Positions 1-64,000 of a DNA stretch of 64,000 bases are shown in pieces; position 1 is the first letter of the stretch, and every line of letters begins with the position of its first letter. A program made the translations under genes and the position numbers. The notes below the pieces were generated by a model, which did not search any database, was not told the DNA's origin, and worked only from the letters and a program-made list of their open reading frames with translations. The stretch spans positions 62,001 to 126,000 of the forward strand of contig CAIRBK010000083.1 of NCBI GenBank assembly GCA_903876795.1, read 5' to 3'. This stretch comes from an uncultured Verrucomicrobiota bacterium (GTDB lineage: Bacteria; Verrucomicrobiota; Verrucomicrobiia; Opitutales; Opitutaceae).

Positions 1-429
1 ACTCTCCGCATTACCGCCAATAAGTCCAGCGCAATTATTTAAAACATAAGCCTCAGTGGAGGAAAACGGCCATGGATAACGTTTCCAGATATTTTGCCAT
101 GTAAAAACTAAATAGGGAATACTTAGCTTCTTAGCATAAAATGCAGCCTGAAACGTTACAAAGCTATATGGCTCCTCATCAATATGTATTAAATCAGGCT
201 TGAAATTCAATATCGTATCATTTATGTTTTTATAAAAGTGAAAATGATTTTTTCCATAAAAAAAACTTTTCAAGGGAACAACAAGATCGCCGCTAGGGCT
301 GTGATAGCTCCCGTAATAAGGCCATATGTGAGGAACCACAACTCTGATTTCACACTGTGAGCGAAAAATTTCAATCTTTGACCAAGTAACAGGAATAACG
401 CAGGCGTGGGATATAAGCAACACTTTCAT
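1..429 (-). CDS. glycosyltransferase, GT4-like N-terminal part (runs off the window)
   Basis: Reading leftward from the ATG at 429 there is an open frame to the window edge (143 codons, no stop). It begins MKVLLISHACVIPV and continues with an N-terminal Rossmann-like half typical of GT4 glycosyltransferases, including DLIHIDEEPYSFVTFQAAF, a common segment of that fold. The C-terminal nucleotide-sugar-binding half lies outside the window. Its start overlaps the stop of the upstream methyltransferase by four bases (ATGA), so the two are translationally coupled. It presumably adds a sugar to a lipid-linked O-unit. The sugar and acceptor cannot be read from sequence. The coding DNA is AT-rich compared with the middle of the window. 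Confidence 0.75.
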   Translation of the reverse strand, partial: MKVLLISHACVIPVTWSKIEIFRSQCEIRVVVPHIWPYYGSYHSPSGDLVVPLKSFFYGKNHFHFYKNINDTILNFKPDLIHIDEEPYSFVTFQAAFYAKKLSIPYLVFTWQNIWKRYPWPFSSTEAYVLNNCAGLIGGNAES

Positions 430-1139
430 TTTAGTCTACGGAAAACTATCATAACACCATAAGATGCTTTGCCATAATTGATGTTATAATCCCATTCAGC
501 TAAAAACAAAAAGGATTTAGAGATAAAGCCACGCCAAAGTGATAATCGTTTGAGAGCGCCATGCAAAAAATCAACCATTGGAAATAATAACAAACCTCCA
601 TATTGAATTTCAATTACTTCCCAATCTGAATTAAAATAGGATAACAACTCATCCGTCTTAAAATGATGGTGCCAAATAATTGGTTTATCGGCTTCGGAGT
701 AAGCTTTAGTTCTCTCACTATCATGCGAGAAAAATTTATATAAACTTTCAAATCGTATTCTGAAGTTATTCGGATCCATAAAAACAAATAAGCCATCATG
801 TGGAACCGTCAGTATAAATTCACCACCAATACGTAAAGAAGTGCGTATTTTTTCAATGGATTTAGATCTTTGTGGTTCTGGTATATGCTCCAATACTTCA
901 AGCATAAAAACTTGATCAAAATAATTATCATCGAATTTTAGGGAATCCGCACTACATACAGAAAAGTTTGCAAAGGGAAAATTCTTTTTAGACTCCGCAA
1001 TTGCTATTGAGTCCATATCGACACCATATAACTTAACCGCGCTACTAAATTTAAAATATTTACCCAGAAGCCAACCTCTATTACAGCCAACGTCCAATAC
1101 GCTGCCAGCTTTTAGATTGATATATTTTGAAGTATTCAT
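426..1139 (-). CDS. class I SAM-dependent methyltransferase
   Basis: A 237-residue protein with the glycine-rich SAM motif VLDVGCNRGWLLGKYF near residues 15-30, an acidic residue after strand 2 (GVDMDS), and the post-motif LEVLEHIPEP around residue 82, as in Methyltransf_11-type enzymes. It overlaps both neighbours by four bases (ATGA at 426-429 and 1136-1139). In this context it probably methylates a sugar or the end of a polysaccharide chain, or it may be a non-essential decoration enzyme; the substrate is unknown. The C-terminal third is aromatic-rich and not diagnostic. Confidence 0.8.
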   Translation of the reverse strand: MNTSKYINLKAGSVLDVGCNRGWLLGKYFKFSSAVKLYGVDMDSIAIAESKKNFPFANFSVCSADSLKFDDNYFDQVFMLEVLEHIPEPQRSKSIEKIRTSLRIGGEFILTVPHDGLFVFMDPNNFRIRFESLYKFFSHDSERTKAYSEADKPIIWHHHFKTDELLSYFNSDWEVIEIQYGGLLLFPMVDFLHGALKRLSLWRGFISKSFLFLAEWDYNINYGKASYGVMIVFRRLK

Positions 1140-2473
1140 TTATTGAGTATAGGTTTGGTTTTAAAAATGGCCAAATGCATGAGGGCGGCCAATACCACTA
1201 CGGTGAAAAAACTAAATGTAACTTGAGAAAGATCCGGTATAGCAGTAGCCACACCGCCAAGTATTGCAATATAGGAGCAATATAAAACTTGAAGGACAGG
1301 ATTAGTTGATCGAACCAAATCGTAACTTTTGATATAAAGAAGCCATAATGCAGGCAATGATAAAATACCCAAACATGAAATTAACAAAACGACCAAGGAA
1401 CTTGGTCTATTACTTCCAAGTCCAACACCAAGGCCAAATGTTTCTTTAACTAAATTTATTGAGTGTTCGATCGAAAACAACCTGTTGGTAAATGATTCCG
1501 AATGTCCCTTTTGGGCTACATTGGTCTGTATGAAATCAGCTACGGTGAGGCTTTGGATCAACCCTATCGATATAGAAGTACCCAAAAAAACCAAAAGCAG
1601 AATTTTAGAAACACTTAACTTTACATATTTAAGGCATAAAATCAAACCGATCATCACGGATACAGACGATACAAACCCTGTTGTCGATCCAGAAAGCACT
1701 ACCATTATAAGACCCAAAAATAAAAAAAGTATACTCAAGTTGATGCGATTTAAAATTAATATTCCACTAAGTCCGTAGCCAAACATAGCTGCCGAAAACA
1801 AACCCAAGTCTGCAGGCTCGCCAAAACTTGCATTCATTCGATTCATATTAATTAAATAATCAGTTCTATATGCAACTTCTTCAAAATTTCCTCGGAAGAA
1901 TTCATCTGGGAAATAGTAGCCAAATTTGATACTTATAAATTGCCATACAAATATAGCGCCCCCCAACATAAACATCATATCAAAAACAGCCAGCAACTTG
2001 CCCCATTTACCATCTGCCATGATGGTAAAAACGGAAATAAAGACAAAAAAAGCAAGTACCAAATAGCAGATCTGAGCAACGTTACTAATTGTAAAACTCA
2101 AAGGATACAATTGGCTGACATCTTGGAAATCAAGACCTCCTCTTGCTTCAAAAACAGGAGTATCTTTAAATATAATGGGTAAACTGATTGCTCCAAGGCT
2201 GACCAATATTAAATAAATACAAACTGACGTCAACCTTCTTGATAACTGAGTTCGTACATTGTGATTTAATTTTGAATATGAATAAACGCCAATTATTGAT
2301 AATGCAATCGCGACTGGATGGTAAAACCAAATTCGTAATGATCCTATTGTAAAAACCAGTGATGCTTGCATTACAGATGCGGCTGCTAAAATGGCTAGCC
2401 GATATCGCGGGGCGATGACCAAAAAAATACAAAATAATAAGCAAATCGAGAACGGAATTATTTGCAAGTTCAT
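1136..2473 (-). CDS. polytopic membrane protein, Wzy-like O-antigen polymerase
   Basis: A 445-residue protein made almost entirely of hydrophobic segments (about ten to twelve), with one longer polar loop around residues 185-225 that contains an arginine-rich stretch and the sequence MNRMNASFGEPADLG. This layout of many helices and one large periplasmic loop fits O-antigen polymerases and ligases, whose sequences are otherwise barely conserved. It ends in a four-base overlap with the downstream methyltransferase. Function is assigned from topology and context only: it sits among glycosyltransferases in a locus that also has a flippase (6927-8279). A WaaL-type ligase is the main alternative. 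Confidence 0.65.
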   Translation of the reverse strand: MNLQIIPFSICLLFCIFLVIAPRYRLAILAAASVMQASLVFTIGSLRIWFYHPVAIALSIIGVYSYSKLNHNVRTQLSRRLTSVCIYLILVSLGAISLPIIFKDTPVFEARGGLDFQDVSQLYPLSFTISNVAQICYLVLAFFVFISVFTIMADGKWGKLLAVFDMMFMLGGAIFVWQFISIKFGYYFPDEFFRGNFEEVAYRTDYLINMNRMNASFGEPADLGLFSAAMFGYGLSGILILNRINLSILFLFLGLIMVVLSGSTTGFVSSVSVMIGLILCLKYVKLSVSKILLLVFLGTSISIGLIQSLTVADFIQTNVAQKGHSESFTNRLFSIEHSINLVKETFGLGVGLGSNRPSSLVVLLISCLGILSLPALWLLYIKSYDLVRSTNPVLQVLYCSYIAILGGVATAIPDLSQVTFSFFTVVVLAALMHLAIFKTKPILNK

Positions 2474-2615
2474 TATTGATCAAAAGAGAATAAATAATAA
2501 AAGTTGAGACTCATTAATCTTCTAAAATTTTAATTAATGATTACATATATAGCATGTGGAATTCACCGACTAATGCATTGGCATCTTTGGAGTTATGCAT
2601 TCCGGGGACTAGAAT

Positions 2616-3116
2616 TCAACGATAACGGATGACTCTTGCCGGAACACCTCCGCATATTGATGATTCTGGAAGATCATTTTTAACGAAAGCACCTGCACCG
2701 ATAATAACATTATTCCCTATTCTTACTGGACCAACAATCGTTACATTTGCCCCTATCCAGCAATTAGCACCAATTATGACAGGACCCGATTTATTCGCAA
2801 GGGAATAAAGGTCGTGAGTTGCTGATATTATAGTCAAATTGTGACTCGCCAATAAATCCTCCCCCAATATAACCTCACAAAAATCCCATATTTTGCAAAA
2901 GCTACCTAACCTTACCCCATTATTTATTACTATGTTTGCTCCATTGTAAAAATATAAACTCTCAGATAACTGCACCTTCATCCCAATTTTCAATCCAAGT
3001 ATCCTTAGTAATGTATATCGTAATTGTTGAATATTAGTATAGTGTGTTGGCGGCGCCAAAACATTAAAAAAAAATAACAAAATCCTCCTGACAACAAAAC
3101 GGACAAGATGTCTCAT
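2616..3116 (-). CDS. hexapeptide-repeat acyltransferase (WcaF/LbH type)
   Basis: A 166-residue protein. After a basic, hydrophobic N-terminus (residues 1-45) it shows left-handed beta-helix hexapeptide repeats: IVINNGVRLGSF, VILGEDLLA, VIIGANCWIGANVTIVG, VRIGNNVIIGAGAFV. The ATHD motif supplies the likely catalytic histidine, and the end GGVPARVIR is a standard terminus of this family. Such enzymes O-acetylate sugars using acetyl-CoA. It lies 142 bases upstream of the Wzy-like gene on the same strand, so it probably acetylates an O-unit sugar. The DNA is AT-rich like its left neighbours. The next gene upstream is an IS30 remnant, so its original promoter may be lost. Confidence 0.8.
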   Translation of the reverse strand: MRHLVRFVVRRILLFFFNVLAPPTHYTNIQQLRYTLLRILGLKIGMKVQLSESLYFYNGANIVINNGVRLGSFCKIWDFCEVILGEDLLASHNLTIISATHDLYSLANKSGPVIIGANCWIGANVTIVGPVRIGNNVIIGAGAFVKNDLPESSICGGVPARVIRYR

Positions 3117-3194
3117 ATTCGAACGATTAAATTTAATAAAAAAATTACGGCTGCGTTCAAGCTACTAGTGCACAGCCCTTTTGTATAATAAGTA

Positions 3195-3583
3195 TGTGAT
3201 AAATCACCGGGAGATTGGCCGGCGAGAACGATGCTGGGGCGGTTGTTGAGCCGCGACTTAACTTTGGGTCTTTGGCGCTTGGTAATGGTGTCAAAATCGA
3301 TGCCTTTGGGGAAGTATTCACTGATAATGACGTTGTTGTTTTCGACGTCGCCAAGTTGCCTGGGGATGTGGGAATTGCAGAAGTAAACTTTAATGGCCTT
3401 CAAGAAGGCGGCGTTCTGGCCAATTCCCGCCCGTTGTTTTGGGTAAGGGTCTTGCGCAGGTGTGGGGGCAGGTGCTAAATTGCGCGGATAACGACACAGA
3501 CGACACTGCTGGCTGCTTTGGCACCACCCAGAGGCACGATCAACACTTAGCGGGAAAGTCGTTCGGTGATGACTAGAATGGCC
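3195..3583 (-). pseudogene. decayed IS30-family transposase (C-terminal half)
   Basis: Read on the minus strand, this stretch carries successive pieces of the IS30 catalytic domain in broken frames. First comes ITERLSR, an in-frame stop, then VLIVPLGGAKAASSV; then a stop and LPPHLRKTLTQNNGREL; then, after a frame change, YFCNSHIPRQLGDVENNN, YFPKGIDF and LNNRPSIVLAGQSP. These match the usual IS30 order (DNG-E motif, PYSPWERGTNENTNG region, QYFPKGTDF, LNNRPRKTLG). At least one frameshift and two stops make it dead. No terminal inverted repeats were recognised. It separates the AT-rich left block from the more GC-rich glycosyltransferases. Confidence 0.75.
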
Positions 3584-3811
3584 GCAAGGTTGCCCGCGCC
3601 CCTTTAATATAGTGCATAAGTAGAACGGGAATCATTTCCTCTCATCCTTTGCACCAGGTGTAGGACTTCATCTTTCTATTCAATTGTGGACATCAAGCCC
3701 CACCTTTGCCTTGATCTGCGTCCTTAATGAACGTCGCTTTTTTGACTCGTTGGACTCCTTCTATGGTTTATCATCCCTGCTGTCGAACATTCGGGGGCCT
3801 CTCTTAAAGAA
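3584..3811. other. intergenic stretch without recognisable gene
   Basis: No open frame with recognisable protein similarity on either strand. It lies between the IS30 remnant and the next glycosyltransferase and may hold further decayed insertion-sequence DNA. Confidence 0.5.
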
Positions 3812-4786
3812 CTATAGCAGTATTTTCTCATAAATGCTCCTATAGGCCAGACCGACTGCCGTAATGGAATAACGCTCACGTGCGGCTATCTGGATACCTA
3901 AATTAGCTTCTTTTAGGGAACATGCAAACGCAGATATGTTGTCAGCCGGTAGCAGAATGGCAGTTCTATACTCATACTGACGCGCGTAGGGAACCTCTGC
4001 TAGCAACACAGGTTTTCCCAGCACCATAGCCTCTAGAATAACAATTGGCTGTTGTTCACTAACACTAGGAAACAACAATCCGCGCGATTCAGCCATGAGT
4101 TTCACATATTCTCGATCAGATCGTGCCATAGAACGTCGCCACTCAACTAAACTCTGTCCGGCTAACAAATTATGTAACTCACGACCGTAATCTTCTTCAC
4201 CGGGTAATGGATCTCCTATAATCAAAAGTCTTGTTCCGGCCTCCAACGCCGCTTTAGCCGCAATTACCTGTCGCTTTCGACGACAAATTGAACCTGGGCA
4301 AATCCAATAATGTTGATTGTGTGCGAACGCAGTGGCTTTAAAAAAACTCTCATCAACTATGTTGGGCACCACATGCACGCGAGATCGAGATGCTCCGAAA
4401 AAACGTATCGCAACCTCAAGCTGGATATCATTAACAACAATTAGCGCATCAATAAGCCGAACACAGTCGCGTGTAATACGAGTCTCTCCTAGCCAGGAAC
4501 CCGCAAAATTTCGCAGACGTGCAGCAAAAGTTTCATAATGGTCAAATAATGCAGTGCAGACAATTTTTTGCCCAGCTCGTCGCGCCCAACGTATATTGTC
4601 AAAATGGGCGAAGCCTAGACCCCAATGATGGGCTATAGCTGCCGGTTGTACCCTCTGCCAAGAATCAAGTAGTCTAACATCAATGCCTTGGCTACGTGCC
4701 GCAATCACAGCGTCATGCATCTGATACTCGAAGCCGCCAAAGGCATAACAGTGTGCCTGATTGGGAAAAAAATCGACTTGGATCAT
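3812..4786 (-). CDS. glycosyltransferase family 4
   Basis: A 324-residue two-domain glycosyltransferase. The C-terminal domain begins near residue 160 (WICPGSICRRKRQ, LLIIGDPLPGEE) and contains the GT4 E-x7-E signature in SEQQPIVILEAMVLGKPVL, which contacts the nucleotide-sugar. The N-terminal domain is short and includes PNIVDESFF, the usual interdomain linker segment. It overlaps the next gene upstream by four bases. It probably adds a hexose during O-unit assembly at the cytoplasmic face of the inner membrane. The donor sugar is unknown. Confidence 0.8.
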   Translation of the reverse strand: MIQVDFFPNQAHCYAFGGFEYQMHDAVIAARSQGIDVRLLDSWQRVQPAAIAHHWGLGFAHFDNIRWARRAGQKIVCTALFDHYETFAARLRNFAGSWLGETRITRDCVRLIDALIVVNDIQLEVAIRFFGASRSRVHVVPNIVDESFFKATAFAHNQHYWICPGSICRRKRQVIAAKAALEAGTRLLIIGDPLPGEEDYGRELHNLLAGQSLVEWRRSMARSDREYVKLMAESRGLLFPSVSEQQPIVILEAMVLGKPVLLAEVPYARQYEYRTAILLPADNISAFACSLKEANLGIQIAARERYSITAVGLAYRSIYEKILL

Positions 4787-5919
4787 AGCTCGGACAGTGC
4801 TTTGGCCGGATTGAGCAGCGAGCGTAAGGGCCCTAGTCGGTCGGTGGTCAGCCGATTTCCACCGTTTAATGTCTCCGCTAGCATTTGACGCAACGATTTG
4901 TTTGTCGCGTAGGTATCTCCCAAACCTGCTTCACGTAAAATGCTAGCAATTGAACTTTCATCTGGCACAAATACGAAGAGAGGGCGGCCACATGTTAATG
5001 CCTCGGTCATTTTTGTTGGGAATGAAGTCCTTACCATTCGCGCAACTTCGGGTTTGTCGCTATAGACAATCAAATTAAAAAAGCAGCCTGCCAAATGGCG
5101 CATCAGATTTTCTCCCCCTAGGCCTGAGACGATTCTTACCCTAGGCATTTTAAGCAGCGTTTTCGGAATCGAATCCGGATCTTGCGAGGTCAGCAGTTCC
5201 AAAGTGTAGTTCTTTTTTGTATCTATACTCTCAAGTGCCTCAACAAATTTTTCAAGTGCGTCTAAATATAACGCATTAATTGACCCGACATGGCAGATTC
5301 TAGGCTCAATAGGCATGCGGTCGAATGTGGCCATAGGTGGTAGAGCCACAGGCAGCCAAGTCGCATCTCGTCCATACTGGGCTTTTATCTTTTCGCAAAA
5401 ACCCGGGCTAATTCCATAAATTTTCTCCGCACCATGTATAAATCGACGCAGAAAAAAATAATTAAAGAGAGTTCTTGATCGTACGCGATGAATGACAGCC
5501 CAATCTTCCAAGTCGTCTACTAGATAAATCTGATACGGTAGATCAAGAATTTTAGCAGCCAACCAAATCCGGATAGAAAAGAGACTATCTGCCCCAAAAA
5601 AAGCAAAAATGGCGACTGGAGCATTCATTCTTAACTCCGTTCGATTTATATCTAAAAAATATGCCCATTTAAAAATTCCTATAATGTAACGTAATACCCC
5701 AGGCAATCGACGCGAAACCGACTGTTCATCAGGACCGATTAATACCTGCTTCATCTTTGCTTTCTCTCGCCAAGCCTCCGGATTAGTTGGATAAAACAAG
5801 CGTGTAAGTACATTACTCCAAAAATTAGGGGTCGCCTGCAAAAGGAGCCAGACTAGACGATGACAGCCACCGCCTTCGGGATTTGGGGGGGCATCAGAAA
5901 TTAGTAGTTTTTTACTCAT
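4783..5919 (-). CDS. glycosyltransferase (GT-B fold)
   Basis: The open frame extends to 6024, but that would overlap the upstream methyltransferase by about 80 bases. The methionine at 5919 (MSKKLLISDAPPNPEGGG) is a natural GT-B N-terminus and leaves a 25-base gap, so I place the start there (378 residues). The N-terminal APPNPEGGGCHRL resembles the glycine loop of GT4 enzymes. The C-terminal SFPTKMTEALTCGRPLFVF carries the acidic and small residues of the donor site. It overlaps the downstream glycosyltransferase by four bases (ATGA). The sugar is unknown. Confidence 0.75.
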   Translation of the reverse strand: MSKKLLISDAPPNPEGGGCHRLVWLLLQATPNFWSNVLTRLFYPTNPEAWREKAKMKQVLIGPDEQSVSRRLPGVLRYIIGIFKWAYFLDINRTELRMNAPVAIFAFFGADSLFSIRIWLAAKILDLPYQIYLVDDLEDWAVIHRVRSRTLFNYFFLRRFIHGAEKIYGISPGFCEKIKAQYGRDATWLPVALPPMATFDRMPIEPRICHVGSINALYLDALEKFVEALESIDTKKNYTLELLTSQDPDSIPKTLLKMPRVRIVSGLGGENLMRHLAGCFFNLIVYSDKPEVARMVRTSFPTKMTEALTCGRPLFVFVPDESSIASILREAGLGDTYATNKSLRQMLAETLNGGNRLTTDRLGPLRSLLNPAKALSEL

Positions 5920-5944
5920 TTCGTTATGTAGGATCAGATCGATG

Positions 5945-6904
5945 CTAATGTTTTTGCCGCATGAGCACCAGCACGCACTCGGCTCCAGGGCAATCAACTG
6001 AATTCCAGGATGAGCGTAAAGCACGGGCGAGAGCCCATGCTCGTAAAGGATTTCTGATCACAGCCATAATTTTTCGAGCCGCCCCAATGGAAACATGTGG
6101 GCCATAGGAATTCAAAGCACAGGTGTTTAGCCAAACACGAGTAAATGATGATGTCGGACCAAAATGAAAATCCACATCCTGATTCAACTTCATCGCCAGA
6201 GACCTATACGCGGCTACATTCCAGCGTGTTAGATGATGGGGTGGATTGTTCTGCACATCAAACCATCCTGCTTCGAATGGAAGGGGAGAAATCGGTGTGC
6301 TGATTGCCAGCACACCACCAGACGCGCGCAGCCGCAACAACGAACGCACAAACTCTACTGGGTCTCCCACATGTTCAAGACAATGAAAAGACGTGACTAA
6401 ATCCGCTCCGGATACTGACAACACCCCCTGATTCAATAGCATTGCAACCTCTCCCACCACGCACTCATGACCAGATTCACGACATATTTGCGCGCTGTGC
6501 TCAAATAATTCTACACCCAAACGTTGTGTGCATGGGCTCTTGAGGCGGACGCCATTAAGAAAATCCCCTGTCCCGCAGCCCACATCAATCACACGATCAA
6601 TGGGTCCTCTCGATAGAAGATGGTCCATCAAATGGCCGTATTCCCAGCGATTATTAGGATAGTAAAACGGAAAAGATGAAATCCAGCCGTATAACTTTGC
6701 ATTTCCAGGCAGCATCGGGTATGCAAATTGTAATCCACTTATTACACATTCACGCAGAGTGTAATCTATAGGTATAGCATCATCAGGTGGCTTGGAACGG
6801 AAATACCGACCCAATTCATCCTTTAAAAACTCAATCGAGAGTGCTCTCAACTCCCGTGAATCATGACCAAGCGGGGAGAGAATTTTTGAGGTTGGTTTTT
6901 TCAT
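5945..6904 (-). CDS. class I SAM-dependent methyltransferase, polysaccharide locus
   Basis: 319 residues. An N-terminal extension of about 95 residues precedes the SAM fold: motif I is VIDVGCGTGDFLNG near residue 106, the acidic residue follows in LGVELFEH, and FHCLEHVGDP is motif III/IV with the usual H-x-LEH arrangement. ISTPISPLPFE and NNPPHHLTRW later in the protein are typical of sugar methyltransferases of the MT_23 type (PPHH at the substrate loop). It sits between the flippase and two glycosyltransferases, so an O-antigen sugar is the likely acceptor. Confidence 0.8.
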   Translation of the reverse strand: MKKPTSKILSPLGHDSRELRALSIEFLKDELGRYFRSKPPDDAIPIDYTLRECVISGLQFAYPMLPGNAKLYGWISSFPFYYPNNRWEYGHLMDHLLSRGPIDRVIDVGCGTGDFLNGVRLKSPCTQRLGVELFEHSAQICRESGHECVVGEVAMLLNQGVLSVSGADLVTSFHCLEHVGDPVEFVRSLLRLRASGGVLAISTPISPLPFEAGWFDVQNNPPHHLTRWNVAAYRSLAMKLNQDVDFHFGPTSSFTRVWLNTCALNSYGPHVSIGAARKIMAVIRNPLRAWALARALRSSWNSVDCPGAECVLVLMRQKH

Positions 6905-6926
6905 GCGTATTTTTTATATGCTCGGC

Positions 6927-8279
6927 TTAATCGCGACTTTCGGCGGCAGAACGTAATCTTTTTAATAACAGATAACCTTGGCGAAAGTTTACCCAATATC
7001 CTGCAATCGCTCCAGCCAACAACACAGAGAGTGGAAGCGAGAGCAGTCCCAAATCGTGTAAAAGATAAAGAAACCCGATACTAGAGAAAGCAGTAAAAAT
7101 CGATGATAAGAAAAACGGATTACGGCCTGAGGCTAAAACAAACTGGCCATAACCAGAGCTTAGCAAGGAAAGATAGAGCTCTATTGCCATTATTATAAAC
7201 AGGAACTGGCTAAGTTCTTGGCCAGGAAAGAGACTGGGAAGCACTAAGGGCGCCAAACACATCACAGCCAGAGACGGAAGCAAGCCAACAAGGGCCAAGG
7301 ATTTACACGCTCGTCGCACACGCGCGTCAGCGTGGTCATAGCGACCACCGCCTAGTTCAGAAGAAAATCCAGGCAACTGTGCTAGCACCATCTGTGTTAT
7401 GGCGATAGCGGAAAACTGGGCCATGCGGTGGACAAAAAAAAATGGAGCCACCTGCTTAGTATCAAAAAACATCGCAACCACCGGCACCTGCAGGGAACTA
7501 ACAATGTAGGCACTTAACTGCACAAGGCCAAGGGGCAAAGCCTTGCGGAAGATACTCTGCCCTGCTTCGGTAGGACTCGGACTGGCAGGTGCCTTAATTG
7601 TTTTCAAAAAGCGTGTACAGTGACGGCGTGCAACGCGCATAGCAAACACTGACGCCGTGAGTGAACCAAGCGCGAGGCCTCGTATATCCGGCCACACCCA
7701 GAGCATAAGCAGCATAACTATAGTAGCCAAAAGATATTGGGTGCCAAGCAAGACACGCACGAACACATAGCGTCCTGCACCTTCCAGCATTGCAATATCT
7801 GGCTTTGCTAGCAAATTCAATAATGCACCGAGGCTGAGAATCGCCCCTGTTTCTAATAACAGGCTCAATGGTATGGTGTCAGATCTGGCATTAAGTGCAA
7901 AGACAAAGAGAAGCCCAGCCAGAACCAACATACCAATTGAGCTGCCCCAGCGGTTGTAGGCTTTGATCCTAAGTAGATAAAATCGAATATCTTCCCAAGA
8001 GCGCACAGAGGGATCGACATCCGTTGCAACTCCGGCAACGCGCCCCCCACCATTAACAAACGCCGCCTGCCGAGAAAGTAGATAGCAAAATCCGAAATCC
8101 GCTAGACTCATGACCAAAACTATACCCTGGAGGCCAAGCCAGAGACCGCTAGTCTCGGCACCGAGAACCCGGTTAATCAAAGGGACCAGCATTACTACAC
8201 TGGTTGCGCTGCAGGCTTGTTGATACCAACCAGCGAGTAGACCGGCGTTTCGACGAAAGTTTTTTTGTATCCGCTCCAC
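6927..8279 (-). CDS. Wzx-like polysaccharide flippase
   Basis: 450 residues with about twelve predicted membrane helices and the MATE/MOP-type start (NAGLLAGWYQQACSATSVVMLVPLI), which resembles the first helices of Wzx and related exporters. The start codon is GTG at 8279, directly overlapping the stop of the upstream methyltransferase by one base (TAGTG). Such proteins move undecaprenyl-linked O-units across the inner membrane. With the Wzy-like protein at 1136-2473 the locus has both hallmarks of a Wzx/Wzy pathway. Confidence 0.75.
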   Translation of the reverse strand: MERIQKNFRRNAGLLAGWYQQACSATSVVMLVPLINRVLGAETSGLWLGLQGIVLVMSLADFGFCYLLSRQAAFVNGGGRVAGVATDVDPSVRSWEDIRFYLLRIKAYNRWGSSIGMLVLAGLLFVFALNARSDTIPLSLLLETGAILSLGALLNLLAKPDIAMLEGAGRYVFVRVLLGTQYLLATIVMLLMLWVWPDIRGLALGSLTASVFAMRVARRHCTRFLKTIKAPASPSPTEAGQSIFRKALPLGLVQLSAYIVSSLQVPVVAMFFDTKQVAPFFFVHRMAQFSAIAITQMVLAQLPGFSSELGGGRYDHADARVRRACKSLALVGLLPSLAVMCLAPLVLPSLFPGQELSQFLFIIMAIELYLSLLSSGYGQFVLASGRNPFFLSSIFTAFSSIGFLYLLHDLGLLSLPLSVLLAGAIAGYWVNFRQGYLLLKRLRSAAESRD

Positions 8280-8998
8280 TATTTTGTAATAAATGCGAAA
8301 TAGCTGGGACCCAACATTCGCACACGTTCACGAGTTGCCAATGCGAGTGTGGCATATAGCAAACCGCGAGCCATCACGGACAATGGCCAGAGGAGCCGCC
8401 ACTTACCTTTTGCAGGAGATATCGATTCATCCACAAATTCCGAATCCCGGAAGCCTAAAACCTTGGCCATCGCTCCGAGAGAATCAGAGGTATAGGCCCA
8501 AAAATGAGTGATGTCATTGTTTAGATTTCTCCCCAGCAAAAGCCCATCGGGGTTTGGTGCCCGCATCAGTAGAGTGCCCCCAACTTTCAACACGCGTTGT
8601 GTCTCGAATAAAAACTCCACAAACACATCTTTAGGGAGGTGCTCGATGAAATCAATGGCACAAATGACGTCCACACTACGGTCTGGCTTAGACTTGATAT
8701 CTAAAATTGAATCTCGCTTCTGAACTGGTAAGTTGGCGGCCTGAGCGATACGAACATAATTTTCACAGAAATCAGTCCCTGTGACATTGTGGTAACCGCG
8801 CCGCCCAAGCCAAGCGAGAAAAAGACCTGGACCGCACGCGAGCTCGTAAATCACAACGGCACGATTCTGGGGCAGGCGCGGCAGAACTATGGCGTCGTAT
8901 ACCCTATCTACATCGGGCGCGAGCTTTTGCAGCTTATCTAGTGAATCCAAGCCACGCGCCTCGGCCTGCCTGGCATAATAGAAATTTAGAGCGTTCAT
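8279..8998 (-). CDS. class I SAM-dependent methyltransferase
   Basis: 239 residues. Motif I is VIYELACGPGLFLAWLG around residues 48-64, then GTDFCENYV, then ICAIDFIEHLPKDVFV (D-F-I-EHL, motif IV), and LMRAPNPDGL as the post-IV strand. It is a third methyltransferase in this locus and unlike the other two in detail. It sits between the epimerase (23 bases away) and the flippase (one-base overlap). A sugar or an O-chain terminus is the likely target; regiochemistry cannot be judged. Confidence 0.75.
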   Translation of the reverse strand: MNALNFYYARQAEARGLDSLDKLQKLAPDVDRVYDAIVLPRLPQNRAVVIYELACGPGLFLAWLGRRGYHNVTGTDFCENYVRIAQAANLPVQKRDSILDIKSKPDRSVDVICAIDFIEHLPKDVFVEFLFETQRVLKVGGTLLMRAPNPDGLLLGRNLNNDITHFWAYTSDSLGAMAKVLGFRDSEFVDESISPAKGKWRLLWPLSVMARGLLYATLALATRERVRMLGPSYFAFITK

Positions 8999-9021
8999 TG
9001 TAGCAGTCTTGATCTAATGCT

Positions 9022-10074
9022 CTATGCGCGAACGCGCCAAGAGTTCACTATCTGGCGGATGGTTTCATCCAGGGAGTGTGTAATGTTCCACGACTGATAA
9101 TCAGCGCGCATCTTTCCCAAATCGGAGTAGTAACAGATGTGGTCACCGACGCGGGCCTGCTCGACGTAGCTGTAAATCTGCTCCCGACCTGTATATCTCT
9201 CTACTATCTTGAATGCCTCCAAGATGGAACATGAGTTCGCTTTGCCACCGCCCACATTATAAACAACGCCTGACTGCGGCTTACTAACAAAGGCCGCCAT
9301 GAAACGCGCCACATCAAATGAATGAATATTGTCACGCACCTGCTTTCCTTTATATCCAAAAATTTTGTATTCACGACCCTCAATGTTACATTTAACTAGA
9401 TATGAAAGAAATCCATGTAATTCGACACCACTATGATTTGGACCAGTTAGACATCCACCACGCAGACAGCAGGTGGGCATTCCGAAATAACGTCCGTATT
9501 CCTGCACCATAACGTCCGCCGCGACCTTAGACGCACCGAAAAGAGAGTGCTTAGACTGATCAATTGTAAACGTCTCCGGTATTCCATTTTTATAATCTGG
9601 ATCATCGTAGTCCCATCTAGTAGCCAGTTCCTTTAATTTTATTCGATTTGGCGCGTCTCCATAGACCTTATTTGTGCTCATATGCACAAAAGGGGATTCT
9701 GGGCATGCGCGTCTTGCAGCTTCCAAAAGGTTTAATGTGCCAACAGCGTTTGTGTCGAAATCTTCAAAAGGTATCGCGGCAGCCCTATCGTGAGAAGGCT
9801 GTGCTGCAGTATGAACAATCACCGACGGTTTTAAGTTGGCCACAAGCTCAAGTACAGCGCTTCGTTCACGAATATCTACTTCATGATGAGAATATCCAGG
9901 AAGCTGTTTCATCAGTCTCTGTTGATTCCATCTCGTGTCGCCGCTAGATCCAAAAAAAACAGCCCGCTGGTTATTATCAATTCCGTGAACCTCGTAACCA
10001 AGCTCGTTATAAAAATAAACACATACCTCCGAACCGATTAGCCCCGACGATCCAGTCACTAATATTTTTTTCAT
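9022..10074 (-). CDS. SDR sugar-nucleotide epimerase, CDP-paratose 2-epimerase-like
   Basis: 350-residue extended SDR. It has the NAD-binding motif [11 protein letters not shown] at residues 7-17, AAQPSHDRA near 90, MSTNKVYGD at 132-140 and [16 protein letters not shown] at 172-187. The catalytic YxxxK Tyr is replaced by Phe179 (F-G-A-S-K183), which I recall as normal for this CDP-paratose 2-epimerase-like branch. [14 protein letters not shown] and [16 protein letters not shown] are also branch hallmarks. It would interconvert a 2-position epimer of a nucleotide-activated sugar. The nearby CDP-sugar cassette makes a CDP-3,6-dideoxyhexose a plausible substrate, but this branch is widespread and its substrate is often unproven. 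Confidence 0.75.
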
Positions 10075-10080
10075 AATTCT

Positions 10081-10371
10081 TAAGGTTTCGATTTCAAAGA
10101 CGATTGAGTGTATAAAAAAGAAGGATTACCAAGTTCAATATTCAGTGGGCATAATCATCGCTATCCAGTTAACGAGTGAAACTGGTGACTTAGCATTCTT
10201 TGTTATGATCCCATAGCGATTCGGCTTGCTAAAATCTTCGCCCCCGTAGCTTCTTTCTGGAAAGCAATCGACGGTTATATATTGTGCTTTCGCGGACAAC
10301 AATCAGGGCTTCCGGGCTTCTCAATGTTAAGGGTGAACCAAAAAGCGGCAGCAAGGGCACCGACGGCTAAT
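10081..10371. other. intergenic region, nothing recognised
   Basis: About 290 bases between the epimerase start and the regulator remnant, with no convincing gene on either strand. It is the likely home of the promoter for the epimerase-to-glycosyltransferase operon, but I see no clear -35/-10 pair to name. Confidence 0.4.
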
Positions 10372-10939
10372 CTAGTAGCTTACCACTCTGAGGCAGCACG
10401 TTGATGGCACGCTTTTACCAAGTCTTGAGTTTTTCGATGCGGTCGGCGATGACCTCGCGCTCAGTGGTCGTGATTAAGGGGAGTACGGCGGCGGCTTGCT
10501 CGAGACGCTTCGATTAGATGCTGTTGGCTGCACTCGACCAAAACGGACAGTTGCTGGGTGAGTCGCTCGTGGAGGAAACCTCCAAAAAGGACGCGCAGCT
10601 CCACCACATTTTCAATATTCTCCCTACGATCTCCGGCGATCTCCACCGGCTGGATCGCTTAGGGTTGCGAAGCAAGCAGAGCCCCTGGCTGACCGAGCCT
10701 TTTCTGAGCTCCAAGCGATCAGCGATCTCCTGGAAAGACTGCGGCCGAAGGCTTCCGTAAAGCAATCCGCTAACTTCACTATGTATGGGAGACAGTGCGG
10801 TGGTCTGAACCATCTGCAAAAACATCTCTATCACTTCACTGTCCCCCACACTCAACTCGGAGGCCAAGTCAATTGGGTCTGGATGGGAGGCTGCTTGCGA
10901 CACATCTTGAGAAAAACCTGAAGGTAATGGTGAGTTCAA
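10372..10939 (-). pseudogene. broken paralogue of the GbsR/MarR-like regulator
   Basis: The minus strand encodes, in order, pieces that align with the intact regulator at 17460-17993. EVIEMFLQMVQTTAL corresponds to QIVDMFVQMTQALGL, and LELRKGSVSQGLCLLR to LQLSKGSVSQGLRFLR (the DNA-recognition helix). After a frameshift near 10640, LFGGFLHERLTQQL corresponds to LVGGFLRERLTPQI. After another change, VIADRIEKLKTW-stop-KRAINVLPQSGKLL corresponds to the intact C-terminus. At least two frame changes and one internal stop make it non-functional. The operator-like palindrome next to its start is still intact. Confidence 0.85.
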
Positions 10940-10951
10940 TTAAAAATGAAC
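10934..10951. promoter_or_regulatory. operator-like 18-bp palindrome (decayed-regulator copy)
   Basis: GTTCAATTAAAAATGAAC, with arms GTTCA and TGAAC separated by eight bases. It lies at the start of the broken regulator and differs by a single base from the palindrome at 18023-18040 next to the intact gene. A binding site for this regulator is inferred from position and conservation. Confidence 0.5.
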
Positions 10952-11094
10952 AATTGACACGATTCTAGTTCGCAAGGGCCTCAGACCAGTCATGTAGGCT
11001 GTTTTGGTGGCTGCTTGCAGGTAATGCTCGGAGCAGCTGGGGAGCTATGGTTAACCAACTTGAGGTAAGTCTGTGGTGTGATAACGCCCATTGG

Positions 11095-11150
11095 TGTGAC
11101 AATGCCCGTCCCCGGGCATTTGTCTTTGGGAACGCTCAGGGCTACACGCG
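11095..11150. repeat. interspersed palindromic repeat A, degenerate copy
   Basis: Contains ATGCCCGTCCCCGGGCAT followed by a GGGCTACACGCG end. It resembles better-preserved copies at 55288-55353, 17226-17297 and 18111-18188. As at the intact regulator, it lies just beyond the operator, so regulator, operator and repeat probably duplicated together. Confidence 0.55.
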
Positions 11151-11175
11151 CTCTACCATCGGAGCTGGGCGGGTA

Positions 11176-12078
11176 TTAGCCCAACTCCGTAATGTCATCG
11201 GCATCCTTGGTCACACGGGGGTAGACTTGGGTGATTTTACGAATGATCGCCCCAGCGTGCAGCGGGCGCAGCGCCGGCTGGCCGAGTGCAGCCGTGGGCA
11301 CTTGCGTATAGCGGACGGTGTTTTCGATGTTAGATTTTTCTGTGCTGAACTTGGTTGCAGTCTGCTCCCCTGCCCCTTTGGCAATCAGTTCAAACCACTC
11401 GACCCTGCTGCAATTTTCGCGGGTGCCGGCCAAATTCCAAACGCCCTGGGCTCCGTCGGTCATGAGTGCCAGCAGCCACGCGGCGATGTCACCCGCCCAA
11501 GTGGGATTGCCCCTTTGATCCGACGGGAGCTTCATAGGCCGGCCTTCAAGTAGGGCTTTGAGCACTTGATAAACAAAGTTTTTTTGCTGCTCCTCGCGGC
11601 CCCATACGCATATCACCCGGGGAATCAGTGCTTGGCCTGTAAGGATTTCCTGCACGGCCTGCTCGGCCGCCCACTTGGATTTGGCGTAGACGTTGAGGGG
11701 ATTGGGTCGGGCGTCTTCGGCATAGGGACCAGCGGTTCCGTCAAAGATGTAGGTCGTCGAAAAGTAGGCGAAACGGCAACTCCGGCGTGCACAAAGCCGC
11801 GCGAGCATGGCGGGCTGCTCGCAGTTTTCACGAAAGGCGCGTTCAGGATCTTTTTCGCACCCATCCACCCAGGTCCAGCCGGCGGCGTGCACGATCCAAT
11901 CGGGTTGAATGGCGTCGACCAATTCAGCCGTGGCCGCCTCATCGCCAAGATCCAGGTACACGAGTCCGGCAACCGGGTGGTTGCGATACGTGCCCACCAC
12001 GGTATGCCCTCGGCTGGTGGCCTCCGCCAGCACGTGCGAACCCACCAATCCCGAAGCTCCAATCACAAGGATACGCAT
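11176..12078 (-). CDS. SDR reductase, RmlD-like (4-keto-sugar nucleotide reductase)
   Basis: 300 residues with the NAD(P) motif GASGLVGSH at residues 7-15, AAGWTWVDGCEKDPERAF (the RmlD-type V-D-x-C-E segment), FSTTYIFDG and the catalytic pair in NVYAKSK (YxxxK). This is the pattern of dTDP-4-dehydrorhamnose reductases and related enzymes. Because it follows rfbF, rfbG and rfbH, I infer that it performs the final 4-keto reduction of a CDP-deoxysugar (comparable to AscF in the CDP-ascarylose pathway), not dTDP-rhamnose synthesis; no rmlA or rmlB is present. The gap to the epimerase gene upstream is seven bases, so they are cotranscribed. Confidence 0.75.
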   Translation of the reverse strand: MRILVIGASGLVGSHVLAEATSRGHTVVGTYRNHPVAGLVYLDLGDEAATAELVDAIQPDWIVHAAGWTWVDGCEKDPERAFRENCEQPAMLARLCARRSCRFAYFSTTYIFDGTAGPYAEDARPNPLNVYAKSKWAAEQAVQEILTGQALIPRVICVWGREEQQKNFVYQVLKALLEGRPMKLPSDQRGNPTWAGDIAAWLLALMTDGAQGVWNLAGTRENCSRVEWFELIAKGAGEQTATKFSTEKSNIENTVRYTQVPTAALGQPALRPLHAGAIIRKITQVYPRVTKDADDITELG

Positions 12079-12085
12079 AAAGGGC

Positions 12086-12622
12086 TCAGAAAGGGTTATT
12101 AAAGGCCGAGAACGTGGGGAATGCCTGGTCGCGCGGCGACACTATCGGGACGGTCACGCCCCAGTCGAAGCCGATGCTTTGCCAATGGATACCCGCGTCG
12201 TGTGCGGGAGCATGCACTGTTGATGTCTTATAAACCATCACAGAGTCGTCTTCCAAGGCGAGAAACCCATGGGCCACCCCACTGGGGATGAAGAACTGGT
12301 GATGATTTTCACGCGAAAGTTCGGCACTGGCCACGCGTCCATAGGTTGGAGAGCTTTTACGCAGATCGAGGAGCACGTCGAGCACACTCCCGCGCACGCA
12401 ATAAACGAGCTTGGCGTGGTCATGGGGCGGAAGCTGGAAGTGCATCCCGCGAAGAACGTTTTTATGCGATGTCGAAAAGAACTCCTCCACCGGACGGAAG
12501 TCGATGCCCAGCTCGGCAAAGGCTCCGGCGTGAAAGGTTTTCACAAAGTCGCCGCGCGCATCGACAAAGACCTTTGGCAAGAGTAGATGCGTGCCCGGAA
12601 AGGGCTGCGAGAGGCTGGTCAT
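12086..12622 (-). CDS. RmlC-like nucleotide-sugar 3,5- or 5-epimerase
   Basis: 178-residue cupin. LRGMHFQLPPHDHAKL carries the RmlC catalytic histidine region, and VRGSVLDVLLDLR follows as in RmlC. FFIPSGVAHGFLAL is the family signature, and VMVYKTSTVHAP supplies the tyrosine. In dTDP-rhamnose synthesis the enzyme epimerises C3 and C5. In CDP-ascarylose synthesis a homologue epimerises C5. The neighbouring CDP-glucose genes favour the second kind of role, but this is inference. It is followed after seven bases by the RmlD-like reductase. Confidence 0.75.
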   Translation of the reverse strand: MTSLSQPFPGTHLLLPKVFVDARGDFVKTFHAGAFAELGIDFRPVEEFFSTSHKNVLRGMHFQLPPHDHAKLVYCVRGSVLDVLLDLRKSSPTYGRVASAELSRENHHQFFIPSGVAHGFLALEDDSVMVYKTSTVHAPAHDAGIHWQSIGFDWGVTVPIVSPRDQAFPTFSAFNNPF

Positions 12623-12660
12623 AAAAAAACAGAAGAGGTGCGTGCCGAATTGGTAGAGCA

Positions 12661-12686
12661 GGTAGGAACCTGCGTGCAGGCGATGG
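12661..12686. repeat. short repeat D, copy 1 (left of toxin-antitoxin pair)
   Basis: GGTAGGAACCTGCGTGCAGG followed by CGATGG. A near-identical copy in the same orientation lies at 13578-13602. The two bracket the MNT/HEPN genes. The core CCTGC/GCAGG is a small inverted repeat. Confidence 0.6.
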
Positions 12687-12705
12687 CGCAGCCGCGCCGT
12701 TTAAG

Positions 12706-12722
12706 GGTTGAACGGTTCAACC
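12706..12722. repeat. perfect 17-bp palindrome
   Basis: GGTTGAACGGTTCAACC, 8-bp arms around one base. It is in the gap between the toxin gene and the RmlC-like gene. It contains GTTCAA, also seen in the operator-like sites, but in the opposite arrangement. Function unknown. Confidence 0.45.
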
Positions 12723-12814
12723 TGCTTAACCTTCCGGCTGCCGGCTGAACCTATCCGAACCTTCCGAACCGTTTGTTAACCACGAGGTCGATCCAAAGGG
12801 CTAGAAGCTGGGGG

Positions 12815-13231
12815 CTAGATATTACGGGCGGCCAAAGCAGTCAGGAGTCTTTCGGCGTCGGTCGGAAATTGGAGAGCGAGGCGATAAACTTCATCCGCAG
12901 TAGCAGAAGAATAGGTGTGAGACGTTTCGTTGCGTGCCCGATGAAAGCTCATCCAACGCTCCACGTCGTCGATCAGCCGGCTCTCGGCCGCACGACGGAA
13001 CAATTCGCGACGGGGCACCCCATCGACGGTCTCCGCACCTATGTTAATCTCCAGCCAGCGCTTCATCATTTTCCAACTTTGTTCGTAAGCGACCTCGAAC
13101 TGCTGAATGACCCCGGCCTTAAGCGTCTCTCGTAATCCAGGCGCCAGTTCGTCAAAGAGCGGCGCACCCTCGGTCGTGGATAAACGGAGCGCAGCGATCG
13201 ATTTTTCCAAAGAGCTAAGATCGAGTGGCAT
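12815..13231 (-). CDS. HEPN-domain toxin, HepT/HI0074-like
   Basis: The open frame is longer, but translation most likely starts at the ATG at 13231 (138 residues), 14 bases after the nucleotidyltransferase stop. The protein is an all-helical HI0074-type domain. RNETSHTY at residues 100-107 is exactly the R-x4-H-x-Y motif of HEPN RNases such as HepT. In characterised MntA-HepT pairs the HEPN protein cleaves RNA and its tyrosine is AMPylated by the partner. Both motif elements are intact here, so this is probably an active module. A passive substrate-binding role (as first proposed for HI0074) is the alternative. Confidence 0.8.
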   Translation of the reverse strand: MPLDLSSLEKSIAALRLSTTEGAPLFDELAPGLRETLKAGVIQQFEVAYEQSWKMMKRWLEINIGAETVDGVPRRELFRRAAESRLIDDVERWMSFHRARNETSHTYSSATADEVYRLALQFPTDAERLLTALAARNI

Positions 13232-13245
13232 GGTTTGGGGAGGAG

Positions 13246-13545
13246 CTAAAGGGGGAGTCTCTCGTGGCGGGCTGAGATAATGTTCCGAAAACTCTCGGGC
13301 ACCGCATTCCAATCCAACACATCCACCCGCATGGGCAATGACGATTCGATGAAGGCTTCGCGCACACGGCCAAGACAATCCAGCCCAAGAGGGGCGGAGG
13401 CCACGAGCGCCAAATCCAGATCCGAGTGGGGCTTGGCCCGACCATTCACCCGCGATCCAAACACGAGCACACCGCACCCAGCCGGGAGATGCCGGACCAA
13501 AATCGCACGGACTTCTGCCAGCTGGGATGCGGAAAGATCAATCAT
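13246..13545 (-). CDS. minimal nucleotidyltransferase antitoxin, MntA-like
   Basis: I start at the ATG at 13545 (99 residues); the longer frame upstream runs through repeat D. FGSRVNGRAKPHSDLDLAL at residues 29-47 is the G-S-x10-D-x-D motif of minimal nucleotidyltransferases, with D42 and D44 as metal ligands. A third carboxylate is plausible in RVDVLDWN. It is transcribed first, followed by the HEPN gene, the order usual for these toxin-antitoxin pairs. It would block the toxin by adding nucleotides to its HEPN tyrosine. It lies between CDP-sugar genes with which it has no metabolic link. Confidence 0.8.
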   Translation of the reverse strand: MIDLSASQLAEVRAILVRHLPAGCGVLVFGSRVNGRAKPHSDLDLALVASAPLGLDCLGRVREAFIESSLPMRVDVLDWNAVPESFRNIISARHERLPL

Positions 13546-13577
13546 ATAGGCTGGTAGTGTGTTTGGGCAGGGAAGAA

Positions 13578-13602
13578 GGTAGGAGCCTGCTTGCAGGCGA
13601 TG
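13578..13602. repeat. short repeat D, copy 2 (right of toxin-antitoxin pair)
   Basis: GGTAGGAGCCTGCTTGCAGG followed by CGATG, in the same orientation as 12661-12686. Together they frame the 12815-13545 module as direct repeats. Confidence 0.6.
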
Positions 13603-13639
13603 TATTGTGTGGCCACGCCCTGGCATTCTACGCGGCGAT

Positions 13640-15271
13640 TCAATTTTTCGACGTCTTTGATTTCACAAACTCCTTAATGACTTGGATTTCATATTGGAGC
13701 ATTTCGGCAGTCAGGCCGGGGTAGGTGCCGAGGAAAATGGCCTCGTTCATGATGGCGTCGGCACCGGGGAAGGCGGCGGCAATGGTGGAGCTGTTTACGG
13801 GTTGCACGGTTGACCCATTGGAGCCCACCAGGCGGATGGCGTCCGGGCGGTCTTTGCGGAGTTGAACAAAGACGGGCTGGCGGAGGAGGTTCCCGCCGAA
13901 GAACATGCGGTTGCCGATTTTCTTTTCATCGAGCGCGCGGGCCAGATCGGTGTGGCTGAAGGGAGCTCCCGGCTTGACGCGGAGCATGAAGCCGAACCAG
14001 GACGTGTCCACGCGGCAGCCGGTGGCATCCCATTCAAAACAATCCTCGAAACGTAGCGGAACGAGGGCCTCGTTTCGCTTTGCGGAGCCAGACGAAAGCG
14101 CGTCCACGCTTCCGCTACGGGCGGAGGGCGGGATCCAGCGGACGGCGTGGGCGGGCAGCGTGAAGTCGATGACGTCGGAAACGCAGTCGAGGCCGGCCCG
14201 GAGGGTTTCCCAGTTTTTCTTACGCGCCTCGATAAAGGCGGGGAGCTTCTTGAGCTGCTTGCGGCCGATGGCCGCCTGCGGATCGAGGGGCTTGAGGTTG
14301 TAGCCGAGGTGGCTGTAGATGTATTTGTGGTCGTAGCCCTTGGGGAGCTCGCCGAGCTGCCAGCCGAAGCGTTTGTTGCAGGTGTCGTCTTTGCCGGAGG
14401 CGCACCAGCAGTCGCGGCCCCAGTCGCGGAAGCTCTCGGCGTAGGTTTTGAGCGGGGGCTTGCTGATGATGTTAACCGCGCCGCCTTCGCCCATCGTGAG
14501 GTGGTGTGGAGGATAAAAGGACTGGGTGGAAATGTCGCCCCAGGTGCCGGTGAAGCGGGTGATGGTGAGGCCGTCGGAGGGGATGCCCGGGGAGTTTTCG
14601 GTGATGCCGAGGGCTTTGGCGCGGGCGATGGGCATCGAATAGGTGCAGCCGAGGGCGTCGCAGTTGTCCTCGATGAGCCAGAGATCGTGCTTGCGGCAGA
14701 ATTCGATCACGGCGCCGAGATCGAAGGGATTGCCGAGGGCGTGGGCAATCATGACGGCCTTGGTCTTGCCGGCGACAAAGGCAGACTCGAGTTGCTCCGG
14801 GCGGATGTTGCCGGTGGTCGGGTCGTTATCGATGAAGACGGCGATGGCGCCGGATTGGATAATCGGGGCGACGGTCGTGGGGAAGCCGGCGGCCACGGTG
14901 ATGACTTCGTCACCGGGCTGGATGCGTTTGTGCGCAGGGAGCTTGTGGGTGGTGAGCGCGGCGAAGGCCACGAGGTTGGCCGAGGAGCCGGAGTTGACCA
15001 GGAGGCTGTGTTTCACTCCGAGCAGGGCGGCGAGTTCCTTCTCAAAGGCTTCGCCTTCGGGCCCGAGAGTGAGCCAGAAATCCAGGGTGGCGCCGACGGC
15101 GGCCTCGACTTCGTCCTGGTCGAAAACACGACCGGCGTAGGGGATCGTCTGACCGGGGGCCCAGGGAGCGTGCGCGGCGTCGTCACCTGGGCGCTGGCCC
15201 TTGTGCATGAGGGCGGAGTATTCGCGGGTCAGCTGGAGGATTTGGGCTTTGAGTTCGGCGGGAGATGACAT
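13640..15271 (-). CDS. rfbH: CDP-4-keto-6-deoxyglucose 3-dehydratase (RfbH/AscC, PMP and 2Fe-2S enzyme)
   Basis: 543 residues, DegT/AHBA-synthase fold. The Schiff-base lysine is replaced by histidine in FYPPHHLTMGEGG (His257), the mark of the 3-dehydratase that works with PMP. Cluster-ligand candidates are C204, C288, C290 and C298; the last three have the C-x1-C-x7-C spacing of Yersinia E1. The enzyme removes the 3-hydroxyl of the CDP sugar. It is about 100 residues longer than typical RfbH. One extra segment is near residues 211-240; another, around 383-420, is encoded by an inserted palindromic repeat (14053-14118). No E3/AscD reductase is visible nearby. Start ATG is 26 bases from the rfbG stop. 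Confidence 0.9.
   Translation of the reverse strand: MSSPAELKAQILQLTREYSALMHKGQRPGDDAAHAPWAPGQTIPYAGRVFDQDEVEAAVGATLDFWLTLGPEGEAFEKELAALLGVKHSLLVNSGSSANLVAFAALTTHKLPAHKRIQPGDEVITVAAGFPTTVAPIIQSGAIAVFIDNDPTTGNIRPEQLESAFVAGKTKAVMIAHALGNPFDLGAVIEFCRKHDLWLIEDNCDALGCTYSMPIARAKALGITENSPGIPSDGLTITRFTGTWGDISTQSFYPPHHLTMGEGGAVNIISKPPLKTYAESFRDWGRDCWCASGKDDTCNKRFGWQLGELPKGYDHKYIYSHLGYNLKPLDPQAAIGRKQLKKLPAFIEARKKNWETLRAGLDCVSDVIDFTLPAHAVRWIPPSARSGSVDALSSGSAKRNEALVPLRFEDCFEWDATGCRVDTSWFGFMLRVKPGAPFSHTDLARALDEKKIGNRMFFGGNLLRQPVFVQLRKDRPDAIRLVGSNGSTVQPVNSSTIAAAFPGADAIMNEAIFLGTYPGLTAEMLQYEIQVIKEFVKSKTSKN
14053..14118. repeat. palindromic repeat B inserted in frame inside rfbH
   Basis: Ends are GTAGCGGAAC and TTCCGCTAC, an inverted repeat; length is 66 bases, so the reading frame is kept. 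It encodes rfbH residues about 385-407 (serine-, alanine- and arginine-rich) in a place where typical RfbH proteins have no such segment. A related element with GTAGCG...CGCTAC ends is intergenic at 54113-54162. Confidence 0.65.
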
Positions 15272-15297
15272 GGAGCGAAGGAAGAATTTTTTTTTAA

Positions 15298-16404
15298 TTA
15301 GAGTGACCAGGCAAAACCGCCGGATTTGGCTGCGGTCGTGTAGGCTTGGAGCTGACCAAGGGTAAGGCGGTGAATGTCGGTGCGGGAGTCGGCGTCCTGG
15401 TGATACCAGGCGACGGTCTGCTTGATAGTCTCGGCGAAGGGCCAGGCAGGCGACCAGCCGAGGAAGTGGTGGGCCTTGTCGGTGGCCAAGTTGAGGAGTT
15501 TGGCCTCGTGGACAGCCTTGGGGTCGCTCTTGTCTTCCCAGCGTCCCGGCCAGTGGATGAGGATTTCTTGGACGAGTTCGGCAACCGTGCGATTGGAGGC
15601 CAGGGCCGGGCCGAAATTAAAACCCGAGGTGAGCTGCGAGTTGAATGGTGAGAGCTTGGGGTTGGCCAGACATGCCCCCAACCACAGATAACCAGAGAGT
15701 GGTTCGAGCACATGCTGCCAGGGGCGCGTCGCGACCTTGTTGCGGACGGGGATGGCATCACCACGCTGCAGGGCGCGGATGCAATCCGGCACGATGCGAT
15801 CCAGCGCCCAATCGCCACCTCCGATGACGTTGCCTGCGCGGGCCGAAGCGAGCTTCACGGGGGAATCCGGCGAGGAAAAATAAGACCTGCGGTAGGCCGC
15901 GATCACCAGTTCGGCAGCGCCTTTGGAAGAGCTGTAGGGATCGTAGCCACCCATCGGATCTTCCTCACGGTAACTATGCACCCATTCCTTGTTTTCATAG
16001 CACTTGTCCGTGGTGATCGCTACGACGGTGCAGCGGTGGGCGGCCAGGCGAACAGCCTCAAGCACATTGACGGTGCCCATGATATTGACCGCATACGTCT
16101 CAACCGGCTGGTCATAAGATAAACGCACCAGCGGCTGGGCGGCCAAATGGAAAACGAAGTCGGGCCGGGCCTGCTCCACGGCGGCCCGAACGGACGCGAG
16201 ATCACGAACATCGCCCTCAATATGGCGGAGACGGCCGGCAAGCCCGAGCTGCACGAAAAGCGAAGGCGAAGTGGGCGGCGGCAAGGAGAAGCCAGTCACC
16301 TCGGCACCCAGGGAGAGCAGCCATTCGGACAACCAAGCACCTTTGAAGCCTGTATGTCCGGTGAGCAAAACGCGTTTACCCTTATATATATTCGCAAAGG
16401 CCAT
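15298..16404 (-). CDS. rfbG: CDP-glucose 4,6-dehydratase
   Basis: The ATG at 16404 (MAFANIYKGKRVLL) lies four bases after the rfbF stop and gives a 368-residue protein of normal length. It has the NAD motif TGHTGFKGAWL, AAQPLVRLSYDQP, the ITTDKCYEN segment that holds the catalytic threonine, and the family-specific GGYDPYSSSKGAAELV with the YxxxK tyrosine and lysine. ASARAGNVIGGGDW is diagnostic for RfbG. It converts CDP-glucose to CDP-4-keto-6-deoxyglucose, the substrate of RfbH. Confidence 0.92.
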   Translation of the reverse strand: MAFANIYKGKRVLLTGHTGFKGAWLSEWLLSLGAEVTGFSLPPPTSPSLFVQLGLAGRLRHIEGDVRDLASVRAAVEQARPDFVFHLAAQPLVRLSYDQPVETYAVNIMGTVNVLEAVRLAAHRCTVVAITTDKCYENKEWVHSYREEDPMGGYDPYSSSKGAAELVIAAYRRSYFSSPDSPVKLASARAGNVIGGGDWALDRIVPDCIRALQRGDAIPVRNKVATRPWQHVLEPLSGYLWLGACLANPKLSPFNSQLTSGFNFGPALASNRTVAELVQEILIHWPGRWEDKSDPKAVHEAKLLNLATDKAHHFLGWSPAWPFAETIKQTVAWYHQDADSRTDIHRLTLGQLQAYTTAAKSGGFAWSL

Positions 16405-16408
16405 ATTA

Positions 16409-17179
16409 TTAAACCCAAATTTTCCAAGGCGCCTTGTTGGAAGACCAGAGTTCCTCAAGTAATTGCTTGTCCCGGAGGGTGTCCATCGGTTGCCAAAAAC
16501 CGTGATGTTTATAGATGCCGAGTTGCTTGATCTTGGCCAAGGTCTCCAACGGCTTGCGCTCCCAAATGGTTTTATCGTCGTCGATCAAGTCTATCACGGA
16601 GGGCTCCAAGACGAAGAAACCGCCGTTGATCCAACTCCCATCGCCGTCGGGTTTTTCCTGGAAGCTCTTGATACTATGCCCGTCGATCTCCAGGGCGCCG
16701 AAACGGCCGGGCGGCTGCACGCCGGTGAGAGTGGCCCTTCGGCCTTCGCGTTTATGAAACGCTATAGATTCGGTGATATTCACATCCCCCACCCCGTCGC
16801 CGTAAGTGAAACAAAACGTCTCGTCGCCGAGATAATCACGCACACGCTTAAGACGACCGCCTGTCATGGTGGAGTCCCCCGTGTCCACAATGGTCACCCG
16901 CCAAGGCTCCGAACGGCGCTGATGAACCTCCATGCGGTTTTCCTTCATGTCGAAGGTCACATCCGACATATGAAGGAAGTAATTGGCAAAATACTCCTTG
17001 ATTACATAGCCTTTATAACCGGCGCAGATGACAAAGTCGTTGATACCGTGGGCGGAATAGCACTTGAGCACATGCCACAGGATCGGGCGTCCGCCGATCT
17101 CAACCATGGGCTTGGGCTTGAGATGGGTTTCTTCACTGATACGAGTGCCCAGACCACCGGCAAGAATGACTGCTTTCAT
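16409..17179 (-). CDS. rfbF: glucose-1-phosphate cytidylyltransferase
   Basis: 256 residues beginning [18 protein letters not shown], the nucleotidyltransferase signature, followed by [29 protein letters not shown] carries the metal-binding aspartate, and [13 protein letters not shown] and [10 protein letters not shown] are typical of RfbF. The product is CDP-glucose, entry to CDP-3,6-dideoxyhexoses. It is the first gene of the rfbF-rfbG-rfbH cassette. A TATAAT lies at 17186-17191 on the coding strand only seven bases before the start codon, with no clear -35 element, so I do not claim it as the promoter. Confidence 0.93.
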
Positions 17180-17225
17180 TTTTTTATTATACGAATGTTG
17201 GAAATGGTTGAGTGATGGAAAAGTC

Positions 17226-17297
17226 GAGCAACGCCCGTCTCAGGGCGTTTCGTTTTTTGGGTGACGAACCACACTTCCGGGGACGGACGTCTCTACA
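17226..17297. repeat. interspersed palindromic repeat A, copy near rfbF
   Basis: Starts with GAGCAACGCCCGTCTCAGGG and ends with TTCCGGGGACGGACGTCTCT; the ends are inverted relative to each other. It resembles 55288-55353 and 18111-18188. It lies in the 280-base gap between rfbF and the regulator. Confidence 0.6.
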
Positions 17298-17315
17298 ATT
17301 GCTGGATCGGGTAAT

Positions 17316-17348
17316 CGTAGAGGCCTCACGCGAGGTGAGGCCTCTACG
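17316..17348. repeat. perfect 14-bp inverted repeat with 5-base loop
   Basis: Arms CGTAGAGGCCTCAC and GTGAGGCCTCTACG around GCGAG. It would form a very stable hairpin on either strand. There is no following U-run, so it is not a standard terminator. It lies downstream of the regulator gene and next to repeat A, and may be another repeat element. Confidence 0.6.
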
Positions 17349-17459
17349 GGGAGGGTTTGGGACCGAGCTTCGCCCCGTCGCTTCCCGAAGGCGGCGACCG
17401 AGCTTTTATATAAAAATGATATAAGCCACGGGGTGTTGTCCCGCAGCCGTTCCACCCGC

Positions 17460-17993
17460 CTACCCCAGCAACTTCCCGATCATGGGCAGGACCGCACCGG
17501 CGCGCCGCTGCCAAGTTTTCAGTTTGTCGAGGCGTTCCACGATGACTTTACGGTAAGCCTCGATGGGGACGTCACCCCACGATTGGGCAAAGTCTTCCAC
17601 CCGCAGAGCCTGGCTGCGAATGCCCCACGCTTCGATCTGGGGCGTGAGGCGCTCACGCAGGAAACCACCCACTAGATAACGCAAATCAACAACAGGCTCG
17701 AAGTATTCGCGACGATCTCCGGGTACGACCACCGGCTGGACGGCCCCGATGGTGCGGAGGAAACGCAGGCCTTGGCTGACCGAGCCCTTGCTGAGCTGAA
17801 GCCGCTCAACAATCTCCTGAAATACCAGAGGTCGGGGGCTGGCGTAGAGAAGGCCGTAAATCTCCCCTAGAGAACGGGGCAACCCCAGTGCCTGGGTCAT
17901 TTGCACAAACATGTCCACAATCTGAAGCTCGCCGAAACTCAAAGGCGACGCCGTCGAGGCAATAGGGTCTTGTTGGTGGGCTACGCTAGGCAC
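17460..17993 (-). CDS. GbsR/MarR-like winged-helix regulator
   Basis: The open frame reaches 18185, but homology to the broken copy begins about residue 80 of that frame and the long version would cross the operator. I therefore prefer the GTG at 17993 (177 residues); this is uncertain. The helix-turn-helix is FQEIVERLQLSKGSVSQGLRFLRTIGAV, close to GbsR-type regulators. The C-terminus (ERLDKLKTWQRRAGAVLPMIGKLL) is probably a dimerisation helix. It lies upstream of rfbF on the same strand and may control the polysaccharide genes and itself; that role is inferred. Confidence 0.7.
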   Translation of the reverse strand: MPSVAHQQDPIASTASPLSFGELQIVDMFVQMTQALGLPRSLGEIYGLLYASPRPLVFQEIVERLQLSKGSVSQGLRFLRTIGAVQPVVVPGDRREYFEPVVDLRYLVGGFLRERLTPQIEAWGIRSQALRVEDFAQSWGDVPIEAYRKVIVERLDKLKTWQRRAGAVLPMIGKLLG

Positions 17994-18022
17994 GGCGCGA
18001 AAACAATGGGCTCGTTCATCGA

Positions 18023-18040
18023 GTTCAAATAAAAATGAAC
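18023..18040. promoter_or_regulatory. operator-like 18-bp palindrome at the intact regulator
   Basis: GTTCAAATAAAAATGAAC: arms GTTCA and TGAAC, eight-base centre. Further half-sites flank it (GTTCAT at 18014 and TGAAC about 18047). It is about 30 bases upstream of the proposed GTG start and is conserved beside the dead paralogue. Autoregulation is inferred. Confidence 0.55.
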
Positions 18041-18110
18041 CGGAAATGAACAAAAAATGACCAGTGGTGGGGCCGCTCCGGCGTGTGGCCAAGTGAGGTA
18101 TGGCTAGTAG

Positions 18111-18188
18111 CGTGTAACAACGGCCGTCCTCGGGCGCTTTGTTTTTTGGGGGCAAACCACACGGCCGGGGTCGGTCGTGCTGCACGGG
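18111..18188. repeat. interspersed palindromic repeat A, copy upstream of regulator
   Basis: Begins CGTGTAACAACGGCCGTCCT, ends CGGCCGGGGTCGGTCGTGCT and onward. It shares the central TTTGTTTTTTGGG-like segment with the 17226 copy. Confidence 0.55.
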
Positions 18189-18272
18189 CTAGTGGTTTAG
18201 GGAGCGTTCAAAGAGAACCAGCCGTGATTGCCAGCGAGCGGATGGTCCACCGTTCGCTGGCGGACGCGGGCC

Positions 18273-18641
18273 TCAGGCCGATTTTTCCACGGGCAGGCCG
18301 GCTTGTTGCCATGCGCCGAAGCCGCCGATGAGCGAGGCCACGCGGGTGTAGCCCAGGCGCTGCAGGCTTTCGGCCGCGAGGGCGGAGCGGTTGCCTCCGG
18401 CGCAAATCAGCACGACGGGCGTGTGCAAGTCGGGGACGACGGCTTCGATTTTTCCTTCGAGGGTGCCGCGACTCAGATGGAGCGCCCGGGGCGGGCGGCC
18501 GGCGGAGAACTCCCCGGCGTCGCGCACGTCGATGAGCAGCGGCGGGTGCGGCGAGGCGGCTTGTCGGCGGTAGGCGTCCAAGTCGATCTCGGTGATTCGG
18601 GCCTTGGCTTCGGCGACGAGTGTTTGAAAACGGGTGCTCAT
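18273..18641 (-). CDS. single-domain rhodanese-like sulfurtransferase
   Basis: Start ATG at 18641 (MSTRFQTLVAEAKARI), 122 residues. LLIDVRDAGEFSAGR is the rhodanese CH2A motif and VLICAGGNRS is the active-site loop with the persulfide cysteine. LGYTRVASLIGGFGAWQQAG completes the fold. It is the last gene of the long sulfur region, 16 bases after the DUF3604-like gene, which fits sulfur transfer. The acceptor is unknown. Confidence 0.85.
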   Translation of the reverse strand: MSTRFQTLVAEAKARITEIDLDAYRRQAASPHPPLLIDVRDAGEFSAGRPPRALHLSRGTLEGKIEAVVPDLHTPVVLICAGGNRSALAAESLQRLGYTRVASLIGGFGAWQQAGLPVEKSA

Positions 18642-18657
18642 GGTGTCGTGACCATCA

Positions 18658-20994
18658 TCAATCGGTGAACGTGACGAAGAGCGGGCTGGTCCAGACCTTG
18701 GCGTCGTCGCGTTCGCGGGCAAAAAGATAGAAGGCGCGGTGACCGTGCGGTCCCCGGGCGGGCGGGATCACCACGGTCCCGGAGAGTGCGGCCGGCAGCG
18801 GGCTCGCGGTGAGGCGTTCGGCGGCAACGAACAGCTCCGCGCCGCCGAGGTCGCGGCGGATGTTTCCCGCAGGGGCGGCCAGCAGCTCGGCGCCGGTCAA
18901 CGCGAAGTCGGCTCCGGGGGTGACGGAGTCGCGGTTCCGCGCGAGGGTGTCGCCGGTCTTGTTGTAGGCGTCGATCTCGAAGCGCAGCTCAAAACGGGCG
19001 GCGGCCAGGTCGTCCACGGTCAACTCCAGGTGGTCGGAGTCGCCATAGGTGTCGGTGCGCACGGTGAAGACGCCGGGCGCGGTTTCGGCGACGGTTTCCT
19101 CGGGATGTTCGAGTCCGCGGGCCGTCCACGCGAGCACGCGGACTCCGGTGACGGTGATGACCGCGCGCCACTCGGCCCAGCGGTAGCGGTCGCGGATGCG
19201 GGCACCGCCCCAGCGGATGCGCAGGCGGTCGGGCGCGAAGCCCAGCTCGGCGTCGAGATCGCGGACGAGCAGCCGGGCGCCTTGGTCGTCGCGCAACTCC
19301 ACGCGTTCCCAGGCATCGCCAAGCAGCTGGTAGCGGACGGTGAGCGGACCGGTGTGGGTGAAGGCATCGCCCTGCCGGTATCCCTCGGCGGAGAGCAGCG
19401 CCACGGCGCGAGAACCGGTGGTCGCCCAGGTGTGGCGGGCGCGCAGGGCGCGGGCGACGGCGGCGGAGGTGAGCGTGCCGGCCAGCACGCCGGTGAGCCC
19501 GCCGACGGTGCCAAACGAGCCCACGCCGGGCGCGCCGCCGCCGGGGCGTCCGCGATGTTCGTCGCCGGCGGCCGATGCGCCGACTTGCAGGCCGCGCGCG
19601 AGGGCGTCGCGGTAGAACCAGTCGAAGTGCCCCCAGGAGGACGCGATCTCGACCAGGCGCTCCAAGGCGGGGTCGTGCCAATCGAAGAGCGCGCGACGCC
19701 CGCCGACATGCGGGATGAGCAACGCGCGATCGCCCTCGGCGAGGTCGCGGTAGGCCTCGTGCAGGTCGGCGGCGGTGGGCAGGCCGGGGTCTTGCGGGCG
19801 ACCGGTGGGCGTGTCTTCGTTCCAGTCAAACACCCGCAGGCTGCGGCCGTCGGGCGCGAGCGGGAACCGCACCTCGTCGCCGAGGAAGACCACGTTGCGA
19901 TCACCGCCGACGGCGCTGGCCCCGCACCACTCGGTGCCGGGAAAACACAGGAAACGCTCCTCGGCGTGGAGCTCGCGGCACACGGCCACGGCGGCGGCCC
20001 AGCGGTCGGCGCGGACGTTGAAGTCGTTGGCCGTGTAGCCGACGATATCGAGCCCGGCGGCATCGCGGGCGTAAGCGAGCACGCTGCGTGTCGGGTTGAC
20101 GCCCACGGTGTCGTCGGAGTGAACATGCAGATCGGCGTAGAGCGCGCGGGGCACGGGGGTGGCCGGGTCGGCGGTGATGCGTGCGAAGACTGCGGGTCTG
20201 TCGATCACGAGCCGGTAGTCGCCGGCTTCCGGCAGGCACAACAGGCCGCGCGCCCAGGCACCGGCGGCACCGCTCCAGTCAAGCGGTAGCGTGGCCATGC
20301 GGCGGTCGCCCAGCCAGAGTTGCAACGCGGTCGGAGGGGCGGTGTCGGCCGGCGCGAGGTTGCCCCAGGCGTCCTCCATGCGGAACGTGACCGCCAGCGG
20401 CGCGCCGGGCCGCACCAGCCGGGGGGCGAGCAACACGCCGCGCACTCCCCTGCCCGGCCGCACGGCCAGCGTGAGATCGCCCGGCACGGCCGCGAAACGG
20501 GACGCGCCGACCGTGTCCACGAACAGCCGGAAACGAAACGCCTCCTCGGCAAACGTCTGCGCGCGCGTGCCGGGGCCGCCGCCGCGGCGGTCGCCCAGCC
20601 GGATGACGATGCGGTCGCCGGGCTTCAGGTAGCCGTCCACCACGTCGATGATGACCGCCTTCTGGTAGGGCCGCTCGTGGCCCTTTTGGTCGAAGCGGAC
20701 CTTGAGCGCGCGCACCGTCGCGGGACTCTCGCCGGCAAACGGCGCGCGCGGCTCGCAGGCGGCGGAAACATAATTCGCGGCGGCCGGGTCGGCAGTCTGG
20801 AACGGCGCCCAGTCGGAGTAGAATTTAAAGACGAGCTTGAGCCATGCGCCGTCGGCCAGGCCGGCGGCGCCGACCTCGTAGGTGGCCGCGAGTTCGAGCC
20901 ATTCGCCGGCGACGACCTCGGTGCGCGAGAGGGTGGCGCGACCCAAAAACGGCAGCGTGGCGAGATAGGCGGAAAGTTCGGCGGGATGGCTCAT
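18658..20994 (-). CDS. DUF3604/PHP-like metal-dependent protein
   Basis: The open frame extends further upstream, but the ATG at 20994 overlaps the cysW stop by four bases (ATGA) and gives 778 residues. After about 280 residues of beta-rich sequence a PHP-type metal site appears: DLHVHSDDTVG (H-x-H), then PGTEWCG and IPHVGGRRALFDWHD, which resembles DUF3604 proteins. A C-terminal beta domain follows. No signal peptide is obvious. The reaction is unknown; phosphoester or sulfoester hydrolysis would suit the fold. Its translational coupling to a sulfate permease suggests that it acts on a sulfur- or phosphorus-containing compound. Confidence 0.65.
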   Translation of the reverse strand: MSHPAELSAYLATLPFLGRATLSRTEVVAGEWLELAATYEVGAAGLADGAWLKLVFKFYSDWAPFQTADPAAANYVSAACEPRAPFAGESPATVRALKVRFDQKGHERPYQKAVIIDVVDGYLKPGDRIVIRLGDRRGGGPGTRAQTFAEEAFRFRLFVDTVGASRFAAVPGDLTLAVRPGRGVRGVLLAPRLVRPGAPLAVTFRMEDAWGNLAPADTAPPTALQLWLGDRRMATLPLDWSGAAGAWARGLLCLPEAGDYRLVIDRPAVFARITADPATPVPRALYADLHVHSDDTVGVNPTRSVLAYARDAAGLDIVGYTANDFNVRADRWAAAVAVCRELHAEERFLCFPGTEWCGASAVGGDRNVVFLGDEVRFPLAPDGRSLRVFDWNEDTPTGRPQDPGLPTAADLHEAYRDLAEGDRALLIPHVGGRRALFDWHDPALERLVEIASSWGHFDWFYRDALARGLQVGASAAGDEHRGRPGGGAPGVGSFGTVGGLTGVLAGTLTSAAVARALRARHTWATTGSRAVALLSAEGYRQGDAFTHTGPLTVRYQLLGDAWERVELRDDQGARLLVRDLDAELGFAPDRLRIRWGGARIRDRYRWAEWRAVITVTGVRVLAWTARGLEHPEETVAETAPGVFTVRTDTYGDSDHLELTVDDLAAARFELRFEIDAYNKTGDTLARNRDSVTPGADFALTGAELLAAPAGNIRRDLGGAELFVAAERLTASPLPAALSGTVVIPPARGPHGHRAFYLFARERDDAKVWTSPLFVTFTD

Positions 20995-21833
20995 GAAGAA
21001 GAGGAAGACTCGCGGCGCTCGACCCAGGTTTTGACGAGCAGGGTGACGAGGGCGATGGAGGTGAGGACGGACGCGACGGCAAAGGCGGCGGTCTGCACGC
21101 GGTCGTGGTAGAGCAGGTCGATCTGGAGCGTGAGGGTGTTGGTCTCGCCGCGCACCGAGCCAGACACGACGGCGACGGAGCCGAACTCCCCCAGGCTGCG
21201 CGCGAAGCTCAGGCACACGCCGTAAACGAGCGCCCATTTCACGTTGGGCAGGGTGACGCGCCAAAACGTCTGCCAGCCGCCGGCGCCGAGGATGACCGCC
21301 GTCTGCTCCTCGTGCACGCCCTGCGCGAGCATGAGCGGGAGCACCTCGCGGAAGACGCAGGGACTGGTGACGATGGTCGTGACGATGACGATGGAGGCGA
21401 CGTTGAAGGCCAGCCGCACGCCGCAGGCGTCGAGCCACGGCCCGAGCAAGCCCTGCATGCCGAAGACAAACAGGTAGGCCACTCCGATGATGATGGGTGA
21501 GATGGAGAGCGGCAGCTCGATGAGACTGATAAGCAGCCGGCGGCCGCGAAACGTGAACTTCGCCACGGCCCAGGCGGCGGCGAGGCCGAACGCGGTGTTG
21601 ACGGGCAACGCCACTCCGGCGGCCAGCAGCGACAGACCGAGCGCGTGCAACGTGTCGGCCGCGGAGAGGTGCCCGAGGTAGGCGCGCCAGCCGTCGCGCA
21701 GCGCGTAGTAAAACACCGCGCCCAGCGGCAACGCGATGAGCAGCCCGGTCGCGCCGGCGCCGGCCAGCACCAAGGCGAGCCGCCGGGGGTGTCCGCGCAG
21801 CGGGACGCGGGGTAAACGGGAGACGGCGCTCAT
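20991..21833 (-). CDS. cysW: sulfate/thiosulfate ABC transporter permease CysW, copy 2
   Basis: Start at the ATG at 21833, overlapping the cysT stop by four bases; 280 residues with about six helices. The EAA-type loop that contacts the ATPase is [19 protein letters not shown], nearly identical to that of copy 1. FARSLGEFGSVAVVSGS and GETNTLTLQIDLLYH are CysW hallmarks. With CysT (21830-22651) and the binding protein (22686-23696) it forms a second sulfate importer. There is no ATPase gene in this half, so it must share CysA at 25055-26101 or another one. Confidence 0.88.
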   Translation of the reverse strand: MSAVSRLPRVPLRGHPRRLALVLAGAGATGLLIALPLGAVFYYALRDGWRAYLGHLSAADTLHALGLSLLAAGVALPVNTAFGLAAAWAVAKFTFRGRRLLISLIELPLSISPIIIGVAYLFVFGMQGLLGPWLDACGVRLAFNVASIVIVTTIVTSPCVFREVLPLMLAQGVHEEQTAVILGAGGWQTFWRVTLPNVKWALVYGVCLSFARSLGEFGSVAVVSGSVRGETNTLTLQIDLLYHDRVQTAAFAVASVLTSIALVTLLVKTWVERRESSSSS

Positions 21834-22651
21834 CCGTGGAAACGCCGGTAGAGCCGGCTCTGGAGCACGTTCATCGAGACGAGCACGACGAGGGCGAAGG
21901 CGAGAATGACGGTGGCGAGCGCGGCGGCTCCCACATAGTCGAACTCGTCCATGCGGATGTAGACGAGCAGCGAGCTGATCTCGGTCTGGAACGGCAGGTT
22001 GCCCGCGATGAAGACGACCGCGCCGAACTCGCCAAGGCTGCGGACCAGCGAGAGCGTGGCCCCGGCGAGAATGGCCGGCGCGAGCTCCGGCAGGATGACC
22101 CGGCGGAAAGTCGTGACCGGCCCGGCGCCGAGGATGGCGGCGGCCTCCTCCAGTTGCGGCTCCAGGTCGGCCAGCACCGGTTGCACCGTGCGCACGATGA
22201 ACGGCAGACTGGTGAACGTCATCGCGAGGATGATTCCGGGGAAAGCGTAGGCGATCTTGATGTCGAACGGCGCGAAGAGCGCGCCGACCGGACCGCGCGG
22301 CACGGTGAGCGTGGCGAGCGCGATGCCGGCCACGGCGGTGGGCAGCGCGAACGGCAGGTCGATGGCCGAGTCGAGCAGCCGCCGACCGGGAAACTCGTAG
22401 CGCACCAATATCCACGCGGTGAGCACGCCGAGCACGATGTTGAGCGAAGTGGCGATGCCGGCCGACACCAGCGTGACGCGGTAGGTGGACAACGCGCGGG
22501 CGTCGGTCGCGTAGTCCCAGAACTGCGACCAGGAGAGCCCGGCGGTTTTAAGGACCAGCGCGCCCAGTGGGAGCAACGTGGCCAGCGCGAGGAACACGAG
22601 GGTGGTCCCGAGCGTGAGGCCGAGGCCGGGGATGACCCGCGGGCGTGGCAT
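21830..22651 (-). CDS. cysT: sulfate/thiosulfate ABC transporter permease CysT (CysU), copy 2
   Basis: 273 residues, about six helices, with [17 protein letters not shown], the EAA loop EEAAAILGAGPVTTFRRVIL and LVRSLGEFGAVVFIAGN, all standard for CysT. It starts 34 bases after the binding-protein gene; a small GC hairpin lies in that gap. It overlaps cysW by four bases. The product is the inner-membrane partner of CysW. Confidence 0.88.
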   Translation of the reverse strand: MPRPRVIPGLGLTLGTTLVFLALATLLPLGALVLKTAGLSWSQFWDYATDARALSTYRVTLVSAGIATSLNIVLGVLTAWILVRYEFPGRRLLDSAIDLPFALPTAVAGIALATLTVPRGPVGALFAPFDIKIAYAFPGIILAMTFTSLPFIVRTVQPVLADLEPQLEEAAAILGAGPVTTFRRVILPELAPAILAGATLSLVRSLGEFGAVVFIAGNLPFQTEISSLLVYIRMDEFDYVGAAALATVILAFALVVLVSMNVLQSRLYRRFHG

Positions 22652-22664
22652 GACGGTTTTTTTC

Positions 22665-22681
22665 GCGGCGGGGGACGCCGC
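22665..22681. other. intercistronic GC hairpin after the sulfate-binding gene
   Basis: GCGGCG and CGCCGC around five bases, directly after the sbp stop (22686). It has no U-run in the direction of transcription, so it looks more like an mRNA-stabilising or processing stem than a terminator. Confidence 0.45.
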
Positions 22682-22685
22682 AGGG

Positions 22686-23696
22686 TTAGTTCACGCGCTC
22701 GGCGGCGATCTCCTTGAGGAGGACGTCCACGAGGGCGCCGTTGTCGAAAAACTCCTTGGTGACCTTCTCCCAGCCGCCGAAGAACGGGCCGACCTCGACG
22801 GTCTTCACGGGCGTGAGCTTGTCGGCGTGGCGGGCGGCGACCTCGGCGTTGCGCGGACGGTAGTGGTTGCGGGCGATGATCTCCTGTCCGGCCGGCGTGT
22901 AGAGGAAGTCGAGGTAGGCCCTGGCGACGGCCTCGGTGCCGCGCCTGGCGGCGACCTTTTTCACCACGGCCACGGGGAACTCGGCGAGCACACTGACCGA
23001 AGGCGTGACCACCTCGAAGACGGCGCCGGGAGCGCGGGCGAGCCCGAGCGTCTCGGCCTCGAAGGTGACAAGGACATCGCCGATCTCGCGCTCGGTGAAC
23101 GTCGAGGTGGCGGTGCGGCCGCCGCTCTCGAACACGACGACATTGGCCAGGATTTTTTTGGCGAAGGCGCGGGCCTTGGCCGCGTCGCCGCCGGAGGCTT
23201 GGAGACCCGCGGCGTAGTAGGCGAGGACGGCGTAGCGGCCGTTGCCGCCGGTCTTGGGATTGACCTGGACGATGGTCACGCCGGGTCTGGCGAGATCGGC
23301 CCAGTCGCGGATGCCCTTGGGGTTGCCCTTGCGGACGAGGATCGAGTGAACGCTGTAGTAGGGCGCGGCGTTGAACGGAAACCGGGCGGCCCAGTCCTTG
23401 GCGACGAAGCCGTTGTCGGCGAGCAGCTGGACGTCGTTGAGCTGGTTGAAGGTGACGACGTCGGCCTTGAGTCCCTCGAGGACGGAGCGGGCCTGGCGGG
23501 AGGAGCCGCCGTGGGACTGCTTGATGGAGACATCGCCGCCGCCCGAGGACTTGTAGGCGGGGACGAAGGCCGCGTTGACCTCGGCGAACAACTCGCGGGA
23601 GATGTCGTAGGAGGCGTTGAGGATTTCCGTCTGCGCGCGCGCGACGGAGGCCGAAACGGCGAGCCAGAGGGTGACGAGAACCAGGGAGCGTTTCAT
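22686..23696 (-). CDS. sbp: periplasmic sulfate-binding protein, copy 2
   Basis: 336 residues with a Sec signal peptide (MKRSLVLVTLWLAVSASVARA). The mature part starts with EILNASYDISRELF, the Sbp/CysP N-terminal signature, and contains KQSHGGSSRQARSVLEGL, which carries sulfate-contacting residues. It differs clearly from the other copy (29691-30689), so the two may prefer different oxyanions (sulfate, thiosulfate or molybdate-like). It is downstream of cysK and the tRNA-like gene and 34 bases before cysT. Confidence 0.88.
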   Translation of the reverse strand: MKRSLVLVTLWLAVSASVARAQTEILNASYDISRELFAEVNAAFVPAYKSSGGGDVSIKQSHGGSSRQARSVLEGLKADVVTFNQLNDVQLLADNGFVAKDWAARFPFNAAPYYSVHSILVRKGNPKGIRDWADLARPGVTIVQVNPKTGGNGRYAVLAYYAAGLQASGGDAAKARAFAKKILANVVVFESGGRTATSTFTEREIGDVLVTFEAETLGLARAPGAVFEVVTPSVSVLAEFPVAVVKKVAARRGTEAVARAYLDFLYTPAGQEIIARNHYRPRNAEVAARHADKLTPVKTVEVGPFFGGWEKVTKEFFDNGALVDVLLKEIAAERVN

Positions 23697-23831
23697 GGAA
23701 GCGTGGAGTTGACCGTCGTGCTAGACGGCGAAATCCCGCGTCCGGTGGTCCGGTCGGCTGGACTTAAATCACTGACAGGTGGAGGGACAAAACCCGCGAA
23801 GTGGCCTTCTGCGGAAGAGCGAAACCCAAAC

Positions 23832-23906
23832 TGGAGGCGGGGGTTGGAATCGAACCAACTCGTGAGGCGATTGCGGCGCCGGGCCTTCCCACTTGGCTAC
23901 CCCGCC
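23832..23906 (-). tRNA. tRNA-Cys(GCA)-like gene with abnormal anticodon loop
   Basis: The minus strand folds as a 7/5 cloverleaf. The acceptor is GGCGGGG/CCCCGCC, the discriminator is U73 (a cysteine identity base), and CCA is encoded. The D-arm is GCCAAGTGGGAAGGC and the T-arm GTTGG-TTCGAAT-CCAAC. The anticodon loop is CCGCAAT: anticodon GCA, but position 33 is C instead of the near-universal U, and pair 27-43 (C-U) is broken. It lies between cysK and the second sbp gene, same strand, inside the sulfur operon. It could be a functional minor tRNA-Cys, a decaying copy, or a regulatory tRNA mimic. Without the CCA the gene is 23835-23906. Confidence 0.7.
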
Positions 23907-23936
23907 GGGGAAAGATGCGAACGAGAGCCGTTACTT

Positions 23937-23982
23937 GAGACCTGGAAAACGCGGCCGGGTTCGGCCTCGTCTTCCAGGTCTC
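23937..23982. other. strong hairpin between cysK and the tRNA-like gene
   Basis: Outer arms GAGACCTGGAA and TTCCAGGTCTC (11 bp, perfect) enclose an inner GGCC...GGCC stem. It lies just after the cysK stop (24005) and before the tRNA-like 5' end (23906). No U-run follows, so termination is doubtful. Processing or regulation are alternatives. Confidence 0.55.
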
Positions 23983-24004
23983 GCGCAGGGCGTGGTGGCG
24001 AGGA

Positions 24005-24994
24005 TTACGAAGCGGCGACGGGCGCGGCGATGAGGTCGGAGATGTTGTCGCTCTCGACATCGACGTCGGCGAACAGCCAGGAGGACAGGTAACGCTCGGT
24101 GGAGGACGGGACGATCACGACGATCTTCTTGCCCTGGTTTTCGGGGCGCTTGGCGAGTTCGAGGCCGGCGAAGATGGCGGCGCCGGAGCTGATGCCGACG
24201 GGGATGCCGTCGAGCTTGATGACCTGCTTGGAGATCGGGCCGGACTGGTCCTCCTTCACCTGGATGATCTCGTCGATGATCTTGGTGTTGAGGACGGCGG
24301 GGATGAAGCCGGCGCCGATGCCCTGGAGCTTGTGCGGGCCGGGGTTGCCGCCGGAGAGGACCGGCGAGCCGGCGGGCTCGACGGCGACGATCTTCACGCC
24401 GGGCTTGCGGGCCTTGAGGACCTCGCCCACGCCGGTGATGGTGCCGCCGGTGCCCACGCCGGAGACGACGAAGTCAACCTGGCCGTCGGTGTCGTCCCAG
24501 ATTTCCACGGCGGTGGTGGCGCGGTGGACGGCGGGATTGTCGGGGTTGGCGAATTGCTGGAGGATGACGCTGTTGGGGATCTGCTTGTTGAGTTCCTCGG
24601 CCTTGGCGATGGCGCCCTTCATGCCCTTCGGCCCCTCGGTGAGGACGAGTTTGGCGCCGAGGATCTTGAGGAGCTTGCGCCGCTCCAGCGACATGGTCTC
24701 GGGCATGGTGAGGATGAGCTTGAGACCCTTGGCGGCGGCGACGAAGGCGAGCGCGATGCCGGTGTTGCCGGAGGTGGGCTCGATGAGGATGGTGTTCTGG
24801 TTGATGCGGCCGGACTTGAGGGCCTCCTCGATCATGTTGTTGCCGATGCGGTCCTTGACGGACGACAGCGGGTTGAAGAACTCCAGCTTGAGGAGCACCT
24901 CGGCGACGGCACCGTGGGCGGCGGCGGTGCGGTTGAGGCGGACAAGCGGGGTGTGGCCGATGGTTTCGGTGATGTTGTTGTAGATGCGAGCCAT
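24005..24994 (-). CDS. cysK: cysteine synthase A (O-acetylserine sulfhydrylase)
   Basis: 329 residues. [17 protein letters not shown] holds the PLP lysine, [12 protein letters not shown] the substrate-binding asparagine loop and [16 protein letters not shown] the phosphate loop; SSGAAIFAG is near the C-terminus. It makes cysteine from O-acetylserine and sulfide. It stands in the middle of the sulfate region, downstream of cysA and upstream of the tRNA-Cys-like gene, linking uptake with cysteine formation. No sulfate-reduction enzymes (cysD, N, C, H, I) are in the window. Confidence 0.95.
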
Positions 24995-25054
24995 GGTGGT
25001 TGTGGTTGGTTTTGAGGGAAAAATGGGTGGAAAGCGGCGGCGAAGGGAAGTTCC

Positions 25055-26101
25055 TCAGATGGCGTAGTCCTCGGTGAACAGCCGGCTGCGGCGCACGCGC
25101 AGGATCACGGAGTCGTCGGGCTGGAGGGCGAGTTCGTCGAGGCGGGCGCGGCTGAGCTCGATGTCGATGAGCTCGTTGGCCCCGCGACGGGTGCTGACGC
25201 GGGCGACGGAGCCGGCGGCGTGGATCGAGAGGACGGTGGCGACCTCGCCCTCGACGCCGATGCGGTAGGGGACGATTTCGAGCTCGTGGGGGCGCACGTA
25301 GGCAATCCTGGCGTCGATGAACGGACCGCCGGAGCCCTCGGGGGCGAGACCGCGCCAGGGGAGCTGGAGGCGGTTCACGTTGCCGAGGAAATTGTAGACG
25401 AAGGGCGAGGCGGGATGGTCGTAGACGTCCTGCGGCGTGCCGACCTGCTCAACCCTGGCGTTGTTCATGACCACGACCTCGTCGGCGATCTCCAGGGCTT
25501 CCTCCTGGTCGTGGGTGACGAAGACGGTGGTGAGGTTGATCTCGTCGTGGAAGTGGCGGAGCCAGCGGCGGAGCTCCTTGCGGACCTTGGCGTCGAGGGC
25601 GCCGAACGGTTCGTCGAGCAGGAGGACCTTGGGCTCGACGGCGAGGGCGCGGGCGAGGGCGACGCGCTGGCGTTGTCCGCCGGAAAGCTGCGTGGGGAAA
25701 CGGCCGCCGAGGTTGTCGAGCTGGACGAGCTTGAGGAGCTTTTGCACGCGATCGGCGATCTCGTCCTTGGAAGGGCGGTCGGCGCGTTTGCGGACGTTGA
25801 GGCCGAAGGCGATGTTCTGGGCCACGGTCATGTGGCGGAAAAGGGCGTAGTGCTGGAAGACGAAGCCCACGCCGCGCTGGCCGGCGGGCACCTGGGTGAC
25901 GTCCTCGCCGTGGAAGGCGATGCGGCCGCTGCCCTCGTCGGCGAACTCCAGGCCCGCGATGATGCGCAGCAGGGTGGTCTTGCCCGAGCCGGAAGGGCCG
26001 AGGAGGGCGACCAGCTTGCCGGCGGGCACGTTGAGATCGACGCCCTCGAGGGCGGTGTAGGCGCCGAAGGTTTTTTTGATTTTGGACGCAGTGATGGACA
26101 T
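25055..26101 (-). CDS. cysA: sulfate/thiosulfate ABC transporter ATP-binding protein
   Basis: Start ATG at 26101 ([20 protein letters not shown]), 348 residues. Walker A is GPSGSGKTT at residues 35-43, the signature [14 protein letters not shown], Walker [13 protein letters not shown] and the H-loop [11 protein letters not shown]. The C-terminus contains a TOBE-like domain with YVRPHELEI, as in CysA. It is the only ATPase in the region and must serve the adjacent CysT/CysW (26149-27963) and possibly the second permease pair. Confidence 0.93.
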
Positions 26102-26148
26102 GCTGAGCGGAAAGGAGTGGGTGGCGCGTGGTGAGTGGGGAAAACCGA

Positions 26149-27069
26149 TCAGGCGTTGGCGCGGCCGTGGCGCCACTCGATGATGGATTTAAGGACCAGA
26201 GTGACGATGGCGAGGAGGGCGAGGAGCGAGGCCACGGCGAAGGCGGCGGCAAAATGGTATTCGTTGTAGAGGATCTCGATGTGGAGAGGCATGGTGTTGG
26301 TCTCGCCGCGGACGTGGCCGGAGACCACGGAGACGGCGCCGAACTCGCCCATGGCGCGGGCGTTGCAGAGGACCACGCCGTAGAAAAGGCCCCATTTGAT
26401 GTTGGGCAAGGTGACGCGCCAAAACGTCTGCCAGCCGTTGGCCCCGAGGGTGACGGCGGCGTATTCCTCGTCCACGCCCTGGGCCTGCATGAGCGGGATG
26501 AGCTCGCGGGCGACGAAGGGGAACGTGACGAAGATGGTGGCCAGCACGATTCCGGGCGTGGCGAAGATGATTTTGAAATCCTGCTCGATGAGCCACTGCT
26601 GGAGCCACGGGAACCACGGGGCCTCGGCGTTCAGATACTGGCCGAGCCAGCCCTGCAGGCCAAAGAGCAGCACGAAGATGAGGCCGGAGATGACCGGCGA
26701 GACGGCGAACGGCAGGTCGATGAGGGTGATGAGCACGCTCTTGCCGCGGAACTGGAATTTGGTGATGCACCAGGCGGCGGCGATGCCGAAGACGACGTTG
26801 GCCGGCACGGCGATGGCGGCGGTGGTAAGCGTGAGCTTGATGGCGGCCAGCGCGTAGGGATCGGCAAAGGCCTGCAGGAACACGTCGAGACCCTTGCGCA
26901 GCGCCTCGACGAACACGGCGGCGAGCGGCAGCAGCACGAAACCCATGAGGAACAGCAGGGCGACGCCGGTGAGCGACCGGCGCACCCAGGGCGAGTCCTG
27001 GGTCACGCGAGAAGGGTGGCCATGCGCGGGCCCGGCGGCCTTGTGGAGATGGGAAACGGCGGAGGCCAT
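26149..27069 (-). CDS. cysW: sulfate/thiosulfate ABC transporter permease CysW, copy 1
   Basis: 306 residues with six predicted helices, EAA loop [19 protein letters not shown], and [20 protein letters not shown] followed by [12 protein letters not shown], all CysW hallmarks. It is separated from cysT by three bases and from cysA by 47. It forms the membrane channel with CysT. Confidence 0.9.
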
Positions 27070-27072
27070 GGC

Positions 27073-27963
27073 TCAGATCTTGTGGTGACGGCGGCTCCAC
27101 TTCTGGAGCAGGTTGATGAGCAGCAGGAGGACAAACGACGACACCAGCATGACCACGGCGATGGCGGTGGCGCCGCGGTAGTCGTATTGCTCCAGCTTGG
27201 TGATGATGAGCAGCGGGGTGATCTCGCTGTGCATGGGCATGTTGCCCGCGATGAAGACGACCGAGCCGTATTCGCCGAGGGCGCGGGCGAAGGCCATGGC
27301 GAAACCGGTGATGAGCGCGGGCGTGAGCTCGGGCAGGATGACCTTGCGGATCGTCTGCCAGCGCGTCGCGCCGAGCGTGGCCGAGGCCTCCTCCAGCTCG
27401 GGCTCCAGTTCCTCCAGCACCGGCTGGAGGGTGCGCACCACAAACGGGAGCCCGATGAACGTGAGCGCGATGAAGATGCCGGGGCGGTCGAAGGCGATTT
27501 TCACGCCGAGCCACTCGGCCCAGCTGCCCCACGGCATCCATTGCTCCAGCCGCCCCACCCCGCCGGCCCAGAGCGGTTCGAGGAACCCGGCCCAGCCGTT
27601 GCGCGCGTAGATCGCGGTGAGCGCGATGCCGGCCACGGCGGTGGGCAGGGCGAACGGCAGGTCAACGAGCGCGTCCACCACGCGTTTGCCCGGAAACGGA
27701 TAACGCACCAGCACCCACGCGACGATCAGCCCGAAGAACGCGTTGACCGCCGCCGCCAGGAACGAGATGCCGAAACTCACCCGATAGGCGGCCAGCACGC
27801 GCGGCGACGCCACCGCCTCGACAAACGCGTCCCAGCTCATGCCCGACGTCTTGATGAAGGCGGCCGACAGGGGCAGGAGCACGATGATGCTCAAGTAGGC
27901 GACGGTGAAACCAAGCGACAGGCCGAAGCCGGGGAGGATGGAGCGTGCGGAGCGTGAGGACAT
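27073..27963 (-). CDS. cysT: sulfate/thiosulfate ABC transporter permease CysT (CysU), copy 1
   Basis: 296 residues from the ATG at 27963, which overlaps the upstream M14-like stop as ATGA (a TTG three bases earlier is possible but less likely). It has [19 protein letters not shown], the EAA loop [20 protein letters not shown] and [17 protein letters not shown]. The translational coupling to an M14-like hydrolase gene is unusual for sulfate operons. Confidence 0.9.
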
Positions 27964-28760
27964 CAAAGATTGATGGAGTGCGCGAGAAATACGCGGTATT
28001 CGTCGAGGAGGGTTTCGATGGCGGTGAGCGTGGCTTCGATTTGCAGGTCAAGCGGCGCAAGCGCCGGAGTTTCAAAGATGAGGTCGAAAGGCTGGGGACG
28101 TTGTTGGGCGGGAGCGGATAGCACGCCCTCAAAGCAGCGGCGGATCAAGCCTTCGCTGGCCTCAAAACCGTCGATCATGGCCGAGCGGTTGCGAGGCAGC
28201 ACGCGCTCGGAGGCGCGCAGCGCGGGCTTGAGCAGGGCCTCGTTGAGCAGGCGTCCGTGGGTGTAACCGTAGAGTCCTTCGCTGGTGTCGTCCGAATGCA
28301 ACGTGATGATGCCGTCGAAACGGTGGGTGCGCAGCTCCGTTTCCAGGATGGCGATCTCCGCCTGGGCGGAGCCGCGCCAGAACTCGCGGTTGAGATCGAG
28401 CCCGGCGTGGTTGTGGCGCGTGCCCTCGGCGTAGCCGGTGGGATTGCACACCGGGTAAATCACCAGATCGTAGCCGGTGGCCGCGGAGGGATCGTGCAAA
28501 AATTCGCCGAGCAGACGGACCAACGCCTCGCAACCGGCCGGCTCGTCGCCGTGCAGTCCGGCGAACAGGCCGATGCGGATCGGGTCGTGCTCGGCGGGCG
28601 GTCCCGAGAGGAGAAACCGCGGGATGCCGTGCAGACGGCCTTGCGCGCGAAACGACCCGGCCATGCCGCCCGTGAGCTCCGGGAAATGCTCCGCCTGCTC
28701 GAACAGAGGTGCGAGCAAGACGCGCAAATCACGCGCGGCGGGAGCGGCGAGGGACGGCAT
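27963..28760 (-). CDS. M14-type zinc hydrolase (succinylglutamate desuccinylase/aspartoacylase-like)
   Basis: 265 residues from the ATG at 28760 (a GTG at 28769 is the alternative start). It has the M14/AstE zinc site: GLHGDEPAG with H70 and E73 (H-x-x-E) and LHSDDT with H155. LDLNREFW is the substrate N-R segment, and IFETPAL holds a likely catalytic glutamate (E230). Such enzymes cleave amide bonds of small N-acylated amino acids or peptides. It is translationally coupled to cysT (four-base overlap), so its substrate may be taken up or released in sulfur starvation; that is inference. The next gene upstream is a diverged paralogue without the zinc ligands. Confidence 0.7.
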
Positions 28761-28772
28761 GGGCGGCACGGA

Positions 28773-29588
28773 TCAGAGGTTGTGCGCGTAGGCCTGGACG
28801 CCGCGGTAGCGCTGGATGACGTTTTTCAGGATGGTCGTGACGGCCTCGCGGTGGAGATCGACCGACCAGTGGTCCGGCAGGGCGAGGGTGAGCTCGAACG
28901 GCGCAAACGGCAGGTCGTCGCTGAGCGAAAGCGGTCCGTCGGCCGGCGGGGCGCCGGCGGGCGAACCTTCCCAGCGCACCTGCCACGGCGTGAAGTCGTC
29001 GGAGTTGAGCAACTCGACGCCGATCGCCCGGGCGTCGAGTCCGCGCAAGCGCACGGTCACGACGTCGTCGTGGGCCGGCGCGGACTCCACGCGCACGAAG
29101 CCGTGATAGCCGCGGCCGCGCGCGTCGTTCGCGAGCAGCGCGAGCTCGGACACGCCGGGATTGACCCAGGAAAGGGCGGCCAACTCCTGGGAATCGCCGC
29201 GCAGCAGGCCGGTCACATCGGCCAGAGGGAAAAACGAGAGGTTGAGCCCCTGCCCCAGCTCGGGCGTGAGCGCGAGGCGCTCGACGAAGTGCAGCAGCGC
29301 AAGCGTGCCGCGCAGGTCGCCCGCGTCGAAGCCGGCGTAAAAAGCGAGGCGCAGCGATTCGTCGAAGGTGTGCGGCCCGAAATACACGAAACGCGGCACA
29401 TGGTAGTGGCGCGCCTGCCGGTAGAAAGGCCCCAGCGGAGAGGCGAAGACGTGGAGGGAACGCTGGGCCAGGGCGTAGAGCGAGGTGAGGCGTTGGTTGA
29501 ACTCGATGGAGGGCGAGAGCGGCGCGACCGGGGCGGGCGTGAATGCGGGTTCGGCGCGGCGAACGAGGAGAGACGTGCGGCTGCTCAT
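28773..29588 (-). CDS. diverged M14-like protein lacking the zinc ligands
   Basis: 271 residues. Alignment to the adjacent M14-like protein by shared landmarks: FYAGFDAGDLRG corresponds to [11 protein letters not shown], and ADVTGLLRG to NPTGYAEG. The three zinc ligands H, E and H become D88, D91 and E168, all acidic. It is therefore either a pseudoenzyme or binds another metal. It lies 12 bases before the active paralogue and downstream of a sulfate-binding gene. Partner or regulator of the active enzyme is a reasonable guess. The call as an M14 relative rests on my manual alignment only. Confidence 0.5.
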   Translation of the reverse strand: MSSRTSLLVRRAEPAFTPAPVAPLSPSIEFNQRLTSLYALAQRSLHVFASPLGPFYRQARHYHVPRFVYFGPHTFDESLRLAFYAGFDAGDLRGTLALLHFVERLALTPELGQGLNLSFFPLADVTGLLRGDSQELAALSWVNPGVSELALLANDARGRGYHGFVRVESAPAHDDVVTVRLRGLDARAIGVELLNSDDFTPWQVRWEGSPAGAPPADGPLSLSDDLPFAPFELTLALPDHWSVDLHREAVTTILKNVIQRYRGVQAYAHNL

Positions 29589-29626
29589 GGGAAAATCGGT
29601 TGGGAAAACGATGAAATCGCGGAAGG

Positions 29627-29661
29627 GCGTCCGGCGGGCCCTGGTGAACGTGGCCGGACGC
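29627..29661. other. intercistronic hairpin after the first sulfate-binding gene
   Basis: Arms GCGTCCGGC and GCCGGACGC (9 bp perfect, 17-base loop) lie just after the stop at 29691 and before the M14-like pair. No U-run follows. The other sbp gene is also followed by a hairpin. Confidence 0.5.
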
Positions 29662-29690
29662 GCCTCCCGCAGTGTCGGATTAAATGACGG

Positions 29691-30689
29691 CTATTTCTTC
29701 AGGTAGATCTGGTCGAAGGTGCCGCCGTCGTCGAAGTGGACCTTCTGGGCCTTGGCCCAGCCGCCGAAAGCGTCGGCGATGGTGAAGAGTTCCAGCTTGG
29801 AGAACTGGCCGGCGTACTTGGCGGCGGCCTTGGGGTCGGTCGGGCGGTAGAAGTTTTTGCCGATGATGTCCTGGGCCTCTTCGGAGTAGAGATACTCCAG
29901 GTAGGCCTTGGCGACCTCGGCGGTGCCCTTTTTCTTGGCGACCTTGTCCACCACGGAGACGGGCGGTTCGGCGAGGATGCTCAAGGCAGGCGTGACCAGT
30001 TCGAACTTGTCGGCGCCGAATTCCTTGATCGCGAGGTAGGCCTCGTTTTCCCAGGAGATGAACACGTCGCCGATGCCGCGTTGCACGAAGGTCGTGGTGG
30101 AGCCGCGGGCGCCGGAGTCGAGGACGGGCACGTTCCTGTAGACCTTGGCGACAAAGTCCTTGGCCTGGTCGTCGGAGCCGTATTTGCGCTTGGCGAATTC
30201 CCAGGCGGCGAGGTAATTCCATCGGGCGCCGCCGGAGGTCTTCGGGTTGGGCGTGATCACGGAGACGCCGGGCTTGGCGAGGTCGTCCCAGTCTTTGATC
30301 TGCTTCGGGTTCCCCTTGCGGACGAGGAACACGATGGTCGAGGTGTAAGGAGCGGAGTTGTTGGGCAGACGAGCCTGCCAGTCGGCCGGAATGAGGCGGG
30401 CGACCTGGTGGAGCGGGTCGATGTCGCCGGACAGCGCAAGCGTGACGACATCGGCCCGGAGGCCGTCGATCACGGAGCGGGCCTGCTTGCCGGAGCCGCC
30501 GTGCGACTGCTTGACGGTGACGGTGTCGCCGGTCTTGGCCTTCCAGTATTTGGCGAAGGCGGCGTTGTATTCGACGTAGAGTTCACGCGTCGGATCGTAG
30601 GAGACGTTGAGGAGCTCGATGTCCTTGGCGGCGGCACCGGAGACGGCGACGACCGCGAGGAGGGCGGAGAGGAGTGACTTGAGTTTCAT
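29691..30689 (-). CDS. sbp: periplasmic sulfate-binding protein, copy 1
   Basis: 332 residues with a signal peptide ([21 protein letters not shown]). The mature protein begins [17 protein letters not shown] and contains [18 protein letters not shown], the Sbp signature. It is the first ABC component after the porin (28-base gap), so sulfate would pass the porin, be bound here and handed to CysT/CysW. It is longer and better conserved than the second copy. Confidence 0.92.
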
Positions 30690-30718
30690 GAGTTAAGACG
30701 GTGAGTGAGAAACCGGGT

Positions 30719-32170
30719 TTAGAAGGAGACCTGGAAACGGGTGATGAGGGCCGTCTCGTCGTCGGACAAAACGGTGCCGGCGGCGGGCGCGGCCCCCGGG
30801 GCGAGCTTGAAGTCGTTTTGGAAGAGGTTGACGCCTACGCGCACAGACCGGGAGAGATACCAGTTGAGACCGAGGCCGTAGGTGGTGACGGCGGTGGCGC
30901 TGGCGCCCGGGTCGGCGAGCGAAATGGCGCCGCCGGCCGGAACGAGGAACGCGTCGTTGTCGATGTCGAGGTAGGCCAGGCGGGCGACCACCTCAAACGC
31001 GCCCCAGGTGCCGGCGGACGGGTTGAAATTGGTCTTGGGCGTCACGCCGCGAAAACCGGCGTCCTCGCCGGTAAGAACGTAACCGGCGGAGAGGTTGTAG
31101 GCGGAATTTTTCAACGTGCGGGCGTTGCGGGTCGCGCCCGAGCCGATGCTGACCTCGGAGGACGTGGCGAAGTATTCGGCCAGAACGCCCGCAGGGCCGC
31201 TGTAGAAGTACGCCTGCGGAGAGACCACATAGGAGGCGCCGGCGGCCACGGCGGTGTTGGCGAGGGTCGGCGTGCTGTTCGACTTGTAGCGGAAGAAGGT
31301 CTGCTGGCCGTCGGTGCGGTAGGCGTTGAGCAACGGAGACGAGGCGGTGCCGTCGTAATTGCCCGCGGCGGCGGCGATGCCAAAGCCGAGGCCCTTGAGG
31401 GCGGAGTCCTTGTCGTTGACAAACGGCGTGGCGAACAGGCGGCCGGAAACCGTGAAGTCGCCCTCGAGGTTGGTGCTGTCGGCGGGCGAGTTGCCGCCGT
31501 CGATCACGCCGTTGGTCAAGGCGACCTGATAGCCGAGACGCTTGTCGGCCAGGAGACCGTTGATCTGGGCGCCGACATCGCGGTTGGGCGCGAGGTTGGT
31601 GGCGACGGAGCGCTCGTTGAAGAAGGCCACCGGGTCGGACTGGAGCTGCTCAAGACCGACCGGGGTCTTGAAGCGACCGACGAGGAGGCTGAGCGACGGG
31701 GTGACGGTGAAGCCCACGTTGGCGTCCAGGATGGACACCGAGCTGCCGGCAAACTCGGGCTGGACAACGTAGTTGAAACGATCGGCGAACTTGCCCTCGA
31801 AAATCAGGCGGGCGCGGCGCAGAAGGAACTGGTCCTGGGCGGCGTTGGCCTTGTCGAAAAAGAAACGGGCGTCGCCCTGGACGAGACCGCGCAGGCGAAG
31901 GGAATTGGCGCCGTCGGCGGAGGCGAGTTCCACGCGACCGTCGCCCACGGTGATCTTGGGCTGGGCCTTGGCGGCGGCCGCGGCGGTCTCCTCTTTGAGC
32001 TCCTGGTTGCGTTCAAGGACGCGGAGCTTCTGGTCGAGCAGGCGAATCTGCTCGCGCAGGGCGTTGATGTCGTCGGCGGACGCGGGCTGCGCCTGAAGCG
32101 AGGCCGTCAAACCGACGGCGGTGAGGGTGGTGACCAGGGCCGAACGAACGGCGAAGGGAAGGGTTCTCAT
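30719..32170 (-). CDS. OprP/OprO-type porin of the outer membrane
   Basis: Start at the ATG at 32170 (MRTLPFAVRSALVTTL), 483 residues with a signal peptide ending LQAQPA. A short coiled coil follows (INALREQIRLLDQKLRVLE), which is common in periplasmically trimerising porins. The remainder is beta-rich with LRLRGLVQGDARFF, FKTPVGLEQLQ and the C-terminal phenylalanine TRFQVSF used by the BAM machinery. OprP relatives pass phosphate or other anions. Its operon position with sulfate transport suggests that it admits sulfate; selectivity cannot be told from the sequence. Confidence 0.8.
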   Translation of the reverse strand: MRTLPFAVRSALVTTLTAVGLTASLQAQPASADDINALREQIRLLDQKLRVLERNQELKEETAAAAAKAQPKITVGDGRVELASADGANSLRLRGLVQGDARFFFDKANAAQDQFLLRRARLIFEGKFADRFNYVVQPEFAGSSVSILDANVGFTVTPSLSLLVGRFKTPVGLEQLQSDPVAFFNERSVATNLAPNRDVGAQINGLLADKRLGYQVALTNGVIDGGNSPADSTNLEGDFTVSGRLFATPFVNDKDSALKGLGFGIAAAAGNYDGTASSPLLNAYRTDGQQTFFRYKSNSTPTLANTAVAAGASYVVSPQAYFYSGPAGVLAEYFATSSEVSIGSGATRNARTLKNSAYNLSAGYVLTGEDAGFRGVTPKTNFNPSAGTWGAFEVVARLAYLDIDNDAFLVPAGGAISLADPGASATAVTTYGLGLNWYLSRSVRVGVNLFQNDFKLAPGAAPAAGTVLSDDETALITRFQVSF

Positions 32171-32306
32171 GATGGTGTTTGGGATCAGGCGGGAGAACTC
32201 CAGTGGACTGGTCGGATACCCGAGGACTATCGGATTTGGTGTAGTGTAAGGTTTGAAAACGCCTCCGGGCTGTCCGGCGGGCGAAAGGGGGAGGAATGCG
32301 CGCGGT

Positions 32307-32498
32307 TTATTCGGTGCCGTCGGACCGGCCGGAGAGCCGGGTCTTTTCCGTGCGCTCGATCTGGGTGACCTTGCCGTCGTGGACGACGATCTGGACGACG
32401 CCGAAGCGCAGCGACTCGACCTTCTGGCGGACGATGTCGAGCCATGAGGGCAACGCGTTATCAACGGAAAGGGACTTGGTCTGGGCCGTGGTGCTCAT
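32307..32498 (-). CDS. small YezD-like protein (DUF2292)
   Basis: 63 residues. WLDIVRQKVESLRFGVVQIV, followed by HDGKVTQIERTEK, is the typical core of this small cytoplasmic family. It lies 12 bases after the Rrf2 regulator and precedes the porin. YezD-like genes often occur beside sulfur-assimilation genes; the biochemical role is not established. Confidence 0.75.
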   Translation of the reverse strand: MSTTAQTKSLSVDNALPSWLDIVRQKVESLRFGVVQIVVHDGKVTQIERTEKTRLSGRSDGTE

Positions 32499-32510
32499 GA
32501 TGAGGACAGA

Positions 32511-33089
32511 TTAAATGCTGTAATCGGGAAACAGGTTGGAGAGGAGGCCCTCGACGGGCTGGAGATCGGGACGGGCGGGGGAACGAAACGCGAGGCGGCG
32601 GGCGGCTCGGCCCGGGACAAGCGCATCGGAAAACGGGAGCGGCACGTCGTCGCGACGCATCTTGCGGAGCGTCACCTCGACCACGTCGGCCAGCGAGTAG
32701 CGGTCGAGGATGCCGGCGATGGCGTTGCGCACATCGAGCATCAACATGCGCAGGCCGCAGTGCACCTCGTCGGGACAGCTGCACTTTTCGTAGGCGGTGT
32801 GGCTCACGCAGCCGATCGGGGCGAGCGGACCATCGATCATGCGCACCACGCTGCCGATGGTGATCTTGGACGCCGGCCGGGCCAGCCGGTAACCACCAAA
32901 CTTGCCCCGTCGGCTCTCGACAAAACCCTCGTCCTTCAAGAGCTGCATGATCTGCTCGAGAAACTTGACAGGGATGACCTCCTTTTCGGCCAGCTCCGAC
33001 ACTTGGACCAACGGCCGCCCCACCTCGGCGGCGATTCCGAGGTCGATGAGTGCGCGCAGCGCATATTCACCTTTTTTCGAGAGCTTCAT
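32511..33089 (-). CDS. Rrf2-family transcriptional regulator
   Basis: 192 residues with the Rrf2 winged helix: MKLSKKGEYALRALIDLG, VSELAEKEVIPVKFLEQIMQ and GKFGGYRLARP. Cysteines follow in PIGCVSH and KCSCPDEVHCG, in the place where IscR-type proteins bind an Fe-S cluster, but the spacing is not identical. Rrf2 proteins such as CymR also sense cysteine-enzyme complexes. It heads the sulfur region and probably controls it. A perfect inverted repeat (33119-33147) sits just upstream. Confidence 0.85.
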   Translation of the reverse strand: MKLSKKGEYALRALIDLGIAAEVGRPLVQVSELAEKEVIPVKFLEQIMQLLKDEGFVESRRGKFGGYRLARPASKITIGSVVRMIDGPLAPIGCVSHTAYEKCSCPDEVHCGLRMLMLDVRNAIAGILDRYSLADVVEVTLRKMRRDDVPLPFSDALVPGRAARRLAFRSPARPDLQPVEGLLSNLFPDYSI

Positions 33090-33118
33090 GGCGGCTGGAT
33101 TAAAACCACAGTGGAATG

Positions 33119-33147
33119 GTATGATTTAAAAGCAAGCGGAATCATAC
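33119..33147. promoter_or_regulatory. perfect inverted repeat, probable operator of the Rrf2 regulon
   Basis: Arms GTATGATT and AATCATAC separated by 13 bases, 30 bases upstream of the Rrf2 start. The surrounding 100 bases are AT-rich in an otherwise GC-rich region. The element lies between two divergent genes (Rrf2 and the rhodanese at 33296), so it could control both. Confidence 0.6.
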
Positions 33148-33295
33148 GTTAATTTATAAAGTAAGTAATATTTTATTTTTATATCTGTTAAACAAGGGTT
33201 AACGGAATTCAACTGAATCCCTGCGAGACCTCATCGTTACAGAAATAATCATCGGCAGGCTGGTAATCCTGATCGGCCGCAGGTAGTTTAACCGT

Positions 33296-33847
33296 ATGAA
33301 TACCCCGACCCTTTCGCCAGAAGAGTTCAACGTCCGTCTTAAACAGGGCGAGGCCATGCTGCTGATTGATGTGCGCACGCCGGTGGAGTTTGCCGAGGTA
33401 CACGCCGACAACGCGGTGAATATCCCCTTCGACCGGCTGACGGCGGAGGCGGCGGCCAACGCGGGGGCGGTAGACCGCACGGCGCCGGTGTATGTGATTT
33501 GCCGCGGCGGGCACCGGTCGGCGAAGGCGGCGGAGCGTCTCGCGGGGGCGGGTTATGGTCGGCCGGTGGTCGTGGCCGGCGGCACGCTGGCTTGGACGGC
33601 AGCCGGACTGCCGGTGGTGCGCGGCGCGGCGAAGATGATCAGTCTGGAGAGGCAGGTGCGCATCGCGGCCGGCGCGCTGGTGGCGACGGGCGCAGTCTTG
33701 GCGCAGGTGGTCCATCCCGGCTTTATCTGGCTGTCGGGATTTGTGGGCGCGGGCCTGGTGTTTGCCGGCATCACCGATCACTGCGGCATGGGCCTGCTGA
33801 TCGCCCGTCTGCCCTGGAACCGGGGCGGGTACCCGGTTGTAAAGTAG
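33296..33847 (+). CDS. rhodanese-DUF2892 membrane protein (YgaP-like)
   Basis: 183 residues. An N-terminal rhodanese domain has LLIDVRTPVEFAEVH and the active loop VICRGGHRS (persulfide cysteine). After residue 115 a two-helix membrane anchor follows, LERQVRIAAGALVATGAVLAQ and WLSGFVGAGLVFAGITDHCG, typical of DUF2892. It is divergent from Rrf2 and shares the AT-rich control region, so it is probably part of the same sulfur response. It probably transfers sulfane sulfur at the inner membrane. Confidence 0.85.
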   Translation: MNTPTLSPEEFNVRLKQGEAMLLIDVRTPVEFAEVHADNAVNIPFDRLTAEAAANAGAVDRTAPVYVICRGGHRSAKAAERLAGAGYGRPVVVAGGTLAWTAAGLPVVRGAAKMISLERQVRIAAGALVATGAVLAQVVHPGFIWLSGFVGAGLVFAGITDHCGMGLLIARLPWNRGGYPVVK

Positions 33848-33859
33848 TGTCGAAAGGTC

Positions 33860-35032
33860 CTACTCCACGCGCACGACATAGCCGCGCAGGTATTCGCTTT
33901 CCGGCATCGTCACGAGGACGGGGTGGTCGGCCGGCTGGTGGCAGAACTCGACTACGCGCACCTTGCGCTTCGCGTCGTTGGCCGCCTGCGCGAGGACGCC
34001 GCGCAGTTCGGCATCCTGCATGTGGTGCGAGCAGGTGTAGGTCGCCAGCAACCCGCCCGGCGCGAGGCTCTGCATGGCGCGCAGGTTGATCTCCTTGTAG
34101 CCGCGCAGGGCGCCTTCCAGGGCGCTTTTCGACTTCGCGAACGGAGGGGGGTCGAGCACGATCACATCCCAGAGCGGCTCGCCGTGGCGGGCAGGGTCGT
34201 TGAACCAGTCAAACACGTTGGCTGCGGCGAAGGCGGCGTTCACGCCGTTGCGCTCGGCGTTTTTGCGGGCCTGCTCGATGGCATCGGCCGCGCTGTCGAG
34301 GCCGAGCACCTCCCTGGCGCCGGCGCGGGCCGCGTGGAGGGCGAAGGGACCTTGGTTGCAGAAGGCGTCGAGCACGCGTTTGCCGGCGCAATGCCGGGCG
34401 ACCACGGCGTGTTGCTCGCGTTGGTCGAGGTAGAAGCCGGTTTTTTGTCCGCTTTGCAGGTCGAGCCAGTAGTCGAAGCCGTCGATGGTCTGCCAGCGGG
34501 GTTCCCAGGCCCGGCCGCTGCGCGTGTGGACGCCGAGGGGAAGTCCCTCGAGTTTGCGGATGTGGGCGTCGTTGCGCACGATGATCTCGGCCGTTGAAAA
34601 TAGTTCGGCCAGCAGGTCGGTTAATAGTTGCGAGCGCCGGTCCATGGCGAGCGTCTGCACCTGCAGCACGAGCGTGTCGGCAAATTGATCAACGACGACT
34701 CCGGGCAGGTCGTCCGACTCCGACCAGACGAGCCGGCGGTGGGCGGACGCGGCATCGCGGCGCGCGACGGCCTTCGCGAGGGCGTTGCGGAGGTAGGCTT
34801 CGTCAAGGGCGACCCGTCCGGTGCCCAGGCGACGCCAGACGATCTGCGATTTGGAGTTGTAGATGCCGCTGCCCAAAAACCGCCCGGCGCGGTCCCGGCA
34901 CTCGACCACCTCGCCGTCGTTCGCGGCGGGCAAAAGCGCCTCGACTTCGTTGGCAAACACCCAGGGGTGGCCGGAAAGAACGCGCGACTTGGCGTTGGCT
35001 TTTAACTTAAGGGAGGGAACCGGTGACGACAT
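33860..35032 (-). CDS. class I rRNA methyltransferase, RlmI-like (PUA + SAM domain)
   Basis: Start chosen at the ATG at 35032 (MSSPVPSLKLKANAKSRVL), 390 residues. The N-terminus is a PUA-like domain: SGHPWVFANEVEAL and SGIYNSKSQIVWRRLG. SAM motif I is DAFCNQGPFALHAARAG, and VIVLDPPPFAKSKSALEG is the catalytic DPPxF segment, usual for 23S rRNA m5C methylation in the RlmI group. The stop is 12 bases from the convergent rhodanese gene. Confidence 0.85.
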   Translation of the reverse strand: MSSPVPSLKLKANAKSRVLSGHPWVFANEVEALLPAANDGEVVECRDRAGRFLGSGIYNSKSQIVWRRLGTGRVALDEAYLRNALAKAVARRDAASAHRRLVWSESDDLPGVVVDQFADTLVLQVQTLAMDRRSQLLTDLLAELFSTAEIIVRNDAHIRKLEGLPLGVHTRSGRAWEPRWQTIDGFDYWLDLQSGQKTGFYLDQREQHAVVARHCAGKRVLDAFCNQGPFALHAARAGAREVLGLDSAADAIEQARKNAERNGVNAAFAAANVFDWFNDPARHGEPLWDVIVLDPPPFAKSKSALEGALRGYKEINLRAMQSLAPGGLLATYTCSHHMQDAELRGVLAQAANDAKRKVRVVEFCHQPADHPVLVTMPESEYLRGYVVRVE

Positions 35033-35068
35033 CGCGGCATCATCACTGCCCTCCAAGACAGTAGAAGC

Positions 35069-35218
35069 TCAAAGTGCGTCCTCCTCGTCTTCCGGAGGTG
35101 TGCCCTTGTGAAAACCATCGCCGTCCTCAAAGCCTTCGGGCGCGCGCGCCACTGCCCCGGCCAGCAGGAGAAGCCCGGCCACGGAAGCAACCGCCATAAC
35201 CGCCGTGATAAACACCAT
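35069..35218 (-). CDS. small single-span membrane protein
   Basis: A 49-residue frame starting ATG at 35218. One hydrophobic segment (VFITAVMAVASVAGLLLLAG) is followed by an acidic tail with GTPPEDEED. It lies 36 bases upstream of the RlmI-like gene on the same strand. No family recognised. It could be a real small protein; composition and position are the only evidence. Confidence 0.45.
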   Translation of the reverse strand: MVFITAVMAVASVAGLLLLAGAVARAPEGFEDGDGFHKGTPPEDEEDAL

Positions 35219-35364
35219 GATCACAAACGTTGATAAACCGAGGGTCCGCTTTCCCGCCCTTCGGTTCCCAAACTTCTCAAAACCTTGCCGTCACCGCCGC
35301 CGCGGTTTCCTCCAAATAAGGCTTTCCCTTCCCGCCCGCCGCCTGTTGCGTTGCCTGTTTAGCC

Positions 35365-37008
35365 ATGACGCCCGTCCAGGAAATCGCCCGCCGCCGCACC
35401 TTCGCGATCATCTCGCACCCCGACGCCGGCAAGACCACGTTGACCGAGAAATTCCTCCTCTACGGCAACGCCATCCACCTCGCCGGCACCGTCACCGCCC
35501 GCAAGAGCCAGCGAGCCACCACCTCCGACTGGATGGAGCTCGAAAAGCAGCGCGGCATCTCCATCTCTTCCACCGTCCTCCAGTTCGACTACCAGGGCTA
35601 CGCGGTCAACCTGCTCGACACCCCCGGCCACAAGGATTTCTCCGAGGACACCTACCGCGTGCTCACCGCCGTGGACGCCGCCCTCATGGTCATCGACGCC
35701 GCCAAGGGCATCGAGCCGCAGACCCGCAAGCTCTTCGAGGTGTGCAAACGCCGCGGGGTCCCCGTCTTCACGTTCATGAACAAGTGCGACCGCCCCACGC
35801 TCAACCCCATCGATCTCCTCGATGAGCTGGAGCGCGTGCTCGGGCTCACCCCCTGCCCCGTCACCTGGCCGCTGGGCAACGGTCCCGGTTTCCGCGGCAT
35901 CTACGACCGTCGCTCCAAGGAGGTCCACCTCTTCGAGCGCACCCCCCACGGCGCCTACCGCGCGCCGGTCAACGTCACCGGCCTCACCGACCCGGTCGTG
36001 CGCGACAAGCTCGACGACTACACCTTCGACCAGGTCAGCGAGCAGATCGACATCCTCGACGGCGCCAGCGCGCCCTTCGACCTCGCCGAGGTCCAGGCCG
36101 GCCGGCAGACGCCCGTCTTCTTCGGCTCGGCGATGAACAACTTCGGCATCCAGATCCTGCTCGAGGGTTTCCTCCAAAACTCCATCCCGCCCACCACGCG
36201 CCGCTCCGTGAGCCTGAGCGTGCCCGGCGCGCCCGCCCCGACCGGTGCCCGCGAGATCCCCGTCACGCACGAGAAGTTTTCCGCCTTCGTGTTCAAGATC
36301 CAGGCCAACATGGACCCCAAGCACCGCGACCGCATCGCCTTCGTGCGCGTGTGCTCCGGCAAGTTCACCCGCGACATGAACGTCGTCCACCAGCGCACCG
36401 GCCGCACCGTGCGTCTCTCCTCCTCGCACCGCCTCTTTGGACAGGAACGCGAGACGGTGGACGAGGCCTGGCCGGGCGACGTCATCGGCCTCGTCGGCCA
36501 CGACGCGTTCGGCATCGGCGACACGCTCACCGAAGACCGCACCATCGCCTACGACGAGATCCCGCGCTTCCCCTCCGAGGTGTTCACCTACATCTCCAAC
36601 CCCAACTCCGGCGACTCCAAGAAATACCGCGCCGGCCTGGAGCAGTTGCTGCAGGAAGGCGTCGTGCAATCCTTCCAGCCGCGCAACGCCCCGCCGGGCG
36701 CCACGCTGCTTGCGGCGGTCGGCGTGCTGCAATTCGAGGTCGTGCAATACCGCCTCAAGTCCGAATACGGCGCCGAATCCCGCCTCGAGGCCGCGCCCTG
36801 GACGCTCTTGCGCTGGCTGGAGCCCCACCCGTCGCTCAAGGACACCTCGACGCTCATCGTGGCCAGCGGCGTGAGCTTCGGCGTGGACAAATTCGACCAG
36901 CCCATCGCCCTGTTCCCCAACGACTGGACGATGCGATACTTCATCGAGAAGAACCCCGACTTGAAGCTCCACGAACTGCCCATCGAGCAGACCCGCGCGA
37001 CGAGCTGA
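35365..37008 (+). CDS. prfC: peptide chain release factor 3
   Basis: 547 residues. G1 is SHPDAGKTT (residues 18-26), GTVTARKSQRATTSDWMELE is the RF3-specific switch I region, G3 DTPGHKD and G4 NKCD. RF3-specific C-terminal features such as PSEVFTYISNPN and ALFPNDWTMRYF are present. It recycles RF1/RF2 after peptide release. It is monocistronic on the plus strand and convergent with the chemoreceptor gene downstream. Confidence 0.95.
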   Translation: MTPVQEIARRRTFAIISHPDAGKTTLTEKFLLYGNAIHLAGTVTARKSQRATTSDWMELEKQRGISISSTVLQFDYQGYAVNLLDTPGHKDFSEDTYRVLTAVDAALMVIDAAKGIEPQTRKLFEVCKRRGVPVFTFMNKCDRPTLNPIDLLDELERVLGLTPCPVTWPLGNGPGFRGIYDRRSKEVHLFERTPHGAYRAPVNVTGLTDPVVRDKLDDYTFDQVSEQIDILDGASAPFDLAEVQAGRQTPVFFGSAMNNFGIQILLEGFLQNSIPPTTRRSVSLSVPGAPAPTGAREIPVTHEKFSAFVFKIQANMDPKHRDRIAFVRVCSGKFTRDMNVVHQRTGRTVRLSSSHRLFGQERETVDEAWPGDVIGLVGHDAFGIGDTLTEDRTIAYDEIPRFPSEVFTYISNPNSGDSKKYRAGLEQLLQEGVVQSFQPRNAPPGATLLAAVGVLQFEVVQYRLKSEYGAESRLEAAPWTLLRWLEPHPSLKDTSTLIVASGVSFGVDKFDQPIALFPNDWTMRYFIEKNPDLKLHELPIEQTRATS

Positions 37009-37085
37009 GCGGCGCGGACAACACCGCGCCTTTCCGTCAGGCCGCCCACGCACCCGGTCGGCGCGTTGACGGCTGCGGACAAATG

Positions 37086-38756
37086 CTAGCCGGAGCCGAC
37101 CACCTTGAGCAGCGCCTGGATGGCCCCCCGCTGGCGGGAGACCTGTCCTTCGATCTCGGCGGTGACGCTGGCGCTCTCTTCGGCGCTGGCCGCATTCGAC
37201 CGGGTCACGCGATCGATGTCGGCGATCGCCGCAGAGATGTTGCCCACGCCGGCGCTTTGTTCCGCGCTTGACTGGGCGATACCCTCGACCAGCCCGTCGA
37301 CTTCGCGCGCCTTGAGCACGATCAGTTCGAGGTGGGCGGACACCTTGGCGGAAAGTTGCATGCCGTTCTCGCTGCGCTGGGTGGATTCGGAGATTTTATC
37401 GGTGGTGTCGCGCGCCGCCTGGGCGCAGCGCAACGCCAGCGTGCGCACCTCGTCGGCGACGACACCGAAGCCCGCTCCGGCGGTGCCGGCCCGGGCGGCC
37501 TCAACCGCCGCGTTGAGCGCGAGGATGTTGGTCTGGAAGGCGATCTCGTCGATGACCTTGAGAATCTTCGCGATGTCCTGCGCGGATTGGCGGATGGACG
37601 ACATGGCCTCGACCATGCGGCTCATGTCGTCGGCCCCGCGCTCGGCGGCGGTCTTGGTCTCGGCGAAAAGCGCTCGGGCGTGGCCGGAGTGCGTGGCGTT
37701 CTTCGCCGCCATGTCGGAGACCTGCTCCACGGCAAGCGAGGTTTTCTGCAACGCCTCGGCTTGGTCGTTGGAAGAATGGGCAAGCGCCTGGCTGGCCTTG
37801 CTGAGTTGATCGAAGCTGGCCGTTATCTGATCGGCCTCGAAGGAAAGCTTGCCCGCCGCGACCGTGATTCCGGCACCCAGTTTTTTGCCGACATGCAAGG
37901 AGGCCGCCGAGACGGCAATCAACAGCACCAACACGGCGACGCCGCCGATCGCGAGCTGACGACGCCCGGCATTGAACAGCGGCGTGTCTGCCATCATCAC
38001 CAGCAAGGCGGCCGGCTTGCCCTGGAGGGTCTCGATCATCTGGGCCGAAACCAGAAACCCACGGCCATCATCCCCGTTGATCGCGGCTGCGGCGGAAGGA
38101 TCGGACGCATGGGCCGCAATCTTGGCGGACAGTTTGGGCACGGTCGTGGCCACGACTTTGCCGTCAAACACCAACGCCACCTCGGCCCCGGTGCGCTCGC
38201 GCAACAACGCGAGCTGCTTGTCGGCGAACGTAAGGGTAAACTTGGCCGCTCCGGCGGGCTTCCCGTCGAGCTCAAGCGGCACCACCGAGGTGATGGTCGA
38301 CTGCAACGCGTCGCCAACCATCTCGATGCTCAGCCCGCCCGTCTTGGACATGGGCGGCCGGGCCGCCGCGACCCCGCGGATATCGCCACTCTTGATATCG
38401 ACCAAGGACTTGCCCTGCGCGGAGTAGATCTCGATGCGGTCAAGCTCCAGCCGGGTCGCCACGTCTCGCGATCTTTCCAACAGGGAGGCGGAATCGCCGT
38501 AAACGGCGGCCGACTCGAGGGCGACCTGGAAGGACGGCGTCGTTGTCCAAAGGGAAATCAGGTCGTCGAGTCGCTCGCGCTGCGATTGCACGTCGGCGGC
38601 GGTCAGGCGACCGACGGAGGCGGCACCCGTGGTGTAGGCCGTGCCGAGATAATCATGCACCACCTTCCCAAGATAAACGCCGGTCAGAGCCAGGATGGGT
38701 CCTACGACCGCGATGATGTTGAGGGCAATCCTGGCGCCGTTTTTGAAGTCGGACAT
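37086..38756 (-). CDS. methyl-accepting chemotaxis protein without HAMP
   Basis: 556 residues. Helix TM1 is near residues 12-34 (LNIIAVVGPILALTGVYLG) and TM2 near 270-292 (IGGVAVLVLLIAVSAASL), with a periplasmic sensor of about 240 residues between them. The signalling hairpin tip includes IAFQTNILALNAAVEAARA and DEVRTLALRCAQAARDT. No clear HAMP follows TM2; the sequence goes almost directly into the coiled coil. It is 14 bases after a PstS-like binding protein, so that protein may deliver the ligand. Confidence 0.9.
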   Translation of the reverse strand: MSDFKNGARIALNIIAVVGPILALTGVYLGKVVHDYLGTAYTTGAASVGRLTAADVQSQRERLDDLISLWTTTPSFQVALESAAVYGDSASLLERSRDVATRLELDRIEIYSAQGKSLVDIKSGDIRGVAAARPPMSKTGGLSIEMVGDALQSTITSVVPLELDGKPAGAAKFTLTFADKQLALLRERTGAEVALVFDGKVVATTVPKLSAKIAAHASDPSAAAAINGDDGRGFLVSAQMIETLQGKPAALLVMMADTPLFNAGRRQLAIGGVAVLVLLIAVSAASLHVGKKLGAGITVAAGKLSFEADQITASFDQLSKASQALAHSSNDQAEALQKTSLAVEQVSDMAAKNATHSGHARALFAETKTAAERGADDMSRMVEAMSSIRQSAQDIAKILKVIDEIAFQTNILALNAAVEAARAGTAGAGFGVVADEVRTLALRCAQAARDTTDKISESTQRSENGMQLSAKVSAHLELIVLKAREVDGLVEGIAQSSAEQSAGVGNISAAIADIDRVTRSNAASAEESASVTAEIEGQVSRQRGAIQALLKVVGSG

Positions 38757-38770
38757 GATGGCGGCCCTCC

Positions 38771-39559
38771 TTACTTGGCGGCTTGCAGTGCTGAGATGAG
38801 TTTTTGAGCGTCGGCGGACGGTGCTCCCTTGGTCACGATGCCTAGGTCCGTCTTGAGCGGATCGGTCTCCACGATGGCCACGCGTGAGGACACGGTGCCT
38901 TTCGAGGTCAAGCCGATGCCATTGCGCAGCTCGGCGACCGAGGCGGGCACCAGGCGGATCGCCTCCACGACACGCACCGCGGGACCGTAGGATTCGTTGT
39001 CAAAAAACGTCTTGGTCACATGCGAGCGAACGCCGCCCGCAGGTCCCTCGCTAAACACCACGACAGGCATGTCGGCGCCGCCGACGTCCTTCCAGTTGGA
39101 GATTTTTCCGGCGTGGATGTCTCTGAGTTGCTCGCGCGTGAGCCGCTTCACCTGATTGGCAGGATGCACCACGAAGACCAGCTCCTCCTGTCCGACCTGG
39201 GTGTAGGTGTAATCAGCGGGGTCCAGCGTGCGGCCGAGCTGTTTCTCTGCGGAGGCCAGCACGCCCGGAAGCGTATCGGAGACCATGGCGGCTTCGCATT
39301 TGCCGTCGGCCAGCGAGGCCACTCCCTTGCCGCTGCCGTTGCCGACCACCTCAAGCGGGCGACCCAGCGCTGCCTCGATCTCAGCCTGATTGGGAGTAAT
39401 CAACAAACGCACGACCGTCGTCGAGCCCTGGAGCTTGAACGGCTCGGCGGCGGACACCGACGCGGACAGTAGGCAGGTGATAAAAATGGTCAGCAAGCTT
39501 CGGAGGGCGCCGCTCTCGATTCCGAAGCCGTGGGTCTTGGGGTAGTAAGGCACGTTCAT
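38771..39559 (-). CDS. PstS-like periplasmic binding protein
   Basis: 262 residues with a signal peptide (LTIFITCLLSASVSAAE) after a short N-terminal extension. The mature part begins FKLQGSTTVVRLL, the phosphate-binding loop of PstS-type proteins, with GNGSGKGVASLADG and EELVFVVHPANQ further on. Compared with PstS of a transporter it is short, and no pstC, pstA or pstB is near. It is cotranscribed with a chemoreceptor (14-base gap), so it may be a sensing subunit. Confidence 0.75.
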   Translation of the reverse strand: MNVPYYPKTHGFGIESGALRSLLTIFITCLLSASVSAAEPFKLQGSTTVVRLLITPNQAEIEAALGRPLEVVGNGSGKGVASLADGKCEAAMVSDTLPGVLASAEKQLGRTLDPADYTYTQVGQEELVFVVHPANQVKRLTREQLRDIHAGKISNWKDVGGADMPVVVFSEGPAGGVRSHVTKTFFDNESYGPAVRVVEAIRLVPASVAELRNGIGLTSKGTVSSRVAIVETDPLKTDLGIVTKGAPSADAQKLISALQAAK

Positions 39560-39865
39560 CTTGAATTTTTTAAAACATTAATGGTTTCTCAGCCATCCTA
39601 TCACTACGGCCGTGCGGACGAATTCTTGAGCTTGATTCTGAATTTGCCGCGCAGAAAAACTCGCCGCTCATCCGGCGCGCCACGAGCCGGGCACAAGCGA
39701 AGCGCGACCCCGTGGTTATAAAGCCGGACGCTCTTTCCAGCGAGCGCTCAAATAAGCATGTCTTGATCGCAGCGGGAGCCACCTAATTGGTGCGCGCAAG
39801 CGGTCGGGATACCGTTGCGGAACGTCGCGGCCGGAGTTCCCTGAGCGCGATCAACCATCGCCCGC
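39560..39865. other. intergenic control region between PstS-like gene and cydA
   Basis: About 305 bases between divergent genes (PstS-like to the left, cydA to the right). Promoters for both must lie here. I see no named binding site or RNA gene. Confidence 0.4.
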
Positions 39866-41188
39866 ATGGACCCTTTCATACTCTCCCGCATTCAATTCGC
39901 GGCCAACATCACGTTCCACATCCTCTTCCCGACGATCACCATCGCGCTCGGGTGGCTGCTCCTGTTTTTCAAGCTGCGCTTCCAGGTCACCCGGGACGAA
40001 CGGTGGATGGATCTGTACTTCTTTTTCACAAAGATCTTCGCGCTGAGCTTCAGCCTCGGCGTGGTGAGCGGCGTGACCATGTCGTTCCAGTTTGGCACCA
40101 ACTGGCCGGGCTTCATGAACACGGTGGGGAACATCGCCGGGCCGTTGCTCGCCTACGAAGTGCTCACGGCGTTCTTCCTTGAGGCGACTTTCCTCGGCGT
40201 GATGTTGTTCGGTTTCCGCCGCGTCAAACCGTGGATGCACACCGGCGCGACCGTGCTGGTGGCCGCCGGCACCACGCTTTCGGCGTTTTGGATTCTCGCG
40301 CTCAACAGCTGGATGCACACGCCGGCCGGCTTCAAGATGGTGGACGGCGTCGCCCATGCGGTGGACTGGCAGGCGATCATCTTCAACCCCTCGATGCCCT
40401 ACCGGCTCGTGCATACGCTGCTGGCCTCGGGGCTCACGGTCGCGTTCCTCGCGGCAGGGCTGCTCGCCTACCGCCGCCTGAAAGGGGACCGGAGTCCGGC
40501 GGTGAGCAGCGGCCTGCGTTGCGCCCTCACGCTCGGCGCGGTGCTGATCCCGTTGCAGATCATCGCCGGCGATCTTCACGGCGTGAACACCCGCGAATAT
40601 CAACCGCAGAAACTCGCCGCGATGGATGCCCTCTGGGAGACGCAGCGCGGCGCGCCGCTCACGTTGTTCGCCCTGCCGGACATGGAGGCGCGCACCAACC
40701 ATCACGCCATCGAGATCCCCAAGCTCGGCAGCCTCATCATCACGCGCGACCCGGACGGCGAGGTGCGCGGACTCAACGAGTTTAAAGGCGAACACCCGCC
40801 GGTGGCACCGGTTTTCTGGAGCTTCCGCGTGATGGTCGGCACGGGCATGGCTATGCTGGCGGCGGCGTGGACCGGCGCATGGTGGCTGTGGCGGCGCGGC
40901 ACGTTGCCGGATTGGTTTTTGCGCGGGCTGGTCGCGATGACCTTCTCCGGCTGGGTCGCCACGGTGGCCGGTTGGTATGTGACGGAGATCGGCCGCCAGC
41001 CTTGGCTGGTGCAGGGCGTGCTCAAGGCCCGCGACGCGGTCGCCGCCGTGCCCGGCGAACATGTGGGACTCACGCTCGTCGCCTACCTGGTCGTCTACGC
41101 GGTGTTGCTCACGGCCTTTGTCGCCTCGCTGTTTTATCTGGCGCGCAAGGAATCGGCCCGGCTGGCCGTGCGGGAGGCCTCGTCATGA
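39866..41188 (+). CDS. cydA: cytochrome bd ubiquinol oxidase subunit I
   Basis: 440 residues. The start ILSRIQFAANITFHILFPTI contains the first-helix histidine, and FFTKIFALSFSLGVVSGVTM and EATFLGVMLFGFRRV are conserved. GWYVTEIGRQPW is the diagnostic CydA motif near the end. It is shorter than E. coli CydA and has a short Q-loop (CIO-type). It uses quinol to reduce oxygen without proton pumping. It overlaps cydB by four bases (ATGA). Confidence 0.95.
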   Translation: MDPFILSRIQFAANITFHILFPTITIALGWLLLFFKLRFQVTRDERWMDLYFFFTKIFALSFSLGVVSGVTMSFQFGTNWPGFMNTVGNIAGPLLAYEVLTAFFLEATFLGVMLFGFRRVKPWMHTGATVLVAAGTTLSAFWILALNSWMHTPAGFKMVDGVAHAVDWQAIIFNPSMPYRLVHTLLASGLTVAFLAAGLLAYRRLKGDRSPAVSSGLRCALTLGAVLIPLQIIAGDLHGVNTREYQPQKLAAMDALWETQRGAPLTLFALPDMEARTNHHAIEIPKLGSLIITRDPDGEVRGLNEFKGEHPPVAPVFWSFRVMVGTGMAMLAAAWTGAWWLWRRGTLPDWFLRGLVAMTFSGWVATVAGWYVTEIGRQPWLVQGVLKARDAVAAVPGEHVGLTLVAYLVVYAVLLTAFVASLFYLARKESARLAVREASS

Positions 41189-42198
41189 TCGGCGAGCTGT
41201 TTGCCAGCGGCGAATGGCTGCCGTTCGCCTTCGCGTTTCTGATCGGCCTGTCGATGCTGCTCTACGCGATCCTCGATGGCTACGACCTCGGGGTCGGCTT
41301 GCTCTCGCGTTTTGCGCGCGGCCCGGAACGTGACCGCATGATCGGCTCGATCGGACCCTTCTGGGATGCAAACGAGACGTGGCTGGTCCTCGGCGTGGGG
41401 TTGTTGCTCGTGGCCTTCCCCAAGGCGCACGGCGACATCCTCACCCACCTGTATCTGCCGGTCGCGGTGATGATCCTGGGCCTCATCTTCCGCGGGGTGT
41501 CGTTCGACTTCCGCAAGAAGGTGCCGGCGGAGCAGCAGGACCGCTGGAACCGGGCGTTTTTCTGGGGATCACTGGTGGTGGCGGTCAGCCAGGGGTACAT
41601 GGTGGGCCGCTTCATGACCGGTTTCCAAGAGGGCGCGGCCAGCCAGGTTTTCGCGGTGTTTTTCGGGGCGCTGGTCACGGCCGGCTATGTACTGATGGGA
41701 GCGTGTTGGTTGGTCTTGAAAACCGAGGATGCGTTGCAACGCCGGGCGGTCGGCTGGGCGCGCATCGCACTGTGGTCGATGGTGGCCGGAGCGATCTTGA
41801 GCAGCGCGGCGGCGCCTTTCGTCGCCACACGCATCTACGACCGCATGTTCGCGTTTCCAGAGATCACCCTCTTGCTGGCCATGCCGCTCGCGTCGATCAC
41901 CCTCACGTTGATCATGCACTTCCTCCTCGGCGCCCTGCCTCTGCCGGGCGACCGGCTGGCGTGGATGCCGCTCAGCCTGTCGGTGCTCATCTTCGTTCTC
42001 GGGTTCGTGGGGCTGGTCTACAGTTTTTATCCCTACATCATCCCAGGCAGGCTGAGAATCGTGGAGGCGGCCGCGTCGCCCGACTCGTTGCGCATCATCC
42101 TTTGGGGCGCGGCCGTCGTCATGCCCGTGCTGGCCGGCTACACGGCGCTGGCCTACCGGATCTTTGCAGGCAAGGCCCATGATCTGAGCTACGACTGA
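41185..42198 (+). CDS. cydB: cytochrome bd ubiquinol oxidase subunit II
   Basis: 337 residues from the ATG at 41185 (four-base overlap with cydA). It has LLYAILDGYDLGVGLL and GSIGPFWDANETWLVLGVG, the two classic CydB motifs, and about nine membrane helices. It forms the heterodimer with CydA. No small CydX-like reading frame was noticed after it. Confidence 0.95.
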   Translation: MIGELFASGEWLPFAFAFLIGLSMLLYAILDGYDLGVGLLSRFARGPERDRMIGSIGPFWDANETWLVLGVGLLLVAFPKAHGDILTHLYLPVAVMILGLIFRGVSFDFRKKVPAEQQDRWNRAFFWGSLVVAVSQGYMVGRFMTGFQEGAASQVFAVFFGALVTAGYVLMGACWLVLKTEDALQRRAVGWARIALWSMVAGAILSSAAAPFVATRIYDRMFAFPEITLLLAMPLASITLTLIMHFLLGALPLPGDRLAWMPLSLSVLIFVLGFVGLVYSFYPYIIPGRLRIVEAAASPDSLRIILWGAAVVMPVLAGYTALAYRIFAGKAHDLSYD

Positions 42199-42284
42199 GG
42201 CAACCCGTCATTCGCTCCGCCGGCGCGTTATTGGCGCGTTTCTTTCTCGCCGGCCCGCGCCAAACGGCCCTCTGCTGTGGGAGT

Positions 42285-43301
42285 ATGTTCATCGCGCCCG
42301 CACGCCTCCTCTTTCTCGCCAGCCTCGCGCTCGCCGCGATCACCTCGCCGCTCCTCAGCGAAGCCCGCGCCCAATCCGGCGCTTCCAAAGAGCCCACCTG
42401 GAAGGGCTACATCGTCACAGACGCGGCCACCGGCAAGGTCCTCCTTGAGGACAACGCCGACCTCGTCACGCCCCCTGCGAGCATGACGAAGCTCATGACC
42501 TTCGCCGTCCTGCACGACAAACTACGCGCCGGCGCGATCTCCCTCTCGACGATGGTCCCGGTCACCGCCGAGGACGCCCGCATGGGCGGCACCCAGGTCT
42601 ACCTCGATCCCAGCGAGACCTTCTCGGTCGAGGACCTTGTCCACGCGATGATGATCCAATCCGCCAACGACGCGGCGCACGCCCTGGCCCGCGCCTCCGC
42701 CGGCTCCGACGACGCCTTCGTGGAGCTCATGAACGCCAAGGCCCGCGAACTCGGCATGACGCAGACGACCTTCCGCACACCCCACGGCCTGCCGCCGGCC
42801 AGCAGCCGCATCGCCGACGGCGACCTCACCACCCCGCGCGACTTCGCGATCCTCTGCCGCCACCTCGTGCAAAAGACCGACGTGCTCACCTACACCGCGG
42901 TCAAGGAGCGAGATTTCGGCCCCGCCCGCCCCAAGGGCCCGCAGCACATGATCAACCACAACAAGCTCCTCGGCCGCGTCGAGGGCGTGGACGGACTGAA
43001 GACCGGCTACACCAAGGGTGCCGGCTACTGCCTGAGCGCCACCGCGCTGCGCAACGGCCGCCGTGTCATCACCGTCATCATGGGCTCCTTCGGCCCCGGC
43101 GGGCAGATTGATCGCGGCCTCAGCCGCGACCGCAAGACCATCGATCTGATCAACCGCGGCTTCGCCGCCTTGCCGGCGGATTCCCCGGTGTTTGTCGGCC
43201 CGGCCGCCGCGCCGGTTTCGCCCATCTCCTCGTCCACGACCACGCCACCCGCCTCCGAAAAGACGCCCGCCGTGCGCTTCGTGCTTCCTCCGCGCAAATG
43301 A
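42285..43301 (+). CDS. D-alanyl-D-alanine carboxypeptidase (penicillin-binding protein, S11)
   Basis: I start at the ATG at 42285, preceded by GGGAG (a TTG at 42231 would give 356 residues). A signal peptide (LLFLASLALAAI) is followed by the S11 catalytic motifs: SMTK (active serine and lysine), SAND (SxN) and DGLKTGYT (KTG). About 100 residues after the KTG triad end in a proline- and serine-rich tail without a clear membrane anchor. It trims peptidoglycan pentapeptides in the periplasm. Confidence 0.9.
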   Translation: MFIAPARLLFLASLALAAITSPLLSEARAQSGASKEPTWKGYIVTDAATGKVLLEDNADLVTPPASMTKLMTFAVLHDKLRAGAISLSTMVPVTAEDARMGGTQVYLDPSETFSVEDLVHAMMIQSANDAAHALARASAGSDDAFVELMNAKARELGMTQTTFRTPHGLPPASSRIADGDLTTPRDFAILCRHLVQKTDVLTYTAVKERDFGPARPKGPQHMINHNKLLGRVEGVDGLKTGYTKGAGYCLSATALRNGRRVITVIMGSFGPGGQIDRGLSRDRKTIDLINRGFAALPADSPVFVGPAAAPVSPISSSTTTPPASEKTPAVRFVLPPRK

Positions 43302-43341
43302 ACGGTGGCCTCCCCTTGACGACTTTGTTAAGGTTCACCCC

Positions 43342-44241
43342 ATGAGCCGTCTTTTTTGCGTACTCCTGTCCTTCTTTGTCACGAGCGCGTCGGCGTTCGC
43401 CTCGGGCAAGCCCCTCGTCGTTTCCACCAACACCATCGCGCACGACCTGGTGCTCCAAGTGGGCGGCGACCTCTTTCAGGCGGAGTGCCTGCTGCCCGCC
43501 GGCTCCGATCCGCACGCCTACGAGCCCAAGCCCGCCGACGTGCGCCGCGTCGCGGTCGCCAAGCTCGTCGTGGCCAACGGACTCGGCTTTGAGAACTGGA
43601 TCACCAAGCTCGTCAAAAACTCCGGCTTCCGCGGCGAACTGCTCATCCTGAGCACCGGCATCACCCCGCTCGCCGCCGCCGAGTGCGAGGACCACGATCA
43701 CCACCATGAGCACGGCGAATTTGACCCGCACGCCTGGCAGGATGTGAGCAACGTCATCCGCTATGTGGACAACCTCCGCGACGCCCTCGTGCGCCTCGTA
43801 CCCATGCAGGCCGCCGCCATCAACGCACGCGCCGCCGCCTACACCGCCGAGCTGCAATCGCTGCATGCCTACGCCGCCGCCACCCTCGGCGGGCTGCCGG
43901 CCGAACGCCGCAAGCTCGTCACCTCGCACGACGCGCTCGCCTACTTCGGCCGCGCCTACGGCCTGGACATCGTGCCCATCGCCGGCCTCAGCACCGAACA
44001 AGAGCCCAACGCGCGGCAAGTCTCCCGTCTCATCCGCCGCATCCGCGCCGAGAAGGTGCCTGCCGTCTTCATTGAGTCGACCGCCAACCCGAAGCTCGCC
44101 CGCCTGCTCGCCGAGGAGGCCGGCGTCAAAGTGCCCCCGTCCCTCTACACCGACAGCGTCGGCCCCGAAGGCTCGCCCGCCAACACCTACGTCGGCATGA
44201 TCCGCCACAACGTCGACACCATCGTCGCGGCGCTGCGATGA
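43342..44241 (+). CDS. zinc/manganese ABC transporter substrate-binding protein
   Basis: Start ATG at 43342 (MSRLFCVLLSFFVTSASAFA, a signal peptide), 299 residues. PAGSDPHAYEPKPADV carries a metal-ligand histidine. A histidine-rich loop (HDHHHEHGEFDPHAWQD) follows and holds the second ligand. TSHDALAYFGRAYGLD and ESTANPKLARLLAEEAG give the rest of the site. The cluster-A9 type binds zinc or manganese; the histidine-rich loop favours zinc. It overlaps the ATPase by four bases. Confidence 0.85.
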   Translation: MSRLFCVLLSFFVTSASAFASGKPLVVSTNTIAHDLVLQVGGDLFQAECLLPAGSDPHAYEPKPADVRRVAVAKLVVANGLGFENWITKLVKNSGFRGELLILSTGITPLAAAECEDHDHHHEHGEFDPHAWQDVSNVIRYVDNLRDALVRLVPMQAAAINARAAAYTAELQSLHAYAAATLGGLPAERRKLVTSHDALAYFGRAYGLDIVPIAGLSTEQEPNARQVSRLIRRIRAEKVPAVFIESTANPKLARLLAEEAGVKVPPSLYTDSVGPEGSPANTYVGMIRHNVDTIVAALR

Positions 44242-45017
44242 GCGCCGCGACGCACGAGATCATCCGCTGCGCGCACGTCACCGTGCGCTACGGCGAGCGG
44301 CTCGCCCTCGACGACGTGACCACCGCGATCCCTTGCGGGGTCGCCACCGCCATCCTCGGCCCCAACGGTGCGGGGAAAAGCACCTTCCTGCGTGCCCTGC
44401 TCGGCTGGCACGCCCTCGCGCCCGGCGGCGAGATCCGCATTGGTGACGCGCACGCCCACCACCAGTTGCCCCGCCTTGCTTACCTGCCGCAGCGCCACGC
44501 CATCGACTGGGATTTTCCCATCACCGTGCGCGCCGTCGTCGCCCAGGGCCGCTATCCCTCGCTGCGCCCGTGGCAGTGCCTGCGCGCCGCCGACCACGCC
44601 GCCATCGACCGAGCGATGGGGGAACTCGGCATCACCGAACTCGGCGACCGCCAGATCCGCATGCTTTCCGGCGGACAACAGCAACGCGTGTTCCTCGCCC
44701 GCGCCTTGGCGCAGGGGGCGGATATCTTCCTGCTCGACGAGCCCTTCGCCGGCCTCGACCTCTACGCGACCGAGGAGCTCACCCACATCCTGCGCGCCTG
44801 GGTGGCGCAGGGCCGCACCGTGCTCGCCGCCGTGCACGATCTAGCGCTGGCTCGCGCGCACTTCAGCCACGCCCTGCTGCTCAACACCCGCCTCGTCGCC
44901 GCCGGTCCGGTCGCCAAGGTCCTCACCGAGGAGCACATCAACGCGGCGTTCCGCGGCGGACGTTGCCTCCACGACAACCCGCTGCGCGGCGTCAGCACCA
45001 CGCATTTCCCCGCATGA
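44238..45017 (+). CDS. zinc/manganese ABC transporter ATP-binding protein
   Basis: 259 residues: Walker A GPNGAGKST, LPQRHAIDWDFPITV (the Q-loop region typical of Mn/Zn importers), signature LSGGQQQRVFLARA, Walker B IFLLDEPFAGLD and the H-loop AAVHDL. It overlaps both neighbours by four bases, so the three genes form a compact operon. Confidence 0.9.
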   Translation: MSAATHEIIRCAHVTVRYGERLALDDVTTAIPCGVATAILGPNGAGKSTFLRALLGWHALAPGGEIRIGDAHAHHQLPRLAYLPQRHAIDWDFPITVRAVVAQGRYPSLRPWQCLRAADHAAIDRAMGELGITELGDRQIRMLSGGQQQRVFLARALAQGADIFLLDEPFAGLDLYATEELTHILRAWVAQGRTVLAAVHDLALARAHFSHALLLNTRLVAAGPVAKVLTEEHINAAFRGGRCLHDNPLRGVSTTHFPA

Positions 45018-45904
45018 CCGCCCACGATCTTTTCATCGAACCGTTCACGTTCGAGTTCATGCGGCGAGGCCTGCTCTCGGCCCTGCTGCTCAGCCTGAGC
45101 GGCGGCCTGCTCGGCTGCATCCTCGTGCTGCGGCGTCTCGCGCTGATGGGCGACGCCCTCTCCCACTCCCTGCTTCCGGGCGTGGCCATCGCCTACGCGC
45201 TCTTCGGCCCCACGCTGCCCGCGCTCTTCGGCGGAGCGCTCCTCGCCGGCCTGCTCACCGCGGTGGGCAGCGCTTTGCTCAGCCGGCTGACGCGCGTGAA
45301 GGAGGACGCCGCCTTCGGCTCGTTGTTCATCATCCTCTTCGCCCTCGGCGTCGCGGTGGTGAGCACGCTCCGTTCGCGCATCGACCTGATGCATTTCCTC
45401 TTTGGCAACATCCTCGGCGTGAGCTCGGCCGACCTCCGGCTCGCCGCCCTCACCAGCGCGACGACGCTGGTGGTGTTCGTCGTGTTTTACCGGCCCATAC
45501 TGCTGGAAACCTTCGACCCGGTCTTCCTCCGCGCCACCGGCGGTCGCGGCGGGCTCGTCCATGTCGGCATCCTCTGCCTCACCGTGCTCAACCTCATAGC
45601 CGCGCTTCAGGCCATGGGCATCGTGCTCTCGCTCGGGCTGTTCCTGTTGCCCGCGGTCACCGCCTACCTCTGGTGCGACCGGCTGGGGCGGATGCTCGCT
45701 CTGTCGGTGGCTCTGGCGCTCGCGGGCTCGGTGCTCGGCATCCTCGGCAGCTACCACCTCGGCCTGGCCAGCGGCGCAAGCATAGTGCTGAGCCTCGGGG
45801 TGTTTTTCCTGTTCTCGGCCGCTTTCAGCCCGCGCTACGGGTTCGGCGTGCTCATTTTGCAAAAACTCCGTGCCGGCAAAGCCGTGTTGCACGATACCCG
45901 CTGA
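45014..45904 (+). CDS. zinc/manganese ABC transporter permease
   Basis: 297 residues from the ATG at 45014. About eight to nine helices; GCILVLRRLALMGDALSHSLLPG is the ABC-3 family signature and ASGASIVLSLGVFFLFSAAF is its C-terminal hallmark. It takes zinc or manganese delivered by the binding protein. A metal-responsive regulator gene is not in the window. Confidence 0.9.
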   Translation: MTAHDLFIEPFTFEFMRRGLLSALLLSLSGGLLGCILVLRRLALMGDALSHSLLPGVAIAYALFGPTLPALFGGALLAGLLTAVGSALLSRLTRVKEDAAFGSLFIILFALGVAVVSTLRSRIDLMHFLFGNILGVSSADLRLAALTSATTLVVFVVFYRPILLETFDPVFLRATGGRGGLVHVGILCLTVLNLIAALQAMGIVLSLGLFLLPAVTAYLWCDRLGRMLALSVALALAGSVLGILGSYHLGLASGASIVLSLGVFFLFSAAFSPRYGFGVLILQKLRAGKAVLHDTR

Positions 45905-45925
45905 GCCGCGAGACTTGGCGTTTCC

Positions 45926-46840
45926 ATGTCCTCGCCCGACCTCGCCGCCGTCAAAGCCTATCTCCTCGACCTGCAGGACCGCATCTGCCGCGCCCTTGAA
46001 TCCGAGGACGGCACCGCGCGCTTCGCCGAGGACCTCTGGACGCGCGCCGAAGGCGGCGGCGGTCGCTCCCGCGTTCTGGCCGACGGTCCCATCCTTGAGA
46101 AAGCCGGCGTCGGTTTTTCCCATGTGTTCGGCTCGCAACTCCCGCCCTCCGCCTCCGCCCACCGCCCCGAGCTGGCCGGCAAACCGTGGCAGGCGCTCGG
46201 CGTCTCTCTGGTCATCCATCCGCGCAACCCCTATGTGCCCACCAGCCACGCCAACGTGCGCTTCTTCATCGCCGATCCCGAGGGCGCCCACCCCGTCTGG
46301 TGGTTCGGCGGCGGCTTCGACCTCACGCCCTACTACGGCTTCGAGGATGACTGCGTCCACTGGCACCGCGTCGCCCGGGACGCCGTCTCGCCCTTCGGAG
46401 CCGATCTCCATCCCAAGTGGAAAAAGTGGTGCGACGACTATTTCTACCTGAAGCACCGGGGCGAGCCGCGCGGCGTCGGCGGTCTCTTTTTCGACGACTT
46501 CAACGCCCTCGGCTTCGACCAAAGTTTCGCCGTCCTGCGCGCCGTGGGCGACGCCTACATCCCGGCCTATCTTCCCATCGTCGCGAAACGCAAGGCCGCC
46601 TCCTACTCGGAACGCGAGCGCGACTGGCAGTTGTATCGGCGCGGTCGTTACGTGGAGTTCAACCTGGTCTGGGACCGCGGCACCCACTTCGGCCTGCAAA
46701 GCGGCGGCCGCACCGAATCCATCCTCATGAGCCTCCCGCCGCTGGTGACGTTCAAATACAACCACGCCCCCGCCCCCGGCAGCGAAGAGGCCCGGCTGCA
46801 TTCCGACTTCCTCCGCCCTCGCGACTGGCTCGACGCCTGA
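45926..46840 (+). CDS. hemF: oxygen-dependent coproporphyrinogen III oxidase
   Basis: 304 residues. [32 protein letters not shown] and [20 protein letters not shown] are conserved HemF motifs with the catalytic aspartate and arginine regions. It converts coproporphyrinogen III to protoporphyrinogen IX using oxygen. It is 35 bases upstream of hemE. Confidence 0.95.
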
Positions 46841-46875
46841 GATGCCCGCCGCTCACGACCCGCCACTCCCGCCCA

Positions 46876-47907
46876 ATGACCTCCCGCGACCGTTTCCTCT
46901 CCGCCCTCGCCTGCCAGCCGCTCGACCGGCCGCCTCTCTGGGTCATGCGCCAGGCCGGCCGCTACCTGCCCGAATACCGCGCGCTCAAGGCGCAATCGTC
47001 CTTCGTCCACATGGTGCAGACGCCCGCGCTCGCGGCCGAGGTCACGCTCCAGCCGCTCCGCCGTTTCCCCGGGCTCGACGCCGCCATTCTTTTCTCCGAC
47101 ATCCTCGTAATCCCCGAGGCCCTCGGCCAGCCCTACAGTTTCCGCGACGGCGGCGGCATCGCCATGGACCGCCGCATCTCCACCCGCGCCGACATCGACG
47201 CCCTCTCACCCGTCACGGCGGTCCCCGAGAAACTCGCCTACGTGGCCGACACGCTGCGCCTGCTCAAATCCGAACTGGCCGGCTCCAAAATGCTCCTCGG
47301 TTTCGGCGGCTCTCCCTGGACCCTGGCCACCTACATGGTCGAAGGCGGCAGCTCCGACGACTTCGAGCGCATCAAGCTCCTCTTCTACACCGACCGCGCC
47401 ACCTTCGACGCGCTCCTCGAAAAACTCACCGAGGCGCTGCTCGTTTATTTCCAGATGCAGATCGCCGCCGGGGCCGACGCGATCCAGATCTTTGATTCGT
47501 GGGGCGGCCTGGTCGCCGGGGCCGACTACGAGGCCGCGTCCTTGAAATGGATCCGTCGCATCGTCGCCGCGTTGCCCGCCGATTTCCCGGTCATCCTCTA
47601 TGCCAAGGGCACCGCGTCGCACCTCACCGACCAGGCGTTTTCCGGTGTGCGCGCCATCAGCGTGGACTGGACTTGCGACCTCGCGATCGTCCGCCGCACG
47701 TTGCCCGCCAACGTCGCCGTGCAGGGCAACCTCGACCCCGTGCTCATGCAGACCACGCCCGGGATCGTGGCCCGCGAAACCGCCCGCCTGCTCGAATCGA
47801 TGCGGGGCTCGGCCGGACACGTCTTCAACCTCGGCCACGGCATCACCCCGCAGGCCAAAATCGAGTGCATGCAGGCGCTCATCGACACCGTCACCGGCTG
47901 GAAATGA
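46876..47907 (+). CDS. hemE: uroporphyrinogen decarboxylase
   Basis: Start at the ATG at 46876 (MTSRDRFLSALACQPLDRPP), 343 residues. WVMRQAGRYLPEYRALK and LFSDILVIPEALG (catalytic aspartate) are the standard motifs. IQIFDSWGGLV and QGNLDPVLM follow. The longer frame upstream is read-through of the hemF region. It makes coproporphyrinogen III, the substrate of HemF. Confidence 0.95.
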   Translation: MTSRDRFLSALACQPLDRPPLWVMRQAGRYLPEYRALKAQSSFVHMVQTPALAAEVTLQPLRRFPGLDAAILFSDILVIPEALGQPYSFRDGGGIAMDRRISTRADIDALSPVTAVPEKLAYVADTLRLLKSELAGSKMLLGFGGSPWTLATYMVEGGSSDDFERIKLLFYTDRATFDALLEKLTEALLVYFQMQIAAGADAIQIFDSWGGLVAGADYEAASLKWIRRIVAALPADFPVILYAKGTASHLTDQAFSGVRAISVDWTCDLAIVRRTLPANVAVQGNLDPVLMQTTPGIVARETARLLESMRGSAGHVFNLGHGITPQAKIECMQALIDTVTGWK

Positions 47908-48067
47908 CCCGTCGAAACCGGGGCAACCCGTGCCTTGAGAATCGCAACCATTGGCAAGGGTGTGATTCGGAAAAAATCGGGTCGGCGTGAGCGGAGTTCG
48001 ACGACCTGAGTTATTTCAGAAACACATCCTAGTCCCGTTCCCGTTTTTCATGTATTTCGTTTAGCCC

Positions 48068-49439
48068 GTGGGCAACTCCTCCGCACAACTTCCCGTCGCG
48101 ATCATCGGTGGCGGCATCACCGGCCTCTCCGCCGCGCACCGCCTGGCCCGCCAGGGCCGCGCCTTCCGGCTCTTCGATGCCTCCTCGCGCCTGGGGGGCA
48201 ACATCCGCACCGAGCGCGACGGCGGCTGGTTGCTTGAGGCCGGCCCCAACTCCCTTCAACTCACCCCGGCCGTAGCCGCCCTCTGCGCCGAGTTGGACCT
48301 GCAACCGCTCACCGCCTCGCCCGAGGCGAAAAACCGCTACATCCTCCGCGGGGGAATCCCCCTCGCCGCACCCGCGTCGCCTCCCGGGTTTTTCAAATCC
48401 CCTTTGTTCTCCCCGCTTGGCAAGCTCCGCGCCCTGGGCGACCTGTTCCGGCGACCGGTCGCGCGCCCCGCCGACATCAGTCTGGCCGACTTCGGCGCCG
48501 CTCACTTCGGGCGTGAATTGGTGGACTACGGACTGAGCCCGTTCGTCTCGGGTGTCTACGCAGGCGACATCCATAAGCTGTCCGCCCGGCACAGTTTCCC
48601 GTCGTTGTGGTCTGCCGAGCGTGTCCACGGCTCGATCATTCGCGGCATGATGGCGGCGTCCAAGGCCAAGCGCGCGCGGCGAACCTTCCGGCCCGCCCCC
48701 GATCGTGAGTTTTGCCGGTGGCCTCGAAACGCTTCCCCGCGCCCTGGCCGCCCGCCTCCCGGCCGGCAGCGTGGAACTCGACGCCCGCGTGACCCGCCTC
48801 GTTCCGGGCCGGCCTTGGACCTTGGTATGGAACCGACCCGGCCAACCGGCGCAGACCGAGACTTTCGCCGCCGTGCTCCTCGCGTTGCCCGCCGCCGCGC
48901 TGGCCGCGCTGGCCGTCGGAGCCGACGGAGAGCACCCGCTCGGCGGACTCGGCGCGATCGAATACCCGCCGGTCTCCTCGCTTTTCCTGGGCTTTAATCG
49001 CGACCAGGTGACCCACCCGCTGGACGGCTTCGGCCTGCTGATCCCGCCGGTAGAACACCGCGTCCCTCTCGGTGTGTTGTTCAACTCCACGCTTTTTCCC
49101 GGCCGCGCCCCGGCCGGGCACGTCGCCCTCACCGTGATGACCGGCGGCGCGCTCCGCCCCGAACTCGCCCGTCTGGACGACACCGCGTTGCTCACCCGGG
49201 TGCGCGGCGACCTGGCCGAGATTCTCGGGGTCGGCGGCGAGCCGGTGTTCGTCCGCAGCCACGTCTGGCCGCACGCCATCCCGCAATACAACCTCGGCTA
49301 CGAGCGTTTCCTCGACCTGATCGCCCGCACCGAGGCCGATCTGCCGGGCCTGCTCGTCGGCGGCCACATACGCGACGGCATTTCCGTGCCCGCCTGCCTG
49401 GCCGCCGGCGAAAAACTCGCCGCCCGCGCCACCTCGTAA
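48068..49439 (+). pseudogene. hemY: protoporphyrinogen oxidase (HemY type), split by a frameshift
   Basis: GTG start at 48068. The first frame encodes the FAD motif IIGGGITGLSAAHRLARQG, SSRLGGNIRTERDGGWLLEAGPNS and the substrate-domain core. Near 48671-48680, in the run CGCGCGCGGC, the frame shifts by one. The second part resumes at once with SFAGGLETLPRALA and continues to a normal HemY C-terminus (LVGGHIRDGISVPAC). A sequencing error in the GC run is as likely as a real mutation. If real, this haem step needs another enzyme (HemG or HemJ). Confidence 0.8.
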
Positions 49440-49514
49440 ACACCGCGAAAACGAGGTGTTCGCGGGCCTTGACTCAGGTGGGGCGGAGGGTAGCCTTCGC
49501 CGCTTTTCTTTGGC

Positions 49515-52397
49515 ATGGCGCAAGACCTGAAAGACACCCTCCAGCTTCCCAAGACCGATTTCCCCATGCGGGCCAATCTCGTGCAGCGCGAGCCTTCCCG
49601 CCTCGCCCACTGGGAGAAGCTCGACCTCTACGCCGCCATCCAGCGCAAACACGCCGCATCCGCCAAGACGTTCGTCCTCCACGACGGACCGCCCTTCACC
49701 AACGGCGACGTCCACATCGGCACCGCGCTCAACAAGACGCTCAAGGACATCACCCTCCGCTACAAATCCCTCCGCGGCTACCGCACACCCTACGTGCCCG
49801 GCTGGGACTGCCACGGCCTCCCCATCGAGCAAAAGGTCATGCGCCAGCTCCAGGCCGAGAACAAACAGGTCTCGACCGCCGAGATGCGCTCCCTCTGCGA
49901 CTCGTTTTCCGAGAACTGGATCGCCACGCAGACCAAGCAGTTCAAGCGCCTCGGCGTCCTCGCCGACTGGAAACACGAGTACAAAACCAAGGCCCCCGCC
50001 TACGAGGCCGACATCATCCGCACCTTCTCTTCGTTCGTCGAAAAGGACCTCGTTTACCGCTCCAAGAAACCCGTTTACTGGTCTATCCCGTTCGAGACCG
50101 CCCTCGCCGAGGCCGAAATCGAATACAAAGACCACGTCTCGACCGCCATCTGGGTGAAGTTCGCCGTCCCCGCCGCCGAGGCCGCGAAGTTCAACCTGCC
50201 GACCGACAAACCGCTTTCCATCGTCATCTGGACAACCACGCCCTGGACGATCCCCGCCAACCTGGCGATCGCGTTGCATCCGGAAGTGGACTACGCGGCG
50301 GCCGATCTGGGAGCGGAACGCATCATTGTCGCCGAGCTGTTGCTCGGTTCAGTGCTGGCCGCCGCCAAGATAGAAACAAAGCCCTTCGTAAACGCCAAAG
50401 TCAAAGGCGCGGAACTCGCCGGCCTAGCCGCCCGCCATCCCTTCATCGACCGAGCCTCGCCCGTCGTTCTCGCCGACTACGTCACGACCGACTCCGGCAC
50501 CGGTGCCGTCCACACTGCGCCCGGCCACGGTGCCGAGGACTACCTCACCGGACTCCGCTGCCAGCTCGACATCTACTGTCCCGTCGGCGCCGATGGCCGC
50601 TACCTTGACGACGGCCAGGTGCCCGCCGACCTCGTCGGCATCAGCACGCTCGAAAGCATCGAGGACATCGCCGCCAAGAAGCCCTCGCCCGCCAACCTCG
50701 CGGTCCTCAAAAAACTCGCCGCCGCCGGCGCCCTCCTCGCCAAGGCCAAGTACAACCACAGCTACCCGCATTGCTGGCGTTCCAAGACCCCGATCATCTT
50801 CCGCGCCGTCGATCAGTGGTTCGTCAGCCTCGACCGCACCGGCTCCGACGATCTGAAATCTCAAATTGCAAATCTTCAATCGCCGCGGAGCGCCGCCCTG
50901 GCGGCGATCAGCGGCGTGCAGTGGGTCCCCGCCTGGGGCGAGGCCCGCATCCGCGGCGCCGTCGAGGCCCGCCCCGACTGGTGCATCAGCCGCCAACGCT
51001 CCTGGGGCGTGCCCATCATCGCCTTCTACGACGCCGATAAAAACGCCTTCATCGACGCCGGCGTCATCCGCGCCGTCGCCGACAAAATCGCCACCCGCGG
51101 CACCAACTTCTGGTACGACGCCTCGCCCGCCGAGATCCTCGACGGCGTCACTCTCCACGCCGGCTGGCCCGACCCCTCCGCCCTCACCTGCGGCCGCGAC
51201 ACCCTCGACGTCTGGATCGACTCGGGCTCCTCCCACGCCGCCGTCCTCCGCAACCACCAAGGCGCCACCGCGTGGCCCGCCGATCTGTATCTGGAAGGCT
51301 CCGACCAGCACCGCGGCTGGTTCCAGTCCTCCCTGTGGACGAGCGTCATCGCCTTCGGCGGCGCCCCCTACAAAGCCGTGCTCACCCACGGCTTCATCGT
51401 CGGCGAAGACGGCAAAAAAATCTCCAAGTCCGGCCAATACGAAAAGCCGCCGACCTCCGACAACTTCATCGCCCAATACGGCGCCGACGTCATCCGCTTC
51501 TGGATCGCCTCCCAGGATTTCACGCAGGACATCACCCTCTCCGAGAAAATCCTCAACTTCGCCGCCGAGGGCTACCGCAACCTGCGCAACACCCTGCGCT
51601 ACCAGCTCTCCACCCTCTGCGACTTCGACCCGGCCAAGGACGCCCTGCCCTGCGCGCAACTCGACACCCTCGACCGCTGGGCGCTCCACCAGACCGCCAG
51701 ACTCCTCGCCGACGCCACCGCCGCCTACGACGCCTACGAATACCACCGCGTCATCCAAGCCGTGAGCTCCTTCTGCGCCGTCACCCTCTCGGCCGTATAC
51801 CACGACATCCTCAAGGACCGTCTCTACACGCTCGGCACGACCAACCCGCTCCGCCGGTCTTCCCAGACCGCCATCCACCACATCTTCGGCGTTCTGGTCA
51901 AAATCCTCGCCCCGGTCCTCACCTTCACCGCCGACGAAGCCTGGGCCTACGCGACCGCCAAGACCGAGTTTACAAACGACCCGATCCACCTCCAGGACTG
52001 GCCCGTGGCCGACCCCGCGTGGTCCAATCCCGAGATCGAGGCCGACGTGGCCGCGCTCCTCAAGGTCCGCACGTTGGTCAACGAGGCCATCGAGCCCGCC
52101 CGCCAAGCCGGCAAGATCGGCAAATCCCTCGACGCCGTCATCACCCTCGCCGCAGACGCCGCCGACCCCGTTTTCAAGACGCTGGAAAAACACCGCGATT
52201 TCCTGCCCGAACTCTTTATCGTCTCGCATGTCACTCTTACGCCCGTCGCCGGTGCTCCGCTGGCGACGACCGTGCGCCACGGCGAGGAACTCGGCTATGT
52301 CCGCTGCCCCCGCTGCTGGCGCTGGGTGCCGGCGCTTGAGGCGACCGAACATGGGGATGTTTGCCCACGCTGCGCCGAAGCTTTGCACGCGCCTTAA
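49515..52397 (+). CDS. ileS: isoleucyl-tRNA synthetase
   Basis: 960 residues. DGPPFTNGDVHIGTALNK is the HIGH motif region, and GKKISKSGQ is the KMSKS loop. The editing domain contains TTTPWTIPANLAIALHPEVD, and the C-terminal zinc knuckle has CPRCWRW and CPRCAEAL. All catalytic regions are intact and the length is normal for bacteria. A short stretch near residue 455 (SQIANLQSPRSAALAAISG) looks like a local expansion. Confidence 0.95.
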   Translation: MAQDLKDTLQLPKTDFPMRANLVQREPSRLAHWEKLDLYAAIQRKHAASAKTFVLHDGPPFTNGDVHIGTALNKTLKDITLRYKSLRGYRTPYVPGWDCHGLPIEQKVMRQLQAENKQVSTAEMRSLCDSFSENWIATQTKQFKRLGVLADWKHEYKTKAPAYEADIIRTFSSFVEKDLVYRSKKPVYWSIPFETALAEAEIEYKDHVSTAIWVKFAVPAAEAAKFNLPTDKPLSIVIWTTTPWTIPANLAIALHPEVDYAAADLGAERIIVAELLLGSVLAAAKIETKPFVNAKVKGAELAGLAARHPFIDRASPVVLADYVTTDSGTGAVHTAPGHGAEDYLTGLRCQLDIYCPVGADGRYLDDGQVPADLVGISTLESIEDIAAKKPSPANLAVLKKLAAAGALLAKAKYNHSYPHCWRSKTPIIFRAVDQWFVSLDRTGSDDLKSQIANLQSPRSAALAAISGVQWVPAWGEARIRGAVEARPDWCISRQRSWGVPIIAFYDADKNAFIDAGVIRAVADKIATRGTNFWYDASPAEILDGVTLHAGWPDPSALTCGRDTLDVWIDSGSSHAAVLRNHQGATAWPADLYLEGSDQHRGWFQSSLWTSVIAFGGAPYKAVLTHGFIVGEDGKKISKSGQYEKPPTSDNFIAQYGADVIRFWIASQDFTQDITLSEKILNFAAEGYRNLRNTLRYQLSTLCDFDPAKDALPCAQLDTLDRWALHQTARLLADATAAYDAYEYHRVIQAVSSFCAVTLSAVYHDILKDRLYTLGTTNPLRRSSQTAIHHIFGVLVKILAPVLTFTADEAWAYATAKTEFTNDPIHLQDWPVADPAWSNPEIEADVAALLKVRTLVNEAIEPARQAGKIGKSLDAVITLAADAADPVFKTLEKHRDFLPELFIVSHVTLTPVAGAPLATTVRHGEELGYVRCPRCWRWVPALEATEHGDVCPRCAEALHAP

Positions 52398-52422
52398 TTC
52401 ATTTCCCTGTCATTTTATCATC

Positions 52423-53508
52423 ATGGCCAAAAAAACTAAAAAGCCCGCTCCCGCCCCTAAAAAAAAGCCCGTCGGCAAAAAAGTTAAACCGGCCGCCAAA
52501 CCCTCCTCCTCCAAGCCCATGAAACCGGCAAAATCATCTCCCAAAAAATCGTCCGCCAAGCCGGAGCCGCTTAAGTCGGCGGCCAAGGTGGCCGTTAAAC
52601 CTTCCAAGCCCTCTTCCGCATCGCCCAAGCCGGCTCCCAAGCCCGCCGCCGCCGTGAAGAAGCCGGTCACGCCCCCCGCCAAGCTCGTCTCGAAACCCGA
52701 AAAAATCGCCCCCAAGGTGTCTGAATCCAAAGCCAACTCCACGCCCAAGGACGACGAAAAGGCCTCCTCACGCGACGCCCTGCGCAGCCGCATCCTCCAG
52801 AAGAAGGGCCCGGTCCGGCCGATCGCCTTCTCGCTCGATGAGATCCGCGAAATCGCCAAAACCAACAAGCAGGACACCGAAACCCAGGCCGCCGCCAAGG
52901 TCTCCGCCAAGTCCACCAAGGTCCTCGACGCCGCCGCCCTGGCCAAACCCGCCCAGCCGCACCACATCAAGGCCGCCTCGCTCGCCGACATCTTCGGTTT
53001 CAACCCCCGAAAAAAGCAGATCCAGACCGACGATTCCGAGGAAATCCCGGAAAAATTCCGCCGCTATTACAAGCTCCTCCTTGAGCTCCGCAACCACCTC
53101 ACCGGCCAGATCGACACCCACTCCGAGGAGACCCTCAAGCGCTCGTCCAAGGACGACGCCGGCGATCTCTCCAGCTACGGCCAGCACATGGCCGACGCCG
53201 GCACCGACACCTTCGACCGCGACTTCGCCCTCTCCCTGGTGTCCTCCGAACAGGAAGCCCTCTCCGAGGTCGAGGCCGCGATCAAACGCATCAAGGACGG
53301 CAGCTACGGCGTCTGCGAAATCAGCCAGAAGCCCATCGCCAAGGAGCGCCTCCTGGCCGTGCCCTTCACCCGCTACTCGGCCGAGGCTCAAAAGGACATC
53401 GAGAAGAACCGCATGCGTTCCCGCACCCAGGCCGGCCTGTTCGGCGAACTGGGCGAAGAGGGCGCGACCCTGAGCGCCGGCGGTGGCGGCGACGACGGCG
53501 ACGAATAA
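52423..53508 (+). CDS. TraR/DksA-like protein with lysine-rich N-terminal tail and degenerate zinc finger
   Basis: Start ATG at 52423, 361 residues. The first 180 are rich in Lys, Pro, Ala and Ser (KKTKKPAPAPKKKP and similar), like a histone H1 tail. From about residue 210 a DksA-like coiled coil appears (YYKLLLELRNHLTGQI, DAGTDTFDRDFALSL). The C-terminal finger has YGVCEISQKPIAKERL and PFTRYSAEAQ: only the first cysteine of the usual four remains. Zinc binding is therefore unlikely. The neighbour lspA follows after two bases. Confidence 0.8.
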   Translation: MAKKTKKPAPAPKKKPVGKKVKPAAKPSSSKPMKPAKSSPKKSSAKPEPLKSAAKVAVKPSKPSSASPKPAPKPAAAVKKPVTPPAKLVSKPEKIAPKVSESKANSTPKDDEKASSRDALRSRILQKKGPVRPIAFSLDEIREIAKTNKQDTETQAAAKVSAKSTKVLDAAALAKPAQPHHIKAASLADIFGFNPRKKQIQTDDSEEIPEKFRRYYKLLLELRNHLTGQIDTHSEETLKRSSKDDAGDLSSYGQHMADAGTDTFDRDFALSLVSSEQEALSEVEAAIKRIKDGSYGVCEISQKPIAKERLLAVPFTRYSAEAQKDIEKNRMRSRTQAGLFGELGEEGATLSAGGGGDDGDE

Positions 53509-53510
53509 GC

Positions 53511-54065
53511 GTGTCTGCACTGCCCCCCCCCGCGCAACGCTCCCCAAGCGAGACCGGCTCCGTCCAGGCGCCTCTCTCCCGCTGGGAGCGCCTCCACACT
53601 TACCGCCTGCTCTGGTGGCTGGGTTTGATTGTTTTTTCCATCGATCAACTCACCAAGGCGTGGATCGCCGCCACCCTCCCCTACCCGACTTACGAACCCC
53701 CGGGCGCGATCACCGTGATCGACGGGTTTTTCTACATCACCCATGTGGGCAACACCGGGGCCGCGTGGAGCCTGTTTGCCGGCCAGACGACCATGCTGGC
53801 GATGCTCGCCCTGGTCACCCTGGGAGGCATTTATTTCTGGCGTCATACCCTGGAACTCAGGAAACGCCCGGTGCAACTCGCCTTCGGCCTGCTTTGCGGT
53901 GGCATCATCGGCAACCTCGTTGACCGCCTGCTTCACGGGCATGTGATCGACTTCCTCGATTTCCATTTCGGCAACTACGTTTACCCCACGTTCAACGTGG
54001 CCGACTGCGGCATCTGCGTGGGCGTGGGCATCTACCTCATCCACTCCCTGCGCGCCCCGCAGTGA
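53511..54065 (+). CDS. lspA: lipoprotein signal peptidase (signal peptidase II)
   Basis: 184 residues starting with GTG at 53511. Four membrane helices; the catalytic aspartates are in GNLVDRLLHGHVIDF and TFNVADCGI, and NTGAAWSLFAG is the conserved N-T-G-A-A motif. It cleaves lipoprotein signal peptides after lipidation. It follows the DksA-like gene by two bases, so the two are cotranscribed. Confidence 0.93.
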   Translation: MSALPPPAQRSPSETGSVQAPLSRWERLHTYRLLWWLGLIVFSIDQLTKAWIAATLPYPTYEPPGAITVIDGFFYITHVGNTGAAWSLFAGQTTMLAMLALVTLGGIYFWRHTLELRKRPVQLAFGLLCGGIIGNLVDRLLHGHVIDFLDFHFGNYVYPTFNVADCGICVGVGIYLIHSLRAPQ

Positions 54066-54112
54066 GTCGCCGGAAACCGGCGGACCCGCAATTGTCCTTC
54101 GTTTTATCCGTG

Positions 54113-54162
54113 GTAGCGCGAATAAACACGATCCGGACGAAACGGCTTCGCCGTTCCGCTAC
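54113..54162. repeat. palindromic repeat B, intergenic copy
   Basis: Ends GTAGCGCGAA and TTCCGCTAC (imperfect inverted), 50 bases, in the 260-base gap between lspA and the convergent dehydrogenase. It is similar in its ends and in GACGAAA/TTTCG pieces to the element inside rfbH. Confidence 0.5.
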
Positions 54163-54325
54163 GGATTTCCAACCTAGCGGAATCGCTGAACGATTTCGGT
54201 CTGGAGGTCATCGTCCAAGGTGTGTTTCTAAAATCACTCAGGTCGTCGAACTCTGAGAGTGAGAGAATAAGCCGGCTGGGCCGGCGTTGCCCTCGACGGC
54301 GCGAGGCGCCACTCCGGCGCCGTCC

Positions 54326-55150
54326 TCACCCGAGCAACTTGACCAACGCCGAGAAATCCTCGTCGCCCCAGCCGGCCCGTTCGGCCGCGGCCAGGCGGTC
54401 GCGCACCGTGTAGAGCACCGGAAAATCCTCGCAGCCGTTCATGCGCGAGGCCAGGCGCATGTCCTTGAGCATGTGTTTGACCGAAAACTGCGGCGCGAAA
54501 TCGCCCGCGCGGAGCTTGGGCTCCTTGAGCCTGGCCAGACCCGAATGGCCCACGTTTTTGGCCAGCGCCCCGAAAAAGACCTCGTCGGCCAAGCCCGCGC
54601 GGCGCGACAGCGTGAGTGCCTCCGACAAGGCCTGCATCTGCGCGGCGATGTTGAGGTTCATCGCCAGTTTGAGCGTCGCCGCCTGCCGGTGATCGCCGAC
54701 ATGCAGGCGCGCCTGCGAAACCAGGGCGAGCAACGACTCCAACTCGGCGACCAGTCCGGCCTCGCCCCCGAGATAGAACACGCTCTGCCGCTGCTCCGCC
54801 GCCGGCTTGCTGCCGGTAAAGGGCGCCTCCAGGTAGCGCGCCCCGGTCGCCAACACGAGGGCTCGAAACGCGTCGCTGCTCTGCGGATCGATGGTGCTCG
54901 ATTGCACGACCACCTTGCCCGGCCCGAGAGCGGGCAGGATGCGCTCGATCACCTCGCGCACCGCCGGCGGGTCGGCGACGACGATCTGCACGGCGTGGGC
55001 CGTCGAGGCGACGGACTCGGGCGACGCCTGCCACAGCGGGAAATCCGCCTGCGGCGTGCGATTCCACACCCCCGACAATACGCCGGCGTTTTCGTAATGC
55101 CGCGCCCATACGCCGCCGATGATACCCAGACCGATCACGCCGATTTTCAT
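54326..55150 (-). CDS. NAD(P)-dependent beta-hydroxyacid dehydrogenase family
   Basis: 274 residues. IGVIGLGIIGGVWARHYENAG is the Rossmann motif at the N-terminus. VVVQSSTIDPQSSDAFRAL and YLEAPFTGSKPAAEQ follow, and LKLAMNLNIAAQMQAL carries the catalytic lysine. Close relatives reduce succinic semialdehyde, glyoxylate or tartronate semialdehyde or oxidise 3-hydroxyisobutyrate; the substrate is open. It is a stand-alone gene. Confidence 0.85.
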   Translation of the reverse strand: MKIGVIGLGIIGGVWARHYENAGVLSGVWNRTPQADFPLWQASPESVASTAHAVQIVVADPPAVREVIERILPALGPGKVVVQSSTIDPQSSDAFRALVLATGARYLEAPFTGSKPAAEQRQSVFYLGGEAGLVAELESLLALVSQARLHVGDHRQAATLKLAMNLNIAAQMQALSEALTLSRRAGLADEVFFGALAKNVGHSGLARLKEPKLRAGDFAPQFSVKHMLKDMRLASRMNGCEDFPVLYTVRDRLAAAERAGWGDEDFSALVKLLG

Positions 55151-55287
55151 GGTTGGAAACTAGGGCGTCCGCTCAAGTCCGCAACTGCGGGCCGGCAGTT
55201 GGTCCCTAAAAATCTCCGCCGAGCCACCGCGCGAAAGCAGATTCCCGCCTGAAGGTGTGGCCGCGCTCCGCGTTTGGCGCGCTCCCC

Positions 55288-55353
55288 GTGTGGCCACGCC
55301 CGTCCCCGGGCGTTTGTTCGAGGGCGCGCATCCGGGGACGGACGCGGCTACAC
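55288..55353. repeat. interspersed palindromic repeat A, best-preserved copy
   Basis: Ends GTGTGGCCACGCCCGTCCCC and GGGGACGGACGCGGCTACAC; they match as an inverted repeat in 19 of 22 positions including the flanking GG/CC. Total 66 bases. It is in the 281-base gap between the dehydrogenase and ptsI. Other copies are at 11095, 17226 and 18111. Confidence 0.65.
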
Positions 55354-55431
55354 CTGAATCGCGCTCAGCTACGAGGTGGCGTGTCCTCGTGGCCGGATTC
55401 CAACTGCGTTTGCCAGGTTGCTCGCCGCCGC

Positions 55432-57201
55432 TCAGGCCGACTTGACCCGCGCCCGGCTGAACTCTTCGCAGAGGGCGAGGATTTCGGCGGCGGTCGTGAG
55501 TTGGAGGGCGTCGGCGGCGAGTTTCCGGGCGTCGCTGAGCTTCATGGAACGGATCAGGTATTTCACCGCCGGGATGAGCGGGGGTGCCATGCTCAGTTCG
55601 TCCACGCCGAGCCCGAGCAGGAGGGGCGCGTAGACCGCGTCGCCGGCCATCTCGCCGCACACGCTGACCTTGATCTTCTGTTTGTGCGCTTCGGTGACGA
55701 CGGAGTTGAGCGTGCGGATGACCGCCGGGTGCGCGGGTTCGTAGAGGTGCGCGATGCGGTCGTTTACCCGGTCGATCGCCAGGAGGTACTGGATGAGGTC
55801 GTTGGTCCCGATGCTGAAGAAGTCGCAGTCCTTGGCGAGCAGGTCGGCGGTGGTCGCGGCGCTCGGGATCTCGATCATGGTGCCGACCTGAAGCTCGGCG
55901 TTGAACGGGATTTTCTTGGACTTCAGCTCCTCCTTGCACTCGGCGAGCACGGCGTTGGCGCGGGCCAGTTCCTCGCGTCCGCTGATCATCGGATACATCA
56001 GGCGGATGTCGCCGTGGGCGCTGGCGCGGAGCACGGCGCGGAGCTGGTCCTTGAAAATCTCCGGGTTGGCGAGGCAGAAGCGGATGGCGCGATAGCCAAG
56101 GAAGGGGTTGTCCTCCTTCGGGAAAAGGTGGGCCTGGCCGGCCATGGGTTTGTCGCCGCCGATGTCCAGGGAGCGGATGACGACGGAGGAGGGGGCGAGG
56201 GCCTCGGCGACGCTCTTGTAAGCCTGGTATTGCTGCTCCTCGGTGGGGATGGTGCTCGAGCCGAGGTAGAGAAACTCGGTGCGGAAGAGACCCACGCCGT
56301 CCGCGAAGTATTCCTTCACGAGCGAGGTCTCATCGACCTTCTCGATGTTGGCGCGCAGGGTGACCGCGACGCCGTCGAGGGTGACGGCCGGGCGGCGGTT
56401 GGCCTCGAGCAGGCGCTGCTCGTGGCCTTTTTTCTGAAGCTGGATCTGGCCGTAGCGGAAAAGCGTCTGCTGGCTGGGATTGATGACCACCGCGCCTTCA
56501 TAGCCATCGACCAGCAGCCAGTCCCCGGACTGGATCTGCCTGGTGAGGTCGCGCAGGCCGACCACGGCGGGCACTTTCATCGAGCGGGCCACGATGACGG
56601 CGTGGCTGGTCTTGCTGCCGGAATCGGTGACAATCGCGAGCGCTTGGGAACGGTCGATGCCGGCGGCGTCCGACGGCGAGATGTCGTTGGCCACCACCAC
56701 GCGTTTATCGACGAGCTGGCTGAGGCTCTGGCTGGAATGGCCTAGCAGGTTGTGCAAGACGCGCTGCGCGACGTCGCGGATGTCGGTCGCGCGTTCCCGC
56801 AGGTATTCGTCGTCGATCTCGGCAAACGCCTTTATGTAGCGCTGGGAGATTTTATTGAAACAGCTCTCGATGTTTTTGCCGGTGTTCTCGAACTCGCGAA
56901 TCGTCTCGGAAATCAGCGCCTGGTCCTCGAGGACCAGCAGGTGGGCGTCGAAAATCTGGGCCTCGTCAGACCCGAGGTTTTTATCCACCGCCGCCATGAT
57001 TTTCTGGATCTGCTGGCGGGTAGCGAGGAGGGCTTGTTCGAAGCGCACGATCTCCTCGGCCTGCTTGTCCGGCTCGATATCGTAGGACGGGACTTCGAGA
57101 TCGCTTTGGATATACAGAAACGCCTGGCCGTAGGTGATTCCCTGCGAGGCGGATATGCCTTGCACCAGGGTCTCGGTCTTAGCGCGTTTATCCGTGGGCA
57201 T
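55432..57201 (-). CDS. ptsI: phosphoenolpyruvate-protein phosphotransferase (PTS enzyme I)
   Basis: 589 residues, normal length. The N-terminal region has VQGISASQGITYGQAF; the phosphorylated histidine is in SGSKTSHAVIVARSM. The PEP-binding domain has GVGLFRTEFLYLGS and FFSIGTNDLIQYLLAIDRVN; CGEMAGDAVYAPLLLGLG is near the C-terminus. It transfers phosphate from PEP to HPr. No HPr or sugar-specific enzyme II is in the window. Confidence 0.93.
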   Translation of the reverse strand: MPTDKRAKTETLVQGISASQGITYGQAFLYIQSDLEVPSYDIEPDKQAEEIVRFEQALLATRQQIQKIMAAVDKNLGSDEAQIFDAHLLVLEDQALISETIREFENTGKNIESCFNKISQRYIKAFAEIDDEYLRERATDIRDVAQRVLHNLLGHSSQSLSQLVDKRVVVANDISPSDAAGIDRSQALAIVTDSGSKTSHAVIVARSMKVPAVVGLRDLTRQIQSGDWLLVDGYEGAVVINPSQQTLFRYGQIQLQKKGHEQRLLEANRRPAVTLDGVAVTLRANIEKVDETSLVKEYFADGVGLFRTEFLYLGSSTIPTEEQQYQAYKSVAEALAPSSVVIRSLDIGGDKPMAGQAHLFPKEDNPFLGYRAIRFCLANPEIFKDQLRAVLRASAHGDIRLMYPMISGREELARANAVLAECKEELKSKKIPFNAELQVGTMIEIPSAATTADLLAKDCDFFSIGTNDLIQYLLAIDRVNDRIAHLYEPAHPAVIRTLNSVVTEAHKQKIKVSVCGEMAGDAVYAPLLLGLGVDELSMAPPLIPAVKYLIRSMKLSDARKLAADALQLTTAAEILALCEEFSRARVKSA

Positions 57202-57242
57202 ATAAACATCCCGTCCGGTCGGGGTGACGTTGGGATGACCAA

Positions 57243-57286
57243 CGATAACGACCCGGGCTCACACCGGGTCAACTCGCTTTTGTCAA
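57243..57286 (-). promoter_or_regulatory. candidate promoter and hairpin upstream of ptsI
   Basis: On the minus strand TTGACC (57272-57267) lies 18 bases before TTATCG (57248-57243), and a TTGACA is at 57286-57281. A perfect 7-bp stem GACCCGG/CCGGGTC (57250-57270) overlaps the spacer. Elements match sigma-70 only loosely. Confidence 0.35.
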
Positions 57287-57317
57287 TGGTTGTTAACTTT
57301 ATGAAGACAGGTGTCGC

Positions 57318-58223
57318 TCACGCCAGCCGCGTCTCGGCGACAAACGCATCCGGTCCCCAGCATTCGCGGATTTTGCCGGTGATCGCGGCGACCGGAGCGG
57401 TTTCCGGCAGCAGGGCAAAACACGCGCTGCCGCTGCCGCTCATGCGTGGTTGCAGGCCGAAGTCTTCCCGCAACCGATCAAGCAGGACGGGCAGCGCCAC
57501 AAACTTGGAGAACGCCGGCGCCTCCATGTTGTTGAAAAGCAGCTCCTCGGCCGGCGCCGTGGCATGGTCTATCCAGCCTTCGACCAACGCCTCCGCCTCC
57601 CTCGCCGGCAGGTAACCGGTCGGCGCGCCGGCCGCCAGTTGTTGATAGGCCCAAGCCGTGCCAATGCAGAAGGCGGGTTTGAAAATCAGCACCGGTCGGC
57701 CCCGCAACCGGTCCGCCGCCTGGGGCGGCAGCGGCTGCACTTGCTCGCCGCGACCACGCATCACCACCGGTCCGCCCGATAAAAACAACGCGCAGTCCGA
57801 GCCGATCTGCGCCGCGACCGCAGTCAGCGCTTCCAACGAGAGCGGCGCGCCCGCAAGCTGGTTCAAGGCCAGCAGGGCCGTGGTGGCGTTGCTGCTGCCC
57901 CCGCCCAGCCCGGCACCCGTCGGGATGCGTTTTTGCAGGGAAAAATGCGCCCCGCCCTTCCAGTGCGCGACCGCGGCGAAGGCCCGCGCGGCCCGCAACA
58001 CGAGGTTGCGCTCGTCGATCTCCAGCGCCGGCTCGTCGCATTCCAGCGAGAATCCGTGCGCGCGAGGCTCGACCGTGAGCGTATCGCCGAACTCCACCGG
58101 CGCGACCACCGAGACGAGATCGTGGAAACCATCCGCCCTCCGGCCTGTGATGGCCAGAAAGAGGTTCAACTTGGCGGGACTGGGCAGGACGATGCTCACG
58201 GGGTGATAATCAAATGAATGCAT
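57318..58223 (-). CDS. ispE: 4-diphosphocytidyl-2-C-methyl-D-erythritol kinase
   Basis: 301 residues of the GHMP kinase fold: PSPAKLNLFLAITGRRADGFHDL at the start, PTGAGLGGGSSNATTALLAL (the ATP loop) and MSGSGSACFALL near the end. It catalyses the third cytidyl-sugar step of the MEP pathway. ispD and ispF are nearby on the other strand. Confidence 0.93.
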   Translation of the reverse strand: MHSFDYHPVSIVLPSPAKLNLFLAITGRRADGFHDLVSVVAPVEFGDTLTVEPRAHGFSLECDEPALEIDERNLVLRAARAFAAVAHWKGGAHFSLQKRIPTGAGLGGGSSNATTALLALNQLAGAPLSLEALTAVAAQIGSDCALFLSGGPVVMRGRGEQVQPLPPQAADRLRGRPVLIFKPAFCIGTAWAYQQLAAGAPTGYLPAREAEALVEGWIDHATAPAEELLFNNMEAPAFSKFVALPVLLDRLREDFGLQPRMSGSGSACFALLPETAPVAAITGKIRECWGPDAFVAETRLA

Positions 58224-58306
58224 GAAGGCTGGTAAGCGCCAATCCCGATGCCGAAAGAATTTTCTTCCGATTCACGCATATTAGATTGGATTGGAGCCCT
58301 CACATC

Positions 58307-59005
58307 ATGCCTTGCGATCTGATTCTCGCCCTCGACGTTCCCTCCCGTGACTCAGCCGCCCCGATCCTCCGCCAGCTGCGCGGAGAGCTCCGCTGGGTAA
58401 AAATCGGCCTCCAGATGTTCACCGCCTACGGCCCCGATTATGTGAAGGCCGTCGCCGACGAGGGCTTCAACATCTTCCTTGATCTCAAGCTCCACGACAT
58501 CCCCAACACCGTCGCCAAGGCCGTCGAGTCCCTCGCCCCGCTGCCCATCGGCATGCTCACCCTGCACACCTCCGGCGGACGCGAAATGATGACCTACGCC
58601 CGCAAGGCCCAACTCGCCTCCAAACCCGACCTGCTCCTGCTCGGCGTCACCGTGCTCACCTCGATGGACGCCGCCGGCCTGGGCGAACTCGGCGTCTCCG
58701 TCCCGCCCGAGGCCCAAGTCGCCCGTCTCGGCCAACTCGCCGCCGACTCCGGCCTCACCGGGCTCGTCTGCTCGCCGCTCGAGGTCGGTCTGCTCCGTCA
58801 AAAACTGCCTGCCGGCATCCAACTCGTCACACCGGGGATCCGCCCAGCCGGCGAGGCCGGTGGCGATGACCAGAAGCGCATCATGACGCCCGCCGACGCC
58901 GCCCGCGCCGGCTCCAGTTACATTGTCGTAGGCCGACCGATCTTGAATGCCAAGGACCCGGTCGCCGCCACCCGCGCCATCCTAGCCGACCTTCGATCCG
59001 CCTGA
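58307..59005 (+). CDS. pyrF: orotidine 5'-phosphate decarboxylase
   Basis: Start ATG at 58307 (MPCDLILALDVPSRD), 232 residues. FLDLKLHDIPNTVAKAV is the catalytic DxKxxD-type motif, and LVTPGIRPAGEAGGDDQKR is the phosphate-binding segment. It makes UMP. The adjacent ispD is 31 bases downstream. Confidence 0.94.
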   Translation: MPCDLILALDVPSRDSAAPILRQLRGELRWVKIGLQMFTAYGPDYVKAVADEGFNIFLDLKLHDIPNTVAKAVESLAPLPIGMLTLHTSGGREMMTYARKAQLASKPDLLLLGVTVLTSMDAAGLGELGVSVPPEAQVARLGQLAADSGLTGLVCSPLEVGLLRQKLPAGIQLVTPGIRPAGEAGGDDQKRIMTPADAARAGSSYIVVGRPILNAKDPVAATRAILADLRSA

Positions 59006-59036
59006 TCCCTTTCAAATCGTAAATCCCCCAAAAACC

Positions 59037-59717
59037 ATGCCCCGCACCGCCGCCATCCTCCTCGCCGCCGGAAGCGGCCAACGCATGAACGGAACCGTCG
59101 AGGACAAGATCCTCGCCCCCCTCGGCGGTCGCCCCTTGTTCGTGCACTCCGCCACCGCCTTCGCCGAAAGCGGCGTGGCCGACTTCTACGTCATCGTTTA
59201 CCGCGACCAGAAGCAGATGCTCGAGCTCTCCGCCTACGCGCCGACTCCCGCCCTCTTCGTGCCCGGAGGCGCCGAGCGCCAGGACTCCGTCGCCGCCGCC
59301 CTCGCCGCGCTTCCGCCCGACATCGGCAAAGTCTTCATCCACGACTGCGCCCGCCCCTTTGTCCGCGTCGAACAACTTATCGCCCTCCACAAAATCGTCC
59401 TGCGCGAGGACGCCGTGGTCCTCGCCCACCGCGTCACCGACACCATCAAAGAGCACCGCGCCGGCGGACACCTCAAGTCCCTCAAGCGTGACAAGCTCTG
59501 GGCCATGGAGACGCCTCAGGTCTTCGCCCGCGACCTCATCGTCGCCGCCTACGCCAAGGTCGCCAAAAAGAAGCTCGGCATCACCGACGACGCCGCCGCC
59601 GTGGAGCTCCTCAAGCACCCCGTCGCCCTTCTCGAAAACCCCCACCCCAACCCCAAGCTCACCACCCCCGCCGACCTGCCCTGGTTCGAGTATCTGCTCA
59701 CCCGGCCTCAGTCATGA
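59037..59717 (+). CDS. ispD: 2-C-methyl-D-erythritol 4-phosphate cytidylyltransferase
   Basis: 226 residues. AILLAAGSGQRMNGTVEDK is the nucleotide-binding start, FIHDCARPFV is the conserved catalytic aspartate and arginine segment, and AMETPQVFARDLI is standard in IspD. It uses CTP. Its stop overlaps the start of ispF (ATGA). Confidence 0.93.
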   Translation: MPRTAAILLAAGSGQRMNGTVEDKILAPLGGRPLFVHSATAFAESGVADFYVIVYRDQKQMLELSAYAPTPALFVPGGAERQDSVAAALAALPPDIGKVFIHDCARPFVRVEQLIALHKIVLREDAVVLAHRVTDTIKEHRAGGHLKSLKRDKLWAMETPQVFARDLIVAAYAKVAKKKLGITDDAAAVELLKHPVALLENPHPNPKLTTPADLPWFEYLLTRPQS

Positions 59718-60196
59718 CGAACCTCCGCATCGGCCACGGTTACGACATCCACCGCATCGTCGCCGGCCGTCCGATGGTGCTCGGCGGCGTGCGTTTCGAG
59801 ACCGACTACGGCCTCGACGGCCACTCCGACGCCGACGCCCTCACCCACGCGATTTGCGACGCCTTGCTCGGAGCCGCCGCCCTGCCCGACATCGGCCACT
59901 TTTTCCCCAACACCGATCCGGCCTACAAAAACATCGACTCCCAGGTCCTGCTCCAGCGGGTCGTGGCCGAACTCGCCCGCCTCGGCTGGCGCATCGTCAA
60001 CCTCGACGCCTCCGTCATCGCCGAGAAACCCAAGATCTACCCGCGCCTCGCCGAAATGAAGGCCGCCCTCGCCCGCTCGACGGGCCTCGACGTGTCACAA
60101 ATCGGCCTCAAGGCCACCACCAACGAGGGCGTCGACCAGATCGGCCAGGGCCTCGCCATCGCCGCCCACGCTGTCGCGCTCATTTACAAAACCTAG
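59714..60196 (+). CDS. ispF: 2-C-methyl-D-erythritol 2,4-cyclodiphosphate synthase
   Basis: 160 residues. GHGYDIHRI gives metal ligands, HSDADALTHAICDALLGA the third ligand and DIGHFFPNTD the conserved loop; TTNEGVDQIGQG is the C-terminal motif. It closes the cyclodiphosphate. It is translationally coupled to ispD. Confidence 0.95.
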   Translation: MTNLRIGHGYDIHRIVAGRPMVLGGVRFETDYGLDGHSDADALTHAICDALLGAAALPDIGHFFPNTDPAYKNIDSQVLLQRVVAELARLGWRIVNLDASVIAEKPKIYPRLAEMKAALARSTGLDVSQIGLKATTNEGVDQIGQGLAIAAHAVALIYKT

Positions 60197-60220
60197 CCGC
60201 CTTCGCCCCGTCCGCTGCAC

Positions 60221-63277
<3,057 letters not shown>

Positions 63278-63334
63278 CGCGACAATGACGCTTATTCGCG
63301 CATAACGATAACCCAACCAACCAGAAAGTCCGAC

Positions 63335-64000
63335 ATGAGCACCAAGCCAAACCAAGTAGACAGTTCCGTCGCGGCTCCGTTTGCGCACGGCACCTCATGG
63401 GTGCGCGTGGATTTTCATCTGCACACCAAGGCGGATGGCGAATTCAAGTATGAGGGCGATCCGGAATACTACAACAGCGCCTACGTGGACGCCTTGAGTG
63501 CCGCAGGAATTCGCATAGGTTTGATTACCAACCACAATAAATTCGATTTTACCGAATTCAAGGCGCTGCGCTCCACCGCCCAGAAAAAGGGCGTTTGTTT
63601 GCTGCCCGGTGTCGAGCTTTCCGTCGGAGACGGGCGGGCGGGCATCCACGTTCTGCTCGTTTTCGGGGATGCATGGCTCGAAGGAGGGCAAGACTATATA
63701 AATCCATTCCTGGGAACGATGTTTCCTGGGAAAACCAAGGATGAATACGAGCAGGAGAACGGAAGCAGTGAAAAGACCCTGCTCCAAACAATTGAAATAC
63801 TCGACGGACTCTCACGTGACTACTTCATCATTTGCGCCCATGTAGAGGAACCCAAGGGTGCTTGGCATGAGCTAGGCATGGGCAAACTCGCCGATTGGAA
63901 AGAAAAACGTTACGACTCCTTACGGGAGCATACCCTCGGCTTTCAGAAAGTTCGTTCGTTCAATAAACTTCAGGAGGCCGCGAAGCCTTGTCGGGCCAAG
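63335..64000 (+). CDS. PHP-domain protein, N-terminal part (possibly TrlF-like), runs off the window
   Basis: An open frame from the ATG at 63335 to the end (222 codons, no stop). VRVDFHLHTKADG has the H-x-H of the PHP metal site; TNHNKFDFTEFKAL and LLPGVELSVGDGR follow in typical PHP order (a second histidine, then E). IICAHVEEPKGAW gives a further histidine. Restriction loci often carry PHP-containing ATPases of the TrlF kind; the ATPase part would be beyond the window. It is 57 bases after hsdR and less GC-rich than the genes before it. Confidence 0.7.
   Translation, partial: MSTKPNQVDSSVAAPFAHGTSWVRVDFHLHTKADGEFKYEGDPEYYNSAYVDALSAAGIRIGLITNHNKFDFTEFKALRSTAQKKGVCLLPGVELSVGDGRAGIHVLLVFGDAWLEGGQDYINPFLGTMFPGKTKDEYEQENGSSEKTLLQTIEILDGLSRDYFIICAHVEEPKGAWHELGMGKLADWKEKRYDSLREHTLGFQKVRSFNKLQEAAKPCRAK

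Follow-up and report, generated by a model that had tools for sequence, protein, structure and literature searches.

A tRNA-Cys paralogue, mostly carrying C33, with a conserved address after cysK or cysA in Opitutaceae

What is a cysteine tRNA gene, altered at a loop base that matters for decoding rather than for charging, doing inside an operon that imports sulfate and makes cysteine? The question arises in the window, by which we mean the whole 64,000-nucleotide stretch analysed here from an uncultured member of the Opitutaceae. NCBIfam typing resolved a same-strand cluster in the order sbp, two M14-like genes, cysT, cysW, cysA, cysK, the tRNA gene, a second sbp, a second cysT, and a second cysW (Table 1); a 98-nt gap separates the cysK stop codon from the tRNA, which is followed after 135 nt by the start of the second sbp. 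The tRNA matches Rfam family RF00005 (47.0 bits, E 3.3e-8), and ARAGORN likewise calls it tRNA-Cys(gca); it has U73, an encoded CCA, and its anticodon at positions 23872-23874. An earlier note on this DNA had described a cloverleaf tRNA-Cys with these features on the coding strand between cysK and a sulfate-binding gene, and ARAGORN, Rfam, and NCBIfam typing agree on that description. The observation of a tRNA-Cys with C33 in a sulfate/cysteine operon is thus confirmed. Few tRNAs are kept for nondecoding jobs; a conserved tRNA-Cys in a cysteine-making operon, altered in this way, would offer a clean natural test of a metabolite-linked tRNA pool or sensor.

Table 1. Positions of the tRNA gene and its surroundings in the window
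Feature	Positions	Strand	Basis or remark
First sulfate-binding protein gene, upstream in cluster	29691..30689	-	NF008022, 524 bits
cysT, first permease set	27073..27966	-	TIGR02139, 404.5 bits
cysW, first permease set	26149..27069	-	TIGR02140, 399.6 bits
cysA, sulfate ABC transporter ATPase	25055..26176	-	TIGR00968, above cut-off
cysK, cysteine synthase A	24005..24994	-	TIGR01139, 441.7 bits (cut-off 351)
cysK-tRNA spacer, 98 nt	23907..24004	-	strong hairpin at ~23937-23982, 15-bp stem, no U-tract, fold z = -6.0
tRNA-Cys(GCA) paralogue with C33 and encoded CCA	23832..23906	-	ARAGORN; Rfam RF00005; kept in relatives
Leader hairpin CCGC-A-GAAG-GCCA-CTTC-GCGG after tRNA	23794..23814	-	read from sequence
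GACCGGACCACCGGA motif before second sbp	23741..23755	-	second copy at 32199-32213, before porin gene
Second sulfate/thiosulfate-binding protein gene, downstream of tRNA	22686..23696	-	TIGR00971, NF008106
cysT, second permease set	21830..22651	-	TIGR02139
cysW, second permease set	20991..21851	-	TIGR00969 above cut-off; best match TIGR02140

How unusual is this tRNA within its own genome? Its anticodon loop reads CCGCAAU, with C33 at window position 23875; 41 of the 42 tRNAs in the draft genome have U33, leaving the window tRNA-Cys as the only one with C33, and its covariance score is likewise the lowest of the 42. Because the same C33 occurs in 11 other copies from 10 other Opitutaceae genomes, we reject a sequencing error. 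The broken 27-43 pair that the earlier note listed beside C33 is real in the window (C.U) but not general: the pair is C.U or C.C only within the window genus and A-U, G-C, or C-G in other genera, so that the mismatch appears to be a local, genus-level quirk. The cloverleaf fold is conserved among the copies. Bacterial Cys identity comprises U73, G2-C71, C3-G70, and the GCA anticodon (PMC9976931), all of which the window tRNA has; among the other copies, G511 alone departs, with U3-A70.

Decoding requires a turn that U33 stabilises, and tRNAs with A33 or G33 occur in nature (PMC11415595); in yeast, a U33C change in tRNA-Gln gives the phenotype expected from inefficient CAG decoding (PMC3664417). 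On the basis of C33 and this literature, the paralogue probably decodes weakly. A mistranslating tRNA of the tRNA-ProX type was considered and rejected, because anticodon GCA and U73 agree, both being Cys. The tRNA-ProX of Streptomyces and Kitasatospora is similarly accessory, lacks U33, has an unusual 15-48 pair, and sits beside a functionally linked gene, but its identity and anticodon are mismatched and it has its own ProRSx, whereas here no synthetase adjoins the tRNA (PMC11415595).

How widespread is this tRNA among relatives? In a BLAST search of 56 relatives, six genomes (the window genome among them) had close copies at 91-99% identity, and most had a more divergent tRNA-Cys gene (72-81%). 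A family-wide search found the C33 form in 11 of 252 Opitutaceae genomes, one of which, G537, holds only a truncated copy of the normal type; a relaxed search added G511 and two genomes with U33 (G286 and G338). In total, the paralogue is present as 14 copies in 13 of the 252 genomes, across five genera, with C33 in 12 copies (two of them in G455) and U33 in two. An order-wide C33 pattern had additional matches that were disregarded; most of them are one repeated form from a single distant genus, which we take to be tRNA-Ser. The paralogue resembles the housekeeping Opitutaceae tRNA-Cys(GCA) in length class, anticodon, U73, encoded CCA, A13/A22, and CysRS identity elements. It differs in C33 (in 12 of 14 copies), in its sulfate/cysteine operon address, and in a set of fixed positions (G5-C68, G20, G28-C42, G47, A48 in place of C48, and U51-A63). 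These sequence comparisons place the window tRNA in a separate lineage of tRNA-Cys paralogues, whose carriers are described as soil and freshwater bacteria. As a separate observation, the G537 locus (L110/L189) retains a tRNA-Cys 5' half with CCGCAA, the 3' half being lost after the anticodon.

Is the location accidental? By tblastn and reading of the loci, 13 of the 14 copies, spanning the five genera, stand directly downstream of cysK or cysA, and the earlier note's view that the location is what makes the gene notable therefore holds: the placement is not accidental. The order is cysK-tRNA-sbp in six genomes (G000, G004, G006, G010, G011, and G267) and cysA-tRNA-sbp in two (G017 and G511). 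Elsewhere cysK and the tRNA are followed by other genes: a YgaP-like transmembrane protein in G455, a thioredoxin-like protein in G518, and an FAD oxidoreductase in G513, G286, and G338. The second copy in G455 (L185, G455:C223) lies upstream of an NMT1-type (sulfonate-like) binding protein. Downstream genes thus vary among carriers, and the constant element is the upstream linkage to cysK or cysA. In same-genus noncarriers, cysK is 89-93% identical, is mostly followed by a terminator (by eye) and then by unrelated genes, and has no second sbp adjoining it. Separately, the L185 tRNA also lies upstream of an apparent C-terminal remnant of a cysteine desulfurase (by eye).

The changing downstream genes could also mean that the tRNA is a passenger of a mobile sulfate-transport module, marking its recombination end. 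In G267 (genus g47) the second sbp is 83% identical to the window gene, compared with 75 and 71% for those of the same-genus genomes G004 and G011, which suggests transfer between genera. We nevertheless consider a passenger role remote: reading of the loci revealed no integrase next to the tRNA, the cysK/cysA linkage is stable, and the tRNA occurs without a second sbp in G455, G513, G518, G286, and G338.

In genus g16, both carriers (G286 and G338) show U33 in the tRNA at the corresponding site after cysK. Being in the operon and having C33 are therefore separable; C33 is not required for residence and cannot alone explain the location. The finding of U33 in two relatives of one genus counts against the earlier note's idea that the tRNA regulates its own operon, while C33 in the other carriers stands in its favor. 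U33 and C33 lineages at one locus also provide a built-in comparison.

Do the carriers have another tRNA for their cysteine codons? All ten other C33 carriers (G004, G006, G010, G011, G017, G267, G455, G511, G513, and G518) and both U33 carriers encode a normal U33 tRNA-Cys elsewhere. In the window genome, a draft of 103 contigs at 98% completeness, the window tRNA is the only tRNA-Cys found; should a normal one truly be absent, all Cys codons would have to be read by this tRNA. In several same-genus genomes the normal gene sits between a histidine kinase gene and a ParA gene, and a ParA search of the window genome returned nothing. Because this neighbour too is absent from the draft, the normal tRNA-Cys locus probably lies in an assembly gap, as an inference rather than a proof. 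The earlier note had held that a sole tRNA-Cys would defeat its regulatory idea; the draft taken at face value goes against the idea, whereas the normal gene in every other carrier goes in its favor and the missing parA here tempers the objection.

We then considered whether the paralogue is decaying. Fourfold sites of cysK diverge by 21-46% between carriers (12-20% among the three nearest g47 genomes), whereas the tRNAs of the same carriers differ at 0-10 of 75 positions. Standard pairs make up 98.3% of pair cells across the 11 distinct copies, and double changes occur at five pairs, a number that no shuffle out of 500 reached (0/500). This shuffle count is not a probability, given how few double-change events there are and that related sequences lack independence. 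Pair 3-70 has changed in a compensated way from C-G to U-A, as has the tertiary pair 19-56 from G-C to A-U in G511. GCA, A37, and U73 are invariant across the copies. These patterns point to strong purifying selection on the paralogue rather than decay, contrary to one option in the earlier note. A tRNA pseudogene is ruled out by the low divergence relative to cysK fourfold sites together with the compensated structure; only the G010 copy (L051/L092, G010:C58) looks broken, with a short palindromic insertion in the T-loop and an A50 that breaks the 50-64 pair in an otherwise intact operon. That copy, and the drift of position 38 and of the 27-43 pair, are signs of partial relaxation. Since GCA and U73 never change and the structure is under selection, the tRNA appears to be maintained as one that CysRS should recognise, as the earlier note had allowed, and is probably still charged.

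Does C33 occur in cysteine tRNAs outside the family? A pattern scan of ~85,000 genomes returned 32 stretches which, besides Opitutaceae, fall in Negativicutes, Desulfosporosinus, Paenibacillus, Erysipelotrichaceae, and Chloroflexi, often in tRNA arrays. Most non-Opitutaceae genomes with the C33 form also have a U33 tRNA-Cys. The second tRNA-Cys of Negativicutes, Desulfosporosinus, Paenibacillus, and others shares the CCGCAA loop with the Opitutaceae paralogue; these copies differ in that many lie in arrays, none is near the sulfate/cysteine genes searched, and T-stems are often U51.G63 or mismatched. No sulfur genes were seen beside 12 other C33 loci (neighbours by eye), and a search with the window cys proteins against the non-Opitutaceae matches found only a cysK in a KSB1 genome (L129; Zod_Metabat.251 MAG, JAFGJB010000114.1). 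There, two tandem tRNA-Cys genes (minus strand, 6363-6434 and 6516-6587) both have C33 and G38, with a cysK homologue downstream on the same strand; the second tRNA ends ~25 nt before the cysK start, and a U33 tRNA-Cys is present elsewhere in the genome. The pair differs from the Opitutaceae case in lying upstream rather than downstream of cysK, in its two copies, in lacking an encoded CCA, and in belonging to another phylum, and it is apparently independent. One cysK neighbour among about two dozen non-Opitutaceae matches is suggestive, not conclusive. Eight of the loci in Negativicutes, Desulfosporosinus, and other Clostridia (L117, L118, L120, L121, L127, L132, L134, and L136) hold a second C33 tRNA-Cys mostly in arrays or beside other tRNAs, with the same T-stem features and a U33 copy in the genome; they are possibly an old, unrecognised tRNA-Cys class.

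The recurrence of C33 in redundant tRNA-Cys genes supports tolerance as a rival view. The window tRNA would then be an ordinary redundant copy that reached the operon by duplication or transfer and is used or dispensable, with C33 and the stem mismatch as tolerated drift. Sporomusa, Desulfosporosinus, Allisonella, and others carry a second C33 gene in arrays, nearly always with a U33 copy, and the variation at position 38 and 27-43, the disrupted G010 copy, and the patchy presence would fit as well. Yet C33 has stayed unreverted in 12 copies though a single transition would suffice, and drift sits poorly with compensated stems and a compensated 19-56 pair, with divergence far below that of fourfold sites, with a cysK/cysA link that stays while downstream genes change, and with the KSB1 case. 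We regard this main rival as somewhat unlikely.

How might the tRNA be expressed? Between cysK and sbp, a scan around the tRNA detected neither a promoter-like nor a terminator-like site. The cysK-tRNA spacer forms a strong hairpin in eight carriers (z -3.3 to -6.5, in sequences mostly unrelated and with no clear U-tract), in genomes where intergenic hairpins may be common. This anatomy fits read-through into the tRNA, with the cysK 3' end protected after RNase P cleavage, and we infer cotranscription. Hairpins similar to the one following the tRNA are found in G004, G006, G017, G267, and G511. The same features could make the tRNA chiefly a processing element, cut by RNase P/RNase Z so as to define the cysK mRNA 3' end and divide the cistrons. 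Its strand is always that of the operon, its place is immediately behind cysK or cysA, and a strong hairpin precedes it where noncarriers have terminators. RNase P does not require an anticodon, however, and the invariance of GCA, A37, and U73 makes this very unlikely as its main role.

Could the tRNA instead act as a charge-dependent sensor, as the earlier note proposed? It would report Cys-tRNA status to its own operon, for instance through competition for CysRS or through folding or processing of the nascent tRNA that alters transcription into the next cistron. Its site inside a cysteine operon, the kept identity elements, C33, the hairpins on both sides, and the two C33 genes upstream of cysK in KSB1 are compatible with such a role. 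In Opitutaceae, however, the tRNA is downstream of cysK, the following cistrons are other genes in five carriers (G455, G513, G518, G286, and G338), the second sbp carries a leader motif of its own, and no charge reader is known. T-box riboswitches are a route to tRNA-charge sensing in amino-acid operons. Such an element would likewise link tRNA-Cys charging to cysteine genes, but a T-box is a cis-acting mRNA leader that binds tRNA, whereas in this case the operon contains the tRNA gene itself; neither a T-box nor another riboswitch was found, with no Rfam match beyond the tRNA and chance in this region and eight related loci. No leader peptide with Cys codons was seen by eye between the tRNA and sbp. 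We consider a sensor quite unlikely. What stands of the earlier interpretation is the nonaccidental location, the kept identity, the conserved C33, and the coexisting normal tRNA-Cys; the general 27-43 mismatch does not, and U33 in g16 weighs against it.

Our preferred reading, to which we tentatively give a probability of about 0.45, is that the paralogue is an accessory, chargeable, probably weakly decoding tRNA-Cys cotranscribed with sulfur assimilation in part of the Opitutaceae. It would stand at the 3' end of a sulfate-import and cysteine-synthesis transcript (cysT-cysW-cysA-cysK-tRNA), transcription continuing past cysK into the tRNA where most noncarriers have terminators. RNase P and 3' processing would release the tRNA, a stable hairpin would cap the cysK mRNA, and CysRS would charge the paralogue, a step proposed from the retention of every known bacterial Cys identity element. 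A change from U33 to C33 in most lineages, with a stronger 31-39 pair, would weaken decoding relative to the housekeeping tRNA-Cys. The resulting cysteine-acceptor pool would be sized by the expression of sulfur assimilation and may buffer or modulate Cys-tRNA instead of acting as the main decoder; the cell may thus tie a cysteine tRNA to its sulfur supply. Residence with U33 in g16, the drift at position 38 and 27-43, the broken G010 copy, patchiness (13/252), and, if real, the absence of a normal tRNA-Cys from the window genome all count against this reading. A bolder version, which we judge unlikely, holds that a dedicated chargeable, poorly decoding tRNA-Cys, built into cysteine/sulfate operons, couples Cys-tRNA status to sulfur assimilation and arose at least twice, in Opitutaceae and KSB1, with C33 as a common trait barring it from translation. 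What is new here is a tRNA-Cys paralogue with an unusual, conserved genomic address; the open-access literature searched yielded no earlier account of a tRNA-Cys placed within a cysteine operon.

Several other features of the cluster deserve mention. The GACCRGNCYRCYGGA motif in the second-sbp leader has three matches in the genome, two of them inside the cluster, and none in a reversed control; in G286 and G338 it lies upstream of the tRNA. This short inverted repeat (CCRG...CYGG) or near variants of it occur in sulfate-cluster leaders, both at the two motif positions of the window (Table 1) and at related loci (L203, L204, L131, L151, and L164), and it is a candidate sulfur-regulon site or RNA hairpin. 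The two adjacent M14/deacylase-like genes within the sulfate operon (window 27963-29588) are distantly alike and conserved in relatives. A MarR-like regulator gene (window 17460-18185) follows the cluster in the same orientation and is a possible regulator.
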